Part shown: one piece after another, positions 1-60,898 of the stretch
Position numbering within the stretch: the first letter of the stretch is position 1
Layout: each line of letters opens with the position of its first letter
IMG/VR virus record: IMGVR_UViG_3300047462_000110
Location: 1 to 60,898 of that record
DNA length: 60,898 bases
Strand: one strand, 5' to 3'
Origin: a virus
Made by a program: the position numbers and the translations under genes
The notes under the pieces: model-generated
What the model was told of the DNA's origin: nothing
The model's input: the letters and a program-made list of their open reading frames with translations, nothing else
The model's database searches: none

Positions 1-109
1 AGCCACTTCATTTCTTCCGGTTTCACGCCAGGCGCTTTTTGCAACATGGCAAGCATCTGCTCGCCTGTGCCTTTACCCTGCTTCATGTCCAGAGCGGCGC
101 GCGCCACGC
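1..109. repeat. Direct terminal repeat, left copy
   Basis: These 109 bases are identical to 60790-60898. The repeat lies inside the polyvalent-protein reading frame, and joining the ends through it keeps that frame open. This fits an assembly overlap of a circular or circularly permuted molecule; a true short packaging repeat is less likely in mid-gene but cannot be excluded. Confidence 0.95.
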
Positions 110-3100
110 CGGAATAGAAGCCATCCAGGCCGGCCACCTTCTCTTGGTCGCGCAAACTGAAAAGCCGCCCTTGGTCGCCCTTGCCTACCGGGGGTCGCCA
201 GGCTGGGGGTGGGCTTTGCGGTGCGCTATTGCCTTGCGCAGCATCTGGATTGACGTTCGCGTCACCACGTCGTTGCTCCGCAATGCTTCGAGCATCCGCA
301 ACGATGCGAGCAAGTCCTTCATCGGGGCGAAAGGACTGGGTAAGTCTATCATTTGAGACGGCATTTGTCAGTTTTCCCGCTATTTCCTGTGTGATTTTGG
401 CGATTTCTTCCGGCATTGTCCATGAGGACGTGTAATCAATGACGTGCCCGGCATCCAAAATACGGGCCAGCACATCATTGTAATAGCGGTTCGCCGCAGC
501 ATAAGTGATGCGCTTGGATTGGGCGGCGGCATCAAGCGCGCCCCTCACTGCGCGCTCGGTCCCGAGAAAGGCGCGCACAATTAAAGCCTGATCGCGCGCC
601 AATCCGTTCCGCTCTGTCCACATACTACCAAGTTTTGCGCCAAACAAATTTCCATCGTGAGCGTGCGCAATCACATAGGACAAGCCTGGGTGCGCCAACT
701 GCGTTATGTCTTGATAAGAAAGCGGCATGCTGTTTGGGTGGTTATGTTGCACCACAAACGCATTGCGTGGGTCGGCTAAAGCTATTACCATTTCCGAAGT
801 GGGGGTCACATACGTCTGTGATCCCGTGCTCTGGTGCGTAATTTCGTCGGCCATCGGATCGTAAAGCCGCAGCGCCTCGCGCCCGTTGGCCTTGCCCCAT
901 TTGATCAATTCCGCCGCAGTGTCATGCGCTGGTTGTCCAAACGACGTGGCCCGCGGCGCAAACAGCCCCTCATCCGCCGCTTTTTGCTCGCCGCGCCCGG
1001 TCAGCCCGCGTTGCGCATCCCGCGCCGCCTGCGCCTGCACCGCCGCGTCCTGCCGGCCAAACAGCGCACCCTGGCCGGCTTTTTCCAGCGCCGCCTTGTC
1101 ACTTATCAGCGGTTCGCGCTTGGCGTAGAGCATTTCGGGTTTTACCGCTGGCCCGGCCTCGGGCGCCACGCGCTCACCCGTCCGTTTGCCGGAGAGGATC
1201 GAGTTGAACACGTCATCGGCGGTTTTGAAGCCCTGGCCGCGCAGTCCGGACCCCAGCGACCGCACGAAATTCATCATACGGTCGGCAATGCGCGTGATGT
1301 AGCCAGGTTGCGCATTGGCCCGGTTCACCGCTTCCTCGGCCAGCCGCGCTATCGCTTCCTCATGCACGGTCGCCGCATCGGTGCCATACAGCCGTTCGGT
1401 GCGGGCCCGGTTATCGCCCTGCCGCAGCCATTTTTCGGCCGCCCGGTCCAACGCCGCCCGCTCGCCCGGCTTCAACAGCCCCAGCGCCGGGTCGCGCAGT
1501 GCATGCACAATTTCGTGGAAAAACTTGGCCGGTATGTCGCTTGGGTCCGTGTCCAGCGCAAACTTGAGCAGCTCAGCCGCATAGGAGCCGTCCGCCGTGC
1601 CATCGTTCAGCCGCTCGAACAGCTTGAGCGTGACGGATTTCGGCACACCGGCCAAGCGCATCACATGCTCGGCCACCGCCTGAAATGCAGGGAAATGCGC
1701 GGGCGTGTCGGCCGCGCCAGCGCCAGCCGCACCTTGGCGGTTTGAGAGAAGCCCTGGCCCCTCTACTCCCGGCGCTGCTGCGCCATCCGCGCCAGCCGCG
1801 CCCGCCTGTCCTGCTCGTTCGTTATCAGCGCCGTGTTCCAAGCCCGCGCCCGCTCCGCTTCGGACAAGTGCCCTGGCTTTGGCGAGGAAGTCGGCGCTGG
1901 CGCCGCGGACTTGCTTGCCGCTGGCAACGTCACGGGCTGCTGCACTGAGGGCGTCGCTGAGGGGTCCGCGAGTGGTGGCGCCGCGTTGGAGGGTGTCGAT
2001 AAGCCGCTCATTCTCGGTCTGGCCCTTCTGGTTTGCTTCGGTGTCCAGCGTGTTGCCCGCGGCCGCCAACGTGTCCTCGCCGGCCACCGCCGACTGAAAC
2101 ACTTTCTTGTTGCCGCGCAGCGTTTGCAACGCCTGCCCCAGCACCTTGGCGCGCTCGGGAAACAGCGATTGCGCAAAAGCCTGGCTGCCGAACATATCCT
2201 CCTGCGTGCCGTCCAGGAAGCCACTGTTTTTCACATCCTGCACAAGCAGCCGCGCCTGTTCGGCGTTTGCCGGCTCAGCCTGGTGCAATATCTGGATCGC
2301 TGCCATTTGCTGTGCGGGGTCAGATATGGCGCGCCCCACTTCGGCGGCATACGGCGCCGGCACCACGCCATTGACCACCGCGCCGAATGCGTCATCAGAC
2401 AGCTTCGCCAAGCCCTGGCCCTGCTGCACCAACGCCGACTTGGGCGGCAGTTCGGGCAGCGTAAACCCTTCCACCGGCGGCGCGCGCAGCACCTTCGCCG
2501 CATCTAAGGCGGTGCCGCTGCCCTGTGCGATGTTACGATAAGCGCCCATCGCCCGCATGGCTTCCGGCGTGTATCCGTCCGCAGCGTCGTATATGCGCGC
2601 CGGAATTTGCACGTCGGGTTGCCCAGCAGCCTCGGCGCGCTTGGCGAGGTCCGTGCGTTGGTGCCCGTTCACCACATAGAGTTTGCCGTCCGTGTCGCGG
2701 TATGCGTCGATGGGGTCCGCCAGCGCCGGCTCCCATTGCTTCACGCCGGCCAGCGCGCCGGTTACGCCCGTGTCAGGGTCGGATTCCTTGTACTGAAATC
2801 GCTTGGGGTCGAGCGTAAGATCGCCGGGGCGCAGCATGGCGTAGGGGTTTGGCGCCCCCGTTTCATTTGGCGGGGCAGGCGGGGCGGCATTTAATTCCGG
2901 CGCAACATTCGGAATATTGGGTGCGGTTTCGGGCGCCGTATTCGGCATTTCGTGCGCACCGTTTGCGCCAGTTTCTTGCGCTGCCTGCCCTATGTGGGCT
3001 GGCGCAGCGGGTGGGGGCGCACCTGCACCACCTGCACCCGGCGGTGGGGGCGCACCTGCACCACCTGCACCCGGCGGCGCGGGCGCAGCCGCATTTGCGT

Positions 3101-4265
3101 CCGGTGGTGGCGGTGCGTCGGCTGGCCGGCCGGCCGCAATGTTGCCCAGCACGTTCAACCCATCGATCAGGGGCTGCGTCTTCGGCATGAGAGCATCGGC
3201 GCTCGACTTGGCGGCGATGCCGGCCGCCCGCACGATCAACCCCGCCAGAAACCCTTCTTTCCCGGCATCCATAACGCCAGCCGTGAGCGGCCGCGCCGGG
3301 TCATAGGTTTGGCTGGCAATGTAATTGCTGGCGAAATTGGATGCCGCATTGGCCGATCCGAACTCCACCCCATGCAAGCCCAGGTTCCAAAGCGTTTTCG
3401 CAAAGCCATCGCGAATGGGCGCGGGAACGGCAGAAAGCAGTCTTCCGACAGGCAGCGCCATCATGCCAGATTGCACCAAACCATTTGTAGAGGCGGCCTG
3501 GTCCGCCTGCTCCGGTGTCGCGCCTTTGCTGATGGCGTCCTTATAGGTGCTATCATACGACTGCGCGAATATTTGTGGCGCAATTACTGCCGCTGACGCC
3601 AGCGGGCCGCCAACTGCACCGGCCACCAAACCTGTCGCAGCCGTAGCACCCACATTTCCAACCGTGCCCAGAACTTTGGTTTGCCACCCTTCGTTGGCTT
3701 TATCCACCGGAAAGGTGCGCGTTCCGAAATCCGAAACGGCCTGGCCGGTTTCCTGGCCTGGCGCGGCCGGGGGCTTCGCAAGATATTGCTCCAGGTTTGC
3801 TTTGGCCTGCCGCAAATCGTCGGGCGACATGGCCGCATAGCCCGCCTGTTCGGCAAACACCGGCTCATTGCCGGTTGAACCGATTGGGGGCGCCGGCATA
3901 TCCTGGCCGCCTAGAATACGGTTTATCGTATCAAGCTTTTGCCGCGCATCAGACAGGCGTTCCTGCGCAACCTTTTGGCCCGCGCCCTGGATACTCGATC
4001 CGACACCGCCAATGACACCAGATGCGAGAGCGTTTTCATCCGCCGTCAGTTGGCTTTGCTTGCCGTCACGATCCAGCGCCATGGGATCATTATCGCTTCC
4101 CTCATCGCGCTTTGCCGGCGGCTCGTCCGTCTCAGTGGTGGCATCGGGCCGCCTTGCCAGGGGCGCGGCGGCCCACCACTGATCGCTACCGCTCGACGGT
4201 TTCGCCGGCGCGGCAGACTGCTGCACCAACGGCGCGGCTGACCACCACTGATCGTCGGGTGGCAT
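1..4265 (-). CDS. Giant polyvalent virion protein, N-terminal part (continues at 60898)
   Basis: The frame starts at ATG 4265-4263, which shares its A with the TAA of the gene upstream, and stays open to the window edge. Joined through the 109-bp repeat to 57168-60898 it gives one gene of about 2,628 residues. Landmarks seen by translating: a WW-containing repeat near the N-terminus, a Pro/Ala/Gly-rich linker around residue 400, a ParB/sulfiredoxin-like NGHQR motif near residue 533, a zincin motif HEIVH at about residue 917, and a JAMM/MPN-like HNHPNSMPLSYQD at about residue 1174. Fusions of ParB-like, zincin and JAMM domains with long low-similarity regions typify phage polyvalent proteins, which are thought to be ejected with the DNA and to act on host targets. 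The enzymatic roles are inferred from motifs only. Confidence 0.85.
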   Translation of the reverse strand, partial: MPPDDQWWSAAPLVQQSAAPAKPSSGSDQWWAAAPLARRPDATTETDEPPAKRDEGSDNDPMALDRDGKQSQLTADENALASGVIGGVGSSIQGAGQKVAQERLSDARQKLDTINRILGGQDMPAPPIGSTGNEPVFAEQAGYAAMSPDDLRQAKANLEQYLAKPPAAPGQETGQAVSDFGTRTFPVDKANEGWQTKVLGTVGNVGATAATGLVAGAVGGPLASAAVIAPQIFAQSYDSTYKDAISKGATPEQADQAASTNGLVQSGMMALPVGRLLSAVPAPIRDGFAKTLWNLGLHGVEFGSANAASNFASNYIASQTYDPARPLTAGVMDAGKEGFLAGLIVRAAGIAAKSSADALMPKTQPLIDGLNVLGNIAAGRPADAPPPPDANAAAPAPPGAGGAGAPPPPGAGGAGAPPPAAPAHIGQAAQETGANGAHEMPNTAPETAPNIPNVAPELNAAPPAPPNETGAPNPYAMLRPGDLTLDPKRFQYKESDPDTGVTGALAGVKQWEPALADPIDAYRDTDGKLYVVNGHQRTDLAKRAEAAGQPDVQIPARIYDAADGYTPEAMRAMGAYRNIAQGSGTALDAAKVLRAPPVEGFTLPELPPKSALVQQGQGLAKLSDDAFGAVVNGVVPAPYAAEVGRAISDPAQQMAAIQILHQAEPANAEQARLLVQDVKNSGFLDGTQEDMFGSQAFAQSLFPERAKVLGQALQTLRGNKKVFQSAVAGEDTLAAAGNTLDTEANQKGQTENERLIDTLQRGATTRGPLSDALSAAARDVASGKQVRGASADFLAKARALVRSGAGAGLEHGADNERAGQAGAAGADGAAAPGVEGPGLLSNRQGAAGAGAADTPAHFPAFQAVAEHVMRLAGVPKSVTLKLFERLNDGTADGSYAAELLKFALDTDPSDIPAKFFHEIVHALRDPALGLLKPGERAALDRAAEKWLRQGDNRARTERLYGTDAATVHEEAIARLAEEAVNRANAQPGYITRIADRMMNFVRSLGSGLRGQGFKTADDVFNSILSGKRTGERVAPEAGPAVKPEMLYAKREPLISDKAALEKAGQGALFGRQDAAVQAQAARDAQRGLTGRGEQKAADEGLFAPRATSFGQPAHDTAAELIKWGKANGREALRLYDPMADEITHQSTGSQTYVTPTSEMVIALADPRNAFVVQHNHPNSMPLSYQDITQLAHPGLSYVIAHAHDGNLFGAKLGSMWTERNGLARDQALIVRAFLGTERAVRGALDAAAQSKRITYAAANRYYNDVLARILDAGHVIDYTSSWTMPEEIAKITQEIAGKLTNAVSNDRLTQSFRPDEGLARIVADARSIAEQRRGDANVNPDAAQGNSAPQSPPPAWRPPVGKGDQGRLFSLRDQEKVAGLDGFYSGVARAALDMKQGKGTGEQMLAMLQKAPGVKPEEMKW
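3011..3076. repeat. Two tandem 33-bp units inside the polyvalent gene
   Basis: Two perfect 33-bp copies (3011-3043 and 3044-3076) encode an 11-residue Pro/Gly/Ala unit twice, followed by a degenerate third copy. They form a flexible linker in the polyvalent protein, probably between two domains. Confidence 0.85.
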
Positions 4266-7200
4266 TACGGCTTGATCCGCAATTGGCCCTTAGGGTCATA
4301 GAACTGCGTGCCGGATGGCAGCGCGTTATACTCCTGAGCACTTTGCGGCCGAGCAATCTGCGGCTGACCACCGCCCACGCCTTGCTGGCCCTGCGTTGAT
4401 GCGGGCGCCCCCAGGCCGGGCGACGGAACCGCCCCGTAAATCTTCTTGTAACTGTCGATTGCCTGTGCGTTCGCATCACCTTCCGTAATCGGACGACCTG
4501 CGGCGGACGCATTGAACAATGCGGCATTGCGCATTTTGACCACTTCGGTCTGCTGCTGCGCGTTCAATCTCAAACCAGCAATTTGCAACTGTTGAGCAAG
4601 CGCCGCCTCACGATCTCCATGCTGCAAATCGGCCGCATGATTCCGCGCATCAGCAGCCGCTTTTGCCGCGTCAACCTTTGCATCGGCACTGGTCTGCGCC
4701 GCGGGCAGCGCATACACCGCATCCGTATAAGGTTTGCCGTTCGCGTCCACCTGAATGGGCTGCCCCGGCTTCGGGTATGCATACCGGTAGATCATGGCGC
4801 CGTTCGCATCGGTGCCCATCGGCAACAGCGCATTGCCATCACGGTCCGCCTGCTGCTGCGCAATGCCCAGCCGCGCGCCCTCGATACCCGTCCGCGCGGC
4901 ATCGTTTTTCAACATGCCGGCCTGGTATTGCGCCTCAGCCGTCGCACGCTGCGCCGCCGTGCTTTCGTCCGCCTGATTGTGCCGGCTCGTCTCGTTCAAT
5001 ATCGCAGCGTCATGGCCCAACTGGTCTTTGTGCCACTGCACTTCGTCAGCCATTCTTGCGGCTTCTTGTTTCAGGCTCACAGCCTTTTGCTGCTGCTCCT
5101 GATACTGCTGGTCTTCCTTGCCGTACATGCCCAGGCCCGCTTCCACGCCCTCCGCAATGTTGCGTATGGCGTGCGTGTGGTTGCCCAGCACCGAGGCGGC
5201 AATGCCCATCAGCGCCGGCATCCACAGGTTTGGCTTCTCTGGCGTGTAGCTGTCCGCCGCCGGTTGCGCGGCACTCGGCGGCGCCGGCGTGGGGGGCGTG
5301 GCCGGCGTCACAATTCCGGCCGGCGCGTTGGTCGGATCGGGCGATGCATTGAGTGCGGCGGTATTGTCCGCCGACGTGCCGGCGCCACCCCATACGCTCG
5401 TATCGTCGGCTGGGCCACCACCGGCCAGGCGATTGCGGAACGGCACCACGATGCCGCCGCTGCGCAGCCCGAACGGCGATGTGGCGGGCGGCGTTGCCAT
5501 TGGCCGGGTGCTGAACGGATTTGCGCCAGCCGCGCTTGCATGCAAATCGGCTTGCGGCAGGCCGCGCAGCCCGAACGGATCGGCGTTGCCCATGCCACTA
5601 TCCACGCCGCCGCCGAACGCACGCGCCACGATGCCACCGTTGTTCAGGCCGCCGCCAATGCCGCCATAGCCGGGGATATAGCCCATGGCTGGCATGCCCG
5701 TGGTGCCCGTCGCCTGAACTGGCACAGGTGGCGCCATGTCGTAGGGCTGCATCGCCTCATTGCCGACAATACCCCCATGCGCACGGTGCTGCGGGAACGG
5801 CACCACAATGCCGCCATGGGCATGGTGCTGCGGCTCCGGTGCATCGTCGTTTGCCGCGCCCACCCGGCCGCCGTCTTTTAGGCCGAGAAGCGCAAGGAGC
5901 CACGAACCTACATGCGCCAGCCCGCTTCCCACCGCCGTTACGCCAGCAGCCAAACCGGAACCAACGGCGCTTGCGCCCGATGCCAGCGCAGAACCTACGT
6001 CAGCCGCCCCTGCCTCCACCGCGCTGCCAAGGCCACCCAGGAACCCAGCGCCACCACTCGCTGCCGTGGGCAAAATACCCGTGGCAGCGCCGGTTGCGCC
6101 CAAGCCGTCCGTGGCGCGCAGCGCCGAATCAACCGCCGCCGCATCGCTCGCGCCAGCCGCCGCCGTATCCGCCGCCGCGCCCATGCCCGTGGTGGCACCC
6201 GTCGCGCCACTCGCAAAGCCGGGCAGCACCCCGGGCGTTGCCGCCGCGCCGCCGCCAAACCAGCCGTTCGCGCCAAAAATCGGCCCCAGGCCCAAATTGT
6301 TCCACAGCGAGGTTGCCCCACCAGCCGCGCCGATCAAACCCTCGCCCTGCTGCAACCCGCTCTGATGCTGCATCGCAGGCGCATTCGGCGCAGGCGGCCC
6401 CTTGCCGATCCCTCCGCCACCGCCACCGCCGCTCGCGCCCGGAATATAGCTGGTAGCCGGGTCCGGCGTATCGCCAAGGATCGAAATGCCGCCGCCGCCG
6501 TCGTAGCCCGGCACAATGCCGCCCTCAGCCCGGCCAAGCCGCCCACCGCGCCAGCTTTGCGATGTGGTGCTGGTGCTGGTGCCGCCCACGTTCGAGCCGA
6601 TGCCCTCCGTGATGTTCGCCAGCCACCCCGTCTGCTGATACGGAAACGCCTGCTGCGCCTGCCATTGCTCATAGGCTGTGTTCAACCCGGCCTGCTGCTG
6701 CTGCTGCTGCGTCAGCCCCGATTGCGCCAGCGCCGACGCATCCGTCAGCCCCAGGCTCGTTCCCTCATTCGCCAAATTGCCATAGGCATACCCAGCTTGC
6801 GAGTTCAGCCACGCATTGGCCTCGTTCGCGCCAAGCTGCGCGCCTTGCTGCTGGTTGAACTCCTGCTGCGCGTTCTGGAAATTCGACGTGTTCAGCCCGG
6901 CCAGGGTCGCATTGTTTGCCAAGGCTTGCTGTCCACCAAGTATCCCCTGCGCCACCCCCATGCGATCGCCACCGAACGCACCCGCCGAAGCCGCATTGCC
7001 GGCAAGCTGGTTTTGCTGCTGCGCATCGGTGTTGCCAATTTGTGCCTCAGTCGCATTGACCACATCCGACTGATACGGGTTTTCGTACTGCGACAACGAG
7101 CCTTGCCCGTATTGCTGCACGCCCGACCATAGCGGCGCCGTCGATTTGCCAACCGATGATGCCGCCTGATTGAGCAAGGGCTGATAACTGCCCTGCTGCT

Positions 7201-7384
7201 GCGCAACCTCGTTCTGCGCCTGCGTCTGCTGCGGCGTGAAGCCCGCAACAAGCTGTCCCGTGTATGCCTGATATGGCGTGCTGGCTACGCCGGTCGCCCG
7301 GTTCACCGTGTTGGTGTAGGCATTCAGAAACTGCGGTGGAACCGTGGTGGATGAGGTTGTGGTCTGTGAACCGCCGCCGCTCAT
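4265..7384 (-). CDS. Large Gly/Gln/Ala-rich virion protein, possible DNA-ejection protein
   Basis: 1,039 residues. The N-terminal 270 residues are Gln/Asn/Ala-rich and predicted helical. The middle (about 280-700) is glycine-rich and carries several GGIV motifs (GGIVPGYDGG, two GGIVVPF, GGIVGNEA, GGIVARAFGG) between Pro/Gly linkers. Residues about 760-1000 look like a long coiled coil with many Ala, Gln and charged residues. It sits between the acetyltransferase-like gene (ATGA overlap at 7381-7384) and the giant polyvalent gene, the usual place for podoviral internal or ejection proteins. No enzymatic motif was seen, and the role is inferred from composition and position. Confidence 0.75.
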   Translation of the reverse strand: MSGGGSQTTTSSTTVPPQFLNAYTNTVNRATGVASTPYQAYTGQLVAGFTPQQTQAQNEVAQQQGSYQPLLNQAASSVGKSTAPLWSGVQQYGQGSLSQYENPYQSDVVNATEAQIGNTDAQQQNQLAGNAASAGAFGGDRMGVAQGILGGQQALANNATLAGLNTSNFQNAQQEFNQQQGAQLGANEANAWLNSQAGYAYGNLANEGTSLGLTDASALAQSGLTQQQQQQAGLNTAYEQWQAQQAFPYQQTGWLANITEGIGSNVGGTSTSTTSQSWRGGRLGRAEGGIVPGYDGGGGISILGDTPDPATSYIPGASGGGGGGGIGKGPPAPNAPAMQHQSGLQQGEGLIGAAGGATSLWNNLGLGPIFGANGWFGGGAAATPGVLPGFASGATGATTGMGAAADTAAAGASDAAAVDSALRATDGLGATGAATGILPTAASGGAGFLGGLGSAVEAGAADVGSALASGASAVGSGLAAGVTAVGSGLAHVGSWLLALLGLKDGGRVGAANDDAPEPQHHAHGGIVVPFPQHRAHGGIVGNEAMQPYDMAPPVPVQATGTTGMPAMGYIPGYGGIGGGLNNGGIVARAFGGGVDSGMGNADPFGLRGLPQADLHASAAGANPFSTRPMATPPATSPFGLRSGGIVVPFRNRLAGGGPADDTSVWGGAGTSADNTAALNASPDPTNAPAGIVTPATPPTPAPPSAAQPAADSYTPEKPNLWMPALMGIAASVLGNHTHAIRNIAEGVEAGLGMYGKEDQQYQEQQQKAVSLKQEAARMADEVQWHKDQLGHDAAILNETSRHNQADESTAAQRATAEAQYQAGMLKNDAARTGIEGARLGIAQQQADRDGNALLPMGTDANGAMIYRYAYPKPGQPIQVDANGKPYTDAVYALPAAQTSADAKVDAAKAAADARNHAADLQHGDREAALAQQLQIAGLRLNAQQQTEVVKMRNAALFNASAAGRPITEGDANAQAIDSYKKIYGAVPSPGLGAPASTQGQQGVGGGQPQIARPQSAQEYNALPSGTQFYDPKGQLRIKP

Positions 7385-8037
7385 GGCACGCTTCCCTTCG
7401 GATCAGGGTAGATGAAGAACGCCCCGATATAGTTTCCATTGCGGCCGTAAAATGCCACCTTTTTTTCGACGTTCTCCTTGCTGGTCACGCCGCTCAGCAG
7501 CCACACGCGATACCCGAAGCCGCTGGTCATATCGTCGCTGCACCAACGGGCAAACTGCGCCAGGTGCATGGCATGATTGGATTTGCGGTGCGCGGGATGC
7601 ACGAACGCCCAAACCTCTTGCAGGAAATAAGCGCGCGACCACCACCATTGAAAAAACGCCAGATTGATGCACGCCACCGGCTTGCCGTCCGGCCCGTCGA
7701 TCACGCCCAGTACAGCGCCCTTTCGCTGCGTGCCCATGCGGATATGCTCCATGATCTTTTCCGGGCACGGCGCCGCAATATCGAGGGCGTTTTCCTTCAC
7801 ATCCAACAGCATCAGTTCCAGCAACGCGGCCTCGTCCGCCGGCACCGCCGCGCGCACATCGCCGGGCTTCGCGGTCGGCCCATTAACCGGCCGCGCCTCG
7901 CCTTGGCTGGCCAACCACAAACGCAACGCGCGCCGCCCATCCTTGAGCACGCCCTTGCCCACGCGCTTGAGCGCATCGGCCGGAACGGTCATGCCGTCCT
8001 CGGTCACATCCGGCGTTTGTGTGGTGGCGTCCAGCAT
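7381..8037 (-). CDS. GNAT-like acetyltransferase-family protein
   Basis: 218 residues. Residues about 65-215 resemble the phage GNAT-like fold: an alternating alpha/beta pattern with a central strand (ACINLAFFQWWW), then LQEVWAFVHPAHR, which looks like the beta4-alpha3 acetyl-CoA region, and a final AFYGRNGNYIGAFF strand. Proteins of this type are common among tail-assembly genes of podoviruses, where their substrate is unknown. The pyrophosphate-binding loop is not canonical (HPAHRKSNHA), so catalysis is uncertain. Overlaps the next gene by ATGA. Confidence 0.6.
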   Translation of the reverse strand: MLDATTQTPDVTEDGMTVPADALKRVGKGVLKDGRRALRLWLASQGEARPVNGPTAKPGDVRAAVPADEAALLELMLLDVKENALDIAAPCPEKIMEHIRMGTQRKGAVLGVIDGPDGKPVACINLAFFQWWWSRAYFLQEVWAFVHPAHRKSNHAMHLAQFARWCSDDMTSGFGYRVWLLSGVTSKENVEKKVAFYGRNGNYIGAFFIYPDPKGSVP

Positions 8038-8046
8038 CGCGCGTTC

Positions 8047-8922
8047 CTACTTCTTTTTCGGCCCCGGAAGGTGTTTCAAATCCTTGATGGTGCGCCGCCG
8101 GACTTCCAACACAAACGCATCGAGCAAATCATGCCCGCGCTTCATGTCGCCACGCCCCAGCGCGCGCACCTGCTCCGGTGACACCTGATATTCCCCGCCC
8201 GCCGCAATAATTGGCACCCGCGCACCAGCCGCGCCCGGCTGCTGGCCACCGCGCGATTCAAGCCTTGGCGCGCGTGGCGGGGCAGGGGGGCCGCGACCAT
8301 GCTCGCCACGCGGCATCGGAATGCCGCGCGGTCCCGAACCCAGCATACGGTCCATCGCTTGCGCCCCGGCCAGACTGTTGCCCTCGCCAATGCCAGAGAT
8401 CACATCCGCCGGAATGATGTAGCTGCCCGCCAGTGGCTCCATGTTGATGGTATCGGTGCGCCCAGGCGAATACGCATGGATCATGCCCGTTTCGCCACGC
8501 GCGGCGCTGCGGGTCCACCACGGGTCTTCCTGCGATGACGGCATGCCGCCCATATCGAAATGCTGGCGCGCAATGCCGCCACCGCGCTGCATTGCATTGG
8601 TCGTCGGCGGCAACGCCACGCCTGCGGCCGCGGCGCTCTGCGTTGGCGCAATGCCAGAACCGGGCTGGATCATGTTTCCGCCCGCGCTCGCCGCCGGCAA
8701 CTGAGGCTGCTGCGCCGGCGCGGAAAGCTGCGCGTTCGGCATCATCAACCGCTGCTGCAACACGCGCTGCGCCATCATGCCCTGCTGCGTGCCGCCGGTC
8801 CGCGCCGCAAGCTCCTGCAATTTTTCTGTGGGCAGTTGCGCAAGCTGCTGCATAGCCCCCGCCATTTGCGGGTTGCCACCACCAATGCCGCCGCCCGGCA
8901 TCGCGGACATTGCGCCGCTCAT
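8047..8922 (-). CDS. Conserved podoviral structural protein
   Basis: 291 residues. The N-terminal half is low in complexity (Gly, Met, Gln, Ala). The C-terminal 60 residues contain GGEYQVSPEQVRALGRG followed by KRGHDLLDAFVLEVRR and a basic tail ending PGPKKK. This region resembles a domain I recognise from tail or internal virion genes of other podoviruses, but it has no assigned function. Start overlaps the previous gene by ATGA. Confidence 0.6.
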   Translation of the reverse strand: MSGAMSAMPGGGIGGGNPQMAGAMQQLAQLPTEKLQELAARTGGTQQGMMAQRVLQQRLMMPNAQLSAPAQQPQLPAASAGGNMIQPGSGIAPTQSAAAAGVALPPTTNAMQRGGGIARQHFDMGGMPSSQEDPWWTRSAARGETGMIHAYSPGRTDTINMEPLAGSYIIPADVISGIGEGNSLAGAQAMDRMLGSGPRGIPMPRGEHGRGPPAPPRAPRLESRGGQQPGAAGARVPIIAAGGEYQVSPEQVRALGRGDMKRGHDLLDAFVLEVRRRTIKDLKHLPGPKKK

Positions 8923-9137
8923 GTGGCGTAATACGGGAGCTTGCCCGTGGTCCCATCGCTGAACGTCACGGTCACAAAACCCACTGGGTTACTCGGCAAT
9001 GTCGCGGCGCCGCCCGTAGCCGTGCTGCTTTTCGCGCCGAGCTGAATGCCCAGGGTTTTCAGCGTGATCAGGATTTGCCCGAGCAACTGATTGCGCGCCT
9101 GCTGCGCGGTGACTTCCTGTGTGTTGCTGCCGCTCAT
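8919..9137 (-). CDS. Small virion-operon protein of unknown function
   Basis: 72 residues from the ATG that overlaps the TGA of the tail-hub gene (9134-9137). An amphipathic helix (about residues 8-30) is followed by a short beta segment with VTVTFSDGTTGKLPYY. Longer versions in this frame need a start inside the hub gene and are not supported. No family recognised. Confidence 0.6.
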   Translation of the reverse strand: MSGSNTQEVTAQQARNQLLGQILITLKTLGIQLGAKSSTATGGAATLPSNPVGFVTVTFSDGTTGKLPYYAT

Positions 9138-11152
9138 AGCGCCCCGTCCACCGTGTACTGATAGCGCAGCGCGCCCAGCCGCCACGTGCTGCCCGCATCC
9201 AGCGACCGTATGCCAATGGCAAGCTGGCGGCCGCGGCTGTTGCACACCACGAAGTTTTGCGGCAAATCGCTGTTGCTGTTCGCGTTGAAAAACTGCATGG
9301 CGTACGGCCCATCCACACCCGGCACCGCCTCCGGGTAATCCTGCCGGAATACGGTCAGATTGACGGTTGCGCCATCCGACGCAACAAAATCCGGGATCAG
9401 CATATCACAGAAGACATATTCGGCGCCATCGTCCACGTCGAAGTAGCCCGTGTGCGCATAGGCCTCGATGGGTTGCCCGTCCGCGTCGTTCCCCAACTCG
9501 TGCTGCTGGATCAACCCGCCTGCATCCACCCCCATGGCATTGCCGGCCGGTGACGCATCCATCCAGGCGGTGCGGATGAGCGTTCCGTAATCCCATACGT
9601 TATCCAGCCAGTTCCATTTCACGTAGCCGAAGCCACCCCCCACCAACGGGAAGAACCAGGAAACCTCGTGATATTCGGTGTTCAGCGCCGCAAAGATGGT
9701 CGGCAACTGCGTGGTGTCCACATTGTCATTGTAGTAATCCCACACCGGGCACGTCATGGGCTGCACGCCGCCGCCGCTCATAATGAAAAACCCTTGCGGG
9801 GACAGCCAGGCCGCGCCCATGGCGGCAATCGCCACCGCACGCGCCGAGATTGCGCCGCACTCGCGCGCCACTTCGTTGAAGCTGAACACGTAGGGCAGGC
9901 CCTGATAGGTCGCGTTCCACACGCCCAGGTCGGTCCACAGATAGATCGTCAGCCCATTGGCAGCCCCAAACAAAAGCGTGGAGCCGCTGTTCAATTGAAA
10001 GCTCCCGGCTTGATTGATTGCGGTCGGCACCCAACCATTCGCCGTCAGCAGGCCGCTTGCATCGCACCATTTCACCAGCAGAGGATATTGCGTGCCGCCG
10101 CTTTCCGACCCCAGCGCCATGAGCATCTGCACCGCCGGCACAGACAATATCCAATTGTTGTACAGCGGCGGCGTCGATGGCACGACTGTTGCCGGCGTCG
10201 TCTGACCGGGCGGCCAGTAATAGATCGTGCCCCCGTTGGGCGCCCCCACCAGATAGGTGCCGTAATGATCCAACGCCCATACGCGCGGCGGATTGCTCGC
10301 CGCACCGCTGCCGTTCGCCAAGCCATAATAGCCTGAGCCAAACAGCCCGACGCCATAGCCGTGCGCGGCGATGCTCGACGCGCCACCCGATGGCAGCAGA
10401 TATAGAATCTGCGCATTGCCGCTGTTCAATGAAACCGTCGCCACCGATCCGGCATTGGCCGCCGCGGTGATGGTAAACTGGTTTGCGTTTGGCACCGTTA
10501 CCACCGCATAGGTGCCGAGCAAGGCCAAGCCGCCTACGTTCACCGTCAGCGGCACATTGAAATTGGCGCCCACCGTCAGGCCGTGATTGGCCAGGCCCAC
10601 CGTCACGGTCGGGGAACCGGTGCCGGTGGTGAAGCTGGGCACGGCGCCGCCATTGCTCACGTTGGCCGTGGCGTTATTTGCCGCGGTCACCACATAATTG
10701 CCGCTGCCCACACTGACCACGCGATAATAGCCGAGCAGCACCGTGCCGCCGACCGAAACCTCGGTAATCAGGTTCATCCAGTCGCCAGGGCTTGGCGCGT
10801 ACGTGTCGGCAATCGTTACCTGCGCTGAGCCGCTGGTGGTGGAGAACGCCGGAGTGATATTGGATGTGGCAATGATCGGCGTGATATCCTGCGGCGTGCC
10901 ACCGACAAGCACTTGCAACCGCTGCTCCGTGCCCGTCGCCACATAGGCCACACCACTCAAATCGGCCCACCCATGCAGCGCCCGGCATGTGCCGATCACC
11001 GGCACCGCGCTGAAATGCTGCCACCCGCCAATTTTTTGCAGCAGCCCTTTGTAGAAGCGGATGAGCTGCGACACGGCCCACTGCGTTTGATTCAACGTCG
11101 GCGTGGATTGCAAATCCACGCCGGGCATGAGCCGCAATTTCTTGATCGGCAT
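9134..11152 (-). CDS. Tail-hub / packaged-DNA stabilisation protein (P22 gp10-like)
   Basis: 672 residues. The N-terminus (LMPGVDLQSTPTLNQ, then RFYKGLLQKIGGWQ) is typical of phage stabilisation/tail-hub proteins that plug the portal after packaging. The rest is beta-rich with Thr/Val/Gly repeats, including a Thr-rich stretch at about residues 90-250 resembling an inserted bacterial Ig-like or decoration domain, which would explain the length beyond P22 gp10 (about 470 residues). Lies after the two adaptor-like genes, matching its position in P22-like head-completion modules. Family assignment is from pattern, not from a search. Confidence 0.65.
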   Translation of the reverse strand: MPIKKLRLMPGVDLQSTPTLNQTQWAVSQLIRFYKGLLQKIGGWQHFSAVPVIGTCRALHGWADLSGVAYVATGTEQRLQVLVGGTPQDITPIIATSNITPAFSTTSGSAQVTIADTYAPSPGDWMNLITEVSVGGTVLLGYYRVVSVGSGNYVVTAANNATANVSNGGAVPSFTTGTGSPTVTVGLANHGLTVGANFNVPLTVNVGGLALLGTYAVVTVPNANQFTITAAANAGSVATVSLNSGNAQILYLLPSGGASSIAAHGYGVGLFGSGYYGLANGSGAASNPPRVWALDHYGTYLVGAPNGGTIYYWPPGQTTPATVVPSTPPLYNNWILSVPAVQMLMALGSESGGTQYPLLVKWCDASGLLTANGWVPTAINQAGSFQLNSGSTLLFGAANGLTIYLWTDLGVWNATYQGLPYVFSFNEVARECGAISARAVAIAAMGAAWLSPQGFFIMSGGGVQPMTCPVWDYYNDNVDTTQLPTIFAALNTEYHEVSWFFPLVGGGFGYVKWNWLDNVWDYGTLIRTAWMDASPAGNAMGVDAGGLIQQHELGNDADGQPIEAYAHTGYFDVDDGAEYVFCDMLIPDFVASDGATVNLTVFRQDYPEAVPGVDGPYAMQFFNANSNSDLPQNFVVCNSRGRQLAIGIRSLDAGSTWRLGALRYQYTVDGAL

Positions 11153-11158
11153 GGCGCG

Positions 11159-11902
11159 TTACTGCCGGGGCGGCGTGGCGGCCGGCGTCGGCACCATAGG
11201 CGACCAACCCGCGCTCTGGAACTTCTTGCGTGCCTCCTCAATGGCCGCGCCTTTTTTCAGTTCGCCGTAATATTGCTCCCAGGTCATGCCCTGCTGCGGG
11301 TCGCCCGACATGGCGCCGAACTTCTTTTGGTAGCCGCACATGAAGATCATGCTCGCCGCCACGAACAAATCCGGCAGGTTCAGGGTCAGGAACGTCGATG
11401 TGTTGCTGGCCGACAGCGCCGGGGGCCGGTATGTGCCATAGAACTGCACCACATACGCGCCATCGGGCGTTGGCCCCACCGCAAACGTCGTGTCGTTCAC
11501 CTGCGCATATTGCTTCGGCGTGGCTTCATAGCTCACCGCGGGAAACGCGAACGACAAGAATTGCTGCGTCACGCGCTCCATGTCGAAGCGCCCGCTGCCC
11601 GTGCTGCCCGGCTGCTGACCGGCCGGCGAAATCACCGTCGCAGTTTCCACCACGATCAAGCTGGCAGGCTTGGTGATGTTGGCCACGCCGGCAGCCATCG
11701 TGGCCGTGGCATATTGCCGGGTTGCCAAAAAATCCAGGTCGGGATCGCGATACAGGCGCAGTTCGGCATATTCGATGCACCGATCCAGCACCAGGTTGTA
11801 GCGGCTGCCGCTGATGAACGGCGCCTCGGTGTTCGTGTTGGCCAGGTTTTCGGGCAGGTAGCCCGAAAGCGCCGTCACATAGTCGGCATAATACATGCTC
11901 AT
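11159..11902 (-). CDS. Head-tail adaptor protein (SU10-adaptor-like)
   Basis: 247 residues. The opening (YYADYVTALSGYLPE), then a long helix containing DRCIEYAELRLYRDPDLDF, and the end of a helical bundle (LPDLFVAASMIFMCGYQKKF) match podoviral adaptor proteins that join portal and tail. The tail ends in a Pro-rich stretch. Overlaps the zinc-motif gene upstream by 4 bp. Confidence 0.65.
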   Translation of the reverse strand: MSMYYADYVTALSGYLPENLANTNTEAPFISGSRYNLVLDRCIEYAELRLYRDPDLDFLATRQYATATMAAGVANITKPASLIVVETATVISPAGQQPGSTGSGRFDMERVTQQFLSFAFPAVSYEATPKQYAQVNDTTFAVGPTPDGAYVVQFYGTYRPPALSASNTSTFLTLNLPDLFVAASMIFMCGYQKKFGAMSGDPQQGMTWEQYYGELKKGAAIEEARKKFQSAGWSPMVPTPAATPPRQ

Positions 11903-12243
11903 GGCAACGCACCCAGTTGCGAAATTGGCGTGGATTGCGATGCCAGGTCAGACGACGACGCCAGATTGAATGTGGTGTCTTCCTGATACAGCTCGAATTG
12001 CGGCAGGCGGATGGGCTGCGGGTCGTTCGGCAGCACGGGCGTCGATAGCTGTGGCTGCGGCACATCGTAGCAGGTCCGCGTGCATACAAAAAACCCGGTC
12101 GGGCGCACTTCGTTGCCCTGAAACTCCATCTGTTCCACCAGGTCAACCCGGTTGAACCAGTAATTGCACTGGCTGCACATGGCGAAGGCGCGCGGATAGC
12201 GCCTGCTGACCCTGGCAAATCCCGTGGGGTTGCTTAGCGGCAT
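11899..12243 (-). CDS. Zinc-ribbon-like phage structural-operon protein
   Basis: 114 residues. Contains the pair CSQC near residue 23 and CTRTC near residue 54 in a context (RPTGFFVC...YDVPQPQL) found in small proteins encoded next to phage adaptor genes. The four cysteines could bind one zinc. It lies between the two adaptor-like proteins, suggesting a part in the head-tail connector or its assembly. Confidence 0.55.
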   Translation of the reverse strand: MPLSNPTGFARVSRRYPRAFAMCSQCNYWFNRVDLVEQMEFQGNEVRPTGFFVCTRTCYDVPQPQLSTPVLPNDPQPIRLPQFELYQEDTTFNLASSSDLASQSTPISQLGALP

Positions 12244-12246
12244 GAC

Positions 12247-12963
12247 TTACCGGCCCCGCCCATAATAGCGGCTGAAATTGGGCCGGATCGTCAGCGGCCC
12301 TTGCTCGCGATCCTCCTGCGCCGCTTCCGTCCACGCTGCTGCTGCTGCTGCGCGTTTGTCCGCCCACTGCGCGGGTGCGAATTTTTCGGCCAGGCGCGCC
12401 GTCGTTCCGGTTATCAGGGCCTCCAAGAAACGGTTCACGCCATCGGGCACTTCGTTGCCGATGATATTGGCATCCTCCATCTGCCGGAGGTAGAAATAAT
12501 TGATCAGCGCCGCGCCCTGGCTGCCGTCATAAACCTGCCACGTGGTCACGCTCGGCGCGGCCGTGCGCTGAAACCAGTAGCGGTTCGGCGGGGCCTGCGT
12601 CGATTTGTTGGGTATTTCCGCATATTCGGTGCGGGTCATGGGCAGCAGAATGCGGTCGGTGTACGTGCCGTCGCCGTTCGGGAACGAGTAATACGTGTCG
12701 AGCATTTGCACGCAGTTGGTCGGCAGCGTGTAAGTCGCCTGCCCCTGCACCAGCGCAATCGGCGTTGCCTGCTGCACGGCAAACAGGGTCACGCCGCGAT
12801 TGGCCCATTGCTGCAATTCCAGGTTTACGGAACGCCGGGCCGACCACATGTGCTCGGTGGTGATGGCGGCGCCGCGTATCTGGATGCGGTCGAACGATTC
12901 CAGCACCAAATCGGAATTGGTGAGCTGGTAGTTCGTCGTGCCGCTGGAAGAAAACGTCATCAC
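12247..12963 (-). CDS. Tail tubular / head-tail connector protein
   Basis: 238 residues. The region IQIRGAAITTEHMWSARRSVNL followed by QWANRG, then the sheet YTLPTNCVQMLDTYY, resembles gp4/TTPA-type adaptors of podoviruses. The C-terminal third is helical and Ala-rich. Two consecutive ATG codons open the gene, so the start could be one residue later. Confidence 0.6.
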   Translation of the reverse strand: MMTFSSSGTTNYQLTNSDLVLESFDRIQIRGAAITTEHMWSARRSVNLELQQWANRGVTLFAVQQATPIALVQGQATYTLPTNCVQMLDTYYSFPNGDGTYTDRILLPMTRTEYAEIPNKSTQAPPNRYWFQRTAAPSVTTWQVYDGSQGAALINYFYLRQMEDANIIGNEVPDGVNRFLEALITGTTARLAEKFAPAQWADKRAAAAAAWTEAAQEDREQGPLTIRPNFSRYYGRGR

Positions 12964-12984
12964 ACCCCTGGTTCGTGTGGGGCG

Positions 12985-13413
12985 CTATTTCGCCCCGATG
13001 CCTGGAAACTTGGCGTGAACCGCCGCGCGAACCTTGGCTTTGACGGCGGGCGATTTGTTGGCAGACCGCGCCAGGGCGTTCCTGGCGTGGCTGGCATCCG
13101 GAATAGGGAAGGAGCCTGGCCCCTTGCCCTTGTCTCCAGTGCCTTTGCCGGGCAACGCAAAATCCGAAGCGGGGAGCGCGTTTCTGCTCGACGCAGACAG
13201 CCGCCCCCCGCTGGCTCGGTCGCCTTTTTCAGGCTCGCATCCGCCTTTGGTGTCGCCAGCGCCGCTCAGCGGCGATTCCGGCGTCATCCGGCCGCCGCGG
13301 GCGCGCTTGTCGGCGCGGGCCATCGGCTTGTCGCCATGCACCTTGCCGCCATGCTTTTTGGTGCGCCCGCCATGCTTGCGCTCCATCATCGTCATGTCTT
13401 TCATCTTCGCCAT
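12985..13413 (-). CDS. Small basic virion-operon protein with GGR/K motifs
   Basis: 142 residues, strongly basic. The N-terminal 45 residues hold KHGGR, KHGGK and DKRARGGR; the C-terminus (PDASHARNALARSA, then KAKVRAAVHAKFPGIG) matches a small conserved domain frequent in phage and prophage proteins (DUF6582-like as I recall it). The same KRARGG motif occurs in the protein encoded at 19871-20434. Possible DNA- or capsid-binding role, inferred from charge only. Confidence 0.6.
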   Translation of the reverse strand: MAKMKDMTMMERKHGGRTKKHGGKVHGDKPMARADKRARGGRMTPESPLSGAGDTKGGCEPEKGDRASGGRLSASSRNALPASDFALPGKGTGDKGKGPGSFPIPDASHARNALARSANKSPAVKAKVRAAVHAKFPGIGAK

Positions 13414-13472
13414 TACACCTACCCCTTTCCAAGCTCCCTTGACCCGGCGGGGAAGCGCGCCGTCTCGTTTGC

Positions 13473-14144
13473 CTACGAACCAATGCCCGTCTGTATCAGG
13501 GTCAGGGTCGCAATGCCGGTGCCGCTGTTCACGGTCAGCCGGATGGCAAAAACAGGTGTGGTGAACTGCGCCGTCGCGGCCGCCGTCAGTCCGGTCAAAT
13601 CCGGGTTGCCAGTTGCCACCGGCGGCTGATTGCTCAGCGGCAGCAGCGAACCGGGCAGCGCGGCGTTCGGATCATCGAACGTATATTCCACGGTGCAGTT
13701 CACCGTGCCGGACACGCCCACATAGGCGCCGACATTGAACGTCTCGCGGAAGAAATCCTGGCACCGCCATTCCGTGCTGCCCACTGTCGTCGTGCCCGCC
13801 GTCACGGTGGATGCCGTTGCGCGCGAGCCGGCAATCTTGGTCACGGTCGCGTAATCCTTTACGGATTGCGCAACCCCGGCATTGGCGCCGGCCAGGCTCT
13901 CGCTCTGCTGGTTCCCGTACCGATCGGTGCCGGTGATGGTCCATGTCAGGGCCGTATCATTGCCCGCGCTGGTAATGCCCACGCGCCGGGCCAGGCAATT
14001 CGTGCTGGTGATGGTGGCTACGTTGCTTGCAACGGCCACACCATTCAGGTTGAGATTGCCCGCGCTCGCCAACGACTGCGAGGCGGCAATGTTATTCGCC
14101 ACCGCAGCCGTCAGCGCCAAGCTGATTTTATACGGGTTGCTCAC
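13473..14144 (-). CDS. Beta-rich virion structural protein
   Basis: 223 residues, rich in Thr, Ala, Val and Gly with alternating strand patterns and no long helices, as in head decoration or minor tail proteins. No signal peptide. Lies between the basic protein and a second putative structural gene downstream of the capsid gene. No family recognised. Confidence 0.55.
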   Translation of the reverse strand: MSNPYKISLALTAAVANNIAASQSLASAGNLNLNGVAVASNVATITSTNCLARRVGITSAGNDTALTWTITGTDRYGNQQSESLAGANAGVAQSVKDYATVTKIAGSRATASTVTAGTTTVGSTEWRCQDFFRETFNVGAYVGVSGTVNCTVEYTFDDPNAALPGSLLPLSNQPPVATGNPDLTGLTAAATAQFTTPVFAIRLTVNSGTGIATLTLIQTGIGS

Positions 14145-14157
14145 CCGCGTGCCCTAC

Positions 14158-15429
14158 TTAGGTCTGTGTCGCGCCGAACAGCGTCTGCGGCGCTGTCGGC
14201 GTGGCATTCAAAGTATCGGCCAGCGTGAAAGACTGGAACATGGTCAGCCGGTTGCCGGTCACGGAATAACCCGCGCCCGCCGAGCCGGTGATCGCGCCGT
14301 TCGATGCGGTGCTGCCATAGCCGGTGCCGCCGCCGATGGCGCTTACCTGCAACGTGCCGCGCACGTCGCCGCTCGCCGGAGCTGTGCCACCCGTGAACCC
14401 GCCATTTCCGGTCAGGAAGCCGCCCGCCCATGCGCCGCTGGTCAATTCCCAACGCCGCGCCCACAGATTGAACCCGAACACGTCGGACGTGCCCACGGAA
14501 TAATTGTGCGCGTCGGTAAAAGCCGGCGTTACGCTCTTGATCGCCTTGAACGCCTTCTTGCCATACACGGTCGAATTGGTCACCGACGCGATGGTCTCGG
14601 TCATTGGCTGCCAGTACACGTCCCAGCCGGACACCACGAAGTTGCCGCCCGAGGCGCTGGCCGAAGCCGTGATCGACACGCCGCGCGAGATCATTTGCGC
14701 CGGATCGGCGAACAGCCCAGGGCCACCGGCCAGATATGGCAAATGCCCGATCGGATATGCCTGCTGCGCGGTCGCCAGCGGCGCGCCGGGGTAGATGTCT
14801 CCGGTGCCGATTTGCAGGTTGCCGGTTTGCGTAATGGTGTCGTTCACCGTCACCACGTTGGGCGTCACGCCCGTATTCGTGGCGGTAACGATGGTCAGCA
14901 CGACAGGCGCCGAGCTATTGCCGGTTGCGATCACCAGCGGCATGCCGGGATAGAACGGGGTCGCATCGGGCACGGAGAAGGTCTTGGTGCCGGACACGCA
15001 AATGCCGATGGCAAACCCGAAATCCAGCACCACGGGCGCGGTCACCACGGCCGCGCCATTGATCGCACCGGAGAACGGCGCGATGGGCAGCTTGATGGCG
15101 ATACCAACGGTGTTCGAGGTCACCAGGGTCATGGCCGTGGCGTTGGTCACGTTTTGCAGCGCCGCGATCTTGGCTGTGCCATACGCGGCCGGCACCGCAT
15201 CGAAGGTCAGCGCGCCGAGCGATTTCAGAAACGAAGGCTGCACGCCGCGATACCCGTTCAGCTTCGCCTTTTGCAGGAAAAACCGCGGATCGGGAATGCC
15301 GTCGCCCTTGTAAAAAATGCACGGGCCGGCGTCTGGATTGGGCGATGGAATGGCGGCCCCGAACGAGGCCGCCAGATTTTCCATGCTGCCAAGCGAGACG
15401 AGCGGGCCGTCAAATGCAGTAGTGCCCAT
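14158..15429 (-). CDS. Putative structural protein downstream of the capsid gene
   Basis: 423 residues. The N-terminal 70 residues (ending RFFLQKAKLNGYRGV) are mixed; the remainder is beta-rich with repeated Thr/Val/Asn strands and Gly-rich turns near the C-terminus. Cotranscribed with the capsid gene (12-bp gap), so a major virion component is likely. Function not recognised. Confidence 0.55.
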   Translation of the reverse strand: MGTTAFDGPLVSLGSMENLAASFGAAIPSPNPDAGPCIFYKGDGIPDPRFFLQKAKLNGYRGVQPSFLKSLGALTFDAVPAAYGTAKIAALQNVTNATAMTLVTSNTVGIAIKLPIAPFSGAINGAAVVTAPVVLDFGFAIGICVSGTKTFSVPDATPFYPGMPLVIATGNSSAPVVLTIVTATNTGVTPNVVTVNDTITQTGNLQIGTGDIYPGAPLATAQQAYPIGHLPYLAGGPGLFADPAQMISRGVSITASASASGGNFVVSGWDVYWQPMTETIASVTNSTVYGKKAFKAIKSVTPAFTDAHNYSVGTSDVFGFNLWARRWELTSGAWAGGFLTGNGGFTGGTAPASGDVRGTLQVSAIGGGTGYGSTASNGAITGSAGAGYSVTGNRLTMFQSFTLADTLNATPTAPQTLFGATQT

Positions 15430-15441
15430 GAAGGCCGCTCC

Positions 15442-16350
15442 TTAGTTGGTCGGGTAGGACGCCCACCCGGCGCGCCAGTCATCGTTACCGATGTAGTAAC
15501 GTTCCATCGCCTTGACCAGCAGGTTGTTGGTCGAAAAGTCCACTTGCATCGAAATGTCGAACGCCTTGCGCACCAGGTAGATGAAGCCGGGCTTGTCCGT
15601 TAGCAGGAACCACGCATAGGGCGAGGTCAGGAAGTCGTTGACGATGTAGCCTTCGCCAAGATCACCGCCCTCTTTCCGCGCGTTGATGTCGTTGTCTGCC
15701 GTGCCGGGCCGATACTCGGTTTCCAGCAGGCGCTTCGCCACCCGGCGCAACGCGGTCGGCACCAGCAGCCGGCGCACTTGCGCGGAAATCAGCAGGTTCG
15801 CGTAATCGCGATACGCGCGCACCATGTTGGTTCCCATGTCCAGCGAGGCTTCATTCAAGCCGAGCTGCACCAGCGGGGTGTTGGCAATGGTGTTGCCGTC
15901 CACCGGATGCGCCGTGCTGAACAAAGCCTGGTTGTCGCCGCCGACGGCCGGGTTATACACGTTCCCATTGTTGAACACGTTGGCGCCGAGGATTTCCTTG
16001 AATTGCAGGAAAGAGTCGGACAAGCCGAGGTTCGACGGATCGAACTGCTGCTTGTACAGATTGTCGTCCATCGCTTCTTCGGTGATCGCGTAGCCCAGCG
16101 TCACTTTTTGGTGGACGTGGTTGTACGTGAACCGGGCGCCGCTGTTGTTGTCGAAATAGGCGCCCTGGCCCTGCGCCGTTAGTCCGGGCAGCCCGAGCAG
16201 CCGCACATGCACCGTTTTTTCGGTCGCGAGCTTCGAGTTGCCCTCGGAGAAGATTAGCGAGAATTGCGCGGGCCGTTTGGCGTATTTGCCTTTTACGTCG
16301 CGAAGGCCCGGCAGCAGCAGCGGGGCGATTTGGGCGGTTGAAAGTGCCAT
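15442..16350 (-). CDS. Major capsid protein (Mu gpT-like, HK97 fold expected)
   Basis: 302 residues. Recognisable gpT-type features are LGYAITEEAMDDNLY near residue 83, LFSTAHPVDG near 145, SAQVRRLLVPTALRRVAKRLLE near 190 and YAWFLLTDKPGF near 245. This family forms the icosahedral shell. Flanked by putative decoration and structural genes, and downstream of a scaffold candidate and the portal, the standard head-module order. Confidence 0.85.
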   Translation of the reverse strand: MALSTAQIAPLLLPGLRDVKGKYAKRPAQFSLIFSEGNSKLATEKTVHVRLLGLPGLTAQGQGAYFDNNSGARFTYNHVHQKVTLGYAITEEAMDDNLYKQQFDPSNLGLSDSFLQFKEILGANVFNNGNVYNPAVGGDNQALFSTAHPVDGNTIANTPLVQLGLNEASLDMGTNMVRAYRDYANLLISAQVRRLLVPTALRRVAKRLLETEYRPGTADNDINARKEGGDLGEGYIVNDFLTSPYAWFLLTDKPGFIYLVRKAFDISMQVDFSTNNLLVKAMERYYIGNDDWRAGWASYPTN

Positions 16351-16363
16351 GGCTCAGCTCCCC

Positions 16364-17008
16364 TCAGATGCCAGTGCCGAGGAGGGACTCACACGCGCCC
16401 GGATTGAGCGTGACCTCCGCGTAGTTGTTGGTTGGCTGGTTGGCGCTGCTGCCCTGCGTTGGGTCGTAGCTGCCGGTCGCACTTTGCACCGCGGCAGCAG
16501 ACCAGCCGATGATGCGCAACGGTAGCGTGCTGGTGGTCGCAACGGTGGAAAAGTTCAGCGCCGCCGTGGACAAGCCGAACGAATTGGGGGCGCCGCTGCC
16601 GGTCACATCCGCGTTCAAGCCGCGCGATGCCGTTGTGATCGGGCCGCCGCTGACCTGGATGCGAAACACAGCAAACGGATCATCGATGATGAAACACGCC
16701 ACGTCGCCAGACGGGCTTTCGGTGCCGGCCCAGTAATTCTTTGCCGCAACGGGGCTGTTCTGCACCGTGTCGAAATACGTGGAGACACCCACGAACACGC
16801 CCAGCACCGGGTTGCCCGCGCCAGCCACATACTGCGTCACATAGCCCGCGTTGCCGCTGCTGCCCGTGGACACCAAATCGCCAAAGGCGATGGCCGAAGC
16901 GTACCCCTGCTTGATGTAATAGATGTTGTTGGTCGCAAAGTTCGGCCCGTAAGCCTGCTTATTGCGTATCCATTGCAGCCCGTTGGGCGCCAGCGTCAAA
17001 GTCGTCAT
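16364..17008 (-). CDS. Putative head decoration / accessory capsid protein
   Basis: 214 residues, beta-rich. The segment YYIKQGYASAIAFGDLV near residue 30 and LGVFVGVSTYFD near 70 resemble proteins encoded immediately upstream of gpT-like capsid genes in other phages, taken to be decoration proteins. It is the first gene after a 282-bp gap, so it may have its own promoter for high expression of capsid genes. Confidence 0.55.
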   Translation of the reverse strand: MTTLTLAPNGLQWIRNKQAYGPNFATNNIYYIKQGYASAIAFGDLVSTGSSGNAGYVTQYVAGAGNPVLGVFVGVSTYFDTVQNSPVAAKNYWAGTESPSGDVACFIIDDPFAVFRIQVSGGPITTASRGLNADVTGSGAPNSFGLSTAALNFSTVATTSTLPLRIIGWSAAAVQSATGSYDPTQGSSANQPTNNYAEVTLNPGACESLLGTGI

Positions 17009-17290
17009 AGACCAAAACCTGTCTATGCAACCTGATCCAGCGGGGCGCCGGGCGCAGAGTGCGGGGAGAACGAAGCCGTGGCGGCTTCGTGTTCAGCCCT
17101 TGATTACGATATTCCGCAAAAGCTCGGCAACAACTATTTTTGGGCGCACCGCCCGGCCTTTCCCTTCACGTTTACCCGGACGGGGTTTCTGCATGCGCTT
17201 TGCGTGTCGTTTGGGAGCAAAGCGGTAGCAAGGCCAGGCTTTTGCCGCCGTGTGCTAGGCGGTGGAGAGTCCGGAACCCAACTCAGTCGT
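17009..17290. other. Intergenic gap in the head module
   Basis: About 280 bp with no convincing reading frame, a rare gap in an otherwise overlapping late block. It includes the hairpin at 17070-17090 and probably the leader and promoter of the decoration/capsid transcript. I see no clear consensus promoter on the minus strand. Confidence 0.5.
17070..17090 (-). terminator. Perfect 9-bp hairpin, possible attenuator or processing site
   Basis: ACGAAGCCG, loop TGG, CGGCTTCGT. A perfect inverted repeat upstream of the decoration gene in the transcribed (minus) direction. No good T-run follows, so it may be a processing or stability element rather than a true terminator. Confidence 0.4.
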
Positions 17291-17905
17291 TCACACTTCC
17301 TCGAACTCGGGCGTGCCCTCGTATTGGGCGCGGAGGTCGGCAGGCAGTGGTTCCATTTCGCTCACAACCTGATTGACGTGGCGCGGACGTGGCGCGGTGC
17401 CTGGGGGCGCCATTTGTGCCTGGGCAAACTTGTGCTCCAACTGCTCTTGCGCGCGCCGGGCATTATCGGCCTTGGCTTCCTGCGTCAGATACAGCGGCCG
17501 CTTGTACAACACTTGCGATCCGCGCTCGATGGTGTTTTTGCCGGATTCAACCCAGCCGGGCGGGCATTCTTCCGGCATTTCACGCGGATGCACCACACGC
17601 CAGCCGCCGTCATGCAGCGCCGTAAAAGCGGCATTGTCCACCGGCTCATTCAGCACCTTGATTGGCTCCCATTGATAATCCCAGCCCGGCTTTTTCGATT
17701 CGGGCCGTAGCTCGAAACCATTGCTCGCATTGCTGGCGTTGGAGCGGCGGCGATACGGCTTGCCGGTTTCTGGGTCGATAAATTCCTCCCGCACGGTTTC
17801 GGCGCTTTCACGCGGGCCGCGAACGCTGTGGGAACGGCGCGCCGGGCCACGCCGTTTCGGCGCGGCTATGATTTCGGGGTCGTCGGTTGCGATGCTTTCG
17901 GACAT
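17291..17905 (-). CDS. Conserved head-operon protein of unknown function
   Basis: 204 residues. A basic N-terminus (PKRRGPARRSHSVRG) is followed by a compact region with PGWDYQWEPIKVLNEP and GGWRVVHPREMP, then ERGSQVLYKRPLYLTQEAK. Proteins with this pattern occur between scaffold and capsid genes in related phages, but I know of no function. Confidence 0.55.
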   Translation of the reverse strand: MSESIATDDPEIIAAPKRRGPARRSHSVRGPRESAETVREEFIDPETGKPYRRRSNASNASNGFELRPESKKPGWDYQWEPIKVLNEPVDNAAFTALHDGGWRVVHPREMPEECPPGWVESGKNTIERGSQVLYKRPLYLTQEAKADNARRAQEQLEHKFAQAQMAPPGTAPRPRHVNQVVSEMEPLPADLRAQYEGTPEFEEV

Positions 17906-17916
17906 GATGATGCTCC

Positions 17917-18831
17917 TTACCGGTAAACGGTGCCGTTGCCGTACGTGATCTGGTTGCTGCCGCGCTCGGCCAGAATGTCGGCCTGGGCTTTTAGGTATTT
18001 GTCCAACGGCATGTTGCTAAAGTCGGCCGCTTCCCGCACATCGTCGGCCGTCACGCCGAGCGCATTGGCAATGCTGTTGATGTCGGCACCGCCACGCGCA
18101 TTGGTCGGGTTGCCGCGGCTGGCCGGCGTGGCGAAACTGGATGCCGGCGGCCGGGTGCGCTGCTGCTGCTGCTGGGCCGGGGCCTGGCGCCCTGGCTGCT
18201 GGCGGGGCGGTGCTGTCATGGCGGCGGTCCTTCCGTGGTTTTCGCCAAAGCGCGATTCCAGCTCGCGGTTGATCGACGCGAAATAGCCGGGGCTTTCCGG
18301 CTCATGGCCCCCCGCAATGGCGCGATTGTGCGCGGCCTCCGCCGCGTTGGCGTAGGCGGGGTCGCTGTTGATCAGGGGGTGATCATCCATCCAGGCCCGT
18401 GCGGCCGGTCCAGGGATGCGCCCAGCCTGCTGCTGGGGCGCATTTGGCTGTTGGGGCGCCTGCCGCTGCGCCGCCATGCGCTGCTTTTCCATTTTGAGCG
18501 CATCGACGCGCGGCCGGGCGGCGGCGATTTCCTCGCTGGCCGATACCTCCGCGTCGATGTCGCCCATCTCGCGCGCAGCCCGGTAGGCGGCCTTGGCGGC
18601 ATTCAGTCGGGACTCCTCGCTCGACAGCGCGGCTTCCAGCGCCGCATTGTGCGCGTTCGCCACTTGCCCGCCGGCCTGTGCCGCGCGCTGCTCGGCCGCA
18701 ACCCGCGCCGCCTCGCTTTCCGCGAGCTGGCGCCGAATATCGGCCAAAGCGTCATGCTCTGGCGAATTGGGTTCCATTTCAACAACATTGGTGGTGTCAT
18801 CCACCACATCATCCGCAACTGTATCGTTCAT
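17917..18831 (-). CDS. Putative scaffold protein
   Basis: 304 residues from the ATG overlapping the TGA of the gene upstream (18828-18831); longer upstream versions are not supported. Acidic N-terminus, a predicted coiled coil of Ala/Glu/Arg/Gln at about residues 25-115, a Gln/Pro-rich linker, and a helical C-terminus (NALGVTADDVREAADFSN). This layout and the position between portal and capsid fit a phage scaffolding protein. The family was not recognised by sequence. Confidence 0.5.
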   Translation of the reverse strand: MNDTVADDVVDDTTNVVEMEPNSPEHDALADIRRQLAESEAARVAAEQRAAQAGGQVANAHNAALEAALSSEESRLNAAKAAYRAAREMGDIDAEVSASEEIAAARPRVDALKMEKQRMAAQRQAPQQPNAPQQQAGRIPGPAARAWMDDHPLINSDPAYANAAEAAHNRAIAGGHEPESPGYFASINRELESRFGENHGRTAAMTAPPRQQPGRQAPAQQQQQRTRPPASSFATPASRGNPTNARGGADINSIANALGVTADDVREAADFSNMPLDKYLKAQADILAERGSNQITYGNGTVYR

Positions 18832-19067
18832 GATCTCAACACTCCTTCCAGGGCGGCCAACTTGGTCCGTGCAATGAAACACCGGTCGGCCACCGCCCGG
18901 CATCGGGTCATTTCTTCAACAGCCTCAGCACGCAGCGCCGGGTCCGCCGCAATGGCGGCAGCCAGCGCAGCACGCGCACCCGTGCCGCTCGGCAGCCGGT
19001 TGGTCTCGCGCACGCACGCATTCAGGTGCTCATCCAGCGTCACAGCTTCCACCCGTAACGCTGCCAC
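18828..19067 (-). CDS. Small helical protein of unknown function
   Basis: 79 residues, Ala/Arg-rich and predicted all-helical. It is coupled to the scaffold candidate by ATGA. The upstream boundary is uncertain because the first start lies inside the small reading frame at 19040-19153. Confidence 0.5.
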   Translation of the reverse strand: MAALRVEAVTLDEHLNACVRETNRLPSGTGARAALAAAIAADPALRAEAVEEMTRCRAVADRCFIARTKLAALEGVLRS

Positions 19068-19153
19068 ACGTTGAATCGCCGAACGACTTGGCGCAGCACG
19101 GCAAGCCGATATTTCGCCGCTGGCCGGCGCAATGCATGCCGGCGATCAAACAT
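19040..19153 (-). CDS. Arg-rich 37-residue peptide (candidate gene)
   Basis: ATG at 19153 overlaps the TGA of the GroES-like gene (ATGA). The product has 11 arginines in 37 residues. Its coupling matches the style of this genome, and it fills the only gap between two genes. It may instead be a chance frame. Confidence 0.35.
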   Translation of the reverse strand: MFDRRHALRRPAAKYRLAVLRQVVRRFNVWQRYGWKL

Positions 19154-19674
19154 CAGACGAACACCGCCGGGTCGGACACGCGGCCGATCACGTCGCCAAA
19201 CGCGATAATCCGGCACGGCCACCCGCCATTGCTCGGCATTTTCGCCATGTCCTCGAACATTTCCGTGGGCAGGCTGCCGCTACCCTTGTAGCTGCACTGA
19301 ATGCCGTCAGTGGCGCGGCAGAACACCCAATCGCCCACCTTCGGCATCGGCGCATCGCCCCATTCCGCCGCCAGTTCGGGGAAGGTTTTCGGGCAGAACG
19401 CCTGCGGCCCCAGTTTGAGGATGCGCACGATCTTGCCCTGATACACGTCCTCGACGGCCTCCTTGCCGGTGCCGCCGGTATGCATGATGAACGGCTTGCC
19501 GCCAGCGCCGATGATCTTGGTCTTGCTCGGCCGCACGAACACGCCCACCAGAATGTCCTGGCCGCGCAACACGATATCGTCCAGCGAGCCGACGACCTTA
19601 TCCATTTCCTCCGCGACATTGTACACGGACTGGTCCACGCGATGCAGCGTGGCAACGGTGTTCATGGCAGACAT
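19153..19674 (-). CDS. GroES-like co-chaperonin fold protein
   Basis: 173 residues. The pattern RGQDILVGVFVRPSKTK, a mobile-loop-like segment, then YQGKIVRILKLGPQAF, then VGDWVFCRATDG follows the beta-barrel of GroES-like proteins encoded by some phages. Co-chaperonins of this kind can work with host GroEL to fold large capsid proteins. The mobile-loop IVL tripeptide of GroES is not evident, so it may be a structural barrel instead. Lies between portal-side and capsid-side head genes. Confidence 0.5.
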   Translation of the reverse strand: MSAMNTVATLHRVDQSVYNVAEEMDKVVGSLDDIVLRGQDILVGVFVRPSKTKIIGAGGKPFIMHTGGTGKEAVEDVYQGKIVRILKLGPQAFCPKTFPELAAEWGDAPMPKVGDWVFCRATDGIQCSYKGSGSLPTEMFEDMAKMPSNGGWPCRIIAFGDVIGRVSDPAVFV

Positions 19675-19677
19675 GGG

Positions 19678-19887
19678 CTATTCGTCTCCTGCTTTCCTGA
19701 TGATTTCGTTGATCCAGCCCAGCATGTCGCTGGTCGCCGCAATCACGCCGACGCTCTGCCGATACGCGGCATAGTCAGGCACACCGGCGGCAATGATGAG
19801 AATCTCGCGCGCGCGCATGTCGCTTACCAATTCCCGAAACGCCTGCGCACATTCCGATGCGGTATCCACCTTATGCGCGGCCCCCAC
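19678..19887 (-). CDS. Small helical protein of unknown function
   Basis: 69 residues, predicted helical (CAQAFRELVSDMRAREIL, then WINEIIRKAGDE). Its start overlaps the end of the upstream basic protein by 17 bp, and a 3-bp gap separates it from the GroES-like gene. No family recognised. Confidence 0.5.
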   Translation of the reverse strand: MGAAHKVDTASECAQAFRELVSDMRAREILIIAAGVPDYAAYRQSVGVIAATSDMLGWINEIIRKAGDE

Positions 19888-20434
19888 GCTTCATCGGCGG
19901 CTGCCCCGGCGGCATCGCGCCAGGTGGCGCATCCGCGTCAGGGGGCGGCATGTCGCCCGGCGCTGGCCCGGCCCCCGGCGGCGGACCGCCTGCACCCGCG
20001 CTCAACTGCCTTGCTGCGGCCGCGGCGCCGAGTTTGGCGCCCACCTGCATACCGGCGGCAGCGGCTTGTTTTTTTTCCGCCTGCGCTGCGCCGGGGCTGA
20101 TAATATTGACGTTCACCTTGGCACCGCCCTTGCTTTTGCCCTTGCCGCCGTGGGATGCTTTGTGCGGCCCGGCGCCTTCGGCTTCGGCAGGCATTGGCAT
20201 TGCCCCCCCCCTTGCCCGCTTGTCCAGCCGAGACGCCGGTGCTTCACCTTCCGCCCGGCCGCCGTTTTTCAGTCGCGTTGCCGGCTTGCTTGTCATTTTC
20301 ATGTTCACGCGCCGGTCCACCGCCGCATCGTCTTCCTGTTTCAACCGGCCGCCGCTCTTATAGCCGGCCCGCTTCATCGCTGCCTCGGCTTCGGCTTGTT
20401 CTTCGGCCCGCGTTTTGATTTTGCACCCGTTCAT
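19871..20434 (-). CDS. Basic low-complexity virion-operon protein
   Basis: 187 residues. The first half has KSGGRLK, KNGGRAEGE and LDKRARGG motifs, shared in style with the protein at 12985-13413. Then comes a predicted strand KVNVNII, an Ala-rich segment, and a Pro/Gly/Ala tail ending MKRGGRA. Probably disordered; may bind nucleic acid or capsid. It directly follows the portal gene. Confidence 0.55.
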   Translation of the reverse strand: MNGCKIKTRAEEQAEAEAAMKRAGYKSGGRLKQEDDAAVDRRVNMKMTSKPATRLKNGGRAEGEAPASRLDKRARGGAMPMPAEAEGAGPHKASHGGKGKSKGGAKVNVNIISPGAAQAEKKQAAAAGMQVGAKLGAAAAARQLSAGAGGPPPGAGPAPGDMPPPDADAPPGAMPPGQPPMKRGGRA

Positions 20435-20436
20435 TA

Positions 20437-22704
20437 TTACTGTCCCCCTGGAACAATGCCCGCCGCAGCCCGTGCCGCCCGGTCCTGATGGGCCGCTGCT
20501 TCGGCCCGATGCTCACGCGCAACCTCGGCCGCCAGCCTTAGCCGCTCGGTTTCTTCCTGCACCGCCGCAATGCGTTCTTTGCTTGCCCGGTCGGCAGCCC
20601 TGTCTTGTGCATCAAGCGTGGCTTCGGCACGATCATTTTCTGCCTGCACCGCTGCTTCCGCCGCCTTGCGCTGCGTGTCCTGCGACAAAATCTGCGCCCG
20701 CTGCACCGCCGCTTGCGCCATTGCCATCTTGGCCGGGTCAGGCGGCGGCCCCGGCGGCGGCCCCGGCGGCGGCCCAGGCTGTTGCGGCGGCAGAAACGCT
20801 TCGTCCGGCAACTCCATGCCAATGGTGCGGCAAACCTTTTCCAACACCCATTTCGGGTCCAGCACCCCAGGCATCGACGTGGCCATCTGCGCCAGCGCAG
20901 TCGCCTGCATGATCCGATGCAACTGGCTCGGCACGTTCGGGTCGCTCGACGGCACCAGGTCCAAATCCTGAAATTCTTCCGCCTGCTCCCATTGCCGCGC
21001 CGGCTTCTTGTTGTTGCGCGACAATACGCTCGGGTCTTCCGCGATCAGCTCGCGCAGCATTTCCAGTTCTTCGGCCCGGCTCGCATGCAGCCCCTTATGC
21101 ACCGCCGCCATGATCTTGGTGGATTGCTCAATCATCGCAATCATGGTGCCTACCGGAATATCCGCGGTGCCCTCGCCAACCGGCGCCGCAGCAGCGCCCG
21201 CCAGTTTCTCGAACCGCTGCACCATTTCACCGGCCAGCGCCGCCAGCGTTTGCGACGGCCCCTGATACGGCAACTCCATGATCACATCGCGGATTGGCTT
21301 GTTGCCGGTGTCGATCTCCGCGCCCTGCCCAGGCTCAAGCCGAATGTCCGTCGTCACCTGACGGCCCATGCCCTTGGCCTGCAAAAATGCCGGAAAGTTC
21401 GCAAACTGCCCCGCATCCAGCAATTGCCGCCCGATGCTCGTTAGCGTCAGTTCGCCATTGCCCAGCATGTGCATGAAGCCCATGGCATAGAAGCCCAAAC
21501 CAGGAATCATGCCGAAAAACACGAACCGCTCGCGCTTGGTGAACAGCGGATCGTCCTCGCGCCAATTGCGGCGTATCTCCACGATCTGCCGGCTGGTATG
21601 GTCAATCGCCACGCGATACGGCAGCGGCACGCCGGTTTCCGCGCCGTCCTCATCCATGTGCCAGAAGCCCGGCAAATCGAGTTCCAGATAGCATTCCTGG
21701 ATCGTGTGCTGGTAATCGCCGCTCAGGATCGGTTGCCGGCGCACGCCCTCGGTTTCGCCAATCTCGCGGTCCGTCTCGGTAATGGTCTCAACCGGCGTGC
21801 CCAGGTCGCATTGCCGCCACCACCCGCTGCGCATCAGCCGCTTTGCATCGTTCTGCGACATGCGAATCAGTTCCGTCACACGCGCGGCCGTGGTCAGGTC
21901 CGTGGCGTCCGACGACACAATCAGATTGGTCGCTTTCACCCATTCGCTGACCGGCCGGCCCCGCAGCGGGTGCCAATACACTTTCCGAAACTGCGTCCCT
22001 GTCGGCCCCAAATTGAACAGCATGCGCGAAAAATCGCGGTAATAGGCCCGATCACCGGCCGTCAGATAATGGTTCAAATCCTTTTCAAACGCCTGCGCCA
22101 ATTCGTCGCGCCCGATCTGCCCGCTTGGCGGCGCTGCATCTTCCAGCGGCGGGCCGCCATTGTGGCCCATGCCAGGCGGTGCGTTCGGCGCCACGGCCAC
22201 CGGTGGCGGCGCATCGTCTCGCACCTTGCATGGGCCATCGGCCGGCAGAAATTCCGCCACGGCATTGGCCCAAAATGTGATGCTCGCATTGAGCATCAGC
22301 GGGTCCCACACTTTGGACAATGCGCCGCCGCTTACGTCATCGCCGCCGGTTTCGGCCATCACTTTCAGGCCGAGATATTCCACCGCGCGCGATGCGATTT
22401 CGTCCCAATCGCGCCGGTCGGCTTTGTCGCTGTCGATGCCCTGCTGGATTTCCGAAGCAAGGTTCTGCAACTCGATGTCGGTCAGATGAAGCGCCAGGTT
22501 CTCGCCAAAATCATGCCGCAAATATAGCGGCTTGTCGTCCGCCTCTTCCTCGATGTCGTCTTCCGGCTCCTGGATCAGCACGCCGCCGTCAGGGTCCACC
22601 GAAATGTTGATCGCATCCCGCTCGGCCATCAGCGCGGCAATGCCGGACGGCACCCGCGTGGGGTCCGGGCCGGCAAACTGCAACCCAGGCGGCCGGTCAC
22701 TCAT
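20437..22704 (-). CDS. Portal protein
   Basis: 755 residues, typical for P22-like portals. Visible portal features: RDWDEIASRAVEYLGL near residue 98, VWDPLMLNASITFWANAVAEFLPADGP near 132, the stem region FRKVYWHPLRGRPVSEWVKA near 248, GFYAMGFMHMLGN near 410, then PNVPSQLHRIMQATALAQ. The C-terminus has PPGPPPGPPPDP followed by a long barrel-like helix. It forms the dodecameric DNA channel at one capsid vertex and is downstream of terminase as expected. Confidence 0.85.
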   Translation of the reverse strand: MSDRPPGLQFAGPDPTRVPSGIAALMAERDAINISVDPDGGVLIQEPEDDIEEEADDKPLYLRHDFGENLALHLTDIELQNLASEIQQGIDSDKADRRDWDEIASRAVEYLGLKVMAETGGDDVSGGALSKVWDPLMLNASITFWANAVAEFLPADGPCKVRDDAPPPVAVAPNAPPGMGHNGGPPLEDAAPPSGQIGRDELAQAFEKDLNHYLTAGDRAYYRDFSRMLFNLGPTGTQFRKVYWHPLRGRPVSEWVKATNLIVSSDATDLTTAARVTELIRMSQNDAKRLMRSGWWRQCDLGTPVETITETDREIGETEGVRRQPILSGDYQHTIQECYLELDLPGFWHMDEDGAETGVPLPYRVAIDHTSRQIVEIRRNWREDDPLFTKRERFVFFGMIPGLGFYAMGFMHMLGNGELTLTSIGRQLLDAGQFANFPAFLQAKGMGRQVTTDIRLEPGQGAEIDTGNKPIRDVIMELPYQGPSQTLAALAGEMVQRFEKLAGAAAAPVGEGTADIPVGTMIAMIEQSTKIMAAVHKGLHASRAEELEMLRELIAEDPSVLSRNNKKPARQWEQAEEFQDLDLVPSSDPNVPSQLHRIMQATALAQMATSMPGVLDPKWVLEKVCRTIGMELPDEAFLPPQQPGPPPGPPPGPPPDPAKMAMAQAAVQRAQILSQDTQRKAAEAAVQAENDRAEATLDAQDRAADRASKERIAAVQEETERLRLAAEVAREHRAEAAAHQDRAARAAAGIVPGGQ

Positions 22705-22939
22705 GGGCTATAACCTTTGCGTGCAGCTCCGCCGCAATCTCCTGCAACAGTGCCTCGTACGCATCGCCCAGCATTTTGGTCAGATGCGCGCACGCATGGA
22801 TTTCTTCTTGCGTGAACACGCGCTCTTTGCCCGAACCAAGCGCCCTGACCGTTATGGTGTTTGCATCCCGGTCACGATGCGTCATCCACGGATAGCGCCC
22901 GCGCAAATGCACCAGCGGATCGGGAGGCATTGTGTCCAT
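22697..22939 (-). CDS. Small head-operon protein of unknown function
   Basis: 80 residues. A short beta segment (RDANTITVRAL) followed by a helix (HLTKMLGDAYEALLQEIAAE). Overlaps the portal start by 8 bp and abuts the upstream gene. No family recognised. Confidence 0.5.
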   Translation of the reverse strand: MDTMPPDPLVHLRGRYPWMTHRDRDANTITVRALGSGKERVFTQEEIHACAHLTKMLGDAYEALLQEIAAELHAKVIAHE

Positions 22940-23310
22940 TATGGCTTTTTCATCCCAGTGTTGGCGGTTTTTCCTGCTCCCGCACGCGCCGCGTTCCGGA
23001 TTTCGATAGCGCGCCGCAATTCGACACGCGCCTTGTCATACAACAGGCTGACTTCCCGCCGTACATTCTCCAAGCCACGCAGCGTGCCAAGCGCAGTCTC
23101 CACGTTGCGATTGAGCATTTCCATGTGCGATGGGCTACCAACCCTCAGCCAGTTGCCCCACGCATCTTGTGACCACTCCGGAAGCGCACGCAGTTCCTCG
23201 ATGGACACCAATCCATCGTCCACCTGTTCATGCGTGATTCGGTCGCCGGCCAAAAGCTCTTCACGTGTTACCGGTTTCTGGTTAACTCCCCACGAGGAAT
23301 AATCGCTCAT
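22939..23310 (-). CDS. Small head-operon protein of unknown function
   Basis: 123 residues. An N-terminal region WGVNQKPVTREELLAGDRIT is followed by two predicted helices (ETALGTLRGLENVRREVSLL and ARVELRRAIEIRNAA). Overlaps its neighbours by 1-4 bp. Function unknown. Confidence 0.5.
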   Translation of the reverse strand: MSDYSSWGVNQKPVTREELLAGDRITHEQVDDGLVSIEELRALPEWSQDAWGNWLRVGSPSHMEMLNRNVETALGTLRGLENVRREVSLLYDKARVELRRAIEIRNAARAGAGKTANTGMKKP

Positions 23311-23585
23311 TGTTCAGCGCCCTCGATGCTCAGCTTCGACAAATCGATATCCAGCAGCGGCACGCCAGCGCGCACAGGCCGCGGCTCATGATCGCCGCAC
23401 CACACATCCGGGCGCGTCTCCGGGAAAAACCCGTTAATGACCGGAAACGGCTGGTGCGTCACAGGATGCACGCCGCTGCCGATCAGCAGTGGCACAGGCC
23501 CGCGCCGCCGGCACATGCCTATGGGGCGGTTTTCGCCGTGCTTTGGCGGCAGCAACCAGAATCGGCAATTCGCACAGGTTTCCAC
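23307..23585 (-). CDS. Small Cys/His zinc-binding phage protein
   Basis: 92 residues. CANC near the N-terminus, GMCRRRGP around residue 25 and VWCGDHEP around residue 63 make a likely C2-C-CH zinc site. This pattern is widespread in small phage proteins of unknown role. It follows the glycine-rich fibre gene by 1 bp. Confidence 0.55.
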   Translation of the reverse strand: METCANCRFWLLPPKHGENRPIGMCRRRGPVPLLIGSGVHPVTHQPFPVINGFFPETRPDVWCGDHEPRPVRAGVPLLDIDLSKLSIEGAEQ

Positions 23586-23586
23586 G

Positions 23587-24591
23587 TCACCACTCCACGA
23601 TAATCAGGCCGCCGACAGTCACGGCGCCAATGCCCGTGCCCGCGCCGCCGCTGCTGCCCGCGCCAGGAAATGCGCTCGCGCTGCCCGGCGCATTGCTGTT
23701 CCAGTTGCCAATGCCGCCGGCGGGACCAGGCGAATACCACGCCGCGCCACCAATGCCGCCAAAACCAACGCCAGACGTGGCGGAGGTCGTCCAGCCATTG
23801 CCGCCATTGCCGCCATTCTGATACGTGCCCGCACTTGCCGGCGACGTGCCGCTCACCGTGCCACCAGCGCCACCAGCACCGGTCGGGCCAGGGCTACCAG
23901 CGCCACCGCCACCGCAATTTAGCGCCGCCCACGTCGATGTGCCGCCAGCCCCCGAACCGCCAACCGCGCCGTCCACCGCGTAGGCAATAACCTGCGCCGG
24001 CGTGACGCTCTGCCAAAACTCGGCATACGCGCCACCACCACCGCCACCGCCACCACCACCGCCACCGTAGGAGCCGCCGCCACCGCCGCCCCACATCCGC
24101 ACCTTGATGGCATACACCCCGACCGGCACCGTGAAATTGCCGCTCGTGCCCGCGAGCAGTACAGAGCCGCCATGCGGCACCAAGCCCGTGGTGAACGACA
24201 CGTTCGTGCCGTCGCAATAATACGCCACCCAGTTGCTGTTGATCGGCACCAGCAGCGATGTGCCCGCACCCGTCGTCAGCGTCACCGGCCCGCTTGTCTG
24301 ATTTTGCACATACCCGAACTTGACCACGCTCGGGATTGTCACCGTGCAGGCATTGCCCGTCGTCGTGCCGGTGAAAATAATGCCCTGCGGCCGCGCCTGG
24401 TCCGTCGCACCGTTCGCCACCGCCAACGTGTACGTCGCCAAACCGGACAGGCTTACCGACACCGTGCCCGCAATGGCAGCGTCGATCAGCCCCATATCCG
24501 TGTTGATCAGCCCGCCCCACTGGTTTTGCGTGGCCTGGTCGCCAACGCCGGGCTGCGTCAGCCGCAGCGATGCAGTATATGCAGTCGTCAT
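23587..24591 (-). CDS. Glycine-rich tail-fibre / adhesin-like protein
   Basis: 334 residues. The N-terminal 130 residues (LRLTQPGVGDQATQNQWGG, then ANGATDQARPQGIIF) resemble the attachment region of phage fibre proteins. Residues about 165-330 are a glycine-rich region with poly-Gly runs (MWGGGGGGSYGGGG) ending VGGLIIVEW, as in glycine-rich receptor-binding tips. Its position between terminase and portal is unusual for a fibre. Confidence 0.6.
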   Translation of the reverse strand: MTTAYTASLRLTQPGVGDQATQNQWGGLINTDMGLIDAAIAGTVSVSLSGLATYTLAVANGATDQARPQGIIFTGTTTGNACTVTIPSVVKFGYVQNQTSGPVTLTTGAGTSLLVPINSNWVAYYCDGTNVSFTTGLVPHGGSVLLAGTSGNFTVPVGVYAIKVRMWGGGGGGSYGGGGGGGGGGGGAYAEFWQSVTPAQVIAYAVDGAVGGSGAGGTSTWAALNCGGGGAGSPGPTGAGGAGGTVSGTSPASAGTYQNGGNGGNGWTTSATSGVGFGGIGGAAWYSPGPAGGIGNWNSNAPGSASAFPGAGSSGGAGTGIGAVTVGGLIIVEW

Positions 24592-24606
24592 GTCAGCAAA
24601 GTCCCA

Positions 24607-26280
24607 TCAGGCACAGGGGTATAGCGATTTTCGCGGCTTGCGGTAAGCGTTCTGTTGCAGCCACTCGTCGTCCGCCTCTTCCTTCGTCTTCACCGCACCC
24701 ACGTCACGCAGCCACCACAGCGCTTGCGAAACCGAATCGGTCAGATCGTCGTGTGCGGCTTTTGGAAACGACGCAACCTGGTCGATCACCATCTGCGCCC
24801 AATCTTTGTCCGGCGCCCAAACCTGCCCACGCTCGAACATGGGCTGCGTCGATATCAGCCGCCCGGTCTTGTCGCCCTTCGGGTTGAACAGCAGCGTCCG
24901 CCATTTGCGCCGCCCGTGCAGCCGCACGATCTCTTGCGCCACGCTCGCGCCGCTCGCCTTGTTTTCCACCAGCAGAATATCAGCGCGTGTGCCGCCATCC
25001 GGCACCGCATCACCGATCTTCCCGCGCCAATCCCCCAGGCACGCACGCGCGGACCGATCCACCAGCTCGCTGAACTGCACCCGGCCTTCCCAGGCCCACA
25101 GCAGCATAAATTGCGGCTCGCGCACATCGGGCAAATAAAACCGGCCCCATACCGTCATCGCGCTGGGGTCGTTCACCGTCTTGTCGGTGTAAGCCCCATC
25201 GAGCGACACCAGCACCAGATCGACTGTCGGAAACGCGGGCTTCTCCCACAGATTCCAGTATTCGGCCAGGATAATCCCGCCGCCGCGCGGGCTTGGCGCT
25301 TGCTCGAACTGGCCGGCGATGGCAAACGATCCCATCGTCTCCATTTCGCGCGCCACCGTCCATTCCGGAAACCGCTCAGGCCAAAACAGCAGCCCCGCCC
25401 GTTTGCGCCGCCGCTCATCGTCCAGCAATTCGCCCTTGGCATCCAGCCCGCGCGGATCGTGCCAGCCAATCGACGTCGAGCAATGGCGGTCCGGGTCGTA
25501 ATGCATCGGGATCATCAGATGCACCCAATCACCCGAGATAGCGTGGCCCAATATCCAGCCGGACACATCCTCCTCATGCACGCGCTGCATAATTACCACA
25601 ATGGCGCTCGCGGTCGGATCGCTCAACCGGGTCGGCACAACCTCACGCCACCAGCGTATAACTTCCTCACGCACCGCCTTGTATTCCGATGTTTTTACGG
25701 AATGCACGTCGTCGGCTATTACACGGGACGCGCGCTTGCCTGTACCTGCACCACCGACGCTGGTGGCATCGCGCCACCCTTTGGCGGTGTTGGCATAATG
25801 CGAAGCCCCATCCTGCCGCGGGTCGATCCGCACCTTATCGCCCCACAGCGCCTGATAATCGGCGCTGCCGATCAAATCCCGGCACCGCCGATTGTCGCGC
25901 TCGGTCAACTCGGACGAATACGCCGCCGAGATATACCGCTCTTCCGGCCTGCCGTACGGCCCCCATTCCCACGCCGGCCAGAACACATTCGTTAGCAACG
26001 ACTTCATCGACCCAGGCGGTACGTTGATAAGCAGTCGCAATATCCTGCCATCCGTCACCGCCTCCAAATGCTCGGCGATGGCGTCCAGCACCCAGCCCTC
26101 GACCAGCGGCGTTGCCGGTTCCAGCACATGCCAGAAACGGCGCACGAACCCCATCAGGCTTTGGCTGTCCTCCCGAATGCGCTCAAGCCGCGCTTGCTCG
26201 GCCGCGGCCTGGATTGCTTCCTCAACGTCGTCCAGATCGTCCAGATCGTCCAAATCATCGAGATACAGCGTGTCGCTCAT
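24607..26280 (-). CDS. terL: Terminase large subunit
   Basis: 557 residues. ATPase: Walker A PPGSMKS at about residues 88-94, Walker B VIADD at 187-191, coupling motif MQRVHEED near 231. RNase H-like nuclease: Asp361 in VSLDGAY, Glu439 in LLVENK, Asp511/512 in AHDDLTD. It pumps DNA into the prohead and cuts concatemers. The N-terminus carries an acidic LDD tripeptide repeated four times, encoded by 9-bp DNA repeats. Coupled by ATGA to a 56-residue gene upstream. Confidence 0.93.
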   Translation of the reverse strand: MSDTLYLDDLDDLDDLDDVEEAIQAAAEQARLERIREDSQSLMGFVRRFWHVLEPATPLVEGWVLDAIAEHLEAVTDGRILRLLINVPPGSMKSLLTNVFWPAWEWGPYGRPEERYISAAYSSELTERDNRRCRDLIGSADYQALWGDKVRIDPRQDGASHYANTAKGWRDATSVGGAGTGKRASRVIADDVHSVKTSEYKAVREEVIRWWREVVPTRLSDPTASAIVVIMQRVHEEDVSGWILGHAISGDWVHLMIPMHYDPDRHCSTSIGWHDPRGLDAKGELLDDERRRKRAGLLFWPERFPEWTVAREMETMGSFAIAGQFEQAPSPRGGGIILAEYWNLWEKPAFPTVDLVLVSLDGAYTDKTVNDPSAMTVWGRFYLPDVREPQFMLLWAWEGRVQFSELVDRSARACLGDWRGKIGDAVPDGGTRADILLVENKASGASVAQEIVRLHGRRKWRTLLFNPKGDKTGRLISTQPMFERGQVWAPDKDWAQMVIDQVASFPKAAHDDLTDSVSQALWWLRDVGAVKTKEEADDEWLQQNAYRKPRKSLYPCA

Positions 26281-26447
26281 GCGGCCAGCACCGCCGCTAT
26301 CAGCGTTTGCGCCGCAGCCAGCGCGCCCCGCAGCGCGTCGATCTCGGCCCGCAGCCGCTCATTGCGCAGACGCAGCGCCGCATTGTCGCGCTCCAGCGCC
26401 GCAGCCTGCGCCACAACCCTGCGAAATGTGGTGTGGCCCGTCTCCAT
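26277..26447 (-). CDS. 56-residue coiled-coil protein upstream of terL
   Basis: ATG at 26447 overlaps the TGA of the upstream gene, and its own TGA overlaps the terL ATG, so coupling is perfect on both sides. The product is one heptad-rich helix (VAQAAALERDNAALRLRNER onwards) ending in a hydrophobic segment TLIAAVLAA. Could be a terminase accessory or small structural protein. Confidence 0.6.
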   Translation of the reverse strand: METGHTTFRRVVAQAAALERDNAALRLRNERLRAEIDALRGALAAAQTLIAAVLAA

Positions 26448-26617
26448 CAGATCAACCCAAGTTCGTCGCGCAGGGCTAACGCGATATTACGCGCGTGCAG
26501 ACGCAAATGCGGTTGCAGCTCGTTCGCCAAAGCGCGCGCCTCGGCAATATCAATCCGGATCGTGGTCAGGACGGCCACGAGATTACGCAGCGTTTCCGCG
26601 CTCTCGTAGCCGTCCAT
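26447..26617 (-). CDS. Small helical protein of unknown function
   Basis: 56 residues from ATG 26617 (MDGYESAETL). Two predicted helices (LRNLVAVLTTIRIDIAEARA and LHARNIALALRDEL). Coupled by ATGA to the coiled-coil gene and 4 bp from the gene upstream. No family recognised. Confidence 0.5.
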   Translation of the reverse strand: MDGYESAETLRNLVAVLTTIRIDIAEARALANELQPHLRLHARNIALALRDELGLI

Positions 26618-26621
26618 CGCG

Positions 26622-26831
26622 TCAGTGCCTTCCCACCGCCAACAGATGATCGAACAGCGCATCCACATAATCCAGCACTGCGACGTGATCTGGCGGCGTC
26701 ACGTGCGGCCGCACCGGCCGCTCCGGCAACGCAGGCGCCGCGTCCACCACCGCATCATCCGCCGCGTCCACGCTCGACGGCGCACCATCGTTCGCAGCCG
26801 CCACCCCCTGCGTCGTCTCTGTGTCGTCCAT
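26622..26831 (-). CDS. Small acidic protein of unknown function
   Basis: 69 residues: an acidic, probably disordered first half (Asp/Ala-rich), then PERPVRPHVTPPDHVAVLDY and a short helix VDALFDHLLAVGRH. Overlaps the terminase-small candidate by 1 bp. Confidence 0.5.
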   Translation of the reverse strand: MDDTETTQGVAAANDGAPSSVDAADDAVVDAAPALPERPVRPHVTPPDHVAVLDYVDALFDHLLAVGRH

Positions 26832-27271
26832 TACGCTGTCTCCTCTGCTTCAATGATCGCACCTTCGGCGCGCAACCGCGCCAGGCCAGTTAAGCGCCGC
26901 ACGGTTTTCACCGCCGCCGCCAATTCGCCGCGCTCAGCATCCGTCAGATGTGTCACGCTCAACTTGCCGTCATCCTCGCCCGACACGCCCTGGTCGCCGA
27001 TCCGCCCGAACAGCCGGTTATTGCATTCCTGGATTGCCACCACGCTGACGCGCGCGTCGTCGGACTGGCACAACAACAGCAACCGCTCGAAATTTTTGAC
27101 CGCCTCGCTCGCCAGCAGCGCCCGGCACTCCTTGCGTACCGCACGCAGCGATGTGCCATACCGCGCCGGGTTGCGTCCCTCGCGCCCAAACGGCGGCAGC
27201 AGCGCACCGCCATGAGCCTGCGGTATCAACCGCCGCGCCGGATCGACCGGCTTGTCTGCATCGTCAGTCAC
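26831..27271 (-). CDS. Putative terminase small subunit
   Basis: 146 residues, GTG start overlapping the end of the 34-residue membrane peptide. The central helices (SLRAVRKECRALLASEAVKN, then LLLLCQSDDARVSVVAIQE and CNNRLFGRIG) have the two-helix pattern of small terminase-like proteins with ARM-type repeats. It lies just ahead of terL with three tiny genes between. No DNA-binding motif could be assigned with certainty. Confidence 0.5.
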   Translation of the reverse strand: MTDDADKPVDPARRLIPQAHGGALLPPFGREGRNPARYGTSLRAVRKECRALLASEAVKNFERLLLLCQSDDARVSVVAIQECNNRLFGRIGDQGVSGEDDGKLSVTHLTDAERGELAAAVKTVRRLTGLARLRAEGAIIEAEETA

Positions 27272-27368
27272 GCGGCGGCCACCTCAAACAAATAACGACG
27301 CACGCCAGCGGCACACACGCGAGACACGCCAACACGACGAGATAAAGCGCGTCCAGCAGGTCAATCAT
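27264..27368 (-). CDS. 34-residue membrane peptide
   Basis: ATG at 27368 overlaps the glycosyltransferase TGA (ATGA), and the stop overlaps the GTG start of the next gene by 8 bp. The product is one hydrophobic helix (ALYLVVLACLACVPLACVV) with a charged C-terminus. Precise coupling on both sides argues that it is real. Function unknown. Confidence 0.5.
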   Translation of the reverse strand: MIDLLDALYLVVLACLACVPLACVVICLRWPPRD

Positions 27369-28300
27369 GTGCAATTGTCATCCTCCCGCCTCGACCGAAG
27401 ATAAAGGTCCCATTCCCGTTCCAACTCCGGCTTGTTGCCAGCCCACTCCAGCACGCCATGCGTGTTCCGTTTCAGGTCCGTATCCGGGTCGAACCCGTGA
27501 CGCACGAACATATCCCACCGGTCCAAATACCCACGCTTTTGCTTGGCCCCATGAAACCGGTGCTCGATCATCCCATGCACCGCGCCGATCCGCCCATTGA
27601 CGTATCGCATCGCTCGGTCCTGCCAACGCGCCAAGTGCGTGCGATACGATGCGCTTGTCCCGGCGGGCCAGCTCCGCTCGACCTGGCCGACCAACCCCAG
27701 CGCCATGTGGTGATCCGCTGAACCCATACCGCCCAACTCGAACAGCCCGCCGGTCCAGTCCAGCAATTCGCGCTTGCAGGCCCACGCATAACCCGTGTGC
27801 GGATAATCGTACGGGCCACCGTTGAACCGCCACCAGCTTGGGCCGTCTGGCACCAGCGGCTCACCCTGCATATAGCAGTCCGCGAACGACCGATGCGTCT
27901 GCAACAGATTGTCGCCCGGCCCGAGATCGAGAGCCTGCGTCCACGGCTGCACCACGCGGTAATGCTGCAACGCATGCACCGTCTCGCTCGCCCAATCCGA
28001 TTTGCGCCAAAACACGTCCGTGTCCGCCCAGCACACATATTGCGCTTCCGGCACACGGCTGATCCCGATATTGATCGCGCACTCCTTGCTCCAAGCCCAG
28101 CTATCCGCGCGCACGCCGATGTGGGTCACGTGCGGCAGGTCAGCCGCAAACGGCCGCTCACCGCTCTGCACTTCGACCACGGTCAGCCTCACGCCGCTGT
28201 CGAGCATATGGATTGCCCAATCGCGATAGTGCCGGTCCGGTACAGACCACCGCAGCGGGTTGAACCGGGCAGCCACGACGTGGAGTAGCTCAGCACGCAT
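27365..28300 (-). CDS. Glycosyltransferase (GT-A-like, DxD motif)
   Basis: 311 residues from ATG 28300, preceded by AGGAG at good spacing; a longer upstream frame is unlikely. The region VRADSWAWSKECAINIGISR, then VCWADTDVFW near residue 90 (DxD motif for metal-nucleotide sugar binding), and a later GGMGSADHHMALGL match GT-A glycosyltransferases acting on surface polysaccharide or phage DNA/protein. As first gene of the late block it could modify the virion, or the host surface in lysogens. No membrane segment seen. Confidence 0.6.
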   Translation of the reverse strand: MRAELLHVVAARFNPLRWSVPDRHYRDWAIHMLDSGVRLTVVEVQSGERPFAADLPHVTHIGVRADSWAWSKECAINIGISRVPEAQYVCWADTDVFWRKSDWASETVHALQHYRVVQPWTQALDLGPGDNLLQTHRSFADCYMQGEPLVPDGPSWWRFNGGPYDYPHTGYAWACKRELLDWTGGLFELGGMGSADHHMALGLVGQVERSWPAGTSASYRTHLARWQDRAMRYVNGRIGAVHGMIEHRFHGAKQKRGYLDRWDMFVRHGFDPDTDLKRNTHGVLEWAGNKPELEREWDLYLRSRREDDNCT

Positions 28301-28457
28301 ACGATAGGCTCCTGTTTGCCCCCAGGCGCCACCTATGTCCGCGATTGCGCGACCGGGCACAAACACTATCTCACTCGGCCGTCACCGAGAGCGGTTGACA
28401 ACGATCCTCCGCTGTCGCAACAATCACCTATCGCAACCACAGGCCAGGAGACAACTT
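28301..28457. promoter_or_regulatory. Divergent intergenic region
   Basis: The 157 bp separate the leftward glycosyltransferase/late block from the rightward exported-protein gene. A TTGACA hexamer at 28395-28400 could be the -35 of the rightward gene; the best -10 (AACAAT, 18 bp downstream) is weak. The late promoter for the leftward block probably also lies here but is not recognisable. Confidence 0.35.
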
Positions 28458-29513
28458 GTGATCATCCGCACCAGCATCGCAGCCGCCGCGCTGCTCGCCT
28501 CGACCAGCCTCTGCCGCGCGCAGACCCTGCCGCTGCACGCCACCGTCACGCAGGACGAAGGCTTGATGAAGCATCTGTATTCGTTTGCCCTTCCGCCCGG
28601 TCGCTACGCCTACACCGGCCTGACCGGCGCCGTGTCGTTTGCGGCCTCGATGGCACGGTTCGGCGAATCGCTGGCCTCCGTTAACTATTACGATGGGCCA
28701 GCGAGTTGCAGCTCGCTGAACAACACCGAGTACGCAAGCTACCAGTCGCCCGGCTTTCCGCCGCTGACCCATCTGGCTGCCGCGATCCTCAAAACGTCGG
28801 TGGGCGGCGTGGTGACGCAGCGGATCGACGCGCACAATGGCCGCGGCGTCCCGCTGTCGGGCTGTATCGTCGTGGTGCTGGATGGCGGCGGCGCGTGGGG
28901 GCCGCAGCACAGCTACGGCTATACGGTCACCATGACCAGCAGCCTTACGCTGCACTACAGACCGCTCGCAGACGGTGTGACGCCCGGCAACATCGCTCTG
29001 CCGATAGGTGGCGAGGTCGATTTTGGGCCGAGCGGTATCCCGACCAGCGACGGATGGATCAGCATCACCCAGATCAATCCCGCCTCGACAACGGCATGGG
29101 GCGTCAACGCGATCTACGGGTCCGTCAGCGTCTCCGCGTTCGACGGCTCGTCGGGCGAGACGGTGCCTACCGGATACTGGGGCGCGCGCGAGGCCGCGGT
29201 CTATTATCCCGCTGCGGCCTGCACGGCAGCGTTTGGCGCGCTGGTGGCCGGTCCCTGGCCCAACCCGATCAACACCACCAACGCGCAAATCACCGCCTCA
29301 GCGCTGCCCACCGGCGGCACTGCGCTCAATACGCAGAGCCTGCCCGGATCAGGCCAGGGCTACAGCCAGGCCACCTACGCCGCCCGCAGGCCCGCCCGCG
29401 TCGTCCTCCAGCCAGGCGATTGTCTGGTCAGCCTGATGCGCGCCACCAGCAACGGCGATCTCGATGCCGAGGACCAATCCACCGCTATCCTGGCGCCGCG
29501 CTCAGCTCGGTAG
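28458..29513 (+). CDS. Exported protein of unknown function (moron candidate)
   Basis: 351 residues from GTG 28458, preceded by an AGGAG-containing leader. The N-terminus is a signal peptide (basic IIRTS, hydrophobic AAAALLASTSL, likely cleavage after CRAQ). The mature part is beta-rich, with GRYAYTGLTGAVSF, four cysteines, and a repeated Gly/Ser/Thr strand pattern, like a secreted or outer-surface protein. It is the only rightward gene in this region, lying alone between the late block and an apparently gene-free stretch, which suggests independent expression, possibly from the prophage. No family recognised. Confidence 0.6.
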   Translation: MIIRTSIAAAALLASTSLCRAQTLPLHATVTQDEGLMKHLYSFALPPGRYAYTGLTGAVSFAASMARFGESLASVNYYDGPASCSSLNNTEYASYQSPGFPPLTHLAAAILKTSVGGVVTQRIDAHNGRGVPLSGCIVVVLDGGGAWGPQHSYGYTVTMTSSLTLHYRPLADGVTPGNIALPIGGEVDFGPSGIPTSDGWISITQINPASTTAWGVNAIYGSVSVSAFDGSSGETVPTGYWGAREAAVYYPAAACTAAFGALVAGPWPNPINTTNAQITASALPTGGTALNTQSLPGSGQGYSQATYAARRPARVVLQPGDCLVSLMRATSNGDLDAEDQSTAILAPRSAR

Positions 29514-30241
29514 GCTCAGCATCGTCACAACGCGCTGGTGCGGCCTCTCGCGGGATTGCACCGCGCGCTCGCGCGATCATTTTAGCTCGCAGCCGCATTG
29601 AATCTCTTCCCCCGTGCGCGCGCGCGTAAGATACCGCGCACGCGCGAGTACAGACTCAATGGTAGTTACGTACCACCGCTGCGGCTCGCTGCGCTCGTAA
29701 CCCAGATCGACGGAGCTAGGCAACTACAATCGCGCAGTCGGGCCGTCGCGCTCGCGCAGACGGGCGAGATTTGCTCGGCTAGAGGTGTGCTGTTGCTAAT
29801 GACGGGACTTGCTCTGGCGTTTGGCGCCACGAGTGTCGTGCCGTCGCGACGTGGACCGGATGCAGCGGCACGGCGACGGCCTCTCTTGTCACCGGGCACG
29901 TTCGGATTGGACCGTTTGGCACCTCCGCGGGGAACAGACAGCGTGGCATGGCATGGCATGGGATACCTATTGGCACCGCGCTCTCTCTGGTGGCGACATG
30001 GCCTCGTGTGCACGGCCCGGCGATTGCGCGGCATAGCGGGATGCATATCGCTTGCGGCACGATTGGCTGTGAGCACATGCGATTTGCTGCCGCGCGAGCG
30101 CGCGAGCGCGCGACGGGCGCTCACGATCCTGTGATGGATTATTTTGCGTGTGGTGTCGATTATCTGTTGACAGGCGGGTTTGGTGTCACTAGGTTATCGA
30201 CACGGGCGGCGATGGTGCCGGGCGAGATAAGGACTTAGACC
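29514..30241. other. Gene-poor 0.7-kb region
   Basis: Frames here overlap on both strands and have compositions like each other's shadows; none has a good start or a protein-like pattern. It contains alternating CG runs (around 29610-29645 and 30095-30120), a triple GGCAT-type tandem at 29945-29960, and the promoter/operator at its right end. It could hold a non-coding RNA, a replication origin or a decayed gene. Confidence 0.45.
30153..30203 (+). promoter_or_regulatory. Promoter with flanking inverted-repeat operator
   Basis: TTGACA at 30167-30172, a 17-bp spacer, then TAGGTT at 30190-30195 form a sigma70-like promoter for the rightward operon. It is bracketed by an exact inverted repeat, GTGTCGAT (30153-30160) and ATCGACAC (30196-30203), placed where a dimeric or looping regulator could control it. 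Confidence 0.5.
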
Positions 30242-30496
30242 ATGACACGAGATTTCGGAAATGTGGACTTTGAGGGCATCACATATACGCTGACTCAAGA
30301 TGCCTATTGCGACAATTATGGCACGGACGGCGGGGTGCGCTATTACGCACACGCTGTTGATGGCGCTGGCAACAAATATCTCTTGGCATGGGACACAACC
30401 CAAGCGTGGATGGACGCGGAAGACTGCGACGACGAAAGCAATGCCTGCGACTGGTCGTCACCCGTTGCGGCGGAGTTGCTTGAGGAGGCAGAGTGA
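30242..30496 (+). CDS. Small acidic protein of unknown function
   Basis: 84 residues, ATG preceded by AAGGA. Opens FGNVDFEGITYTLTQDAY and ends with an acidic tail (EDCDDESNACDW). It resembles the small phage early proteins of the DUF-rich class. First gene of the rightward operon ending with the NAD+ genes. Confidence 0.55.
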   Translation: MTRDFGNVDFEGITYTLTQDAYCDNYGTDGGVRYYAHAVDGAGNKYLLAWDTTQAWMDAEDCDDESNACDWSSPVAAELLEEAE

Positions 30497-30599
30497 CCCC
30501 CGAGCGATACCGCGCCGACTAGCCTGCCTTTCCGCCCGCGGCGTGTCCCGCCTGGCGGCAAGGTTGACTAGCCTGCAACACCTAACCGGAGACAAGCCT

Positions 30600-30878
30600 A
30601 TGATCAGCGTCAATATACTGTATGGCGTCGCGTTCGTTTCTCAGGCAGACAAGTGGCGCGCAGAGGCCGCCGCGCAGGCGGTCTTTGATGCGGCCGGCGT
30701 GACAGATGAGGTTGCGCATGCGGCGTTTCGTGCGTGGTGGGAATCAACGGACAATCAGGATTACGCCGCCGTCCCCGCCGATGCGCGTATCTGGATCGAC
30801 GGCGAACGGGCCGCAGACCGCGCGCTTACGGAAGGCTGGGCGAACCCGGACGGCGCCGCGTGCGCGCTGTCAATGTAG
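30600..30878 (+). CDS. Small protein of unknown function
   Basis: 92 residues from the ATG at 30600 after CCGGAG; longer upstream versions run through non-coding sequence. Predicted helical with DKWRAEAAAQAVFDAAGVTD and several tryptophans. No family recognised. Confidence 0.5.
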   Translation: MISVNILYGVAFVSQADKWRAEAAAQAVFDAAGVTDEVAHAAFRAWWESTDNQDYAAVPADARIWIDGERAADRALTEGWANPDGAACALSM

Positions 30879-30974
30879 GGGACGCACGCCCACGAACCCG
30901 GCTTTCAGGCGCGCGCTGCATGATCATCTGTGGCGCCTGACCGACCCCACCAACGCCTAAAAGGGAATAGAACC

Positions 30975-31259
30975 ATGGCCCAGCTTGTGAGAACCCGCAG
31001 CGTAACGACCATAACGAAAGCCGAGGCCCAGCGTATCCAGGCCGACCATATCGAATGGTACGGGCGTACCTACGGGCTGGAGCGGGTCCGCGCGCTGGTG
31101 ATGGCTGCGGATACCAGCGATCAGCTGCCTGACGGTGAGCACGATATCGTGACAATCAACCGGCATATCCCGCGCGGCGGCGCGATTGAATACTTGATCC
31201 CTGAGATTCGGCAGCGCGAGGCCGAACACCAGGCACGGATGCGCGCTTTGCGGGCGTAG
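30975..31259 (+). CDS. Small protein of unknown function
   Basis: 94 residues from ATG 30975 after an AAGGGAA ribosome site. A helix containing ITKAEAQRIQADHIEWYGRT is followed by a C-terminal helix (EIRQREAEHQARMRALRA). Unknown function. Confidence 0.5.
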   Translation: MAQLVRTRSVTTITKAEAQRIQADHIEWYGRTYGLERVRALVMAADTSDQLPDGEHDIVTINRHIPRGGAIEYLIPEIRQREAEHQARMRALRA

Positions 31260-31264
31260 GCGTA

Positions 31265-31531
31265 ATGCTCCCCGACCTTCTCACCCGCCTGCATTGGACC
31301 TCCCGCGATCTATCCCGCGCGCTTGGCTGCCATCCGTCGCTGTGCAGCCGATGGCTGACCGGTGAGCGTCAGTGCCCACCCGTGGTGCTTGCTTGGCTGG
31401 CGAAACTGGTGGCGGCGCACGAGGCTGTGCCGCCGCCTGCTAACTGGCGCAGCCACGGCGGGCTGAAAAAGGCGCTGGACCGGTATCACAAGAAGCGCCG
31501 CATGGAGGACACTAAGAATGGCCGCGTCTGA
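31265..31531 (+). CDS. Small helix-turn-helix regulator
   Basis: 88 residues. TSRDLSRALGCHPSLCSRWL at about residues 12-31 is a clear XRE-type helix-turn-helix, followed by a dimer-like helix (PPVVLAWLAKLVAAHEAV) and a basic tail. It probably regulates this operon or the early region. Overlaps the next gene by 14 bp. Confidence 0.65.
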   Translation: MLPDLLTRLHWTSRDLSRALGCHPSLCSRWLTGERQCPPVVLAWLAKLVAAHEAVPPPANWRSHGGLKKALDRYHKKRRMEDTKNGRV

Positions 31532-31802
31532 GCAGGAATTTATTGACGGCATGAACAATCGCGTGCCGGCGCACCACCCTACAGAGCCAACACTTGGGCC
31601 ATTCGTTCGGGCCGTTTGGGAGTCGTGGCTTGAAGGTTACACACTTGACGGGGGCGCCCTGCAAGATTTGTTTGAGGAGCACGGCCTGACATACCCGAGG
31701 CCGGCGACCGCCGAAGAAGCGGAGCGCGCCGATTGCGATGAAGGAGATACGATCTTTTTCCTAACCGCAGAGGCAAAGGCAGCGATTGGAATAAAGCCAT
31801 GA
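31518..31802 (+). CDS. Small acidic protein of unknown function
   Basis: 94 residues. A helical segment FVRAVWESWLEGYTLDGGAL is followed by LFEEHGLTYPRPATAEEAE, then FFLTAEAKAA. This pattern is common in small phage early proteins of unknown role. Coupled by ATGA to the next gene. Confidence 0.5.
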   Translation: MAASEQEFIDGMNNRVPAHHPTEPTLGPFVRAVWESWLEGYTLDGGALQDLFEEHGLTYPRPATAEEAERADCDEGDTIFFLTAEAKAAIGIKP

Positions 31803-31951
31803 GCGACACTCCGCGTCCCCAAACCACCGCGCAAACCATTGAAATGCGTGGGGGCGCCACAGGCCGGGCAGCCCGTTCGCTATTCGGTCCTGCAAGCGGC
31901 GCTTTCGTTCTCACCCGCTTGGGCACTGGGGAGACACATGGAAATGACTGA
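31799..31951 (+). CDS. 50-residue protein with N-terminal PQTT motif
   Basis: ATG at 31799 overlaps the upstream TGA. The product is short and basic, starting MSDTPRPQTTAQT, and ends inside the next gene. It shares the N-terminal TT box seen in several other small genes here. Its short length and lack of structure make it uncertain. Confidence 0.4.
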   Translation: MSDTPRPQTTAQTIEMRGGATGRAARSLFGPASGAFVLTRLGTGETHGND

Positions 31952-32138
31952 CAAAACCACTGATTTCCCTGACTTTCCTAAGCCAGATCGCCTCATGTCG
32001 TCAGTAATGTCCACCGCACAAGAGGCTGTGGCGCGCGTGGAACAGTATCGCGCGGGCGTTGAACAGATGCTCGCCTATCGATGGCTGGTGGAAAGGCTGG
32101 GATATGCTCAAGGCCGCGTATCAGGAGGAAACCGATGA
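31938..32138 (+). CDS. Small protein of unknown function
   Basis: 66 residues from ATG 31938, or 64 from ATG 31944 (MTDKTTDFPD), after GGGGAGA. Predicted to be one long helix in the C-terminal half (STAQEAVARVEQYRAGVEQM). Coupled to the next gene by ATGA. Confidence 0.5.
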   Translation: MEMTDKTTDFPDFPKPDRLMSSVMSTAQEAVARVEQYRAGVEQMLAYRWLVERLGYAQGRVSGGNR

Positions 32139-32326
32139 CCTACCAGCCTGAAACCACGATCAGCCAGCGTATTAAGCGGAAACTGTGCTACTGGCACGGC
32201 CACGACTGGCTGGTTGACGATGGTTGCCGCCGCACCTGCCGGCGGTGCGGAGCCTATCAAATGCTCATGATGCGCCCGTTTCCGAGCACCACGGAGCCTA
32301 GTTTGCAGTGGAGAGACATGGCATGA
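32135..32326 (+). CDS. DUF1660-like small zinc-binding phage protein
   Basis: 63 residues. After the N-terminal MTYQPETTISQR comes LCYWHGHDWLVDDGCRRTCR with RCGAYQ, the Cys/His pattern of DUF1660-type prophage proteins (a small one-zinc fold). Precedes the NAD+ genes and is coupled to the PRPP-synthetase-like gene by ATGA. Confidence 0.55.
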   Translation: MTYQPETTISQRIKRKLCYWHGHDWLVDDGCRRTCRRCGAYQMLMMRPFPSTTEPSLQWRDMA

Positions 32327-33168
32327 GCGATCAGCCACAAACCACCCTGACTGTAACGGCCCAGAGCACAACGGGTATCCGCGCCGTGGTGCCATTGAAG
32401 GTAATTCAGTTCTCGGCGGGCGAGGTGCAGCCGCGCATAGAGCAAACGCCAATCTCGGACATAGAGAAATTGGAGTTTCGGTTGCACTTCCGCTCAATGG
32501 GCGATTTGTTTACGCTTGGGCTGGCGGTGGACGCCTTTCGTCGCCATCCTCTTACGCGCAACGCGGTGTTTTCAGCGATCATTCCATATTTTCCTGGCGC
32601 TCGACAGGATCGGGTGTGCTATCCCGGCGAGCCTCTGACCGCTCGGGTGCTGGCTGATTTTGTCAACGCAATGCGATTTGACGCGGTCACAGTATGGGAC
32701 GCGCATAGCGACGTTCTGGGGGCGGTGCTGGACAGATGCATTCACGTCCCAGCTAGCCATTGGGCCAAGTCTCTCCCAAAGCACGCCGTTGTCGTGGCGC
32801 CTGATAAGGGGGCCAAAGGGCGCGCCGCTGCCTTCTCGTGGGCGCACCACGCTAAAATTACCGCGCAAGCAGACAAGGTTCGCGACTCAAGCAGCGGCGA
32901 GATCAAAGGCATCGCGCTGGAAACTGACCTCTCTGGTTTCGGCGATGCCGATTTTCTGATGGTGGATGACATATCGGATGGCGGTCGTACCTTTATCGAA
33001 TTGGCGAAAGTTTTGCGGCCGATGACTGCTGGCAAGATTGACCTATTTGTGACGCACCTTATCGGCGCTGGCGGTTTTGATAAGTTCCGCGGCGTCATAG
33101 ACACCATCTATACGCCGAACTGCTTTGTCACCGATGCGCCAGCCGACCTTGTTTACACCCTTTCGTAA
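32323..33168 (+). CDS. ADP-ribose pyrophosphate synthetase-like (Prs-family) enzyme, candidate NARP1 Adps
   Basis: 281 residues from ATG 32323 (ATGA with the upstream gene). Ribose-phosphate pyrophosphokinase features: PYFPGARQDRV at residues 88-98 (nucleotide loop), PGEPLTARVLADF at 101-113, VVAPDKGAKGRAAAF at 157-171 and the PRPP loop DDISDGGRT at 215-223. Canonical Prs makes PRPP from ribose-5-phosphate and ATP. In phage NARP1 the homologue Adps pyrophosphorylates ADP-ribose instead. The adjacency to a NAMPT-like gene and the absence of a visible NMN adenylyltransferase favour Adps, but substrate choice cannot be read from the sequence. Confidence 0.8.
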   Translation: MSDQPQTTLTVTAQSTTGIRAVVPLKVIQFSAGEVQPRIEQTPISDIEKLEFRLHFRSMGDLFTLGLAVDAFRRHPLTRNAVFSAIIPYFPGARQDRVCYPGEPLTARVLADFVNAMRFDAVTVWDAHSDVLGAVLDRCIHVPASHWAKSLPKHAVVVAPDKGAKGRAAAFSWAHHAKITAQADKVRDSSSGEIKGIALETDLSGFGDADFLMVDDISDGGRTFIELAKVLRPMTAGKIDLFVTHLIGAGGFDKFRGVIDTIYTPNCFVTDAPADLVYTLS

Positions 33169-33178
33169 GAAAAAACCG

Positions 33179-34681
33179 ATGAAACTGTTTGCCCCCCACC
33201 TGACCGATTTTTATAAGACTGGCCACAAGGCTCAATATCCGGACGGCACGACCATGGTGTACTCGAATTTCACGTGTCGAGGCATGAAGAACGCCAGCGT
33301 GGCGCCTGGCTGGGACGGCCGGACTGTGTTTTTTGGCCTGCAAGGCATCTGTCAATGGCTTTTTGAAGACCTGTGGAGAGAATCGTTTTTCGACCAGCCG
33401 CGTGGCAAATGCGTGGACAGATACCGGGCGCGCATGGACGGCGCGCTTGGAACTGGCGCGGTTTCGCCCGATCACATCGGTGCCCTGCATGATCTTGGCT
33501 ACCTGCCGATCTTGATTAAAGCGTTGCCCGAAGGCAGTCGCGTTCCGCTGCGTGTTCCAAGCTTGACGATCAGGAACACGCGGCCCGAGTTTTTTTGGGT
33601 GACAAATTACCTAGAAACGCAACTATCGGCCGAGCTATGGAAGCCGATCACGTCGGCCACCACGGCTTACGAATTTCGCCGGGCGTTCGACAAGTATGCG
33701 GCACGCACCGGCAGCCCGGCGGACTTCGTGCCATGGCAGGGACATGACTTCTCGATGCGCGGCATGTCGGGTGTCCATGATGCGTCGCAAAACGGCGCCG
33801 GCCACCTTTTGTCGTTCACCGGCACGGACACGATTTCGGCTATTGACTATGCCGAGGAATACTACCCAGACGCACAGCCGGGTTTCATTGGCGGGTCGGT
33901 TCCCGCAACCGAGCATTCGGTCATGTGCATGGGCGGCGAGGACGACGAGATTGGCACTTTCGTTCGTCTGATGGACCGCTATCCGTCTGGCGTGCTTTCC
34001 GTGGTGTCTGACACATGGGACTTTTGGCAGGTAATCACCGGCTACACCGTGCGGCTCAGGGACCGCATCATGGCGCGCGACGGCAAGTTGGTGTTCCGGC
34101 CCGACAGCGGCGACCCGGTGCTCATCATTTGTGGTGACCCCGACGCGCCCGCCTACACGCCCGAACATAAGGGGGCCGTTGAATGCCTCTGGGATGTATT
34201 CGGTGGCACAACCACCGGCGCAGGGTATAGGCTCTTAGACAGCCATGTCGGGTTGATCTACGGCGATTCAATCAACATCGCTCGCCAGGGCGAGATTTTA
34301 GGCCGTTTGGCAGCAAAAGGTTTCGCATCCGGCAATGTGGTGCTGGGCATAGGCTCCTACACCTATCAATTCGTAACCAGGGACACCTTTGGTACGGCAA
34401 TCAAGGCGACTGAGAGCACTGTCGGCGGGGTGGATCGGGCGCTTAGCAAAAAACCCAAGACCGACGACGGCCTGAAAAACTCGGCGCGGGGACTGCTTCG
34501 CGTGGAGGCAGATGCCGAACGCGGGTTCTTGCTTCATCAAGATCAGACATGGGAGCAAGAAGCCGTAGGCATGCTCAAAATCGCATTCTGCGACGGTAAA
34601 ACCGTGCGCAAGGATGGCTTTTCAGCAATCCGGGCGCGACTATTTGGGGCATCAAACGCGGCACGGGACTTGGCGGCATGA
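33179..34681 (+). CDS. Nicotinamide phosphoribosyltransferase-like enzyme (NAMPT/Namat)
   Basis: 500 residues from ATG 33179; an upstream in-frame start lies inside the preceding gene. NAMPT-family features: FYKTGHKAQYPDGTT near residue 11, VYSNFTCRG at 27-35, GTDT at 215-218 (substrate Asp217), VPATEHS at 241-247 (catalytic-type His246) and RPDSGDP at 307-313. It joins nicotinamide to PRPP (giving NMN) or, in the NARP1 version, to ADP-ribose pyrophosphate (giving NAD+ directly). Encoded 10 bp after its presumed partner. All recognisable active-site residues are present. Confidence 0.88.
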   Translation: MKLFAPHLTDFYKTGHKAQYPDGTTMVYSNFTCRGMKNASVAPGWDGRTVFFGLQGICQWLFEDLWRESFFDQPRGKCVDRYRARMDGALGTGAVSPDHIGALHDLGYLPILIKALPEGSRVPLRVPSLTIRNTRPEFFWVTNYLETQLSAELWKPITSATTAYEFRRAFDKYAARTGSPADFVPWQGHDFSMRGMSGVHDASQNGAGHLLSFTGTDTISAIDYAEEYYPDAQPGFIGGSVPATEHSVMCMGGEDDEIGTFVRLMDRYPSGVLSVVSDTWDFWQVITGYTVRLRDRIMARDGKLVFRPDSGDPVLIICGDPDAPAYTPEHKGAVECLWDVFGGTTTGAGYRLLDSHVGLIYGDSINIARQGEILGRLAAKGFASGNVVLGIGSYTYQFVTRDTFGTAIKATESTVGGVDRALSKKPKTDDGLKNSARGLLRVEADAERGFLLHQDQTWEQEAVGMLKIAFCDGKTVRKDGFSAIRARLFGASNAARDLAA

Positions 34682-34917
34682 ACAACACCCCGCAGCCTGA
34701 AACCACCGATCACTCATCGCTCTGGAACGATTTGCCGCTTGATGAGCGAAAGCGGCTAATGCCGTATCAGATTGAGTGCCAAATCCGACATTTGGAGCAG
34801 GCGCGAAGAATGGCCGTGAATGCACACAGGCGGCTGTTAGCCGATATAGACGGCGTGATTGAAAACTGCCGCCGGCATCTGAAAGAGGAAGTGGCCGACG
34901 CCTCGGGATCGACGTAG
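34678..34917 (+). CDS. Small helical protein with N-terminal PETT motif
   Basis: 79 residues, ATGA-coupled to the NAMPT-like gene. Starts MNNTPQPETTDHS, then is predicted helical (PYQIECQIRHLEQARRMAVN, AHRRLLADIDGVI). Last gene of the operon; it converges with the leftward operon across a 10-bp gap with no clear terminator. Function unknown. Confidence 0.5.
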   Translation: MNNTPQPETTDHSSLWNDLPLDERKRLMPYQIECQIRHLEQARRMAVNAHRRLLADIDGVIENCRRHLKEEVADASGST

Positions 34918-34927
34918 AGCTCCGCGA

Positions 34928-35161
34928 TCAACCAACCCGCCTCACCGGCCATTTGGCCCGCTTACCCAGCAACTCATACACCCCCGGCGCAACCTTGCGC
35001 TGAACGGTGATGATCTCGCCGGTCTGCTGGCACGCGGCCAGCAACTTGGCATCCCACCCGCCCACGTAGCACCACGGCGCGGCGTGCTCGGCAAAATCCT
35101 GCACGGCAATCACCTGGAACGTGTCGGTCGTCTGGGGCGCGGCGGACGTGAAAGCGTTCAT
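34928..35161 (-). CDS. Small protein of unknown function
   Basis: 77 residues from ATG 35161, which overlaps the TAA of the upstream gene (TAATG). A much longer in-frame extension runs antiparallel through that gene and is a shadow. Beta-rich (FQVIAVQDFAEHAAPWCYVG, TVQRKVAPGVYELLGK). Last gene of the leftward early operon. Confidence 0.5.
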   Translation of the reverse strand: MNAFTSAAPQTTDTFQVIAVQDFAEHAAPWCYVGGWDAKLLAACQQTGEIITVQRKVAPGVYELLGKRAKWPVRRVG

Positions 35162-35835
35162 TATGCGACCTCCTCGAACTCGGCCTCGATGATTCGGGCG
35201 CGGCCGGCCTGGATGATGGCCGGATCGACCGGCCGGGAAACCAGCGCAGGAAGCCCGCAGGCGGCTTGTGGGGCTTGGTAGGGTCGTGGTGGTGGCGCCG
35301 GCCGCAACATCGCCGCCACGCGCCCGATTTCGGCGGCGCTGGGGGTATTGTGCTGGGCCAGGGGTGTGTTGCTGACCACGGACCAGGCGCGGGGCGATTG
35401 GGCGCAAATGAGGCTCGCGAGGTTCGCGCGGGCGGCGCGCTGCTCGTTCGGATCGGGCAGGGCCGCGATTTCGGCGGCTCTGGTGTGCCAAAAATCGAGC
35501 CAATGCTCGTCCATGGGCTGCCACCGCGGCGGCTTGGGGCTGTAGTCGGCCAGGGCTGGCGCACAGGCCGGCTTGTGGTCGCGCCACCACTCGGCGAGGC
35601 GGCTGCGAATGGTGGCGTAGGCGGGGAACCAAGCCTGATCCTGCACCACGTGGCGGACGCTGTCCGGGGTGAACGCGGCCGAGGGGAACTCTAGGCCCAG
35701 CTCGCCGGTGTAGGCGACGATGCGGTTGCGGAGATCGTCCGTGGTCTCGCCCTGCGGCGGGTTGCACAGGGTGGCGATCTTGGCCAGCCAGGCGGCGATG
35801 ATTTTCAGCGTTTGGGGGTTGGGCGACAGGCTCAT
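35161..35835 (-). CDS. Replication-associated protein of unknown family
   Basis: 224 residues, coupled to the replication-initiator-like gene by ATGA. N-terminal helices (TLKIIAAWLAKIATLCNPP) are followed by VRHVVQDQAWFPAYATIRSR with LAEWWRDHKP. This looks like the small accessory protein often encoded after a phage replication initiator, possibly a helicase loader. No ATP-binding motif is visible. Confidence 0.45.
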   Translation of the reverse strand: MSLSPNPQTLKIIAAWLAKIATLCNPPQGETTDDLRNRIVAYTGELGLEFPSAAFTPDSVRHVVQDQAWFPAYATIRSRLAEWWRDHKPACAPALADYSPKPPRWQPMDEHWLDFWHTRAAEIAALPDPNEQRAARANLASLICAQSPRAWSVVSNTPLAQHNTPSAAEIGRVAAMLRPAPPPRPYQAPQAACGLPALVSRPVDPAIIQAGRARIIEAEFEEVA

Positions 35836-36746
35836 TGCAGGGTTTCCATGCTCAGGGTTTCCAGGGCAGGCACGTCGAAAAGCGGCGGCGGATCGGGGCC
35901 GGCGCGGTCAAAATCCATCCCATCGAGCAGCCGATGCGCCAGGCTGCGGCGCTCCGGCGGCGCCTCGTCCAGCCAGCGCTGCGCGTTCAGCCAGGAGGCG
36001 GGCAGCGGAATGAATCTCGGATCGTCGGGCCAACGAAAGCCGCGTAGGCCGGCAAGAATTTCCTCGGGGGCGGCGCGATTGATCGCAGCAGCCCAGGCCT
36101 TGACCGCCCGCGCCTTGGCCTCCCGCCGGGGGTAGGCGCACCAAAACGCCTCGAAATCCGCCTCGGGCGGCAACTTTTGGACGAGTGAGCGAAGCGAACG
36201 GTTCTTTTCTCCTCTACTCTCCTCTCCTCTCCTCTCCATCTGCCCGAACTTTCGTGGATCGCTCTCCGACTGTTCCCCGACCTCTCCCCGACTGGTCGGG
36301 GAATGCTGTTCAACTGGTAGTGGATCGGGCGCCGCTTCCTCGGTGATCGTTCGGCCACCATAGGCGGGCGCGGCCTTATCGCTTCCGGTATGGGACGCGC
36401 CGGACATGCCGACGAACGCCTTGATCTCATCCGGCGCCGGATGAATCGCGTTCGGCTTGTCGGGCCGCTGCGCTTTGCGAAAGTTCTTAATCGCGCCGTA
36501 GGGTCTATCGGATACGGTGAATTGCCGAACGCACCCGACCGCCACCAATTCCGCCAACATGGCGGCGGCATCGACCGCGTCCGCCGGCGCAAGGCGCATT
36601 TTCAACGTGAGCGGTTTCCACGCGAAAATGCCTTGGTCATCAGCCTCAGTCCACAGGCCGATGAAGAACAGCCGGGTATGCGCGGAAAGACTGACAAAAT
36701 CTTCATCCGTGAAAATGCCGGGGTGAATACTGCGAATACGTGCCAT
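35832..36746 (-). CDS. Phage replication initiation protein (winged-helix type)
   Basis: 304 residues. The start MARIRSIHPGIFTDEDFVSL, then HTRLFFIGLWTEADDQGIF and LKMRLAPADAVD, is the N-terminal winged-helix pattern of many phage and prophage replication initiators. A disordered Arg/Glu-rich linker (about residues 165-190, encoded by CTCCT repeats near 36215-36235) joins a C-terminal domain with FEAFWCAYPRREAKARAVKA. It likely binds the origin and recruits the host helicase. Confidence 0.7.
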   Translation of the reverse strand: MARIRSIHPGIFTDEDFVSLSAHTRLFFIGLWTEADDQGIFAWKPLTLKMRLAPADAVDAAAMLAELVAVGCVRQFTVSDRPYGAIKNFRKAQRPDKPNAIHPAPDEIKAFVGMSGASHTGSDKAAPAYGGRTITEEAAPDPLPVEQHSPTSRGEVGEQSESDPRKFGQMERRGEESRGEKNRSLRSLVQKLPPEADFEAFWCAYPRREAKARAVKAWAAAINRAAPEEILAGLRGFRWPDDPRFIPLPASWLNAQRWLDEAPPERRSLAHRLLDGMDFDRAGPDPPPLFDVPALETLSMETLQ

Positions 36747-36910
36747 CAGGCCGCTTGCCTCTCATCCAATTCCGCGGCCTCCGCCGCGCGTTTTTCCGCA
36801 CGCAGGCACAGCCGCGCCTGATACTCCGCCTCGCACCGCAGCCGGCACGATGTGCATGCATCGCGGTTATCCCGCGTCATCCCGGTGTCGTGGCACCAGG
36901 CGCACCTCAC
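36746..36910 (-). CDS. Small zinc-finger-like protein
   Basis: 54 residues from GTG 36910, which overlaps the upstream TGA (GTGA). CAWC and CTSCRLRC form a likely zinc site, followed by a charged helix (AEYQARLCLRAEKRAAEAAE). Coupled by ATGA to the replication initiator. Confidence 0.55.
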   Translation of the reverse strand: MRCAWCHDTGMTRDNRDACTSCRLRCEAEYQARLCLRAEKRAAEAAELDERQAA

Positions 36911-37131
36911 GCGACCGCGGCCTTCCGCGCACACGCCTCGCGCCGGGCCACGTCAATCGCCATGGCCTGCGTGTTCTCGCTACCCGCGGCCGTCCACTTG
37001 CCAGGCTGCATGATAAACCATCCCCAGCGCCCATCGGTCCGCTCGGTAATCGAAAACTCCACGCCGCCGCTATCGGTGCCTTGCAGCACCTTCCGCCAGG
37101 TGATGTGCTCGTAGGTCAGGGCTTCGGACAT
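36907..37131 (-). CDS. Small protein of unknown function
   Basis: 74 residues from ATG 37131; a longer frame upstream is antiparallel to other genes. Contains LTYEHITWRKVLQGTDSGGV and EFSITERTDGRWGWFIMQPG, a beta-sheet pattern, then a helix ending AARRA-like. No family recognised. Confidence 0.5.
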   Translation of the reverse strand: MSEALTYEHITWRKVLQGTDSGGVEFSITERTDGRWGWFIMQPGKWTAAGSENTQAMAIDVARREACARKAAVA

Positions 37132-37346
37132 GCGCATTTCTCCGGTTTGATCTTGCCGCGCGACGTGAGATGCCAGGAGCCGCAATGCTTGCACTCGTAA
37201 GCTTGCAGAGTGCCGACACGGCTGCCCTTGCGCGCCTCTTTCAGAGCATCCGCGCGCGAGCAGAACGCGACCTTGCCCGTGCATCCGCTGAGGCGACGTG
37301 GCGGCGGCAGCGTGATCGCGGGCGTGGAGAGATAGGCCGCGCCCAT
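37116..37346 (-). CDS. Small zinc-ribbon-like protein
   Basis: 76 residues from ATG 37346 (ATGA with the upstream gene). CTGKVAFCSRADALKEARK, then AYECKHCGSWHLTSR with CACP near the end, is the pattern of small phage proteins that convert codes such as C-x2-C-x3-H into a zinc knuckle. Function unknown. Confidence 0.55.
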   Translation of the reverse strand: MGAAYLSTPAITLPPPRRLSGCTGKVAFCSRADALKEARKGSRVGTLQAYECKHCGSWHLTSRGKIKPEKCACPKP

Positions 37347-37531
37347 CACGCACCTTTGCCGATTTCGCAGCGCCAGCCGGCAACCTCCCAGCCCGGATGC
37401 TCATGCAACCACTGTTGAGCCACGTTAACCGCCTGCGCCTCGGTGCATACCAGCGAGGATGACGGCGCCCATTTTGCCACGCACCTTGCCGCGTGGCCGT
37501 AAAGGCAGAAATACAGAATGATCACGCTCAT
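37346..37531 (-). CDS. Small protein with hydrophobic N-terminus
   Basis: 61 residues. A short hydrophobic start (SVIILYFCLYGHAA) is followed by four-cysteine polar sequence (CVAKWAPSSSLVCTEAQAVN). Overlaps RusA by 4 bp. Membrane association is possible. Confidence 0.45.
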   Translation of the reverse strand: MSVIILYFCLYGHAARCVAKWAPSSSLVCTEAQAVNVAQQWLHEHPGWEVAGWRCEIGKGA

Positions 37532-37941
37532 AGCGGCCTCACTGTTATGCGGGTTTCGGGTTTTTCGGCGTACCGTTTCGTCACGCTGGCATCCACAATC
37601 TGCGCATCATCGCGCCAGACGATGCCGTTGAGCGCGTCCGTCATTTTGAAAATATTGTCGCAATCTGGCTTGCTCGTGGGCCGGATCACGCCGGCCAGAG
37701 CATCGGCTTTTTTTTTCTTCGACCAGCTCTCGGGAATGCCCACCGCCACCGCCATGCAGACGGCCAGCGGCCCTTCCAGACAGGGTGTGCCGACTTGCTC
37801 GACGGCACACGCCTTGATCCAGTTTTCCGCGCTCACGGTCTTTGCGTCCGTGTAGGCGCGCGCGAACTTGCCCTGCACCGCAAAGCGCGGCCGGCCCTTG
37901 CCACGCGCCGCACCAGGCACAATGATCGTGAGCGTATCCAT
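37528..37941 (-). CDS. rusA: RusA-like Holliday junction resolvase
   Basis: 137 residues, normal for RusA. KGRPRFAVQGKFARAYTDAK near the N-terminus, KPDCDN with Asp93 and Asp95, and WRDDAQIVDASVTKRY with Asp111/Asp112 supply the acidic metal-binding residues. It cuts four-way junctions made during phage recombination and replication, complementing the Bet-like annealase in the rightward operon. Abuts the GapR-like gene. Confidence 0.88.
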   Translation of the reverse strand: MDTLTIIVPGAARGKGRPRFAVQGKFARAYTDAKTVSAENWIKACAVEQVGTPCLEGPLAVCMAVAVGIPESWSKKKKADALAGVIRPTSKPDCDNIFKMTDALNGIVWRDDAQIVDASVTKRYAEKPETRITVRPL

Positions 37942-38240
37942 TACATGCCCAGCGCGCGGCGATACACGTCCAGCAGGGTTTCTTGCTCTTCCACTTCGGC
38001 GGGTTCCTGCTTGCGCAGGCGAATGATCTGGCGGAGCACCTTCACGTCGAAGCCAGCGGATTTTGCCTCGACATAGATATCGGCAATGTCGCTTCCAATG
38101 GCCTTCCGCTCTTCCTCCAGCCGTTCGATGCGGTCGACAACGGATCGCAGCCGATCCGCCGCAACGTCACCATCGGCGCGCGTGTGAAGGCGCCGAGTTT
38201 TGCCCAGGCTATCAGTTTCCAGATCGGTTTGCGCCTGCAT
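37941..38240 (-). CDS. gapR: GapR / DUF2312 nucleoid-associated protein
   Basis: 99 residues. LRSVVDRIERLEEERKAIGS, then DIYVEAKSAGFDVKVLRQII and RLRKQEPAEVEEQETLLDVY are signature sequences of the GapR family. In alphaproteobacteria GapR binds overtwisted DNA ahead of polymerases and is needed for replication. A phage copy could aid phage DNA replication or compete with the host protein. Strong evidence for an alphaproteobacterial host. Confidence 0.9.
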   Translation of the reverse strand: MQAQTDLETDSLGKTRRLHTRADGDVAADRLRSVVDRIERLEEERKAIGSDIADIYVEAKSAGFDVKVLRQIIRLRKQEPAEVEEQETLLDVYRRALGM

Positions 38241-38279
38241 AATAAAACTCCATGGTTACGCCGCACCCCGGCGCCAGGA

Positions 38280-38768
38280 TCACGCCGCAACCCGTGCAGG
38301 CTGTGCCGTATCGTGAAACGCCGGGTGCCAGTCGTACGCGGCCAGCATGTGTTCGGCGCAGAAAGAAAAGCCCGGTGAGGAAGGCGCATCGCAAAAGCGA
38401 AAGCCCGCAACCTTGGGGTCGCCAAATCCCCACCGGCAGGTATGCAGCGGCCGGCACAATGCCCGGCCCTCGAACGGAAGCGGCGCGCTGGAAAGCAGCG
38501 CATTGAGAACATCCCACGACGTGGCGTCGCCGGCCTTCAACGCGCCCCGGTTAGCCGCCGAGGCTGCCAGCACCTTGCGCGCGTCGGCGCGCAACTGCCG
38601 CGCGCACCGATGCCGCCCCACCACGCCCGTCTTGCGCGCCCGCTCCAACACGGCATTGCGCGACAGGGACATCGCGGCGGCAACGTCCTCCCAGGTCAGC
38701 CCAGCAGCGCGTAGGCCCTCAAGCGTGGCGTCGAGATCATCGCTCCACTGTATTGAGGGCCGGGGCAT
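38280..38768 (-). CDS. GcrA-like cell-cycle regulator, copy A
   Basis: 162 residues. N-terminal helix-turn-helix WSDDLDATLEGLRAAGLTWE and AAAMSLSRNAVLERARKTG resembles GcrA's DNA-binding domain. The C-terminus CRWGFGDPKVAGFRFCDAPS with FCAEHMLAAY matches the GcrA sigma-binding domain (CRWPxGDP, FCG, YCxxH). GcrA recruits sigma70 RNA polymerase to promoters carrying methylated GANTC. Cotranscribed (ATGA) with a second GcrA-like gene. Confidence 0.75.
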   Translation of the reverse strand: MPRPSIQWSDDLDATLEGLRAAGLTWEDVAAAMSLSRNAVLERARKTGVVGRHRCARQLRADARKVLAASAANRGALKAGDATSWDVLNALLSSAPLPFEGRALCRPLHTCRWGFGDPKVAGFRFCDAPSSPGFSFCAEHMLAAYDWHPAFHDTAQPARVAA

Positions 38769-39298
38769 CAGAGCCGCCCCAGATATTTCTGCTTGGCGTC
38801 ACCCATTTTCCGCGCAGGAACAAACGCAGCAGCGCAATGCTCAGGGCAATAAGGCTTCCCGATCTGCGCCTTGCACTCACATTGCAGCCAGACGCCGCCA
38901 ACCTTGTCGAACAGCCAGGCGCATTGCTTGTCGGAGAGCGCCGGCGGCTCCACAACGATGATGGGCTTCGCCTCGGGTTCCGGTTGGCGCGGCAGAATAA
39001 TGTCGGCCCGCGCTCCGCGTTCCGCATAGGTTGCGAAGCCGGTGGGCGGCGCGGCGCTGGTGGCGTACGAAACAATGCCCACGCGCTTGCTCTGCCGCTT
39101 CGGGCGGCACCCCGCGCCCTTCGCCCTGATCGGCGACGGCCGCGCGTCCAGCTTCAACCGATGCGCCTTGCCAACCACGGCGTTTTTCGACGCGCCCATG
39201 CGCCGGCCGATCTCGGTGGTGGAAACGCCCTCGGCCCACAGCGCGCGCAGCTCCGCAACGGCCGCGGCACCCCACTCGTATGACTCAGGCCCGTTCAC
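38768..39298 (-). CDS. GcrA-like cell-cycle regulator, copy B
   Basis: 176 residues from GTG 39298, fixed by a GTGA overlap with the tiny membrane gene. The N-terminus LRALWAEGVSTTEIGRRMGA followed by SKNAVVGKAHRLKLDAR is a classical GcrA helix-turn-helix. The C-terminal part keeps cysteines (CAWLF, CECKAQIGKPYCPEHCAAAF) in a variant of the GcrA end domain. Two divergent GcrA-like genes in tandem suggest separate targets. Confidence 0.75.
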   Translation of the reverse strand: MNGPESYEWGAAAVAELRALWAEGVSTTEIGRRMGASKNAVVGKAHRLKLDARPSPIRAKGAGCRPKRQSKRVGIVSYATSAAPPTGFATYAERGARADIILPRQPEPEAKPIIVVEPPALSDKQCAWLFDKVGGVWLQCECKAQIGKPYCPEHCAAAFVPARKMGDAKQKYLGRL

Positions 39299-39423
39299 CG
39301 GGAGAAATGCCGGGCAAGTGCGACAGCCAGCAGCACCAAGCCGCCGCAATAGGCCAGCAGCAGCGCCGCCACGCAGGCAAGCAAGTCGCGCCGCAGGCCG
39401 CAATCGTCGTCGGGGGCGCTCAC
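39295..39423 (-). CDS. 42-residue membrane protein
   Basis: GTG at 39423 and TGA at 39297-39295 both overlap the neighbours by GTGA. A charged N-terminus (SAPDDDCGLRRDLL) precedes one membrane helix (AALLLAYCGGLVLLAVALA) and a basic end. Coupling on both sides supports it as a gene. Function unknown. Confidence 0.55.
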   Translation of the reverse strand: MSAPDDDCGLRRDLLACVAALLLAYCGGLVLLAVALARHFSR

Positions 39424-39698
39424 GGCGCGCACTCCGATGCACCGCCAGCCACGCAACTATTTCCCGCCAGGTGCGCTATCCCTCGCGGCTTCCAGTCGCG
39501 TTCCAGCGTTTCGACCGATATTTCCGGGTGCCCGGCACGTGCGGCCAAACGAGTAACGGCCGGCCAGTGCTGGGGCGGAATACCCCGCGCCGGCCAGTGA
39601 TTGGCAAGATGGGCGCCACCACCAATGCCGCGCGCTACAGCGCGCGCGCCACCGAGGGCCTTAAGGATGCGAGAATGAGGATGCAAAGAGTCTGTCAT
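39420..39698 (-). CDS. Cro/YdaS-like repressor
   Basis: 92 residues from ATG 39698. RILKALGGARAVARGIGGGA followed by HLANHWPARGIPPQHWPAVT is the YdaS/Cro-type helix-turn-helix. It is the first gene of the leftward early operon and divergent from the CI-like gene, the standard arrangement of a lambda-like switch. Confidence 0.7.
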   Translation of the reverse strand: MTDSLHPHSRILKALGGARAVARGIGGGAHLANHWPARGIPPQHWPAVTRLAARAGHPEISVETLERDWKPRGIAHLAGNSCVAGGASECAP

Positions 39699-39767
39699 GG
39701 CGCAAGCATGTGCCACCATGGCCTGCGATGTCAATGCCACAGAGGCACTGGACATACCCACATATAG
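39699..39767. promoter_or_regulatory. Switch intergenic region with operator-like sites
   Basis: 69 bp between divergent repressors. GTGCCACCATGGC at 39710-39722 matches 12 of 15 positions of the perfect palindrome at 40416-40430. TTGACA on the minus strand (39734-39729) is a candidate -35 for the leftward operon, with no good -10. ATGCCA and GGCACT half-sites follow at 39734-39748. Confidence 0.45.
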
Positions 39768-40172
39768 ATGCCAAGTTGGCAAAAGATGCCAAAAAAGCGC
39801 AAACTCCTGATGCAAGATGCGTTAGCGATAGAGGTCGTGACGGCGGCTGGCGCGCGGCTTGGCGCGCTGCGGCAGTTGGCTGGCCTAACGCACGCTCAGG
39901 TTGCGTCGCTGATTGAGGTTGACCCGTCGAATTGGACCCGCTGGGAGCGGGGCGAGCGCATGCCCGAGCTGATGGCGATGCTGCGCTTTTGCGCCCGGTT
40001 CAAGACGACATTGGCGTTTATCTATCAGGGGATGCCGGACGGCACACACCCCGATCTAGCGCGGCTGTTATTGGCGCAGGCTCCGCATCTACTGGCGCCG
40101 CATACCAGTCGCATCGAGCCGGACACGGACAGCTTTCGGGCTTCATACATAGCCGCCATCCAGCAGCATTAG
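39768..40172 (+). CDS. CI-like / XRE-family transcriptional regulator
   Basis: 134 residues from ATG 39768, or 128 from ATG 39786 (MPKKRK). Helix-turn-helix RLGALRQLAGLTHAQVASLI with DPSNWTRWERGERMPELMAM is a clear XRE domain at residues 25-65; the C-terminal 65 residues show no LexA-type cleavage motif. Likely the lysogeny repressor or an early-operon regulator. A 13-bp palindrome TGCCAAGTTGGCA covers 39769-39781, across its start, which may give autoregulation. Confidence 0.7.
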   Translation: MPSWQKMPKKRKLLMQDALAIEVVTAAGARLGALRQLAGLTHAQVASLIEVDPSNWTRWERGERMPELMAMLRFCARFKTTLAFIYQGMPDGTHPDLARLLLAQAPHLLAPHTSRIEPDTDSFRASYIAAIQQH

Positions 40173-40504
40173 GGCTATAGGCTTCGGTCCTATCTGGTGG
40201 GGCAACTGCGCCCATGCTCGCCATATCACTACCTATACGCCGGCCTGTCGGCGCCCCGGTGACCTAGGTACTTCTACCTATGCGGGCAGCTATAAACGCG
40301 CTCGTGTTGCAATCAAGTTAATTCGTCAACCGACTGTAACAGACTATTATCACGTTTTTGTGATCGCGGCCGACTGATAAAATAGTGCCATGCTGTCGAT
40401 TGGCGATTGACTGGCGTGCCATCATGGCACTATAGTCCGTCCATGCCGGTCATCCCGCCCGGCTTGGAGAACAAAGACATGATCGTTCGCACACGGGTGC
40501 AGCC
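40173..40504. promoter_or_regulatory. Early-operon control region
   Basis: 332 bp without a gene. It contains an inverted repeat ATCAC (40349-40353) / GTGAT (40360-40364) around a T-run, direct repeats of CTACCTAT, the promoter and operator described separately, and the ribosome-binding region of the first rightward gene. A long antisense frame here is not a gene. Confidence 0.5.
40382..40436 (+). promoter_or_regulatory. Early rightward promoter with palindromic operator
   Basis: TTGACT (40407-40412), 18-bp spacer, TATAGT (40431-40436). A perfect 15-bp palindrome GTGCCATCATGGCAC (40416-40430) fills the spacer, and an 11-bp inverted repeat ATAGTGCCATG (40382-40392) / CATGGCACTAT (40423-40433) adds an upstream half-site. 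A repressor bound here would block the promoter; the CI-like or YdaS-like protein is the likely ligand. Confidence 0.65.
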
Positions 40505-40828
40505 ATGAGCGCGCACCGCAATCCGCCTCTGGAAATCATCATCAGTGGCACCCCTTGGGGTCGCGTGATGCACCTGGCCCAGATGCTCAAGGCACAGGTT
40601 CGCGAGGCGCAGACCCACGCGCTGGGCGAAGCCACGTATGACCGGTTGCAGGACGCCGAAGGCGAAATGGAAGAGTTTATTGCCGCCCTGGGGGAGGCGG
40701 AAAAGGCCGACACCGAAGCGGATGCGGAAGCGCCTGCCGACGGCGCCGCGCACTGGTATGGCTTGAGTGCGCGATACGAAATGGATCAACTGCGTCGTGA
40801 ACGCGCCGGTCATTTGGTGGCGCCATGA
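40505..40828 (+). CDS. First gene of rightward early operon, unknown function
   Basis: 107 residues. Helical with PWGRVMHLAQMLKAQVREAQ, then an acidic patch (GEMEEFIAALGEAEKADTEA). Coupled by ATGA to the next gene. No family recognised. Confidence 0.5.
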   Translation: MSAHRNPPLEIIISGTPWGRVMHLAQMLKAQVREAQTHALGEATYDRLQDAEGEMEEFIAALGEAEKADTEADAEAPADGAAHWYGLSARYEMDQLRRERAGHLVAP

Positions 40829-41070
40829 GCGCGGACGCAGATAAGCTCGCCCGCGACATGGCGGCGGCGGACACCATCGAAGCCGATAAGCTGCGCCGCA
40901 TACTGCGGACGGCCGCGGCTGCCGTGGAAGCGTTGGAGTTCCACCATTTTCCTGTGCGTGGCTACGACAAAGAGGACATTCTGTCCACGCTGCAAGAGAT
41001 GGAGCCGCCGGCGCTGGTGTATTCTCAATGCCTTGCGGCTGCGGAGAGCCGGCTGGAAATGATGGCATGA
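40825..41070 (+). CDS. Small helical protein of unknown function
   Basis: 81 residues, mostly helical (DKLARDMAAADTIEADKLRR, then TAAAAVEALEFHHFP). ATGA overlaps on both sides. Unknown function. Confidence 0.5.
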   Translation: MSADADKLARDMAAADTIEADKLRRILRTAAAAVEALEFHHFPVRGYDKEDILSTLQEMEPPALVYSQCLAAAESRLEMMA

Positions 41071-41255
41071 TGCCCGACACGCATTGCCCCGAACATTTGC
41101 GCCGCGTGCGCCGCGACACCGATGCGGCGTTGGCGCATGTGGACGAAGACCTCGCCCCGATCATGCCGCCACCAGTAAGCTGGTGGTGGGCCGTGCTTGG
41201 TGTTGCAATCCTGGTGGCGTGCAACGTCGCCGTAGCCTTGTGGATGACACCATGA
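41067..41255 (+). CDS. Small membrane protein
   Basis: 62 residues from ATG 41067. A charged N-terminal half (CPEHLRRVRRDTDAALAHVD) precedes one membrane helix (WWWAVLGVAILVACNVAVAL). Coupled by ATGA to both neighbours. Confidence 0.55.
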   Translation: MMPDTHCPEHLRRVRRDTDAALAHVDEDLAPIMPPPVSWWWAVLGVAILVACNVAVALWMTP

Positions 41256-41485
41256 CCGATTACCGCGAGTTTTCGTTGATTGCCACGCTGGAAAAACTGG
41301 TGATGGCGGAGAACGCCGCGCCCGATGCGGCGACCGATTTGCAAATGTGCCTGATCGCAGCGGTTGCATGGCGCCGCGCCATGCTCATGCAGGCCACTAC
41401 GCTCAACGAGATTTACGCCAACGCCGCGGAGGAAGCCGCGCTGGCCGAGGCGCAGCAGGAAATGCCGTTCCAGAGGATGCACTGA
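41252..41485 (+). CDS. Small helical protein of unknown function
   Basis: 77 residues from ATG 41252; upstream extensions are antiparallel to the neighbour. Helical (EFSLIATLEKLVMAENAAPD, LNEIYANAAEEAALAEAQQE). Precedes the recombination genes; function unknown. Confidence 0.5.
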   Translation: MTDYREFSLIATLEKLVMAENAAPDAATDLQMCLIAAVAWRRAMLMQATTLNEIYANAAEEAALAEAQQEMPFQRMH

Positions 41486-41486
41486 C

Positions 41487-41954
41487 ATGGGCCTCGCAGC
41501 CGATACGCAGGCCAATCTTGCCGAAATATGCAACTGGCACAGCCCGAAACTGGTGGCCGCCATCAACGCCTACCGGGCGGCGCGCGCCACGCTGGCGGGC
41601 GACGATGTGATTACCGCCATGCAGGCCACCGCGCGCCTCGCCATTGCCGCCGAAGCCATCAAGGATGCCGCCGCCGAAGCCGAGGCCGGCTACCGCAAGG
41701 CCCTGGCCGTGGCGATGATCGACACGGGTTGCCCCGCAGTCCGCACGGAACACCATACCGTGTCGATCACCGAGCCGAAGCCGAAACTCAAGGTTATGGA
41801 TAGCAAGCTACTCCATCCAGATTATTGGAAAACAAAACTCATCCCGGATGAGGAGAAAATTAAGGAAGCACACGCACGCGGCTTCATGCCGGCCGGCGTG
41901 GCGCTCACGAACGGCAGCGCCCCTTTCATCACGATACGCGCAAAGAAGGATTGA
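41487..41954 (+). CDS. Gp157-like protein
   Basis: 155 residues from ATG 41487. A helical N-terminal domain (residues 1-80, Ala-rich) is followed by a hairpin HTVSITEPKPKLKVMDSKLL and DYWKTKLIPDEEKIKEAHAR, ending with strands GFMPAGVALTNGSAPFITIR. This matches siphovirus Gp157-type proteins encoded next to Bet/RecT annealases. Its function there is unclear, possibly a recombination accessory. Confidence 0.6.
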   Translation: MGLAADTQANLAEICNWHSPKLVAAINAYRAARATLAGDDVITAMQATARLAIAAEAIKDAAAEAEAGYRKALAVAMIDTGCPAVRTEHHTVSITEPKPKLKVMDSKLLHPDYWKTKLIPDEEKIKEAHARGFMPAGVALTNGSAPFITIRAKKD

Positions 41955-41958
41955 CGCC

Positions 41959-42897
41959 ATGAACGCAGTTGTCGAACTCAAGCCACGCACCGATGCCGAC
42001 ATGATCGCGGTGCTTGGCAGCAGCCTCTACCCCGGCGCGAAGCCGGAAAGCGTTGCCCTGGTGCTGGGCTACTGCAAAGCCAGCGGATACGACCCGATGA
42101 AAAAGCCGGTGCATATCGTGCCCATGTCCGTGCAGGTCGCACCCGGCAAATGGGAAATGCGCGACACGATCATGCCAGGCATCGCACAGTATCGCATGGA
42201 TGCGGCGCGCACGGGCGAGTATGGCGGCAAGTCCGAACCCGAGTATGGCCCGAACGTCACCAAAAAGCTGGGCAGCGCACAGATCACCTTTCCAGAGTGG
42301 TGCAAGATCACCGTCATTCGCAATGTGAACGGCCGGGACCGCGCCTTCACCGCGAAAGAATACTGGATGGAGAATTACGCCACGGCCGGCCGCGGCAAGC
42401 AGGAGCCGAACGCGATGTGGTCAAAGCGCCCATACGGCCAGCTCGCCAAATGCACCGAAAGCCAGGCCCTGCGCATGGCTTTTCCCGAGCAGACTGGCGG
42501 CACCAACACGGGCGAGGAAATGGAGGGCAAGACGTTTGCCGATGCCGGCCCCTACATCGAGGTTGATGCGAAGCCGGCCGCAGCGCAGGCCGCGACGAAG
42601 GTTGCGCCGCCCGCCATCGAACACGATATCCCGAACGTCGATGAATCGATCCAGCAGAAGCCGCGCGACTTGTCCGATGCTGACAAGGAATATCTGGCCA
42701 AGGTGGAAAGCAAGCTGCGCATGTGCGCCACGGTTGACCAGGTGCATGATATCGCCAGCCGGCAATCGGTAAGGGCGTCTCTGGAAAACCCGGCGGACAT
42801 CATCAAGGCGCCGCTCGAAGCCATGATCAAGCGCGCGCTCGATCACGTCACGGCGCTGGCGGAAAACCCCATCCCTGACGACGAAATCCCGTTTTAG
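41959..42897 (+). CDS. bet: Single-strand annealing protein (Bet/RecT-like)
   Basis: 312 residues. GYCKASGYDPMKKPVHIVPM near residue 35, RDTIMPGIAQYRMDAARTGE near 75, ARGKQEPNAMW-like and WSKRPYGQLAKCTESQALRM near 155 are the conserved Bet-family blocks. It anneals complementary single strands in phage recombination. The C-terminal 100 residues are variable and acidic at the end (IPDDEIPF), possibly an SSB-type contact. No exonuclease partner was recognised near it. Confidence 0.85.
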   Translation: MNAVVELKPRTDADMIAVLGSSLYPGAKPESVALVLGYCKASGYDPMKKPVHIVPMSVQVAPGKWEMRDTIMPGIAQYRMDAARTGEYGGKSEPEYGPNVTKKLGSAQITFPEWCKITVIRNVNGRDRAFTAKEYWMENYATAGRGKQEPNAMWSKRPYGQLAKCTESQALRMAFPEQTGGTNTGEEMEGKTFADAGPYIEVDAKPAAAQAATKVAPPAIEHDIPNVDESIQQKPRDLSDADKEYLAKVESKLRMCATVDQVHDIASRQSVRASLENPADIIKAPLEAMIKRALDHVTALAENPIPDDEIPF

Positions 42898-42914
42898 CAA
42901 CAAGGAAAACCAGC

Positions 42915-43766
42915 ATGACCGAAAAAACCTGGATTACCGATGAAAGCGGCAACCGCTGTAGCGTGGAGTACTGGGGCAGCGAGGAAGCCGCTTGGGCAGC
43001 ACTAGCAAGTTTGAAAAACTGCCGGGGCTGCTCGGACTGCTCGGACTGCTCGGACTGCCGGGGCTGCTCGGACTGCTCGGACTGCCGGGGCTGCTCGGAC
43101 TGCTCGGGCTGCTCGCTCTGCCGGGGCTGCCGGGGCTGCTCGCTCTGCCGGGGCTGCTCGGGCTGCCGGGGCTGCTCGGACTGCTCGGACTGCTCGGACT
43201 GCCGGGGCTGCTCGGACTGCTCGGACTGCTCGCTCTGCCGGGGCTGCCGGGGCTGCTCGGGCTGCTCGCTCTGCCGGGGCTGCCGGGGCTGCTCGCTCTG
43301 CCGGGGCTGCTCGGACTGCTTGGGCTGCTCGCTCTGCCGGGACTGCCGGGACTGCTGGCTCTGCCGGGACTGCTCGGGCTGCTCGGACTGCTCGCTCTGC
43401 CGGGGCTGCCGGGGCTGCTCGGGCTGCTCGGACAAAATCGGGCACGCCGCTGCTGGCGGCGCTCTTCCGCCCCCCAAAATCGAGAACATTCATTCCAAGA
43501 TTTACGCGGCCGTTTCGCGGGAAGGCGCGCTCAATATGGGTGATTGGCACACGTGCGAAACCACGCACTGCCGCGCCGGGTGGGCTGTGCATTTGTGCGG
43601 CGACGCCGGTTATGCATTGGAAAGACTTCACGGCTCATTGCTCGCCGCGCAACTGATCTATCGCGAGAGCGGCGCCCCGATCAATCCGGCGCGGTTTTTC
43701 GACAGCAACGAAGTCGCCATGGCCGACATGAAGCGGCTCGCCGAAGAAGAAGCGGCGAAGGCGTAA
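42915..43766 (+). CDS. Cysteine tripeptide-repeat protein, copy A
   Basis: 283 residues after AAGGAAAA. Residues 1-35 (MTEKTWITDESGNRCSVEYW onwards) form a short conserved head. Residues 36-173 are 46 uninterrupted Cys-X-X tripeptides, where X-X is RG, SD, SG, SL, RD, LG or WL. Residues 174-283 are a C-terminal domain with WHTCETTHCRAGWAV, HLCGDAGYALERL and PARFFDSNEVAMADM. A single chain with about 50 evenly spaced cysteines could bind metals or form a disulfide helix. Not a recognised enzyme. The repeat is also open in other frames, but only this frame has a head, a tail and a ribosome site. Confidence 0.75.
   Translation: MTEKTWITDESGNRCSVEYWGSEEAAWAALASLKNCRGCSDCSDCSDCRGCSDCSDCRGCSDCSGCSLCRGCRGCSLCRGCSGCRGCSDCSDCSDCRGCSDCSDCSLCRGCRGCSGCSLCRGCRGCSLCRGCSDCLGCSLCRDCRDCWLCRDCSGCSDCSLCRGCRGCSGCSDKIGHAAAGGALPPPKIENIHSKIYAAVSREGALNMGDWHTCETTHCRAGWAVHLCGDAGYALERLHGSLLAAQLIYRESGAPINPARFFDSNEVAMADMKRLAEEEAAKA
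43020..43433. repeat. 9-bp tandem repeat array A (46 units)
   Basis: 46 nine-base units of the type TGC-NNN-NNN encode the Cys-X-X run. Cysteine is always TGC; the middle codon is TCG, CGG, TTG or TGG and the last GGC, GAC or CTC. No insertions break the period. Confidence 0.95.
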
Positions 43767-43796
43767 CCCCGCCACAACAAACAAGGAGAACCCACT

Positions 43797-44711
43797 GTGA
43801 CCGAAAAAACCTGGATTACCGATGAAAGCGGCAACCGCTGTAGCGTGGAGTACTGGGGCAGCGAGGAAGCCGCTCGGGCAGCACTAGCAAGTTTGAAAAA
43901 CTGCCGGGGCTGCTCGGACTGCTCGGACTGCTCGGACTGCTCGGACTGCCGGGACTGCTCGCTCTGCCGGGACTGCTTGGGCTGCTCGCTCTGCCGGGAC
44001 TGCTCGGGCTGCTGGCTCTGCCGGGACTGCTCGGGCTGCTCGGACTGCTTGGGCTGCTCGGACTGCCGGGGCTGCTCGGGCTGCCGGGGCTGCTCGGGCT
44101 GCTCGGACTGCTCGGACTGCTTGGGCTGCTCGGACTGCCGGGGCTGCTCGGACTGCTCGGGCTGCTCGGACTGCCGGGGCTGCTCGGACTGCTCGGGCTG
44201 CTCGGACTGCTTGGGCTGCTCGCTCTGCCGGGGCTGCTCGGGCTGCTCGGACTGCTTGGGCTGCTCGGACTGCCGGGGCTGCTTGGGCTGCTCGGACTGC
44301 TCGGGCTGCTCGGACTGCTCGCTCTGCCGGGACTGCTCGGGCTGCTCGCTCTGCCGGGACTGCTCGGGCTGCTCGGACAAAATCGGGCACGCCGCTGCTG
44401 GCGGCGCTCTTCCGCCCCCCAAAATCGAGAACATTCATTCCAAGATTTACGCGGCCGTTTCGCGGGAAGGCGCGCTCAATATGGGTGATTGGCACACGTG
44501 CGAAACCACGCACTGCCGCGCCGGGTGGGCTGTGCATTTGTGCGGCGACGCCGGTTATGCATTGGAAAGACTTCACGGCTCATTGCTCGCCGCGCAACTG
44601 ATCTATCGCGAGAGCGGCGCCCCGATCAATCCGGCGCGGTTTTTTGACGGCACCGAAGCAGCCTTGGCCGACATGAAGCGGCTCGCCGAAGAAGAAGCGG
44701 CGAAGGCGTAA
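43797..44711 (+). CDS. Cysteine tripeptide-repeat protein, copy B
   Basis: 304 residues, GTG start after AAGGAG. Nearly identical to copy A at both ends (head differs Trp to Arg; DSNEVAMADM becomes DGTEAALADM), but it has 53 Cys-X-X units instead of 46, exactly accounting for the 21 extra residues. The duplication includes the 30-bp 3' leader, so it arose as a tandem copy. The order of the repeats differs from copy A, while the three-residue period and the Cys are fully kept. Confidence 0.75.
   Translation: MTEKTWITDESGNRCSVEYWGSEEAARAALASLKNCRGCSDCSDCSDCSDCRDCSLCRDCLGCSLCRDCSGCWLCRDCSGCSDCLGCSDCRGCSGCRGCSGCSDCSDCLGCSDCRGCSDCSGCSDCRGCSDCSGCSDCLGCSLCRGCSGCSDCLGCSDCRGCLGCSDCSGCSDCSLCRDCSGCSLCRDCSGCSDKIGHAAAGGALPPPKIENIHSKIYAAVSREGALNMGDWHTCETTHCRAGWAVHLCGDAGYALERLHGSLLAAQLIYRESGAPINPARFFDGTEAALADMKRLAEEEAAKA
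43902..44378. repeat. 9-bp tandem repeat array B (53 units)
   Basis: Second array of TGC-NNN-NNN units, seven longer than array A and with a different order of unit types. The DNA flanking both arrays on the 3' side is identical for more than 200 bp. Confidence 0.95.
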
Positions 44712-44740
44712 CCCCACCACAACAAACAAGGAGAACCAAC

Positions 44741-45241
44741 ATGCGTAAGCTGTTTCTGACCACCGCCCTGTGCCTTCTCGCCACCCAAGCCGCCGCCAAG
44801 GCGGGTTCCACATGGACCCTGACCTACAAGGCCGGCATCGAGAACAAGGCCACGGGCGCCGTTGAACTGTATGAGCCGAGCTATGGCGTCTATTCTGAAA
44901 ATGGTTTCACCAGCAGCGCCGCCTGCTATGCGGCCGTCACGGATGCCAACGGCGTGCTGGCCACCGCCACCACGCAACTCACCGCGCTGGGCGCCATCTA
45001 TGGCATTTACGTGGGCGCGAGTTTTCCGGTGATCGTGTCCGCGGTATGCACGCAGGGTGCCGCCGCGAAAACGGCGCCGTCCACCCTCACGCTGCTATCG
45101 AATCAGTTGGGCTTCACCATCCCCGGCGTCGATCCAACCGCCTGCCCCACATACATAACGAATGTGCAATCGACGTTCTACCCCTTCACGGGCGCGGCGG
45201 CGGAAAACAATTACGTCGGCATCGCCTGCGCGAAACCGTAG
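44741..45241 (+). CDS. Small exported protein
   Basis: 166 residues after AAGGAG in the same leader as copy B. The signal peptide (MRKLFLTTALCLLATQAAA) is clear, with cleavage after AAA-K. The mature part is beta-rich with four cysteines (ACYAAV, SAVCTQG, TACPTY, IACAKP) that could form two disulfides. Follows the cysteine-repeat genes directly. No family recognised. Confidence 0.6.
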   Translation: MRKLFLTTALCLLATQAAAKAGSTWTLTYKAGIENKATGAVELYEPSYGVYSENGFTSSAACYAAVTDANGVLATATTQLTALGAIYGIYVGASFPVIVSAVCTQGAAAKTAPSTLTLLSNQLGFTIPGVDPTACPTYITNVQSTFYPFTGAAAENNYVGIACAKP

Positions 45242-45357
45242 CGGGCTACCCGATCCCCGCTGGGGGGTAACACGGCCCGCGTTAGATCGCGGTGACGGAA
45301 GCCAGGTCGGACCTCGGACGCAGGGGTGACAGGAGGGAGAGACCCCAAACAGATTCG
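45242..45357. other. Structured leader before the decapeptide-repeat gene
   Basis: 116 bp. The stretch GATCCCCGCTGGGGGGT (45251-45267) can form a CCCC/GGGG hairpin just after the exported-protein stop and may be a terminator or leader structure. AGGAGGGAG at 45331-45339 lies about 19 bases before ATG 45358, a long spacing, so an upstream GTG (45292) is an alternative start. Confidence 0.4.
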
Positions 45358-45909
45358 ATGGAGCTATCCGTGACCGATCACCCCAAGGAATTACTCGCGT
45401 TGCTGGCGCAGAACAGTGGACCCGCCCTGCGGAGTGCCGGCTACACTGCCCGCGACCTGCGGAACGCCGGCTACATCGCCAGCGACGTGCTGAGTGCCGG
45501 CTACACCGCCAGCGACGTGCGGAGTGCCGGCTACGAAATGCCGCCCGACGACGAAATTCCCCTCGTGCATATGCCCTATACGCGCATGCTGGCCGACATT
45601 AAGTCCAGCCTGCGAAAACACGATCAATCGACGTTCGGCCCCGATTACGACCCCGCAACCAATCTTTGCGGCACGGCCATGTGTACAGCCGGCCATATCG
45701 TGCAAATGGCCGGACCAGCCGGTTACGCACTCAAGAATCGTTTCGGCTTTGACGTCGCCGCATTTTTGTTGTTTGAGCGCGCGCACCCTGGCTGGCCGCA
45801 GCAGAATTACGGCATAATCCCGCAGGAGTGGGCGATGGCGCACATCGAGGTCATGGCCGAGCGTGAGGCCGCCGAAGCGCAGGAAACAACCGCGCCAGTG
45901 AAGGAGTAG
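45358..45909 (+). CDS. Decapeptide-repeat protein with the same C-terminal domain
   Basis: 183 residues from ATG 45358 (GTG 45370 or 45292 also possible). The N-terminal part has four 10-residue repeats (LRSAGYTARD, LRNAGYIASD, VLSAGYTASD, VRSAGY). The C-terminal half has LCGTAMCTAGHIVQMAGPAG and YALKNRFGFDVAAFLLFERA, which align with the end domain of the two cysteine-repeat proteins (Cys-x4-Cys-x-Ala-Gly, then Gly-Tyr-Ala-Leu). So one domain is carried behind two different short-repeat modules. Confidence 0.65.
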   Translation: MELSVTDHPKELLALLAQNSGPALRSAGYTARDLRNAGYIASDVLSAGYTASDVRSAGYEMPPDDEIPLVHMPYTRMLADIKSSLRKHDQSTFGPDYDPATNLCGTAMCTAGHIVQMAGPAGYALKNRFGFDVAAFLLFERAHPGWPQQNYGIIPQEWAMAHIEVMAEREAAEAQETTAPVKE

Positions 45910-45913
45910 TGTG

Positions 45914-46114
45914 ATGGGACAGTATGCCGACGACATAATGGACGGCCTTGTATGCGAGAGCTGCGGCGAATGGGTGGACATTGCTGCTTTTATAGCCGAG
46001 CGGCGCGCAGTGGCAACCGGTCTGCGGCGAGACGCGCAAACGATGATGCGCCGCGCCGAGCAAATAGAAGAAGAATGTGATGCGTGGCGGAACGCTTTGC
46101 AGGAGGCGCCCTAA
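45914..46114 (+). CDS. Small CxxC protein
   Basis: 66 residues from ATG 45914 after AAGGAG. CESCGEWVDI near residue 14 is a possible zinc half-site, followed by a helix (RRDAQTMMRRAEQIEEECDA). Coupled to the next gene by TAATG. Confidence 0.5.
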   Translation: MGQYADDIMDGLVCESCGEWVDIAAFIAERRAVATGLRRDAQTMMRRAEQIEEECDAWRNALQEAP

Positions 46115-46521
46115 TGGCCGTCCCCATCGTGCAAATCCACCTGGCCTGTAACAACCCCGACAACGGCGACTTTGCCGGGCGCGTTGCGCAAATCGACGTG
46201 CAATCCGGCGCGCTGGAATTGACTGCGCGCGGTTGGAGCATCACCAGCTTGCGCGGTTGCCCGAAGCTGCGGGAGGACCTTACGCGCGGGCGGCATGTGC
46301 TCTACCTCGCGGGCAAACCCTGGCAGTTTCACGCGCGTAAATCCTGGATCGGAAACTGGTGCTGGGATGGGTATTCGTTCTGCGCACCAGTGGCTACCAA
46401 TTTTCTGGTTTGGCTGCACCGTAGGGCGCTTTTCCGATGCGAAGGCGGATGGGTAGAATTGTGCGAAGCGTGGGATAAGCCCGCGCCGTTGGTGTTGCCT
46501 GACGAATGGTGGAAAGCATGA
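46114..46521 (+). CDS. Small protein of unknown function
   Basis: 135 residues from ATG 46114. Opens with a strand and DNGDFAGRVAQIDVQS, then LHRRALFRCEGG-type sequence with four cysteines and five tryptophans. Mixed beta pattern. No family recognised. Confidence 0.5.
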   Translation: MAVPIVQIHLACNNPDNGDFAGRVAQIDVQSGALELTARGWSITSLRGCPKLREDLTRGRHVLYLAGKPWQFHARKSWIGNWCWDGYSFCAPVATNFLVWLHRRALFRCEGGWVELCEAWDKPAPLVLPDEWWKA

Positions 46522-46793
46522 TGTGCCCACGCGGAATCCCCACTTGCCACTGTGGCGCGGCGTATTGCGACGGCGATCACCGCCCCGATAACACCGGCAT
46601 GGATGATGGCCCGTATCTGCCCGGCCAGGCCTCACGGAAGAAGGCCGAAGCGAGCGGATGCCCTGTATGCGGGGCGTTCATATTCTCTTGGCAAGATTTA
46701 TGCGATAAATGCCAAGAGCACAAAAAATATGCACTTGAGCGCAAAAGGGCTGCCGCTCGCCGTCGCGCTTTTGGAGATATTTGGTGTGACTGA
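46518..46793 (+). CDS. Zinc-ribbon protein
   Basis: 91 residues from ATG 46518 (ATGA). CHCGAAYCDGDH near the N-terminus and GCPVCGAFIF with LCDKCQEHKK form two likely zinc sites, then a basic helix. Unknown role. Confidence 0.55.
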   Translation: MMCPRGIPTCHCGAAYCDGDHRPDNTGMDDGPYLPGQASRKKAEASGCPVCGAFIFSWQDLCDKCQEHKKYALERKRAAARRRAFGDIWCD

Positions 46794-46902
46794 TAAATCA
46801 ACAACCACCGATCTAATCGGCTGGCGATTGTGGCTGGCGGTCGCGTTTCTTGCGCCGATAGCCGCGCATCTGCAATGGAAAGACCGCAATGCCCAGCCCT
46901 GA
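46786..46902 (+). CDS. 38-residue membrane peptide with TTTD motif
   Basis: GTG at 46786 overlaps the previous stop by 8 bp. After MTDKSTTTDLIGWR comes one membrane helix (LWLAVAFLAPIAAHL). Carries the AAACCACCGATC-type box of several small genes here. Confidence 0.5.
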   Translation: MTDKSTTTDLIGWRLWLAVAFLAPIAAHLQWKDRNAQP

Positions 46903-47263
46903 AACTACGGCACGCGCCTGGCAAATCCGCTTTGCCCGCATGTATGATGATGGCAGTTTTAACATTAATCGTGGCGATAATGACGAGGCGACGGCTATCC
47001 GCCGACTGAGCGGCAGCGAGGATGATGACGATACCCAACTTGTCGAGGTCGAGATACGGGTGATTCGCTGGATTGCCCACAAGGGCCTCCGCGTGGTTGC
47101 GCCGACAGATATTGTACGCGATGCGCTGGAGCAGGCTCTCGACTGCATCCGTGGCGAGACGCCGGAGGATTGCTCGCCCGACGAGGCGCGTGAGGATACG
47201 GTGCAAAAGGTCCGCCGTGCGCTCAAGGCTTTGGAGGGCAATTCGCACGGAGACGCATCATGA
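46889..47263 (+). CDS. Small acidic protein with PETT start
   Basis: 124 residues starting MPSPETTARAWQ. An acidic middle (SGSEDDDDTQLVEVEIRVIR) and two helices with CIRGETPEDCSPDEAREDTV. ATGA-coupled to the lipoprotein-like gene. Confidence 0.5.
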   Translation: MPSPETTARAWQIRFARMYDDGSFNINRGDNDEATAIRRLSGSEDDDDTQLVEVEIRVIRWIAHKGLRVVAPTDIVRDALEQALDCIRGETPEDCSPDEAREDTVQKVRRALKALEGNSHGDAS

Positions 47264-47403
47264 CAAGCAGCGACAAAACCACCGATCGACTGCACTTTAA
47301 CTGGCCCTACGCACTGGTCTTATGCGTAGCCATATTGAGTTTTTCCGGCTGCATGGTGGGCATGGAATTTGCTGACCATCAATGTGTTAAGGTGCAACGG
47401 TAA
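47260..47403 (+). CDS. 47-residue membrane or lipoprotein-like peptide
   Basis: ATG at 47260 overlaps the upstream TGA and its TAA overlaps the next ATG (TAATG). After MTSSDKTTDRLHF comes a hydrophobic helix (YALVLCVAILSF) ending SFSGC, which resembles a weak lipobox. Could be a small spanin-like or membrane protein. Confidence 0.5.
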   Translation: MTSSDKTTDRLHFNWPYALVLCVAILSFSGCMVGMEFADHQCVKVQR

Positions 47404-47618
47404 TGGACAAAATCACCCAGCCTAGCACCCTGCCACCCATCGCCATTCTAAAAGGCGCAGGTCCACAGCAATTCCACGTGTATTTCGGCGTGCGGCTGAT
47501 AGGCACGTTTGATCGTCGCGAGGCGCAGGTGGTTGCGGACGCGATCAACTGGGCGGAAGACCGAGATGCGGTGGCGGATTTAGCGGCAAGGGGCTGGCGG
47601 AGGGATAGGGTAGAATGA
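47403..47618 (+). CDS. Small protein of unknown function
   Basis: 71 residues. Beta start (PQQFHVYFGVRLIGTFD) followed by a helix REAQVVADAINWAEDRDAVA. Overlaps the methyltransferase start by 4 bp. Confidence 0.5.
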   Translation: MDKITQPSTLPPIAILKGAGPQQFHVYFGVRLIGTFDRREAQVVADAINWAEDRDAVADLAARGWRRDRVE

Positions 47619-48187
47619 GTGCGTTCGACAATCTCACGCCCCTATCATTCGGCACAATCCTGGCCGATCCGCCGTGGTATTTCAAAAACCGCTCAGCCAA
47701 AGGCGAGAAGAAAAACCCGGTGTCACACTATGCATGCATGGAACTGCCCGATATCCAGGCGCTTCCGGTGTCGCAGCTATGCCGGCCGGACGCGGTGTGC
47801 TTGATGTGGGCCACATTCCCCATGCTGCCCGAGGCTTTGGCGACCATGAAATCGTGGGGATTCGCCTATAAATCCGGCGGCGCGTGGGCCAAGCAATCCA
47901 GCACTGGCCACAAATGGGCGTTCGGCCCCGGCTATTGCTTTCGCTCCGCCGCCGAGATTTTCTTGCTGGGCACAATCGGCAAGCCGGAATATCGCAGCAA
48001 ATCAATCCGCAACCTGATTGTGGCGCCGACCCGCGAGCACTCCAGGAAGCCGGACGAAATGCGGCGCAATATTGAGGCGCAGTTTTACGGCCCGTATCTG
48101 GAATTGTTTGCGCGGGAGTCGGCGCCAGGTTGGACGGCGTGGGGAAATGAGACCGACAAGTTTGCCCCGGTTGGGGGATCGTTATGA
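47615..48187 (+). CDS. MT-A70-like DNA N6-adenine methyltransferase
   Basis: 190 residues. The catalytic DPPW at residues 18-21, then WATFPMLPEALATMKSWGFA and AEIFLLGTIGKP with REHSRKPDEM, is the MT-A70 pattern seen in many phages. It would methylate adenine on phage DNA, probably to escape restriction or to change promoter activity. The recognition site cannot be read from the sequence. Confidence 0.85.
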   Translation: MSAFDNLTPLSFGTILADPPWYFKNRSAKGEKKNPVSHYACMELPDIQALPVSQLCRPDAVCLMWATFPMLPEALATMKSWGFAYKSGGAWAKQSSTGHKWAFGPGYCFRSAAEIFLLGTIGKPEYRSKSIRNLIVAPTREHSRKPDEMRRNIEAQFYGPYLELFARESAPGWTAWGNETDKFAPVGGSL

Positions 48188-48258
48188 CCTTGGAACAGCG
48201 CGTCCTCATGATATGCATCGTCGCCCTCGCGCTGATCATTTGGGGGCGGCGGCGGTGA
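48184..48258 (+). CDS. 24-residue membrane peptide
   Basis: ATG 48184 overlaps the methyltransferase TGA (ATGA), and its TGA overlaps the next GTG (GTGA). One hydrophobic helix (VLMICIVALALIIW) with an RRR end. Coupling on both sides is the main support. Confidence 0.4.
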   Translation: MTLEQRVLMICIVALALIIWGRRR

Positions 48259-48461
48259 AATACGTTCGTAAAAAAACGCGGAAAGTGCATGGGTGTAGCG
48301 ATAGGCGGTATCCATGCAGAAAGCTGCTCACAATCGATTTTGAGGATGAGACTTTTGAGGAAATCCGCCGAGCGGCAGAAAAAGCTAATGTCAGCATGTC
48401 GGAACAGGTGCGCATGTTTGTCGATTGGGGTATTGAGTCCGCCGCGAGTAGCGCAGCATGA
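48255..48461 (+). CDS. Ribbon-helix-helix-like protein
   Basis: 68 residues from GTG 48255. A basic start (KYVRKKTRKVHGCSDRRY) precedes KLLTIDFEDETFEEIRRAAE with KANVSMSEQVRMFVDWGIE, an Arc-type strand-helix-helix. Probably a DNA-binding regulator next to the integration genes. Confidence 0.55.
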   Translation: MKYVRKKTRKVHGCSDRRYPCRKLLTIDFEDETFEEIRRAAEKANVSMSEQVRMFVDWGIESAASSAA

Positions 48462-48835
48462 GCGCGCTGGCGCCCGCCGCATGGCCGCCCGCCGACGAGG
48501 CGCAGCGCATCGGCATATCCCTGCGCCGGCTCCGCGACCTGATTAAGCAAAATCCGCATCTGCCCGTCTTGCGCAATGGCAACCGGGTGCTGTTCGATGA
48601 AATCGCCCACACCGCCCTCATGGAGACGCTGCGATGCCAACCAGCCGCCGTAGCCCCGGACTCGCCGTTGTGCGCCGCGCGGGCACAAGCCAACTCTATC
48701 TCCGCGGCACCATCGCCGGCCGCCGCATTTACGAAAGCCTTGGCACTGACAGCCCGGCCCTCGCAGAAGAAGCCCGCGCCGCTCGCGAGGCAGAAATCTA
48801 CCGTTCTGCCGTTCACGGCACAGCCCCGCGCGTAA
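48458..48835 (+). CDS. Excisionase-like helix-turn-helix protein
   Basis: 125 residues. Residues 10-55 (PPADEAQRIGISLRRLRDLI, then NGNRVLFDEIAHTALM) have the winged helix-turn-helix of excisionases. The C-terminal 65 residues overlap the integrase start by about 200 bp and read like a shadow of it, so the functional part is probably the first 60 residues. Coupled by ATGA to the previous gene. Confidence 0.5.
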   Translation: MSALAPAAWPPADEAQRIGISLRRLRDLIKQNPHLPVLRNGNRVLFDEIAHTALMETLRCQPAAVAPDSPLCAARAQANSISAAPSPAAAFTKALALTARPSQKKPAPLARQKSTVLPFTAQPRA

Positions 48836-49734
48836 CCTTCGCCGCCGCCGCCCTGTCCTACCTGGAAGCCGAGCCGCGACCGGCCAGCACGCTCGCCTAC
48901 CTCAACCGCCTGCTCAAGCATTTCGGCGCCGTCATCGCCTGCCAGGCCATCGACCAAGTCGCCATCGACAGGGCATGCCGCGCTCTATGCCGGCCCGATG
49001 CCAAGCCCGCCACGAAGCTGCGCAACGTCATCACGCCCACAAAAGCGGTTCTGAGCCACGCCAGCCGCCGGGGCTGGTGCAACGTCCCCAAGTTCGAGAA
49101 AACCCGCGCCAGCCCCGCCCGCACCGATTGGCTGACCCCAGCCGAGGCCGAAGCCATGATCGAAGCCGCCACGGGCCGGCGCGCGCATCTGGCGCCGCTG
49201 CTGGTGTTCCTGTTCTGTACCGGGGCGCGCATGAACGAAGCCGTCACGCTGCAATGGTCCGATCTGGACCTGCAATACGCCCGCGCCACGCTGCGCGACG
49301 AAAACACGAAGGGCGAGAAAACCCGGCTGATCGACCTGCCGCCGCGCGCCGTGGTGGCGCTGGCGAACCTGCCAGGCAGGGAGGGGGCCGTATTCAGAAC
49401 CGCCCGCAAAGCAGGATACAGAGACACACGCGACAGCCGCACCGTCCCCTACGGAGGCCAGGTCAAAAAAGGCTGGGCAGCATGCCTGAGCGCCGCCGGC
49501 ATCACGCGCGCTCTCACCCCCCACCACGCCCGGCACTCGTGGGCGAGCTGGCACTACTGCCTCCACAAAGACCTGCTGCGCCTGAAAGAGGATGGCGATT
49601 GGTCCTCCGTCACGCTGGTGGAGCGGTACGCAAAACTCGCCCCAGCCGGCATGCGGCCGCAAGTGTTGCAGTTCTGGAATGGCGGTGCAGTTTACGTGCA
49701 GAGGGGCGCCGAGGGTATTGCTAAGTCCGCGTAA
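48634..49734 (+). CDS. int: Tyrosine-recombinase integrase
   Basis: 366 residues. N-terminal arm-binding region 1-70, SAM-like core-binding domain about 70-160, catalytic domain with Arg199 (CTGARMNEAV), His297-x-x-Arg300 (HHARHSW), Trp323 and Tyr332 (VERYAKL). It recombines attP with attB to integrate and excise the phage. The putative attP with a tRNA-Thr fragment is 25 bp past its stop. Confidence 0.93.
   Translation: MPTSRRSPGLAVVRRAGTSQLYLRGTIAGRRIYESLGTDSPALAEEARAAREAEIYRSAVHGTAPRVTFAAAALSYLEAEPRPASTLAYLNRLLKHFGAVIACQAIDQVAIDRACRALCRPDAKPATKLRNVITPTKAVLSHASRRGWCNVPKFEKTRASPARTDWLTPAEAEAMIEAATGRRAHLAPLLVFLFCTGARMNEAVTLQWSDLDLQYARATLRDENTKGEKTRLIDLPPRAVVALANLPGREGAVFRTARKAGYRDTRDSRTVPYGGQVKKGWAACLSAAGITRALTPHHARHSWASWHYCLHKDLLRLKEDGDWSSVTLVERYAKLAPAGMRPQVLQFWNGGAVYVQRGAEGIAKSA
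49684..49701. repeat. 18-bp direct repeat, left copy (candidate arm site)
   Basis: GGTGCAGTTTACGTGCAG, identical to 49916-49933. The left copy is in the 3' end of the integrase gene, 58 bp from the attP core; the right copy is 113 bp on the other side. Such direct repeats around attP are typical integrase arm-binding sites. Confidence 0.55.
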
Positions 49735-49758
49735 TCGTTCAGCAATTCGGCAAGCCTT

Positions 49759-49802
<44 letters not shown>

Positions 49803-49872
49803 GCCATGCATGTAGCCCTACTGTTTCCTGGGGCTTGGCGCAACCCCATTGGCAAAGAGGCGTAAGAACAGA

Positions 49873-50130
49873 ATGAAAACCTTGCACGGAAATGCAGTGG
49901 TGCGCACAGCTAAGTGGTGCAGTTTACGTGCAGTCGGTTCCCGGCCCGTTCTCGCTGGGCCATTGCTGCCCGATCTGGAAGCCCTGATCGGCGCGTGCAA
50001 CCGCATCGGCCTGCTGCCGCCTCCCAAGCCGCAGCGCGATCACCCGGCCGTGATCGCGCTGGCCTGGTGCGCCGTGCCGGTCACCGGCTGGGCCGCGTTC
50101 ATCGTTGTGGCCGGTCTGATCGGGTGGTAG
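49873..50130 (+). CDS. Possible small membrane protein
   Basis: 85 residues from ATG 49873. The end is a hydrophobic helix (LAWCAVPVTGWAAFIVVAGL). It spans the right arm repeat, so the coding potential may be accidental. No family recognised. Confidence 0.3.
   Translation: MKTLHGNAVVRTAKWCSLRAVGSRPVLAGPLLPDLEALIGACNRIGLLPPPKPQRDHPAVIALAWCAVPVTGWAAFIVVAGLIGW
49916..49933. repeat. 18-bp direct repeat, right copy (candidate arm site)
   Basis: Second copy of GGTGCAGTTTACGTGCAG, on the far side of the tRNA-like core. Confidence 0.55.
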
Positions 50131-50253
50131 ATCACCGCGGCCGGGTCGTATGCGGGATCGTGCGCCCGGCAACTCATCACGCGCTTTTGAACACACAAAC
50201 CGTTGCGCGTTCGCCGCTATTCCGGCAAGGTTATGTTGCCTGGATGGAGGCAC

Positions 50254-50283
50254 GGGGCGCGGTAGGGATGGCTACCGCGCCCC
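50254..50283. terminator. Strong 12-bp hairpin between int region and lysin
   Basis: GGGGCGCGGTAG, loop GGATGG, CTACCGCGCCCC. A perfect GC-rich stem between the rightward integration region and the end of the leftward late block; it is placed to stop transcription from either side. It lacks a T-run, so it may need Rho or act as a barrier. Confidence 0.6.
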
Positions 50284-50289
50284 ACTTAC

Positions 50290-50847
50290 CTACATCGCCA
50301 CCTGCATAGGTGCCTGCCAGGACAGCGCGGTGGTTTCGTCGCCCTGGATGCGCCGATCCCACCCGCGCTGAAACAGGCTGGCGCTGGGCAGGGCGTCCAC
50401 AAACTCTTTATGTGCGCAAGTCAGATTACAGATAAGCCCGCGCACGTCGTTCACGCCCTGCACCCGCCGTATCGTGTCTGGGTCCATCCGAAAATCTTCG
50501 GGCAGCGCCATGGCGCGCTTGAGCAGACGCGCCGCCCAGCCGGGACCCGAGCCGAAACCAATCTCAAACAGAATGAGATCGACACCCACGGGCATCTGGT
50601 CGCCATGCACGGGACACCAAATCCAAGCATGGATGATATCCGACAACTCGCTCAATGGCGCGTTCTGAAAGTCTGCCACGCTGGGCACGCCCAACCCATG
50701 TTGTTGGCGCCAAGCAGAAAAATTGGAGAACAACAGGCCCATCCGCGTGCCGCCGCCAGCGTCCCCCATGGTCACGTGGTATGGCTGGCCGTCATTGGCC
50801 GGCTGCCAAGCCACGCCCAGGCAACGTTCGTAACCAGCTTCGCTCAT
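50290..50847 (-). CDS. Endolysin, GH108-like with C-terminal peptidoglycan-binding region
   Basis: 185 residues. GYERCLGVAWQPANDGQPYH with GDAGGGTRMGLLF lines up with the GH108 opening (HEGG...DPGGATNFG). IIHAWIWCPVHGDQMPVGVD and LILFEIGFGSGPGWAARLLK continue the family, and VNDVRGLICNLTCAHKEF with FQRGWDRRI matches the PG_binding_3 end. The position of the usual catalytic Glu of the EGG triad appears to be Asp (NDGQ). Last gene of the late block, as expected for a lysin. Confidence 0.7.
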   Translation of the reverse strand: MSEAGYERCLGVAWQPANDGQPYHVTMGDAGGGTRMGLLFSNFSAWRQQHGLGVPSVADFQNAPLSELSDIIHAWIWCPVHGDQMPVGVDLILFEIGFGSGPGWAARLLKRAMALPEDFRMDPDTIRRVQGVNDVRGLICNLTCAHKEFVDALPSASLFQRGWDRRIQGDETTALSWQAPMQVAM

Positions 50848-50856
50848 GTCGCGCTC

Positions 50857-51777
50857 CTATTTCGAAAAAATCGTTACACTGACGGTGCTTGCCGTCGTGA
50901 TCGTGGTGGTGTCGCTGTCCGCAAAGCTGCCGGCTGTCACGTCGTAGGCAATGCCGGTGCCCATGACGATGCCGACATCCGTGGAATAAATCGCCGTCCC
51001 GCCGGCGGCGACGGGGATGGTGGCGACGATGCCGGTGGCGCTGCCGACGGTGGGCGCGGCCGCCAGGTTATAGAGGCGGAAATACACCGTGCCGCTGCCG
51101 CCGTTGCTCACGATCCAGGAATAGACCTGGCCGGCGCTGGTCTTGATGCTGGTGGCCATGGCGCTGCTGGCGGCGTTGATGGCCCTGGTCTGCGAGAAGC
51201 CGGAGCTGGCGCTGGCCACGATGGTGGCTGCCTGGGTGCCGCCATTCGGGTGGATATAAAGCTGCCCGGTCGCGTCGCATTGCACGGCGCCCTGGTAGCC
51301 GCTGGTGAAGGCCGGCTGGCTGGAATTATAGGCGCAGCCTAGCATGATCATCTTGGTGGCCGTGGCGGCCGCCGGCGCCACGGGCGCCACCATTGCGTCC
51401 AGGTTGATTTCGCTGACCGGCTGCGTGGCTTGGAAAAACGCGCCGCTCACCGGCACCGGATTGCTACCACTCACCCCCACCAGGTTGCCGCCGACATTGA
51501 TGCCGAGATAATCCGCGCTGGTCGGCACGCTGCTGCCCGTGGCGCTGGCCGCGGCGTTCCCGCCGCCGCCACCACCGGAACAACCCGTGATGCAGTTCAC
51601 TTCTGGATACCCAGAGCTGTCGATGGGCCAAGGGTTCCAGCCGCCGGACGGCGCCTGCACTTCCGGCCGCATATGGCTGGCCGGCGCGGTGTTGCCCGTC
51701 GATGGGGGCGCGGCAAACGCCACCGCGTTGCCCAGCCAAAGCGCCGCAACAAGCGCCGCGCGAACCGTATTTTTCAA
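50857..51777 (-). CDS. Secreted protein downstream of the tailspike (TTG start)
   Basis: 306 residues from TTG 51777, which overlaps the tailspike TGA (TTGA) and has GGAGG five bases upstream. This start gives a textbook signal peptide (NTVRAALVAALWLGNAVAFA, cleaved before APP). The mature protein is beta-rich with Thr/Ser/Ala repeats and a CITGCSGGGGGG stretch, ending in sheet-like sequence, like an appendage or capping protein. A longer frame reaching 52110 is a shadow of the tailspike gene. Confidence 0.6.
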   Translation of the reverse strand: MKNTVRAALVAALWLGNAVAFAAPPSTGNTAPASHMRPEVQAPSGGWNPWPIDSSGYPEVNCITGCSGGGGGGNAAASATGSSVPTSADYLGINVGGNLVGVSGSNPVPVSGAFFQATQPVSEINLDAMVAPVAPAAATATKMIMLGCAYNSSQPAFTSGYQGAVQCDATGQLYIHPNGGTQAATIVASASSGFSQTRAINAASSAMATSIKTSAGQVYSWIVSNGGSGTVYFRLYNLAAAPTVGSATGIVATIPVAAGGTAIYSTDVGIVMGTGIAYDVTAGSFADSDTTTITTASTVSVTIFSK

Positions 51778-54700
51778 CCCTGCCTCCACTGATTTGTGCT
51801 TTCCAAGGTAAATCGTGCAGTTGCGCCGCTCGCCAACGAAACGGCCGCGTTTGTCGATCCACTCTCGATGGCTGCACCGGATGGCGGATACACCAGCAGC
51901 GCATTGGCGCCGCGGTTGAACACCACAATTTCCGACCCGATGCCGAGGCCGATGGGAAAAACCGGGGCGCCCGTTTGCGCGGGCAGCACGGTACCGGTGC
52001 CAGATGCTACCGTCGCAAAGGTGTTCACCTGCCCGGTGATCACGTAGGCGGTTGCTTGGTTTGTGCCTGTAGCCGTCAGGGCGGCCGCCACCACCCGATT
52101 GGTGGACCAACCGAACGTAATGCTGCCGGTATCGGTCGGGTCTTCCAGCGGCGTGGCCGGCGTGTTCACGCTGCCCACAAACCCGGAAACGCCAATCAGA
52201 ATATTGCCGCTGCTGGCATTGCGCATAATGCCATAGGGCGCCGACGTGCTTACGTCAGAAAATACCCGGTAATTCGACACGTAGATTTCATAGGCATTCG
52301 CGCTGCTGAAATTCTCGAACTTGATGCCCGAGGCAGGGCCGGGATTATCCCGGTAATAACTCTCGCAATCTACGATCTCAACCCGGCCACCGAAGCCGTT
52401 GAACTCCATCGGCGCGCCATTGAAACGGGAAACAACACAGCCATGTAGCCGCACATAGGCAGCGGAATCAAACAAAAACCCGCGCTGGTAATAAGGTGTG
52501 TTCGCCAAGAGACCATCGCCACGCGCCCAGCAATTCCGGTATTCCTGACGGTTGTTCGGCCCTGTGTTCGGCGTGGAAACCAGAAAGCCGTTTTCCTGAA
52601 ACTCCATGGCCGAGCAGCCAAGATAGAGCGTGGTCGAAAGATATGCAGGCTGCCCGCTGGGCGGCGATGGCGTTCCCAGATTGGAATACCCATCAACATA
52701 GCCATTCACGCACCCAACTGCCTCGCACCCGGAATATTGCGTGTTGTAGCCCCGGTTCTGAAACCCTATGCTCGCCGACACATTGCGGTTGGCGTGGTTG
52801 GTATAGTCCACCCGGCAATTCTCAAACCGGCCCTCGTAGCAGCCCCAGTGCGTGTCGAACCCCGCATTGTAGCCGTCCCGCACCGAACTGCCATACACCA
52901 GGAACGAGCGCGGATTGCCGCGCACCTGCAACGGCATAAAGCTGTAGCCGCCCCAATACACGTTGGTGGTGAAAGCATGTCGCACACCCTTCGCAATCAC
53001 CTTCACCCGCGCGCCGGTATCCGGGCCACCCAGCTCGACGCCATAGCCATACGCGCCTTCGCTCAGGTTCGCGTCGTTCGGCAGGTAGCTCACGCGCAAA
53101 TCGTAATCGCCCTGCCAACACCCAAGGCTTTGCAGAAACCGCGTCCACCCCGTCTTGCACGTCACGTTCTTTACGGACGGCTCAATGCAGTTGCCCAGAA
53201 TGATGCAGGGCAGGCGGTTGGCAGTGCCGATTGGCGTCTCGACATTCGATCCTGCCGGCACGTCGAACGTCAGCCCGTCAATGATCGTCTTGCACGCAGT
53301 CAGCAGATTGATTTGCGGAGACGTGGCGTAAGTATCCACGATCTTTTCGGCAATCGCCACCACAGCCGCGCCGCTGCACACGCCATAGGTGCTGCCGCCC
53401 ACTTGAAGGTTTTCGCCGCTGGTAAACGCCGCCGACACGCTGGAAAGCACGATGTATCCCGCCGTCCCGCCGCTCGATCCAACCGACACGGAGCGAATTA
53501 CGCCCGTGGCGCGGCTGCTGGCGCCAGTCACCGTCTGGTCTTCCGCAAAGGCCCCGCTGCCGCTGCTGAACGGAATGCATATGCCCTGCACCCGCACGAG
53601 CTGGCCCTGCCACACCTGCAACACGCCAGAGCCGCCGTTGATCACGCTGGCCAGCGCCCAGGGGTAATTATCCTGGCTGTTCAGGCTGTAGATTTGCCCC
53701 GCTGAAATGCTGGGCAGCGTGCCGCCGGCAATGCCCTGCAACACCCAGGTTTGCACCGCCTCATCCACGAAAGCGTTGCCGCTCACCGTGCCGAGAAGGA
53801 TAGATGTCACGCCGCTGAGGGAAATGTTTGCGCCAGGCGTGCGAGTCACGGTCAGCGGCGTGCCGGCCTGCTGCCATATCAGCGTGCCTTCGCCCACCAT
53901 CCACAAATCGGCGGTGTCGCTGATGGTCCAATTCACCAGATACCGCCCCGCCGGCACGTAGATGGGGCAAGCATATTGGTTCGCCAGCGTCCTGGCCGTG
54001 GTGAACGCGCTGGTGCTGTCCGTGCTGTCGCTGCTGATCGCGCCGCACCACAGCACATTGATCGAAAACCGCTCGTCGATCGCGCGCAGCCATCGCCCAG
54101 CGCCGCTGATGCTATAAGGCGCCACGGTCATAATGCCGTCATGCGTGGCCGTGCTCGCGGCATTCCACTTGAACGTGCCGCCACCAATGGGCGTTACGTT
54201 CGATCCGTAATTGCCAACGAACGCGGCGTTGCCGTCCGTCAGGTACGTGTAAGGCACAGCACGAAGCTGCGCGATGGTGCTAACCGCAACCAAGCCGGTT
54301 GAGCCGCCAAACGATTCTTGCCGCCACTGGTTTGCGCTTTCCAGCGTGAATATGGCGGTGGTGCCGGGTGTGACGGATACGGAGCCGTTCACCGACACCT
54401 GCTCAATGGCGCCGCCCGACTGCGGATACACCAGCAGCGCGTTGGCCCCGCGGTTGAAAATCACAATCTCGGTGCCCGGCGCCAGCGCCGCCGGCAGAAT
54501 GGCGCCCGTGCCAGACGCCACCGTGCTGAACGTGCTGACCTGCGTGGTGATTGCGTAAGCCGTACCCTGGTTCGTGCCCGTCGCGGTCAGCCCACCCACA
54601 ACCGTGCGGGCGAAATAATCGAACATATTGAGGCGGTTGTTGAAGCCGATGGGCGCGCCGTTCTGCGTGCCAATCGTCGGATATGTCTGCACACCGGTGC

Positions 54701-56123
54701 CGGCCGGCGTCAGCACCAGGTTATCCGTGGCCCCCTGGATCGACCGCAAATACAGCAGCAGCGTGCTATCCGGCCCATACCAGGCGAAAGACCGTTTGCT
54801 CGCAATGCCGGATGGCGCCGCTGACGAAGCCCGACCGCGTGTATAAATCTGGTTGCCGGCCGTGATGCCGCTACCGTCGATGATCGCGGTGGCATCGCTC
54901 AGGCTGGTGGAGTTCAACTCCCTTGCCATCAGCCCCGCGGTGCCGTTCGAGCCGATGATGTTTATGGCGGTCGCCATATTGGCAAACCGGCAATCGCTGA
55001 TGATGCAACCCGACGAATTGACCGCCGCTTGAAACTGGATGGCGATGTCGGCACCACCCGAGCCGCCGTTGAAATTGCAGCCGGAAATCGTGAAGTTCGA
55101 CGTGTCGGTAAAATCGAACATGACGGCAACCGAATTGCCGCCATAATTGCGCGTGATGTCGCACCCCGTCACCGAACCCAGGGTCAGGAACGCGCACTGC
55201 ACCGTGCCCGCGCCCGTGTTCAACTCGCTATCGTCTATCCACAGGCCCAGCAGCGAAGTCTTGCCGGACGTGTAGCCCGTCCATCCGCTTTGCGTGGTTT
55301 GCACCAATACGCGGCCCAGGCCCACCACCACGGCATTGACGATATACAGCCCCTCGCAATACCCGGTCTGGATCACCAGCGAGAGGCCGTAATAAGCCTG
55401 GATGCGCCCGATTTGCGTGTCGATGGCGCCGTTGATCTCGATGCAGCACGCGCCCGAGGCGCCATAATCGTTTGGCGGCCCGAACCACGACAGGTCATGC
55501 AATTGCGCTGACCATGTGCCGTTCAGGATCACCCCGCGCAAGAAAGTCTGCGGGTAAGGCGTCTGCCCGTTCTGCGTGTTCGGATAGCCGAAAAACTCGA
55601 CGCCCTGAATTTCCGTGGTCACATAGCCAAAGCTGGTGCTGGTCGGATAGGTGATGCGGATTGCGCCGGCCGTCTGCCCCAGGCTGCTTTCCGCGTAGAT
55701 CGACAAATCCCGGAACAGCGTTTTGTAGGTCAGATTTCCGGGCGCACAATCGAACACGATATTCTGGTGCTGCGCATGAATGCGCGTCACGCCGCGGCCC
55801 GCCCCCACCACCGCAATGGCAATGCCCTCGATCAAAATGGTGGAGCTGAGAATGTAATCGCCGGGGGGGATAAGGATCGCCCCGCCAGGCGTGGTCAGGC
55901 TTGCGATGGCAGCATTGAACGCGGCAGTGCTGTCGTTTACGCCGGTCGGATCAGCGCCAAAGCTGACCACGGATATGCCCAGCCCACCATCCCCGCCGCC
56001 GCCGCCGCCGCCCTCGAACAGCGTGGTGAAATTGGCATTGGTTTTGGTAAAGCCGGTGTAAACCGTGTCGGCCGTGGGGTCGTTGGGGTAGCCGCCGACA
56101 TTGATAACTTGCTGAACGTTCAC
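51774..56123 (-). CDS. Tailspike / tail-fibre protein with two pectate-lyase-like domains
   Basis: 1,449 residues. Residues about 48-110 (ISVVSFGADPTGVNDSTAAF, then NAAIASLTTPGGAILIPPGD) are the start of a pectate-lyase-3 beta-helix. A second helix begins near residue 690 (GAISSDSTDSTSAFTTARTL, then YVPAGRYLVNWTI). A beta module with VASGTGAILPAALAPGTEIV and IFNRGANALLVYPQSGGAI occurs near residue 530 and again at the C-terminus. It is likely the host-receptor-binding spike that may degrade surface polysaccharide. The N-terminal 40 residues (VINVGGYPNDPTADTVYTGF) look like the virion anchor. Confidence 0.8.
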   Translation of the reverse strand: MNVQQVINVGGYPNDPTADTVYTGFTKTNANFTTLFEGGGGGGGDGGLGISVVSFGADPTGVNDSTAAFNAAIASLTTPGGAILIPPGDYILSSTILIEGIAIAVVGAGRGVTRIHAQHQNIVFDCAPGNLTYKTLFRDLSIYAESSLGQTAGAIRITYPTSTSFGYVTTEIQGVEFFGYPNTQNGQTPYPQTFLRGVILNGTWSAQLHDLSWFGPPNDYGASGACCIEINGAIDTQIGRIQAYYGLSLVIQTGYCEGLYIVNAVVVGLGRVLVQTTQSGWTGYTSGKTSLLGLWIDDSELNTGAGTVQCAFLTLGSVTGCDITRNYGGNSVAVMFDFTDTSNFTISGCNFNGGSGGADIAIQFQAAVNSSGCIISDCRFANMATAINIIGSNGTAGLMARELNSTSLSDATAIIDGSGITAGNQIYTRGRASSAAPSGIASKRSFAWYGPDSTLLLYLRSIQGATDNLVLTPAGTGVQTYPTIGTQNGAPIGFNNRLNMFDYFARTVVGGLTATGTNQGTAYAITTQVSTFSTVASGTGAILPAALAPGTEIVIFNRGANALLVYPQSGGAIEQVSVNGSVSVTPGTTAIFTLESANQWRQESFGGSTGLVAVSTIAQLRAVPYTYLTDGNAAFVGNYGSNVTPIGGGTFKWNAASTATHDGIMTVAPYSISGAGRWLRAIDERFSINVLWCGAISSDSTDSTSAFTTARTLANQYACPIYVPAGRYLVNWTISDTADLWMVGEGTLIWQQAGTPLTVTRTPGANISLSGVTSILLGTVSGNAFVDEAVQTWVLQGIAGGTLPSISAGQIYSLNSQDNYPWALASVINGGSGVLQVWQGQLVRVQGICIPFSSGSGAFAEDQTVTGASSRATGVIRSVSVGSSGGTAGYIVLSSVSAAFTSGENLQVGGSTYGVCSGAAVVAIAEKIVDTYATSPQINLLTACKTIIDGLTFDVPAGSNVETPIGTANRLPCIILGNCIEPSVKNVTCKTGWTRFLQSLGCWQGDYDLRVSYLPNDANLSEGAYGYGVELGGPDTGARVKVIAKGVRHAFTTNVYWGGYSFMPLQVRGNPRSFLVYGSSVRDGYNAGFDTHWGCYEGRFENCRVDYTNHANRNVSASIGFQNRGYNTQYSGCEAVGCVNGYVDGYSNLGTPSPPSGQPAYLSTTLYLGCSAMEFQENGFLVSTPNTGPNNRQEYRNCWARGDGLLANTPYYQRGFLFDSAAYVRLHGCVVSRFNGAPMEFNGFGGRVEIVDCESYYRDNPGPASGIKFENFSSANAYEIYVSNYRVFSDVSTSAPYGIMRNASSGNILIGVSGFVGSVNTPATPLEDPTDTGSITFGWSTNRVVAAALTATGTNQATAYVITGQVNTFATVASGTGTVLPAQTGAPVFPIGLGIGSEIVVFNRGANALLVYPPSGAAIESGSTNAAVSLASGATARFTLESTNQWRQG

Positions 56124-56135
56124 CCCAGCAACGCC

Positions 56136-56429
56136 TTACGCGCCCGCGCTGGTTTCGTAAGCCACGATGGCAGCCACGGCGGCATTCAGCGCCGTCAGGT
56201 CGTTGGGCGATTGCGACTGCTGCCAAGCCGTCAGCGCGGTTTGTGCTGCCACCAGCAGACCCTTCAATTGCGCCGCCTCGGTTGGCGTCGTTTTGGGATT
56301 TGCCAGCTTGGCCGCCACAAAAGCCACAGCCACGTCATAGCCGGTGGTTTCCAGCGCCATATTCGTTGGCGTGTTCGCACACCCGGCCAGCGCCAGCACC
56401 AGCACGCCAACAATGATTTTGCGCGTCAT
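56136..56429 (-). CDS. Lipoprotein (possible outer spanin or virion lipoprotein)
   Basis: 97 residues with a signal and lipobox LALAGC (Cys at residue 17). The mature part is a helix-rich Ala/Thr/Gln sequence. It is encoded beside the tailspike and two hydrophobic proteins; a role in lysis (o-spanin) or in the virion is possible. Confidence 0.6.
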   Translation of the reverse strand: MTRKIIVGVLVLALAGCANTPTNMALETTGYDVAVAFVAAKLANPKTTPTEAAQLKGLLVAAQTALTAWQQSQSPNDLTALNAAVAAIVAYETSAGA

Positions 56430-56441
56430 GGCAGCGATTCC

Positions 56442-56651
56442 CTATGCTTTCGGTGCGTTCTTGGCGTTGCCCACGTTCAGGGCCAGCCAGTTCATCACCG
56501 TCCAAACCGGCACCAGGGGGCCGGAAGCCGGCGCCGGCACAGCGGCCGTGATGGCGGCGGAAACAAGGCCGGCAGCGCCGACATAGGGGATAGCCGGCCC
56601 AAGCACGGGCACGGTGTTCACCAGGGTCGTGAGCAGGTTCAGCAGGTCCAT
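56442..56651 (-). CDS. Hydrophobic holin-like protein
   Basis: 69 residues from ATG 56651. The first 40 residues are hydrophobic with PVLGPAIPYVGAAGLVSAAI, and the second hydrophobic segment is VPVWTVMNWLAL. Two membrane segments fit a holin. Clustered with another one-helix membrane protein and a lipoprotein. Confidence 0.45.
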   Translation of the reverse strand: MDLLNLLTTLVNTVPVLGPAIPYVGAAGLVSAAITAAVPAPASGPLVPVWTVMNWLALNVGNAKNAPKA

Positions 56652-56662
56652 GGTCGTAACTC

Positions 56663-56911
56663 CTATTTGTGATGCCACTCGTTGATCGATCCCAGGCCGT
56701 TATAGGCCAGCGCCGCCAGCGCCCCGAGGAAAGCGACTATCCAGAACAAAGCTTTGCCGAGCCGGCCCAGGCCGGAGTAGTTCTTGGCAATGCTGCGCAG
56801 CGTTGCCACTTCTTCCGCGCTCAAATCCCGCAAGTGCGGCGGTATCAGCGGCGCCGGGTCAGGCTTTACCATCGTCCAGTCTCCCATCGCCCCCGCGATA
56901 GTCGCACTCAT
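56663..56911 (-). CDS. Single-helix membrane protein, holin candidate
   Basis: 82 residues from ATG 56911. The N-terminal half is cytoplasmic-like (MSATIAGAMGDWTMVKPDP, then SAEEVATLRSIAKN), followed by one membrane helix (LFWIVAFLGALAALAYNGLG). Coupled to the upstream small gene by ATGA. Either this or the gene downstream could be the holin. Confidence 0.5.
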   Translation of the reverse strand: MSATIAGAMGDWTMVKPDPAPLIPPHLRDLSAEEVATLRSIAKNYSGLGRLGKALFWIVAFLGALAALAYNGLGSINEWHHK

Positions 56912-57096
56912 GTCGGGCACTCCATTGTAACCGTTTTGACGAGAACGCGGTTCTGAAACGTTAGCAAGCGGCCTGCGCTACCGTCCGTTTCTGCTTCACA
57001 CATCCACATGAAATGCCCCGATTCAACGCAGCCGCCGCAATAGGCGGCCGGATTGTGGCCAAAGCTCCGGGCGGGGCGCCCGCGATCAGATGGCAT
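56908..57096 (-). CDS. Small zinc-knuckle-like protein
   Basis: 62 residues from ATG 57096 (the only normal start). YCGGCVESGHFMWMC is a C-x2-C-x4-H-x3-C zinc knuckle; the rest is beta-rich. A longer version would need a rare ATT start. Lies 71 bp after the polyvalent gene. Confidence 0.5.
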   Translation of the reverse strand: MPSDRGRPARSFGHNPAAYCGGCVESGHFMWMCEAETDGSAGRLLTFQNRVLVKTVTMECPT

Positions 57097-57167
57097 GCAG
57101 CAGCGCCGGGGCGGCGCCACGCTTCGTCTATACCCGAAACCGGGCCAGTGCGGCAATCAGGACGTCG

Positions 57168-60100
57168 CTACGGCGCCCAGTCTGGCAGTTGCACGCCCAC
57201 CCGCCCCTGCTCTTTGGCCCGCCGCCGGAATGCCGATTTGTTTTGCTTCGCCTGCCAGGCCGCGCCACGCTCGGGATGCGTGATCAAGGCTGGCGCCTGC
57301 ACGAAGCCAAAGAAGTTCGCCACCTGATCCAGCGGCGACAAGCCTTGTTCCTGCGATCTTACCGCAGAGCGCACCGCAAGCGGCGTTGCTTCGTTCAGCA
57401 GATAGTTCAGGTAGCTTTGAATCACGTGGTCGCGCTGCGGATCATGTATGATCCCGCCATAGTAATCGTGGTTGCTGATCAACTCGCCGGCCATGCCGAC
57501 GAGCGGATGCGCTTTGTTTTCGAGCGTTTGCATGGGATCATGCACGTAATCGACCACATCCTTGATGTAGCTGGGGATCGATAAGCGCCCTCCCTTGCCG
57601 TCAGGCGGATAGAAATAATCCTTTAGAGATTGCGGGGCCGCACCGGTGATCATGTATGTTATCACCGCGCCCAGCGGCATGATCACGGTCGGCATCGCCA
57701 AGGCATAGGCCATGCGGTGGGTCAGGTCGGCCGGCTTGCGCTGCATCACGTTGGCAAGCTGCGCCACCGTATCTACGCCGGCCCCGCCCAGCTCGCGCAC
57801 CGTGCCCAGGTTCCAGCCCACCGACCGGGTTGTGATGAAGGCCAAATCCTTCATCGTCTTGTTCCAGAACAGATTGTCGTACACCAACTGGCCCATGCGG
57901 TTATCGACCGAGTCCCACGCTTTCGTCATGGCGTCGGCCGTCTGTTCCGGGGTCGCGTCGGGGTTCGCTTGCGCCCAGTCATGTGCCATATCATAGAACA
58001 CGCCCAGCTTCGCGCGCGGCACGTACAGATCCATCAGCGGTTGCGCCATCGTCTCAATGGTGCGCCCGGCCAGATGCAGCGGCGCCATCAGGGGCGATTT
58101 GCGCACCGTCGCCGCAATCTCGCGGAACACATGCCCGTTCGTGAAATCCCCCAGGTTGCGCACGAACGAACCAGATGCCTCGGCACGAAGGATTTGCTGC
58201 TGCGCCACACGGGCGCCGCCCGCCATCGCCAAGTCGGCAATCTTGCGCAGTTCGGGCGTTGCTGCCTCGGGATACAGAATGGCTTGGCGCAACGCCGATC
58301 CACGCCGCACCGTCTGCGCGGCCGTCGCCAACTGGCCCACGCCCGGCGTGGCCCCGGCCACCACATTGCCGGCACCCTTCACCACATCGCCGCGAGCAAT
58401 CTGCTTATAGCCCAGCGCCACCCTGGAAATGGCGCAGTCCAACGTCACGAAGATGGCATGAAAGGCAGATAGCCCGAGCTGCAACTGATTCAGCGCGTTA
58501 CCGCTGGCCCGGATCGCATCATAGATCGGCTGGCCACCCCAGCCCTTCGACGTGTAATTATTGAAGATGCGCGCGGCGTTTTCGTCGGCCCAGTAGGAGC
58601 CGTATGTGGTGCGCCCCCCTTTGTCCGTCACGGTCGGTTTGAAGCCCTGGTCGTTCAGTTCCACCATGCCCGCGGCGCGGGCGTCGCCTTCTTTGCCCAC
58701 AGGCACCCAATGCGCGATGCCTTGCCGCTGCATGTCATCGATCATGCGCGTGCCGTGATACATCTTCTGCATTTCGCGCAGCTTGATCATGGCCAGGTCA
58801 ATGGGGTTGCTGCTCACCGGCACCAGGCCGGCCCTCATGCCGTCTTCCTGCGTCTCGAAACTGCGGGGTTCCAGAAACGCCCCACTGCCTTGGACAGGCG
58901 ATTTGCTGGCGCCCGCGGCCGCGGCCCGCTGTTTCGGGTCGGCGGTCGCATCGGCCGGCCGGCCCTGCACCCATTCCTTGTAATTGGCCCAAATGTGCGG
59001 GGCGTAGTTTGCTATGGTCTGTTCCAGATAGCCCTTGCCGAGCGACTGGATGAGTTTGGCCCAGCTATCATAGCTGGCGCGCAGCAGGTCGCTGATGGCC
59101 TGTAGCTCCGGCGTCGGCTGGCGCTCGCCTTTTTCCATGCGCGCGGTGAAGGCGTACTGCTCCTCCACCGGCAGAGCGTTCATGGCATCGCGCAGGTCGG
59201 ACAAATCGGCCACCGTGCGGGCATAGCTCGCCGCCAGCCGGGCCGCGTTTCTCCGCACCACATGCTCAGTCGGTTTCGCGCCGGCCAGGCTGGTGGGCGA
59301 GAATATGGCCTTGGCGTTGTTGGCAATGGCGCGGATTTTGGACGCGCCCGCCCTGCTCGGCGTGGTCAGCGCCAAGTGCAGGTTTTGCACGTTACGCTTC
59401 CGCTCAGCAGGGTCGCGCCCATCGCCACGAAGCGAGAAAAGTGGCAACCCGTCTTGCGTCACCGCGGCGCGCATGGCTGGGGTTATATCGAATGAATGAG
59501 TTTCAAATACCTCATGACCTCGTATTTCCTGATTCACACGATCCGCAAGCGCGTAGGCATCGTCGTGTGAATACCTGCCCTTCTCATTGTAATCCTCGCC
59601 TCTCCCATTAACAACTCGATACGATCCATCTTCGCCTGCTTTGAACGGGTGAAAGTAATCGATTGGGTCGTTATACAATCCTTTTGAAACTTTTGAACTC
59701 TTTACTTGCGCCCCATACTTTCCGATCAGCTTTTGCGTTTCCTTCGGCAAAATCTCGTCGTAGAACCCCTTCATGCCCTCGCCACCGAGCTTAAGGTCTA
59801 TACCAGTTAATTGCTTCTGGTGTGATCTGCCACCTGGTAAGGGTCGCTCCTGCTGAGCAAGCAGTTTTTGCGCGGTTTCTTTTCCGATAAGTTTGGGTAG
59901 GCGATCCGGTGTCGCATCGGAAAAAGAATGTATCAACTTACCGCTATAGCCAAAGGCATGAAGTTCGTTTGTGGTTGGGATGTAGTCCAATCGGCCAACT
60001 TGTTTGGAAAGTTTATATCGATCGACCTGCACCTGCCCTGGCTCCCACGCCACGCGGTCAAAATTATTGTCCACAGCCCATTTTATCAGCCGCTTCATGG

Positions 60101-60898
60101 TCAGCATGGGCCATGATGTTTTGAAAGGCGCGTCTGGAACTCTCTCCGGATTTATCAGGAGATCCTTAATTCTTGCCCATTCCAGTCTCTTTTCGGCTGA
60201 AATTTCAGAATCAATTTCCCTTGCTGCACTGTCTTCGTCTTCTATTTCTTGATAGCGTTCTTCAAGTGCTTTTCGCTCATCGGCTGGCGGCTGATAACCT
60301 TTACGACGCCCTTCTTGGTGCCAATCACTTTGAATTTCATGCACCAGCAGCGTGCGCTTACCATCCGCGCCAATGCGCTCATCGAAGCGAGTATGGGCGA
60401 TGACATTGGGCTCGCCCCAATGACCACGTTTGTAGCTCAGCCCACCTTCGCGATTGCTTGGCGGCAAAGAAATCAGCAACTCATTGTAGTTTTCTCCGCC
60501 CTCTGTTTTGTAACGGCTATAAACCGTCGCTTGGCCCTTATAGCCAAACAGGGCATCTGAAAAGTCGTCGTATAGTTCTTGGTCGGCATTAGACCGCAGG
60601 AGATCGTTCAAACTGATTTCATCTAATGGCTTAGTTATTCCGGCCGCTCGTAGTCTTTGTTCAAGAGGCTTTATCCTGTTCGGATCAGCAAGAACCGTTT
60701 CTTTTGCAACCAGCGAATTGGCGCGCACATAATTCACAATGTCATCGCGCGTCACGGATTTCTGCCCGTGCAGCCATTCAGGCAGCCCAAGCCACTTCAT
60801 TTCTTCCGGTTTCACGCCAGGCGCTTTTTGCAACATGGCAAGCATCTGCTCGCCTGTGCCTTTACCCTGCTTCATGTCCAGAGCGGCGCGCGCCACGC
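57168..60898 (-). CDS. Giant polyvalent virion protein, C-terminal part (continues from 1)
   Basis: 1,243 codons to the TGA at 57168, in frame with the segment at 1-4265 through the 109-bp repeat. Residue numbers follow the joined protein: about 1,410-1,880 is a domain with LVHEIQSDWHQEGRRKGY, WPMLTMKRLIKWAVDNNFDR and MKGFYDEILPKETQ, as found in many phage polyvalent proteins. A long helical region of about 700 residues follows, with hydrophobic segments (RMAYALAMPTVIMPLGAVIT) that could insert in a membrane during DNA ejection. Bases of about 59500-60780 look less GC-rich than the flanks. Confidence 0.85.
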   Translation of the reverse strand, partial: VARAALDMKQGKGTGEQMLAMLQKAPGVKPEEMKWLGLPEWLHGQKSVTRDDIVNYVRANSLVAKETVLADPNRIKPLEQRLRAAGITKPLDEISLNDLLRSNADQELYDDFSDALFGYKGQATVYSRYKTEGGENYNELLISLPPSNREGGLSYKRGHWGEPNVIAHTRFDERIGADGKRTLLVHEIQSDWHQEGRRKGYQPPADERKALEERYQEIEDEDSAAREIDSEISAEKRLEWARIKDLLINPERVPDAPFKTSWPMLTMKRLIKWAVDNNFDRVAWEPGQVQVDRYKLSKQVGRLDYIPTTNELHAFGYSGKLIHSFSDATPDRLPKLIGKETAQKLLAQQERPLPGGRSHQKQLTGIDLKLGGEGMKGFYDEILPKETQKLIGKYGAQVKSSKVSKGLYNDPIDYFHPFKAGEDGSYRVVNGRGEDYNEKGRYSHDDAYALADRVNQEIRGHEVFETHSFDITPAMRAAVTQDGLPLFSLRGDGRDPAERKRNVQNLHLALTTPSRAGASKIRAIANNAKAIFSPTSLAGAKPTEHVVRRNAARLAASYARTVADLSDLRDAMNALPVEEQYAFTARMEKGERQPTPELQAISDLLRASYDSWAKLIQSLGKGYLEQTIANYAPHIWANYKEWVQGRPADATADPKQRAAAAGASKSPVQGSGAFLEPRSFETQEDGMRAGLVPVSSNPIDLAMIKLREMQKMYHGTRMIDDMQRQGIAHWVPVGKEGDARAAGMVELNDQGFKPTVTDKGGRTTYGSYWADENAARIFNNYTSKGWGGQPIYDAIRASGNALNQLQLGLSAFHAIFVTLDCAISRVALGYKQIARGDVVKGAGNVVAGATPGVGQLATAAQTVRRGSALRQAILYPEAATPELRKIADLAMAGGARVAQQQILRAEASGSFVRNLGDFTNGHVFREIAATVRKSPLMAPLHLAGRTIETMAQPLMDLYVPRAKLGVFYDMAHDWAQANPDATPEQTADAMTKAWDSVDNRMGQLVYDNLFWNKTMKDLAFITTRSVGWNLGTVRELGGAGVDTVAQLANVMQRKPADLTHRMAYALAMPTVIMPLGAVITYMITGAAPQSLKDYFYPPDGKGGRLSIPSYIKDVVDYVHDPMQTLENKAHPLVGMAGELISNHDYYGGIIHDPQRDHVIQSYLNYLLNEATPLAVRSAVRSQEQGLSPLDQVANFFGFVQAPALITHPERGAAWQAKQNKSAFRRRAKEQGRVGVQLPDWAP
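60790..60898. repeat. Direct terminal repeat, right copy
   Basis: Exact copy of 1-109; see the left copy. Confidence 0.95.

Follow-up and report, generated by a model that had tools for sequence, protein, structure and literature searches.

The stretch of DNA analysed here, referred to as the window, is the whole of the IMG/VR virus record IMGVR_UViG_3300047462_000110, 60,898 bp in length. Two co-directional plus-strand genes occupy positions 32323-34681, running from the start of the first ORF to the stop of the second and lying exactly 10 bp apart, as the original prediction had placed them. The first encodes a protein resembling ADP-ribose pyrophosphate synthetase (Adps) and the second a protein resembling nicotinamide ADP-ribose transferase (Namat); presumably they form one operon. 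The features considered are:

32081..32326, plus strand: small upstream ORF, silent in Pfam, with its stop codon overlapping the start of the Adps-like gene (ATGA, 32323-32326)
32323..33168, plus strand: Adps-like gene, Prs fold, 281 aa, ATG start (PF13793, PHROG 619, catalytic residues, tree, AF2 model)
33169..33178, plus strand: intergenic gap of 10 bp, GAAAAAACCG, between the Adps-like and Namat-like genes
33179..34681, plus strand: Namat-like gene, NAMPT fold, 500 aa, ATG start (PDB match, clamp, core residues, tree, AF2 model)
34352..34384, plus strand: clamp-helix motif GSYTYQFVTRD, residues 392-402 of the Namat-like protein, aromatics at positions 3 and 7
34678..34917, plus strand: 79-aa ORF with its start codon overlapping the stop of the Namat-like gene (ATGA, 34678-34681)
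1-109 and 60790-60898: direct terminal repeat of 109 bp, the first and last 109 bases being identical

The upstream ORF and the Adps-like gene are presumed to be translationally coupled through their ATGA overlap. The 79-aa ORF, which has no Pfam match and no homologue in the loci fetched, is a possible third gene of the operon.

The end repeat points to a circularly assembled record, so that the phage genome is probably complete, a closed circular assembly. The minus strand encodes terminase, portal and major head protein, whereas integrase, RecT and MT-A70 are read from the plus strand; judged by these genes, the uncultivated virus is a temperate tailed phage. Its capsid protein is nearest to that of an uncultured spring-water phage (54.5%), followed at ∼37% by phages such as Pelagibacter phage HTVC023P. 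An alphaproteobacterial host is hinted at by a RusA resolvase and a GapR-like DNA-binding protein (37528-38240), together with terminase and capsid matches that include Paracoccus, Roseobacter and Caulobacter phages. Directly after RecT, two adjoining ORFs (42915-43766 and 43797-44711) both match PHROGs 31265 and 15341, of unknown function, and read as a tandem duplicate. The pair belongs to a run of small plus-strand genes at 30.2-34.9 kb, with the structural genes on one side and the replication genes on the other. A search of 16 viral records with a related terminase, some of which are partial, gave no Namat match, and the pair therefore looks like an accessory acquisition by the phage. The other genes of the window had no relatives at the loci compared at that point, except for the terminase in locus L013.

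The Prs-like and NAMPT-like identities given in the original prediction are upheld by matches far beyond chance, to PF13793 and PHROG 619 for the first protein and to NAPRTase/NAMPT_N and PHROG 448 for the second. Taken as folds, Prs and NAMPT would also suit classic salvage, in which a phage Prs makes PRPP from ribose 5-phosphate (R5P), a phage NAMPT turns it into NMN, and a host NMN adenylyltransferase (NMNAT) completes NAD+. NAMPT and Namat have a common core and are told apart by the clamp (PMC12774641).

The Namat-like protein matches PHROG 448, ‘nicotinamide phosphoribosyl transferase’, with an E-value of 4e-179. Its best PDB match is the Namat of Bacillus phage SPbetaL1 (9w5x/9w5w, 503.6 bits), ahead of HdNadV (434 bits) and mammalian NAMPT (∼195-198 bits), and a confident AlphaFold (AF2) model (pLDDT 91.6) returns the same order in Foldseek: crystallised Namat 9w5x first (TM 0.92), then HdNadV, then mammalian NAMPTs. 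In the alignment the protein matches SPbetaL1 Namat exactly at the core residues D13, Y15, F189, R192, D215, A242, R306, D308, S391, R399, T398 and D400, and the ATEHSVMC motif with its active-site His is present. The published clamp-helix signature is GSx-x-x-TRD, in which positions 3 and 7 are aromatic (PMC12774641). The window's GSYTYQFVTRD fits it, with aromatics at both adenine-stacking positions, where F392/Y396 of SPbetaL1 become Y/F.

How far this signature discriminates can be judged from relatives. The pattern GS[FY]x[aromatic]...TRD is shared by all close relatives compared, viral (80/80) as well as bacterial (80/80), but by none of 21 control viral NAMPTs; the controls are relatives of the NAMPT of Mesorhizobium phage Cp1R7A-A1, and all have an NMNAT-like neighbour and none an Adps-like one. 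HdNadV (9ke8, solved with NMN) also lacks it, reading GAQTYQRNTRD, yet is fairly close in sequence. An IQ-TREE phylogeny separates Namat-like proteins from NAMPTs by one branch (SH-aLRT 100), with the window on the side of the SPbetaL1 and Bas63 Namats. An Adps-like gene lies on the same locus in 73/80 viral Namat relatives, and the remainder include several short contigs. Both the signature and its absence from the NMNAT-linked NAMPTs and HdNadV argue against classic salvage. In its favour, Namats retain activity on PRPP, from which they make NMN (PMC12774641), so that a classic side activity could run alongside the NARP1 reaction. A variant clamp motif, GSYSLNMLSRD, in which Met takes the place of the second aromatic, was seen in the Namat-like protein of Acinetobacter phage vB_AbaM_P1 (L088, 3920-5761), where a putative phosphatase gene adjoins.

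The Adps-like protein has the PRPP-synthetase fold in a divergent form: Pribosyltran_N (PF13793) matches at 30.6 bits and PHROG 619, ‘ribose-phosphate pyrophosphokinase’, at E 5e-65. Its AF2 model is confident (pLDDT 93.9) and Foldseek leads to PRPP synthetases (TM ∼0.70-0.75). The pyrophosphokinase catalytic residues are all present, as RQDR and the equivalents of H131, K194, R196, D220 and D221. The loop DDISDGGRT is of the Adps type, with DGGRT in place of the canonical R5P loop DTGGT of Prs. At the position of T225 in Escherichia coli Prs, within the loop that holds the 5'-phosphate of R5P, Gly is found in the window and in 147/151 Adps-like proteins, as against Thr or Ser in 9/9 canonical Prs; the Thr to Gly change presumably accommodates the ADP half of ADP-ribose. 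The tree of Prs and Adps sequences that the original prediction had proposed as a check bears it out: one branch with SH-aLRT 100 divides 41 Adps-like proteins (including those of SPbetaL1, Bas63 and ICP1) from nine canonical Prs (including that of E. coli), and the window falls in the Adps clade with SPbetaL1 and Bas63. A position outside canonical Prs, combined with an altered phosphate loop, is again at odds with classic salvage. Each of eight pair-bearing bacterial genomes encodes a canonical Prs that matches strongly (157-182 bits); in seven there is also a second, weak match (24-36 bits), comparable to that of the window. A scan of viral contigs with the Adps protein alone confirmed nothing, the peptide patterns being too divergent, and Adps neighbours were found through the Namat loci instead.

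The NMNAT domain PF01467 (CTP_transf_like) is absent from all six frames of the window, with control genomes positive, and because the record closes with the 109-bp repeat this probably holds for the whole phage genome. Across 49 virus records, PF01467 is above the cut-off in 4/39 of the NARP1 type (all >95 kb) and in 10/10 of the classic NAMPT-NMNAT type. The earlier argument that a missing NMNAT favours NARP1 is thus sound as a correlation and weak taken alone, since the last step of the classic route could be supplied by the host, which can be expected to have an NMNAT. That NMNAT-linked viral NAMPTs have no Prs-like neighbour tells further against this route, and on balance classic salvage is improbable. 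NUDIX and macro domains are likewise absent from the window (controls positive), whereas the RyR profile was silent in the window and its controls alike.

The pair might also descend from NARP1 with one enzyme, most likely Adps, having lost its activity or changed activity or substrate, through decay or through adaptation to another ADP-ribose derivative. The Adps-like branch is long (1.48 against a median of 0.77), and the protein is more divergent from its characterised relatives than is the Namat-like protein. Among the 34 columns conserved to 90% or more, it departs from its relatives at three (C218S, G246L, F248G), and S249A also differs. In the Namat-like protein, Lys-Asn occupies the clamp-loop site that is filled in characterised Namats by Arg, or by Lys or Tyr plus a stacking residue; the loop is ∼5 residues longer than that of SPbetaL1, is variable in close relatives, and has no obvious adenine-stacking residue unless a Trp further along serves. 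Characterised Namats are at most ∼50% identical to it and none falls within its immediate subclade. These points also count against the NARP1 reading itself. The claim of intact motifs stands for the catalytic residues of both proteins and needs qualifying for Adps at the three conserved positions. Against a changed enzyme speak the open frames, the retention of every catalytic residue and the confident predicted folds, and the characterised, active SPbetaL1 Adps departs at eight of the same conserved columns. An altered enzyme is accordingly very improbable, slightly more so than classic salvage.

With the clamp signature, the catalytic core, both trees, the gene order and the lack of a phage NMNAT all pointing the same way, the gene pair is very probably a NARP1 module, as first proposed, rather than a Prs with a classic NAMPT. 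The system itself is already known and the window's pair is a further example; characterised relatives come from SPbetaL1 and Paenibacillus (PMC12774641), DyoEdafos (PMC13232231) and ICP1, as NrsAB (PMC11559045). In a first step, the Adps-like enzyme would use ATP to pyrophosphorylate ADP-ribose, which yields ADP-ribose pyrophosphate (ADPR-PP); in a second, the Namat-like enzyme would exchange the pyrophosphate for nicotinamide and so form NAD+ directly. ADP-ribose and nicotinamide are the very products of NAD+-cleaving defences (TIR, SIR2 and SEFIR types), and from them the phage would replenish the NAD+ pool and so blunt abortive infection. By analogy with the characterised systems, these reactions, expression during infection and a role in counter-defence may be expected of the pair.

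An active NARP1 pair could instead have a mainly metabolic role, supplying NAD+ or clearing ADP-ribose for the phage or lysogen; the chemistry is the same and only the role differs. The phage has an integrase, and bacterial chromosomes carry the same pair beside the ADP-ribose-responsive regulator NrtR: in 80 bacterial loci (L090-L169) an Adps-like gene is present in 77, an NrtR-like gene in 77 and both in 75. That the pair was not found in the 16 terminase-related contigs, several of which are partial, is what would be seen with an accessory gene, however, and phage NARP1, where characterised, counters NAD+-depleting defences (PMC12774641, PMC13232231). A mainly metabolic role is unlikely, if less so than either reading with different chemistry.

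All six tested neighbours of the bacterial type combine a Nudix domain with the NrtR winged helix (NrtR_WHD) in Pfam; examples of NrtR beside the pair lie at L082 6546-7313 and L096 5308-6009. L082 (Acinetobacter) is the nearest annotated relative, and its neighbour is labelled ‘bifunctional NMN adenylyltransferase’, which suggested the classic pathway; this was rejected, as Pfam identifies NrtR and not NMNAT. NrtR beside a bacterial Adps-Namat pair has therefore been misannotated in this way at least once. The L082 record, ‘Acinetobacter phage MD-2021a’, has ABC transporter, efflux and folate genes around the pair, a chromosome-like setting that makes the phage label look doubtful.

In several Bacteroidota (L112, L119, L125, L134, L139, L142, L162, L168), genes for NADAR, Tpt1/KptA, microbial PARG, ADP-ribosylglycohydrolase, metallophosphoesterase or Nuc_deoxyri_tr2 lie between Adps and Namat, and may form an ADP-ribose scavenging island. 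Two further kinds of ORF recur in this position. One is small and HAD-like (DFDDTV.DFH; Pfam silent in two tested), found in phages (L007 6906-7322, L032 3816-4274, L048, L050, L051, L055, L067, L073) and Bacteroidota (L157, L166, L169). The other reads like a macro domain (HGCN..MG.G; Pfam silent in two tested; L015 7268-7702, L057 6949-7476, L058, L063, L077, L080).

ADP-ribose releases NrtR from DNA, as shown for Mycobacterium smegmatis (PMC6800001). Together with the linkage to NrtR and the ADP-ribose-handling genes, this leads to a tentative hypothesis, plausible without being favoured: chromosomal ‘prs-nadV’ clusters with NrtR, in some Bacteroidota with Tpt1/KptA, NADAR, PARG and ADP-ribosylglycohydrolase, would be substrate-induced NARP1 and not NMN salvage, and the window's pair a phage offshoot of this widespread bacterial ADP-ribose recycling, phages having taken the enzymes without the regulator. 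Bacterial NARP1 has already been published, in a paper that does not mention NrtR (PMC12774641). The comparison suggests that ADP-ribose recycling controlled by NrtR is what many bacterial clusters now labelled NMN salvage carry out. For phages, the clamp signature and the DGGxT loop, as against an NMNAT neighbour, provide a cheap rule for separating NARP1 from classic NAD+ salvage. The window adds a clean case of putative NAD+ reconstitution in an uncultivated temperate phage, and its divergent Adps and unusual clamp loop could be used to test how Namat recognises adenine.

Among the known systems compared, classic NadV-NMNAT salvage (HdNadV, 9ke8; the Mesorhizobium phage Cp1R7A-A1 type) has the NAMPT fold and catalytic core in common with the window but no clamp signature, and its phage type has an NMNAT gene as neighbour where the window has Adps. 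Bacterial chromosomal clusters (Acinetobacter, Caulobacterales, Bacteroidota, Achromobacter) have an Adps-like gene and a clamp-signature Namat that is 52-61% identical to the window's; they come with NrtR and sometimes ADP-ribose-handling genes, whereas the window has neither NUDIX nor macro domain. The NARP1 of Bas63 (Escherichia phage JohannRWettstein) and the NrsAB of ICP1 have clades and signature in common with the window, but their phages are larger (87 and 126 kb) and come from other lineages, with clamp loops reading K-W in Bas63 and K-Y in ICP1 against K-N here. SPbetaL1 NARP1 (Namat structures 9w5w/9w5x) shares the gene pair, its order, the core residues and the clamp-helix signature, with ∼48% identity in Namat. 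Its genes overlap where the window has a 10-bp gap, its clamp-loop Arg40 corresponds to Lys then Asn in a longer loop, and its Adps loop SSFGGT corresponds to SDGGRT.

Follow-up and report, generated by a model that had tools for sequence, protein, structure and literature searches.

Phage proteins with uninterrupted Cys-X-X arrays form an apparently undescribed viral family and share an end domain with pentapeptide-repeat proteins

Introduction

What kind of protein repeats Cys at every third residue without interruption, and what might a phage use it for? The question is raised by two adjacent genes of the IMG/VR virus record IMGVR_UViG_3300047462_000110, whose 60,898 bases constitute the window, i.e., the whole stretch of DNA that was analysed. 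An earlier note on this DNA had pointed out that the twin genes encode 46 and 53 uninterrupted Cys-X-X (CXX) tripeptides, and reading of the open reading frames (ORFs) confirmed both the coordinates and the unit counts. The phage is a tailed one with a portal-like protein, an integrase, a RecT/Bet annealing protein and an MT-A70 methyltransferase, and the genes considered here are arranged as follows.

41848..42897, + strand: RecT/Bet single-strand annealing protein (PF03837, TIGR01913, phrog_2449)
42915..43766, + strand: CXX gene 1, an ORF of 283 amino acids with an ATG start; matches phrog_15341 and phrog_31265
42915..43019, + strand: gene 1 head, a beta-hairpin plus helix and putative N-cap (AlphaFold2 pLDDT 85-97; related heads in other phages)
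43020..43433, + strand: gene 1 array of 46 Cys-X-X units without interruption
43434..43766, + strand: gene 1 linker, AGW end domain (WHTCETTHCRAGW...) and stop codon (all-helical by AlphaFold2, mostly pLDDT 88-96)
43476-43763, + strand: gene 1 end-domain core
43797..44711, + strand: CXX gene 2, 304 amino acids with a GTG start, tandem paralogue of gene 1
43797..43901, + strand: gene 2 head, DNA 98.1% identical to that of head 1
43902..44378, + strand: gene 2 array of 53 Cys-X-X units without interruption
44379..44711, + strand: gene 2 linker, AGW end domain and stop codon, DNA 98.2% identical to that of tail 1
44421-44708, + strand: gene 2 end-domain core
45292..45909, + strand: third, divergent relative, whose related end domain is joined to decapeptide repeats (AGYTASDLRN)

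The Twin CXX Genes and Their Surroundings

Each twin protein consists of a 35-residue head, a CXX array and a 110-residue end, and the near-identity of the two heads and of the two tails bears out the anatomy and the conservation of the twins described in the earlier note. The limitation of the X-X pairs to RG, SD, SG, SL, RD, LG and WL was likewise found in both arrays. One third of the array residues are Cys, giving 46 thiols in gene 1 and 53 in gene 2. Aligned with each other, the twin arrays score 9.0, hardly better than shuffled arrays (5.7 +/- 2.6).

AAGGA-like ribosome sites precede both CXX genes; the first begins 17 bases downstream of the RecT/Bet gene, the second 30 bases downstream of the first. 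The longest CXX run in 2000 residue shuffles of protein 1 was 7, against the 46 observed. Openness of the CXX frame alone is no proof of coding, because the other reading frames across both twin arrays are likewise open. A six-frame test of 87 arrays gave the lowest entropy to the CXX frame (3.04 bits, with 3.44-4.34 bits in the others) and zero stops. The ribosome sites, the shuffle test and the six-frame result uphold the earlier claim of a real coding frame, and the six-frame entropy, together with codon backgrounds that differ between phages, rules out a frame artefact. Frame disruption in homologues, named in the earlier note as something that would refute its reading, was found in two relatives, while the frame is intact in more than 100. 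The CXX proteins are almost certainly a real, translated and modular family.

In one of the two broken relatives, Flavobacterium phage FL-1 (KY421186; L004 5473-6304), the CXX array is not annotated as a gene and the frame is broken within the end domain by a mutation or a sequencing error. The other (L008 5727-6282) has a 9-unit CXX array out of frame with its end domain and is either a broken copy or again the result of a sequencing error.

Elsewhere in the window, a small protein with an apparent signal peptide and no family match in Pfam, NCBIfam or PHROG is encoded between the CXX genes and the decapeptide gene (44741-45241). A ribose-phosphate pyrophosphokinase-like gene (PF13793) lies beside a nicotinamide phosphoribosyltransferase gene (PF04095, PF18127) at 32308-34681, and we read the two as a phage NAD-synthesis pair; such pairs can counter NAD-depleting defences. 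Nicotinamide phosphoribosyltransferase (phrog_12872) is also found near the CXX genes of other phages. On the - strand, positions 51774-56123 encode a 1449-residue protein with a pectate-lyase-like domain (PF12708) that is probably a tail spike.

The AGW End-Domain Family

The search of viral and bacterial sequences with the end domain, which had been proposed as a check, was run with the AGW domain. It yielded 62 viral loci at first and then about 390 matching IMG/VR contigs, in addition to 34 bacterial-assembly loci from Alphaproteobacteria, Bacteroidota, Xanthomonas and others, many of them probably prophage, one isolated phage (FL-1) and one Bordetella plasmid record. Among the 213 AGW ORFs that were read, 112 carry CXX arrays, 88 carry pentapeptide repeats, nine are truncated and four are of other kinds, counts that are not prevalences because the retrieval was non-random and near-duplicates are included. 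Two of the pentapeptide versions, those of L141 and L093, are confirmed by PF00805 (E 4.5e-57 and 2.4e-20), and single AGW loci have, as judged by eye, LRR-like and Ala-rich repeats (L076 and L100).

Pentapeptide-repeat proteins (PF00805; MfpA, Qnr, AlbG) thus take the place of the CXX array on the AGW end domain. They have four repeats per coil and helix caps (PMC8145042). Like the CXX arrays, the pentapeptide repeats show S/R and then G/D at variable positions and the same non-synonymous excess among units, but their unit has five rather than three residues, lacks Cys and has a known quadrilateral fold; PF00805 (at least eight A(D/N)LXX units) gave no Pfam match with the CXX proteins of the window. 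The product of 45292..45909 extends the exchange to decapeptide repeats (PF25296, also found in DotG/IcmE), whose unit of 10 also lacks Cys. Its PF25296 match (E=3.4e-10) lies under the Pfam curated cut-off, while its end domain is 39% identical to that of the twins and matches phrog_31265 (E=9.1e-9).

The twins match phrog_15341 (E=9.2e-20 and 1.1e-24) and phrog_31265 (E=1.7e-25 and 2.2e-24), which between them span the head plus array and the end domain, and weakly phrog_36982 and phrog_29268. All four PHROGs are of unknown function. The earlier statement that no characterised protein with such an array was known stands in that none was found, but it was incomplete, since many phages have such arrays. 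Against PDB sequences, the end domain gave only weak matches to phytochromes (E 0.2-0.4), judged to be due to chance.

Near-perfect repeats with variable pairs are also found in the DUF7666/YdcK beta-solenoid phage proteins (PF24703, PF18836), which differ from the CXX proteins in both the repeat and the flanking domains; both Pfam families occur among the neighbours of CXX genes. Directly 3' of the AGW-tail gene in two related contigs (L380 3034-4023 and L385 3034-3861) is a gene with GAASATGxx repeats, presumably of the DUF7666/YdcK solenoid type, whose repeat number differs between the two contigs and whose variable pairs are TS, DS, YR and YS.

CXX Arrays with Other C-Termini

DNA-pattern scans found CXX arrays with at least three unrelated C-termini besides AGW: an IGSR...CGCFKG domain (e.g., L335 and L338), a short LKYAI..LTKEEY end (L182 and L199) and a short INDRKLEPDL end (L265, L327 and L329). 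The heads that go with them (WWVDENNNKW...EQA...SL.NC) resemble the window head by eye, and phrog_15341 matches both. Isolated phages of Vibrio, Campylobacter and Flavobacterium carry CXX arrays; in Vibrio phage 1.238 and Campylobacter phages CPt10 and CP220, Cys recurs at every third residue and the X residues are very mixed. Some phage members are automatically annotated as 'insect antifreeze protein'.

In one virus group, CXX genes are scattered over each contig in about 9-11 copies, whose ends are conserved and whose arrays are very different (L327, L329, L317 and L323, i.e., 3300037172_000071, 3300031261_000032, 3300037172_000055 and 3300030506_000011, respectively). Their heads read MxITKRxxRWYDENNNSW, their ends LDINDRKLEPDL, and their arrays comprise 9-42 units with mixed X; TGT accounts for 558 of the 567 Cys codons in this group.

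A RiPP precursor matured by a radical SAM enzyme would have its maturase gene nearby. In Campylobacter phage CPt10 (L351 3001-5256), a radical SAM gene follows the CXX gene at a distance of about 0.8 kb; no radical SAM family is among the best-represented neighbour families of the AGW-tail loci. CP220 and CPt10 are reported to encode 11-12 radical SAM proteins (PMC2853527), and thiol modification in these two phages merits attention given those genes.

Several perfect GCSGCS or CCSCCS runs (L142-L261) have no variable residue and were judged to be other frames of unrelated repetitive genes; they are a trap for automatic CXX searches.

Constraint on the Array and Diversification at X

In the unit, Cys at position 1 is fixed, position 2 is mostly Ser and position 3 is variable (X), with an alphabet of D, G, R, Y, S, N and H encoded mostly by N[A/G]Y codons. 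Few of these codons have C or T as second base, of which the NNY of a diversity-generating retroelement would give more. Cys and Ser codons are near-uniform inside one array and differ between phages, where Cys is TGC or TGT and Ser is TCG, TCC, TCT, TCA or AGC. The mean heterozygosity per base of the 9-bp unit in 51 arrays is 0/0/.003 for Cys,.083/.103/.025 for Ser and.448/.497/.016 for X. Nearly all within-array variation therefore falls on bases 1 and 2 of the X codon, and synonymous sites are almost frozen, a state that partly follows from recent unit duplication. Unit pairs that differ by one base within an array comprise 170 non-synonymous and 7 synonymous changes, against an opportunity of 4484:1266 (3.5:1); the Fisher p of 4e-11 is nominal, since the pairs are non-independent and the 51 pooled arrays include near-identical relatives. 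The corresponding figures for the pentapeptide arrays of the AGW family are 407:13, with an opportunity of 14054:5480. The same pattern can be seen between two loci (L037 and L045) that are identical in the compared stretches of head and tail and differ in two array units, in both cases non-synonymously.

The array is under protein-level constraint, and Cys is retained across codon backgrounds and in non-repetitive DNA alike. A DNA-level motif, such as a Chi-like or packaging repeat, is ruled out by DNA units that differ between phages, and selection to break DNA repeats for stability is a poor fit because silent changes would achieve it and yet are nearly absent. Similar letters at X recur in about seven codon backgrounds, which points to recurrent protein-level selection at this position. 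A mutational bias confined to the X codon is the alternative to selection; recurrent selection is our preferred reading.

Predicted Fold of the Array

AlphaFold2 was run with the whole protein and 39 sequences (run 1) and with the head plus 20 units and an ungapped alignment of 43 (run 2). The head, with its hairpin and helix, and the all-helical end domain were predicted confidently. Structure prediction of the array, also suggested in the earlier note, yielded its first coil only: pLDDT falls below 50 for residues 55-180 in run 1 and is likewise below 50 past the first coil in run 2. In both runs, bridges at residues 34/37/40 recur at 46/49, with a third in the first model. In the first coil, the offset of 12 residues corresponds to four tripeptides per coil. 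Foldseek returned nothing at E<=0.001 for either model against the PDB or for the first model against viral models. The only solved beta-solenoid among the sequence matches to the array is the beetle antifreeze protein 1EZG, with E values of 3.5e-4 for protein 2 and 0.053 for the profile; the match is driven by Cys-rich composition, and for protein 2 a collagen-like chain outscores it.

The Tenebrio molitor antifreeze protein (1EZG; PF02420, IPR016133) is, like the CXX arrays, rich in Cys, and its inward residue at every third position has the spacing of Cys in them. Its geometry runs out-in-out-out-in..., with positions 2, 5, 8 and 11 of 12 facing inward (PMC8038014). The 12-residue coil of the beetle protein recurs in the AlphaFold2 models at the first coil of the CXX array, but the beetle protein has Cys at only two of four inward positions, whereas the array would have it at every one. 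The TxT ice-binding ranks and TCTxSxxCxxAx coils of the beetle protein are absent from the arrays, which read C-[S/R]-X almost throughout, and the phage proteins add a head and an end domain. PF02420 in current Pfam matched neither the window proteins nor, with E values of up to 10 allowed, three phage relatives, and sequence comparisons gave no evidence of common descent with beetle antifreeze proteins or of ice binding. The likeness is likely one of convergence.

By analogy with this geometry, the array may be a minimal, narrow and four-sided beta-solenoid in which each coil takes up about four tripeptides (12 residues), every inward residue is Cys and the head caps the N-terminal side. We consider that the array probably folds as a beta-solenoid. 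The least secure part of this structure is the coil number, because the order of X residues along the units has no convincing period at any lag, including that of four units, to support it; the array lengths are not multiples of 4.

Possible Functions and Alternative Explanations

The neighbours of CXX genes include repressors, DnaB, ERF or RecT, HNH nucleases, DNA methyltransferases and ParB-like proteins, in a survey that predicted genes by a greedy ORF rule and records occurrence, not enrichment over background. The CXX proteins show no evident signal peptide. Because of these neighbours and the lack of an evident signal peptide, an early, cytoplasmic and accessory role is most likely. PADLOC anti-phage defence profiles did not match the window proteins.

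Metal sponge, redox or disulfide fibre, nucleic-acid binder and decoy, the roles put forward in the earlier note, stand as open guesses, and the exchange with Cys-free repeats argues against thiol chemistry as the shared one. C-X-X-C is a common metal-binding spacing and occurs in the CXX array, where a third of the residues are Cys; 46 or 53 thiols might bind Zn, Cu or other soft metals as in metallothionein, with X hardly mattering. If only Cys mattered, however, neither the non-synonymous excess nor the restricted alphabet at X would be expected, Cys-free pentapeptide repeats occur on this end domain and Cys-free decapeptide repeats on one related to it, and no metal-related gene is among the best-represented neighbour families. 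The window proteins also matched no metallothionein-like or other Cys-rich metal-binding family in Pfam or NCBIfam, and a metal sponge or buffer appears unlikely. The thiols might instead form disulfide ladders within or between chains and so make a redox switch or a structural fibre. Mst(3)CGP proteins of the Drosophila sperm tail, compared here by description, are eukaryotic, structural sperm proteins, and we know of no head or end domain in them like those of the phage proteins. Their repetitive Cys-Gly-Pro is itself a CXX repeat, and they are required for normal sperm axonemes (PMC10645079); beetle antifreeze proteins offer a second parallel in the cross-core disulfides between positions 2 and 8 of each coil (PMC8038014). 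Against such a fibre, the early-region position and the lack of an evident signal peptide suggest a reducing cytoplasm, virion structural genes are not prominent near CXX genes, and Cys-free versions carry the same end domain. We consider it decidedly unlikely.

The finding that one end domain carries either CXX arrays or pentapeptide repeats raises a further explanation, in which the rod, like MfpA and Qnr, would copy the shape and charge of DNA and block gyrase, restriction or other DNA-binding host proteins. Shape and charge underlie the action of the pentapeptide gyrase inhibitors (PMC8145042), and 67% of 88 arrays are net negative; yet array values of net charge per tripeptide extend from -0.59 to +0.29, with that of window gene 1 about 0, where uniform acidity would be expected. 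Uniform DNA mimicry is unsupported by this spread, and a DNA-mimic rod is quite unlikely. Still less probable is a disordered linker of S/G/D spacers, Y/R stickers and Cys that forms condensates or binds nucleic acids. The low AlphaFold2 confidence and the D, G, R, Y, S and N of the X alphabet are in keeping with it, but the array exchanges with pentapeptide solenoids, its three-residue spacing is fixed and the hairpin-plus-helix heads are kept right before the first unit, even with other C-termini. Least probable of all is a selfish or neutral coding microsatellite without a function of its own, whose 9-bp repeats would have expanded by slippage because the linker that joins two useful domains tolerates them. 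It would account for the tandem repeats at the DNA level, the fast turnover between the twins and the other open frames, but the same residues arise from different codon sets, the Vibrio and Campylobacter arrays keep Cys at every third residue despite mixed X, and lowest entropy and zero stops are confined to the CXX frame, with a non-synonymous excess at one position. This explanation is already largely contradicted.

Because Cys-free repeats take the place of the array on the AGW end domain, the metal sponge and the redox fibre are less favoured, and the shared function would be that of a rod and its surface rather than of thiol chemistry. The diversification of the X position suggests binding of a changing partner. 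We propose that the protein may be made early, in the cytoplasm, where the rod would bind a host or defence component as its putative partner and the end domain would serve as the constant attachment or effector part. The X residues that face outward may line up in a row, kept new by duplication and loss of units and by substitutions under selection, and can be likened to the residues that vary in other repeat-recognition proteins.

The best overall explanation, to which we give an even chance, is a solenoid with a Cys core and a diversifying outer row that acts as an early host- or defence-binding rod and is exchangeable with pentapeptide rods. A diversifying binding rod in phage-host conflict is itself a possibility that we rate somewhat short of even. 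More tentatively still, a minimal solenoid with four Cys per turn could be a repeat-variable recognition rod that tracks a fast-evolving host or defence target, with pentapeptide and other short-repeat solenoids as interchangeable versions; its units would multiply, disappear and diversify anew at a single outward residue, in up to eleven copies per contig.

Implications

A search of the open literature, including few subscription journals, for CXX arrays, phage 'insect antifreeze' and YdcK/DUF7666 found no paper on the CXX family. The CXX proteins are a widespread and apparently undescribed viral family. New within the known beta-solenoids would be a continuous tripeptide array with a Cys core and a repeat-variable residue that is exchangeable with pentapeptide rods. 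If the proposed structure is true, few known repeat folds would be as simple as the continuous all-Cys-core tripeptide array, which would also give protein design a new scaffold. The swapping of unrelated repeats on one end domain, together with change at one residue that is presumably exposed, may point to an arms-race function in the early regions of phages, one that existing annotation overlooks, as in FL-1, whose annotation has no gene at the array. The family is common and present in isolated phages, and is thus accessible to experiment.
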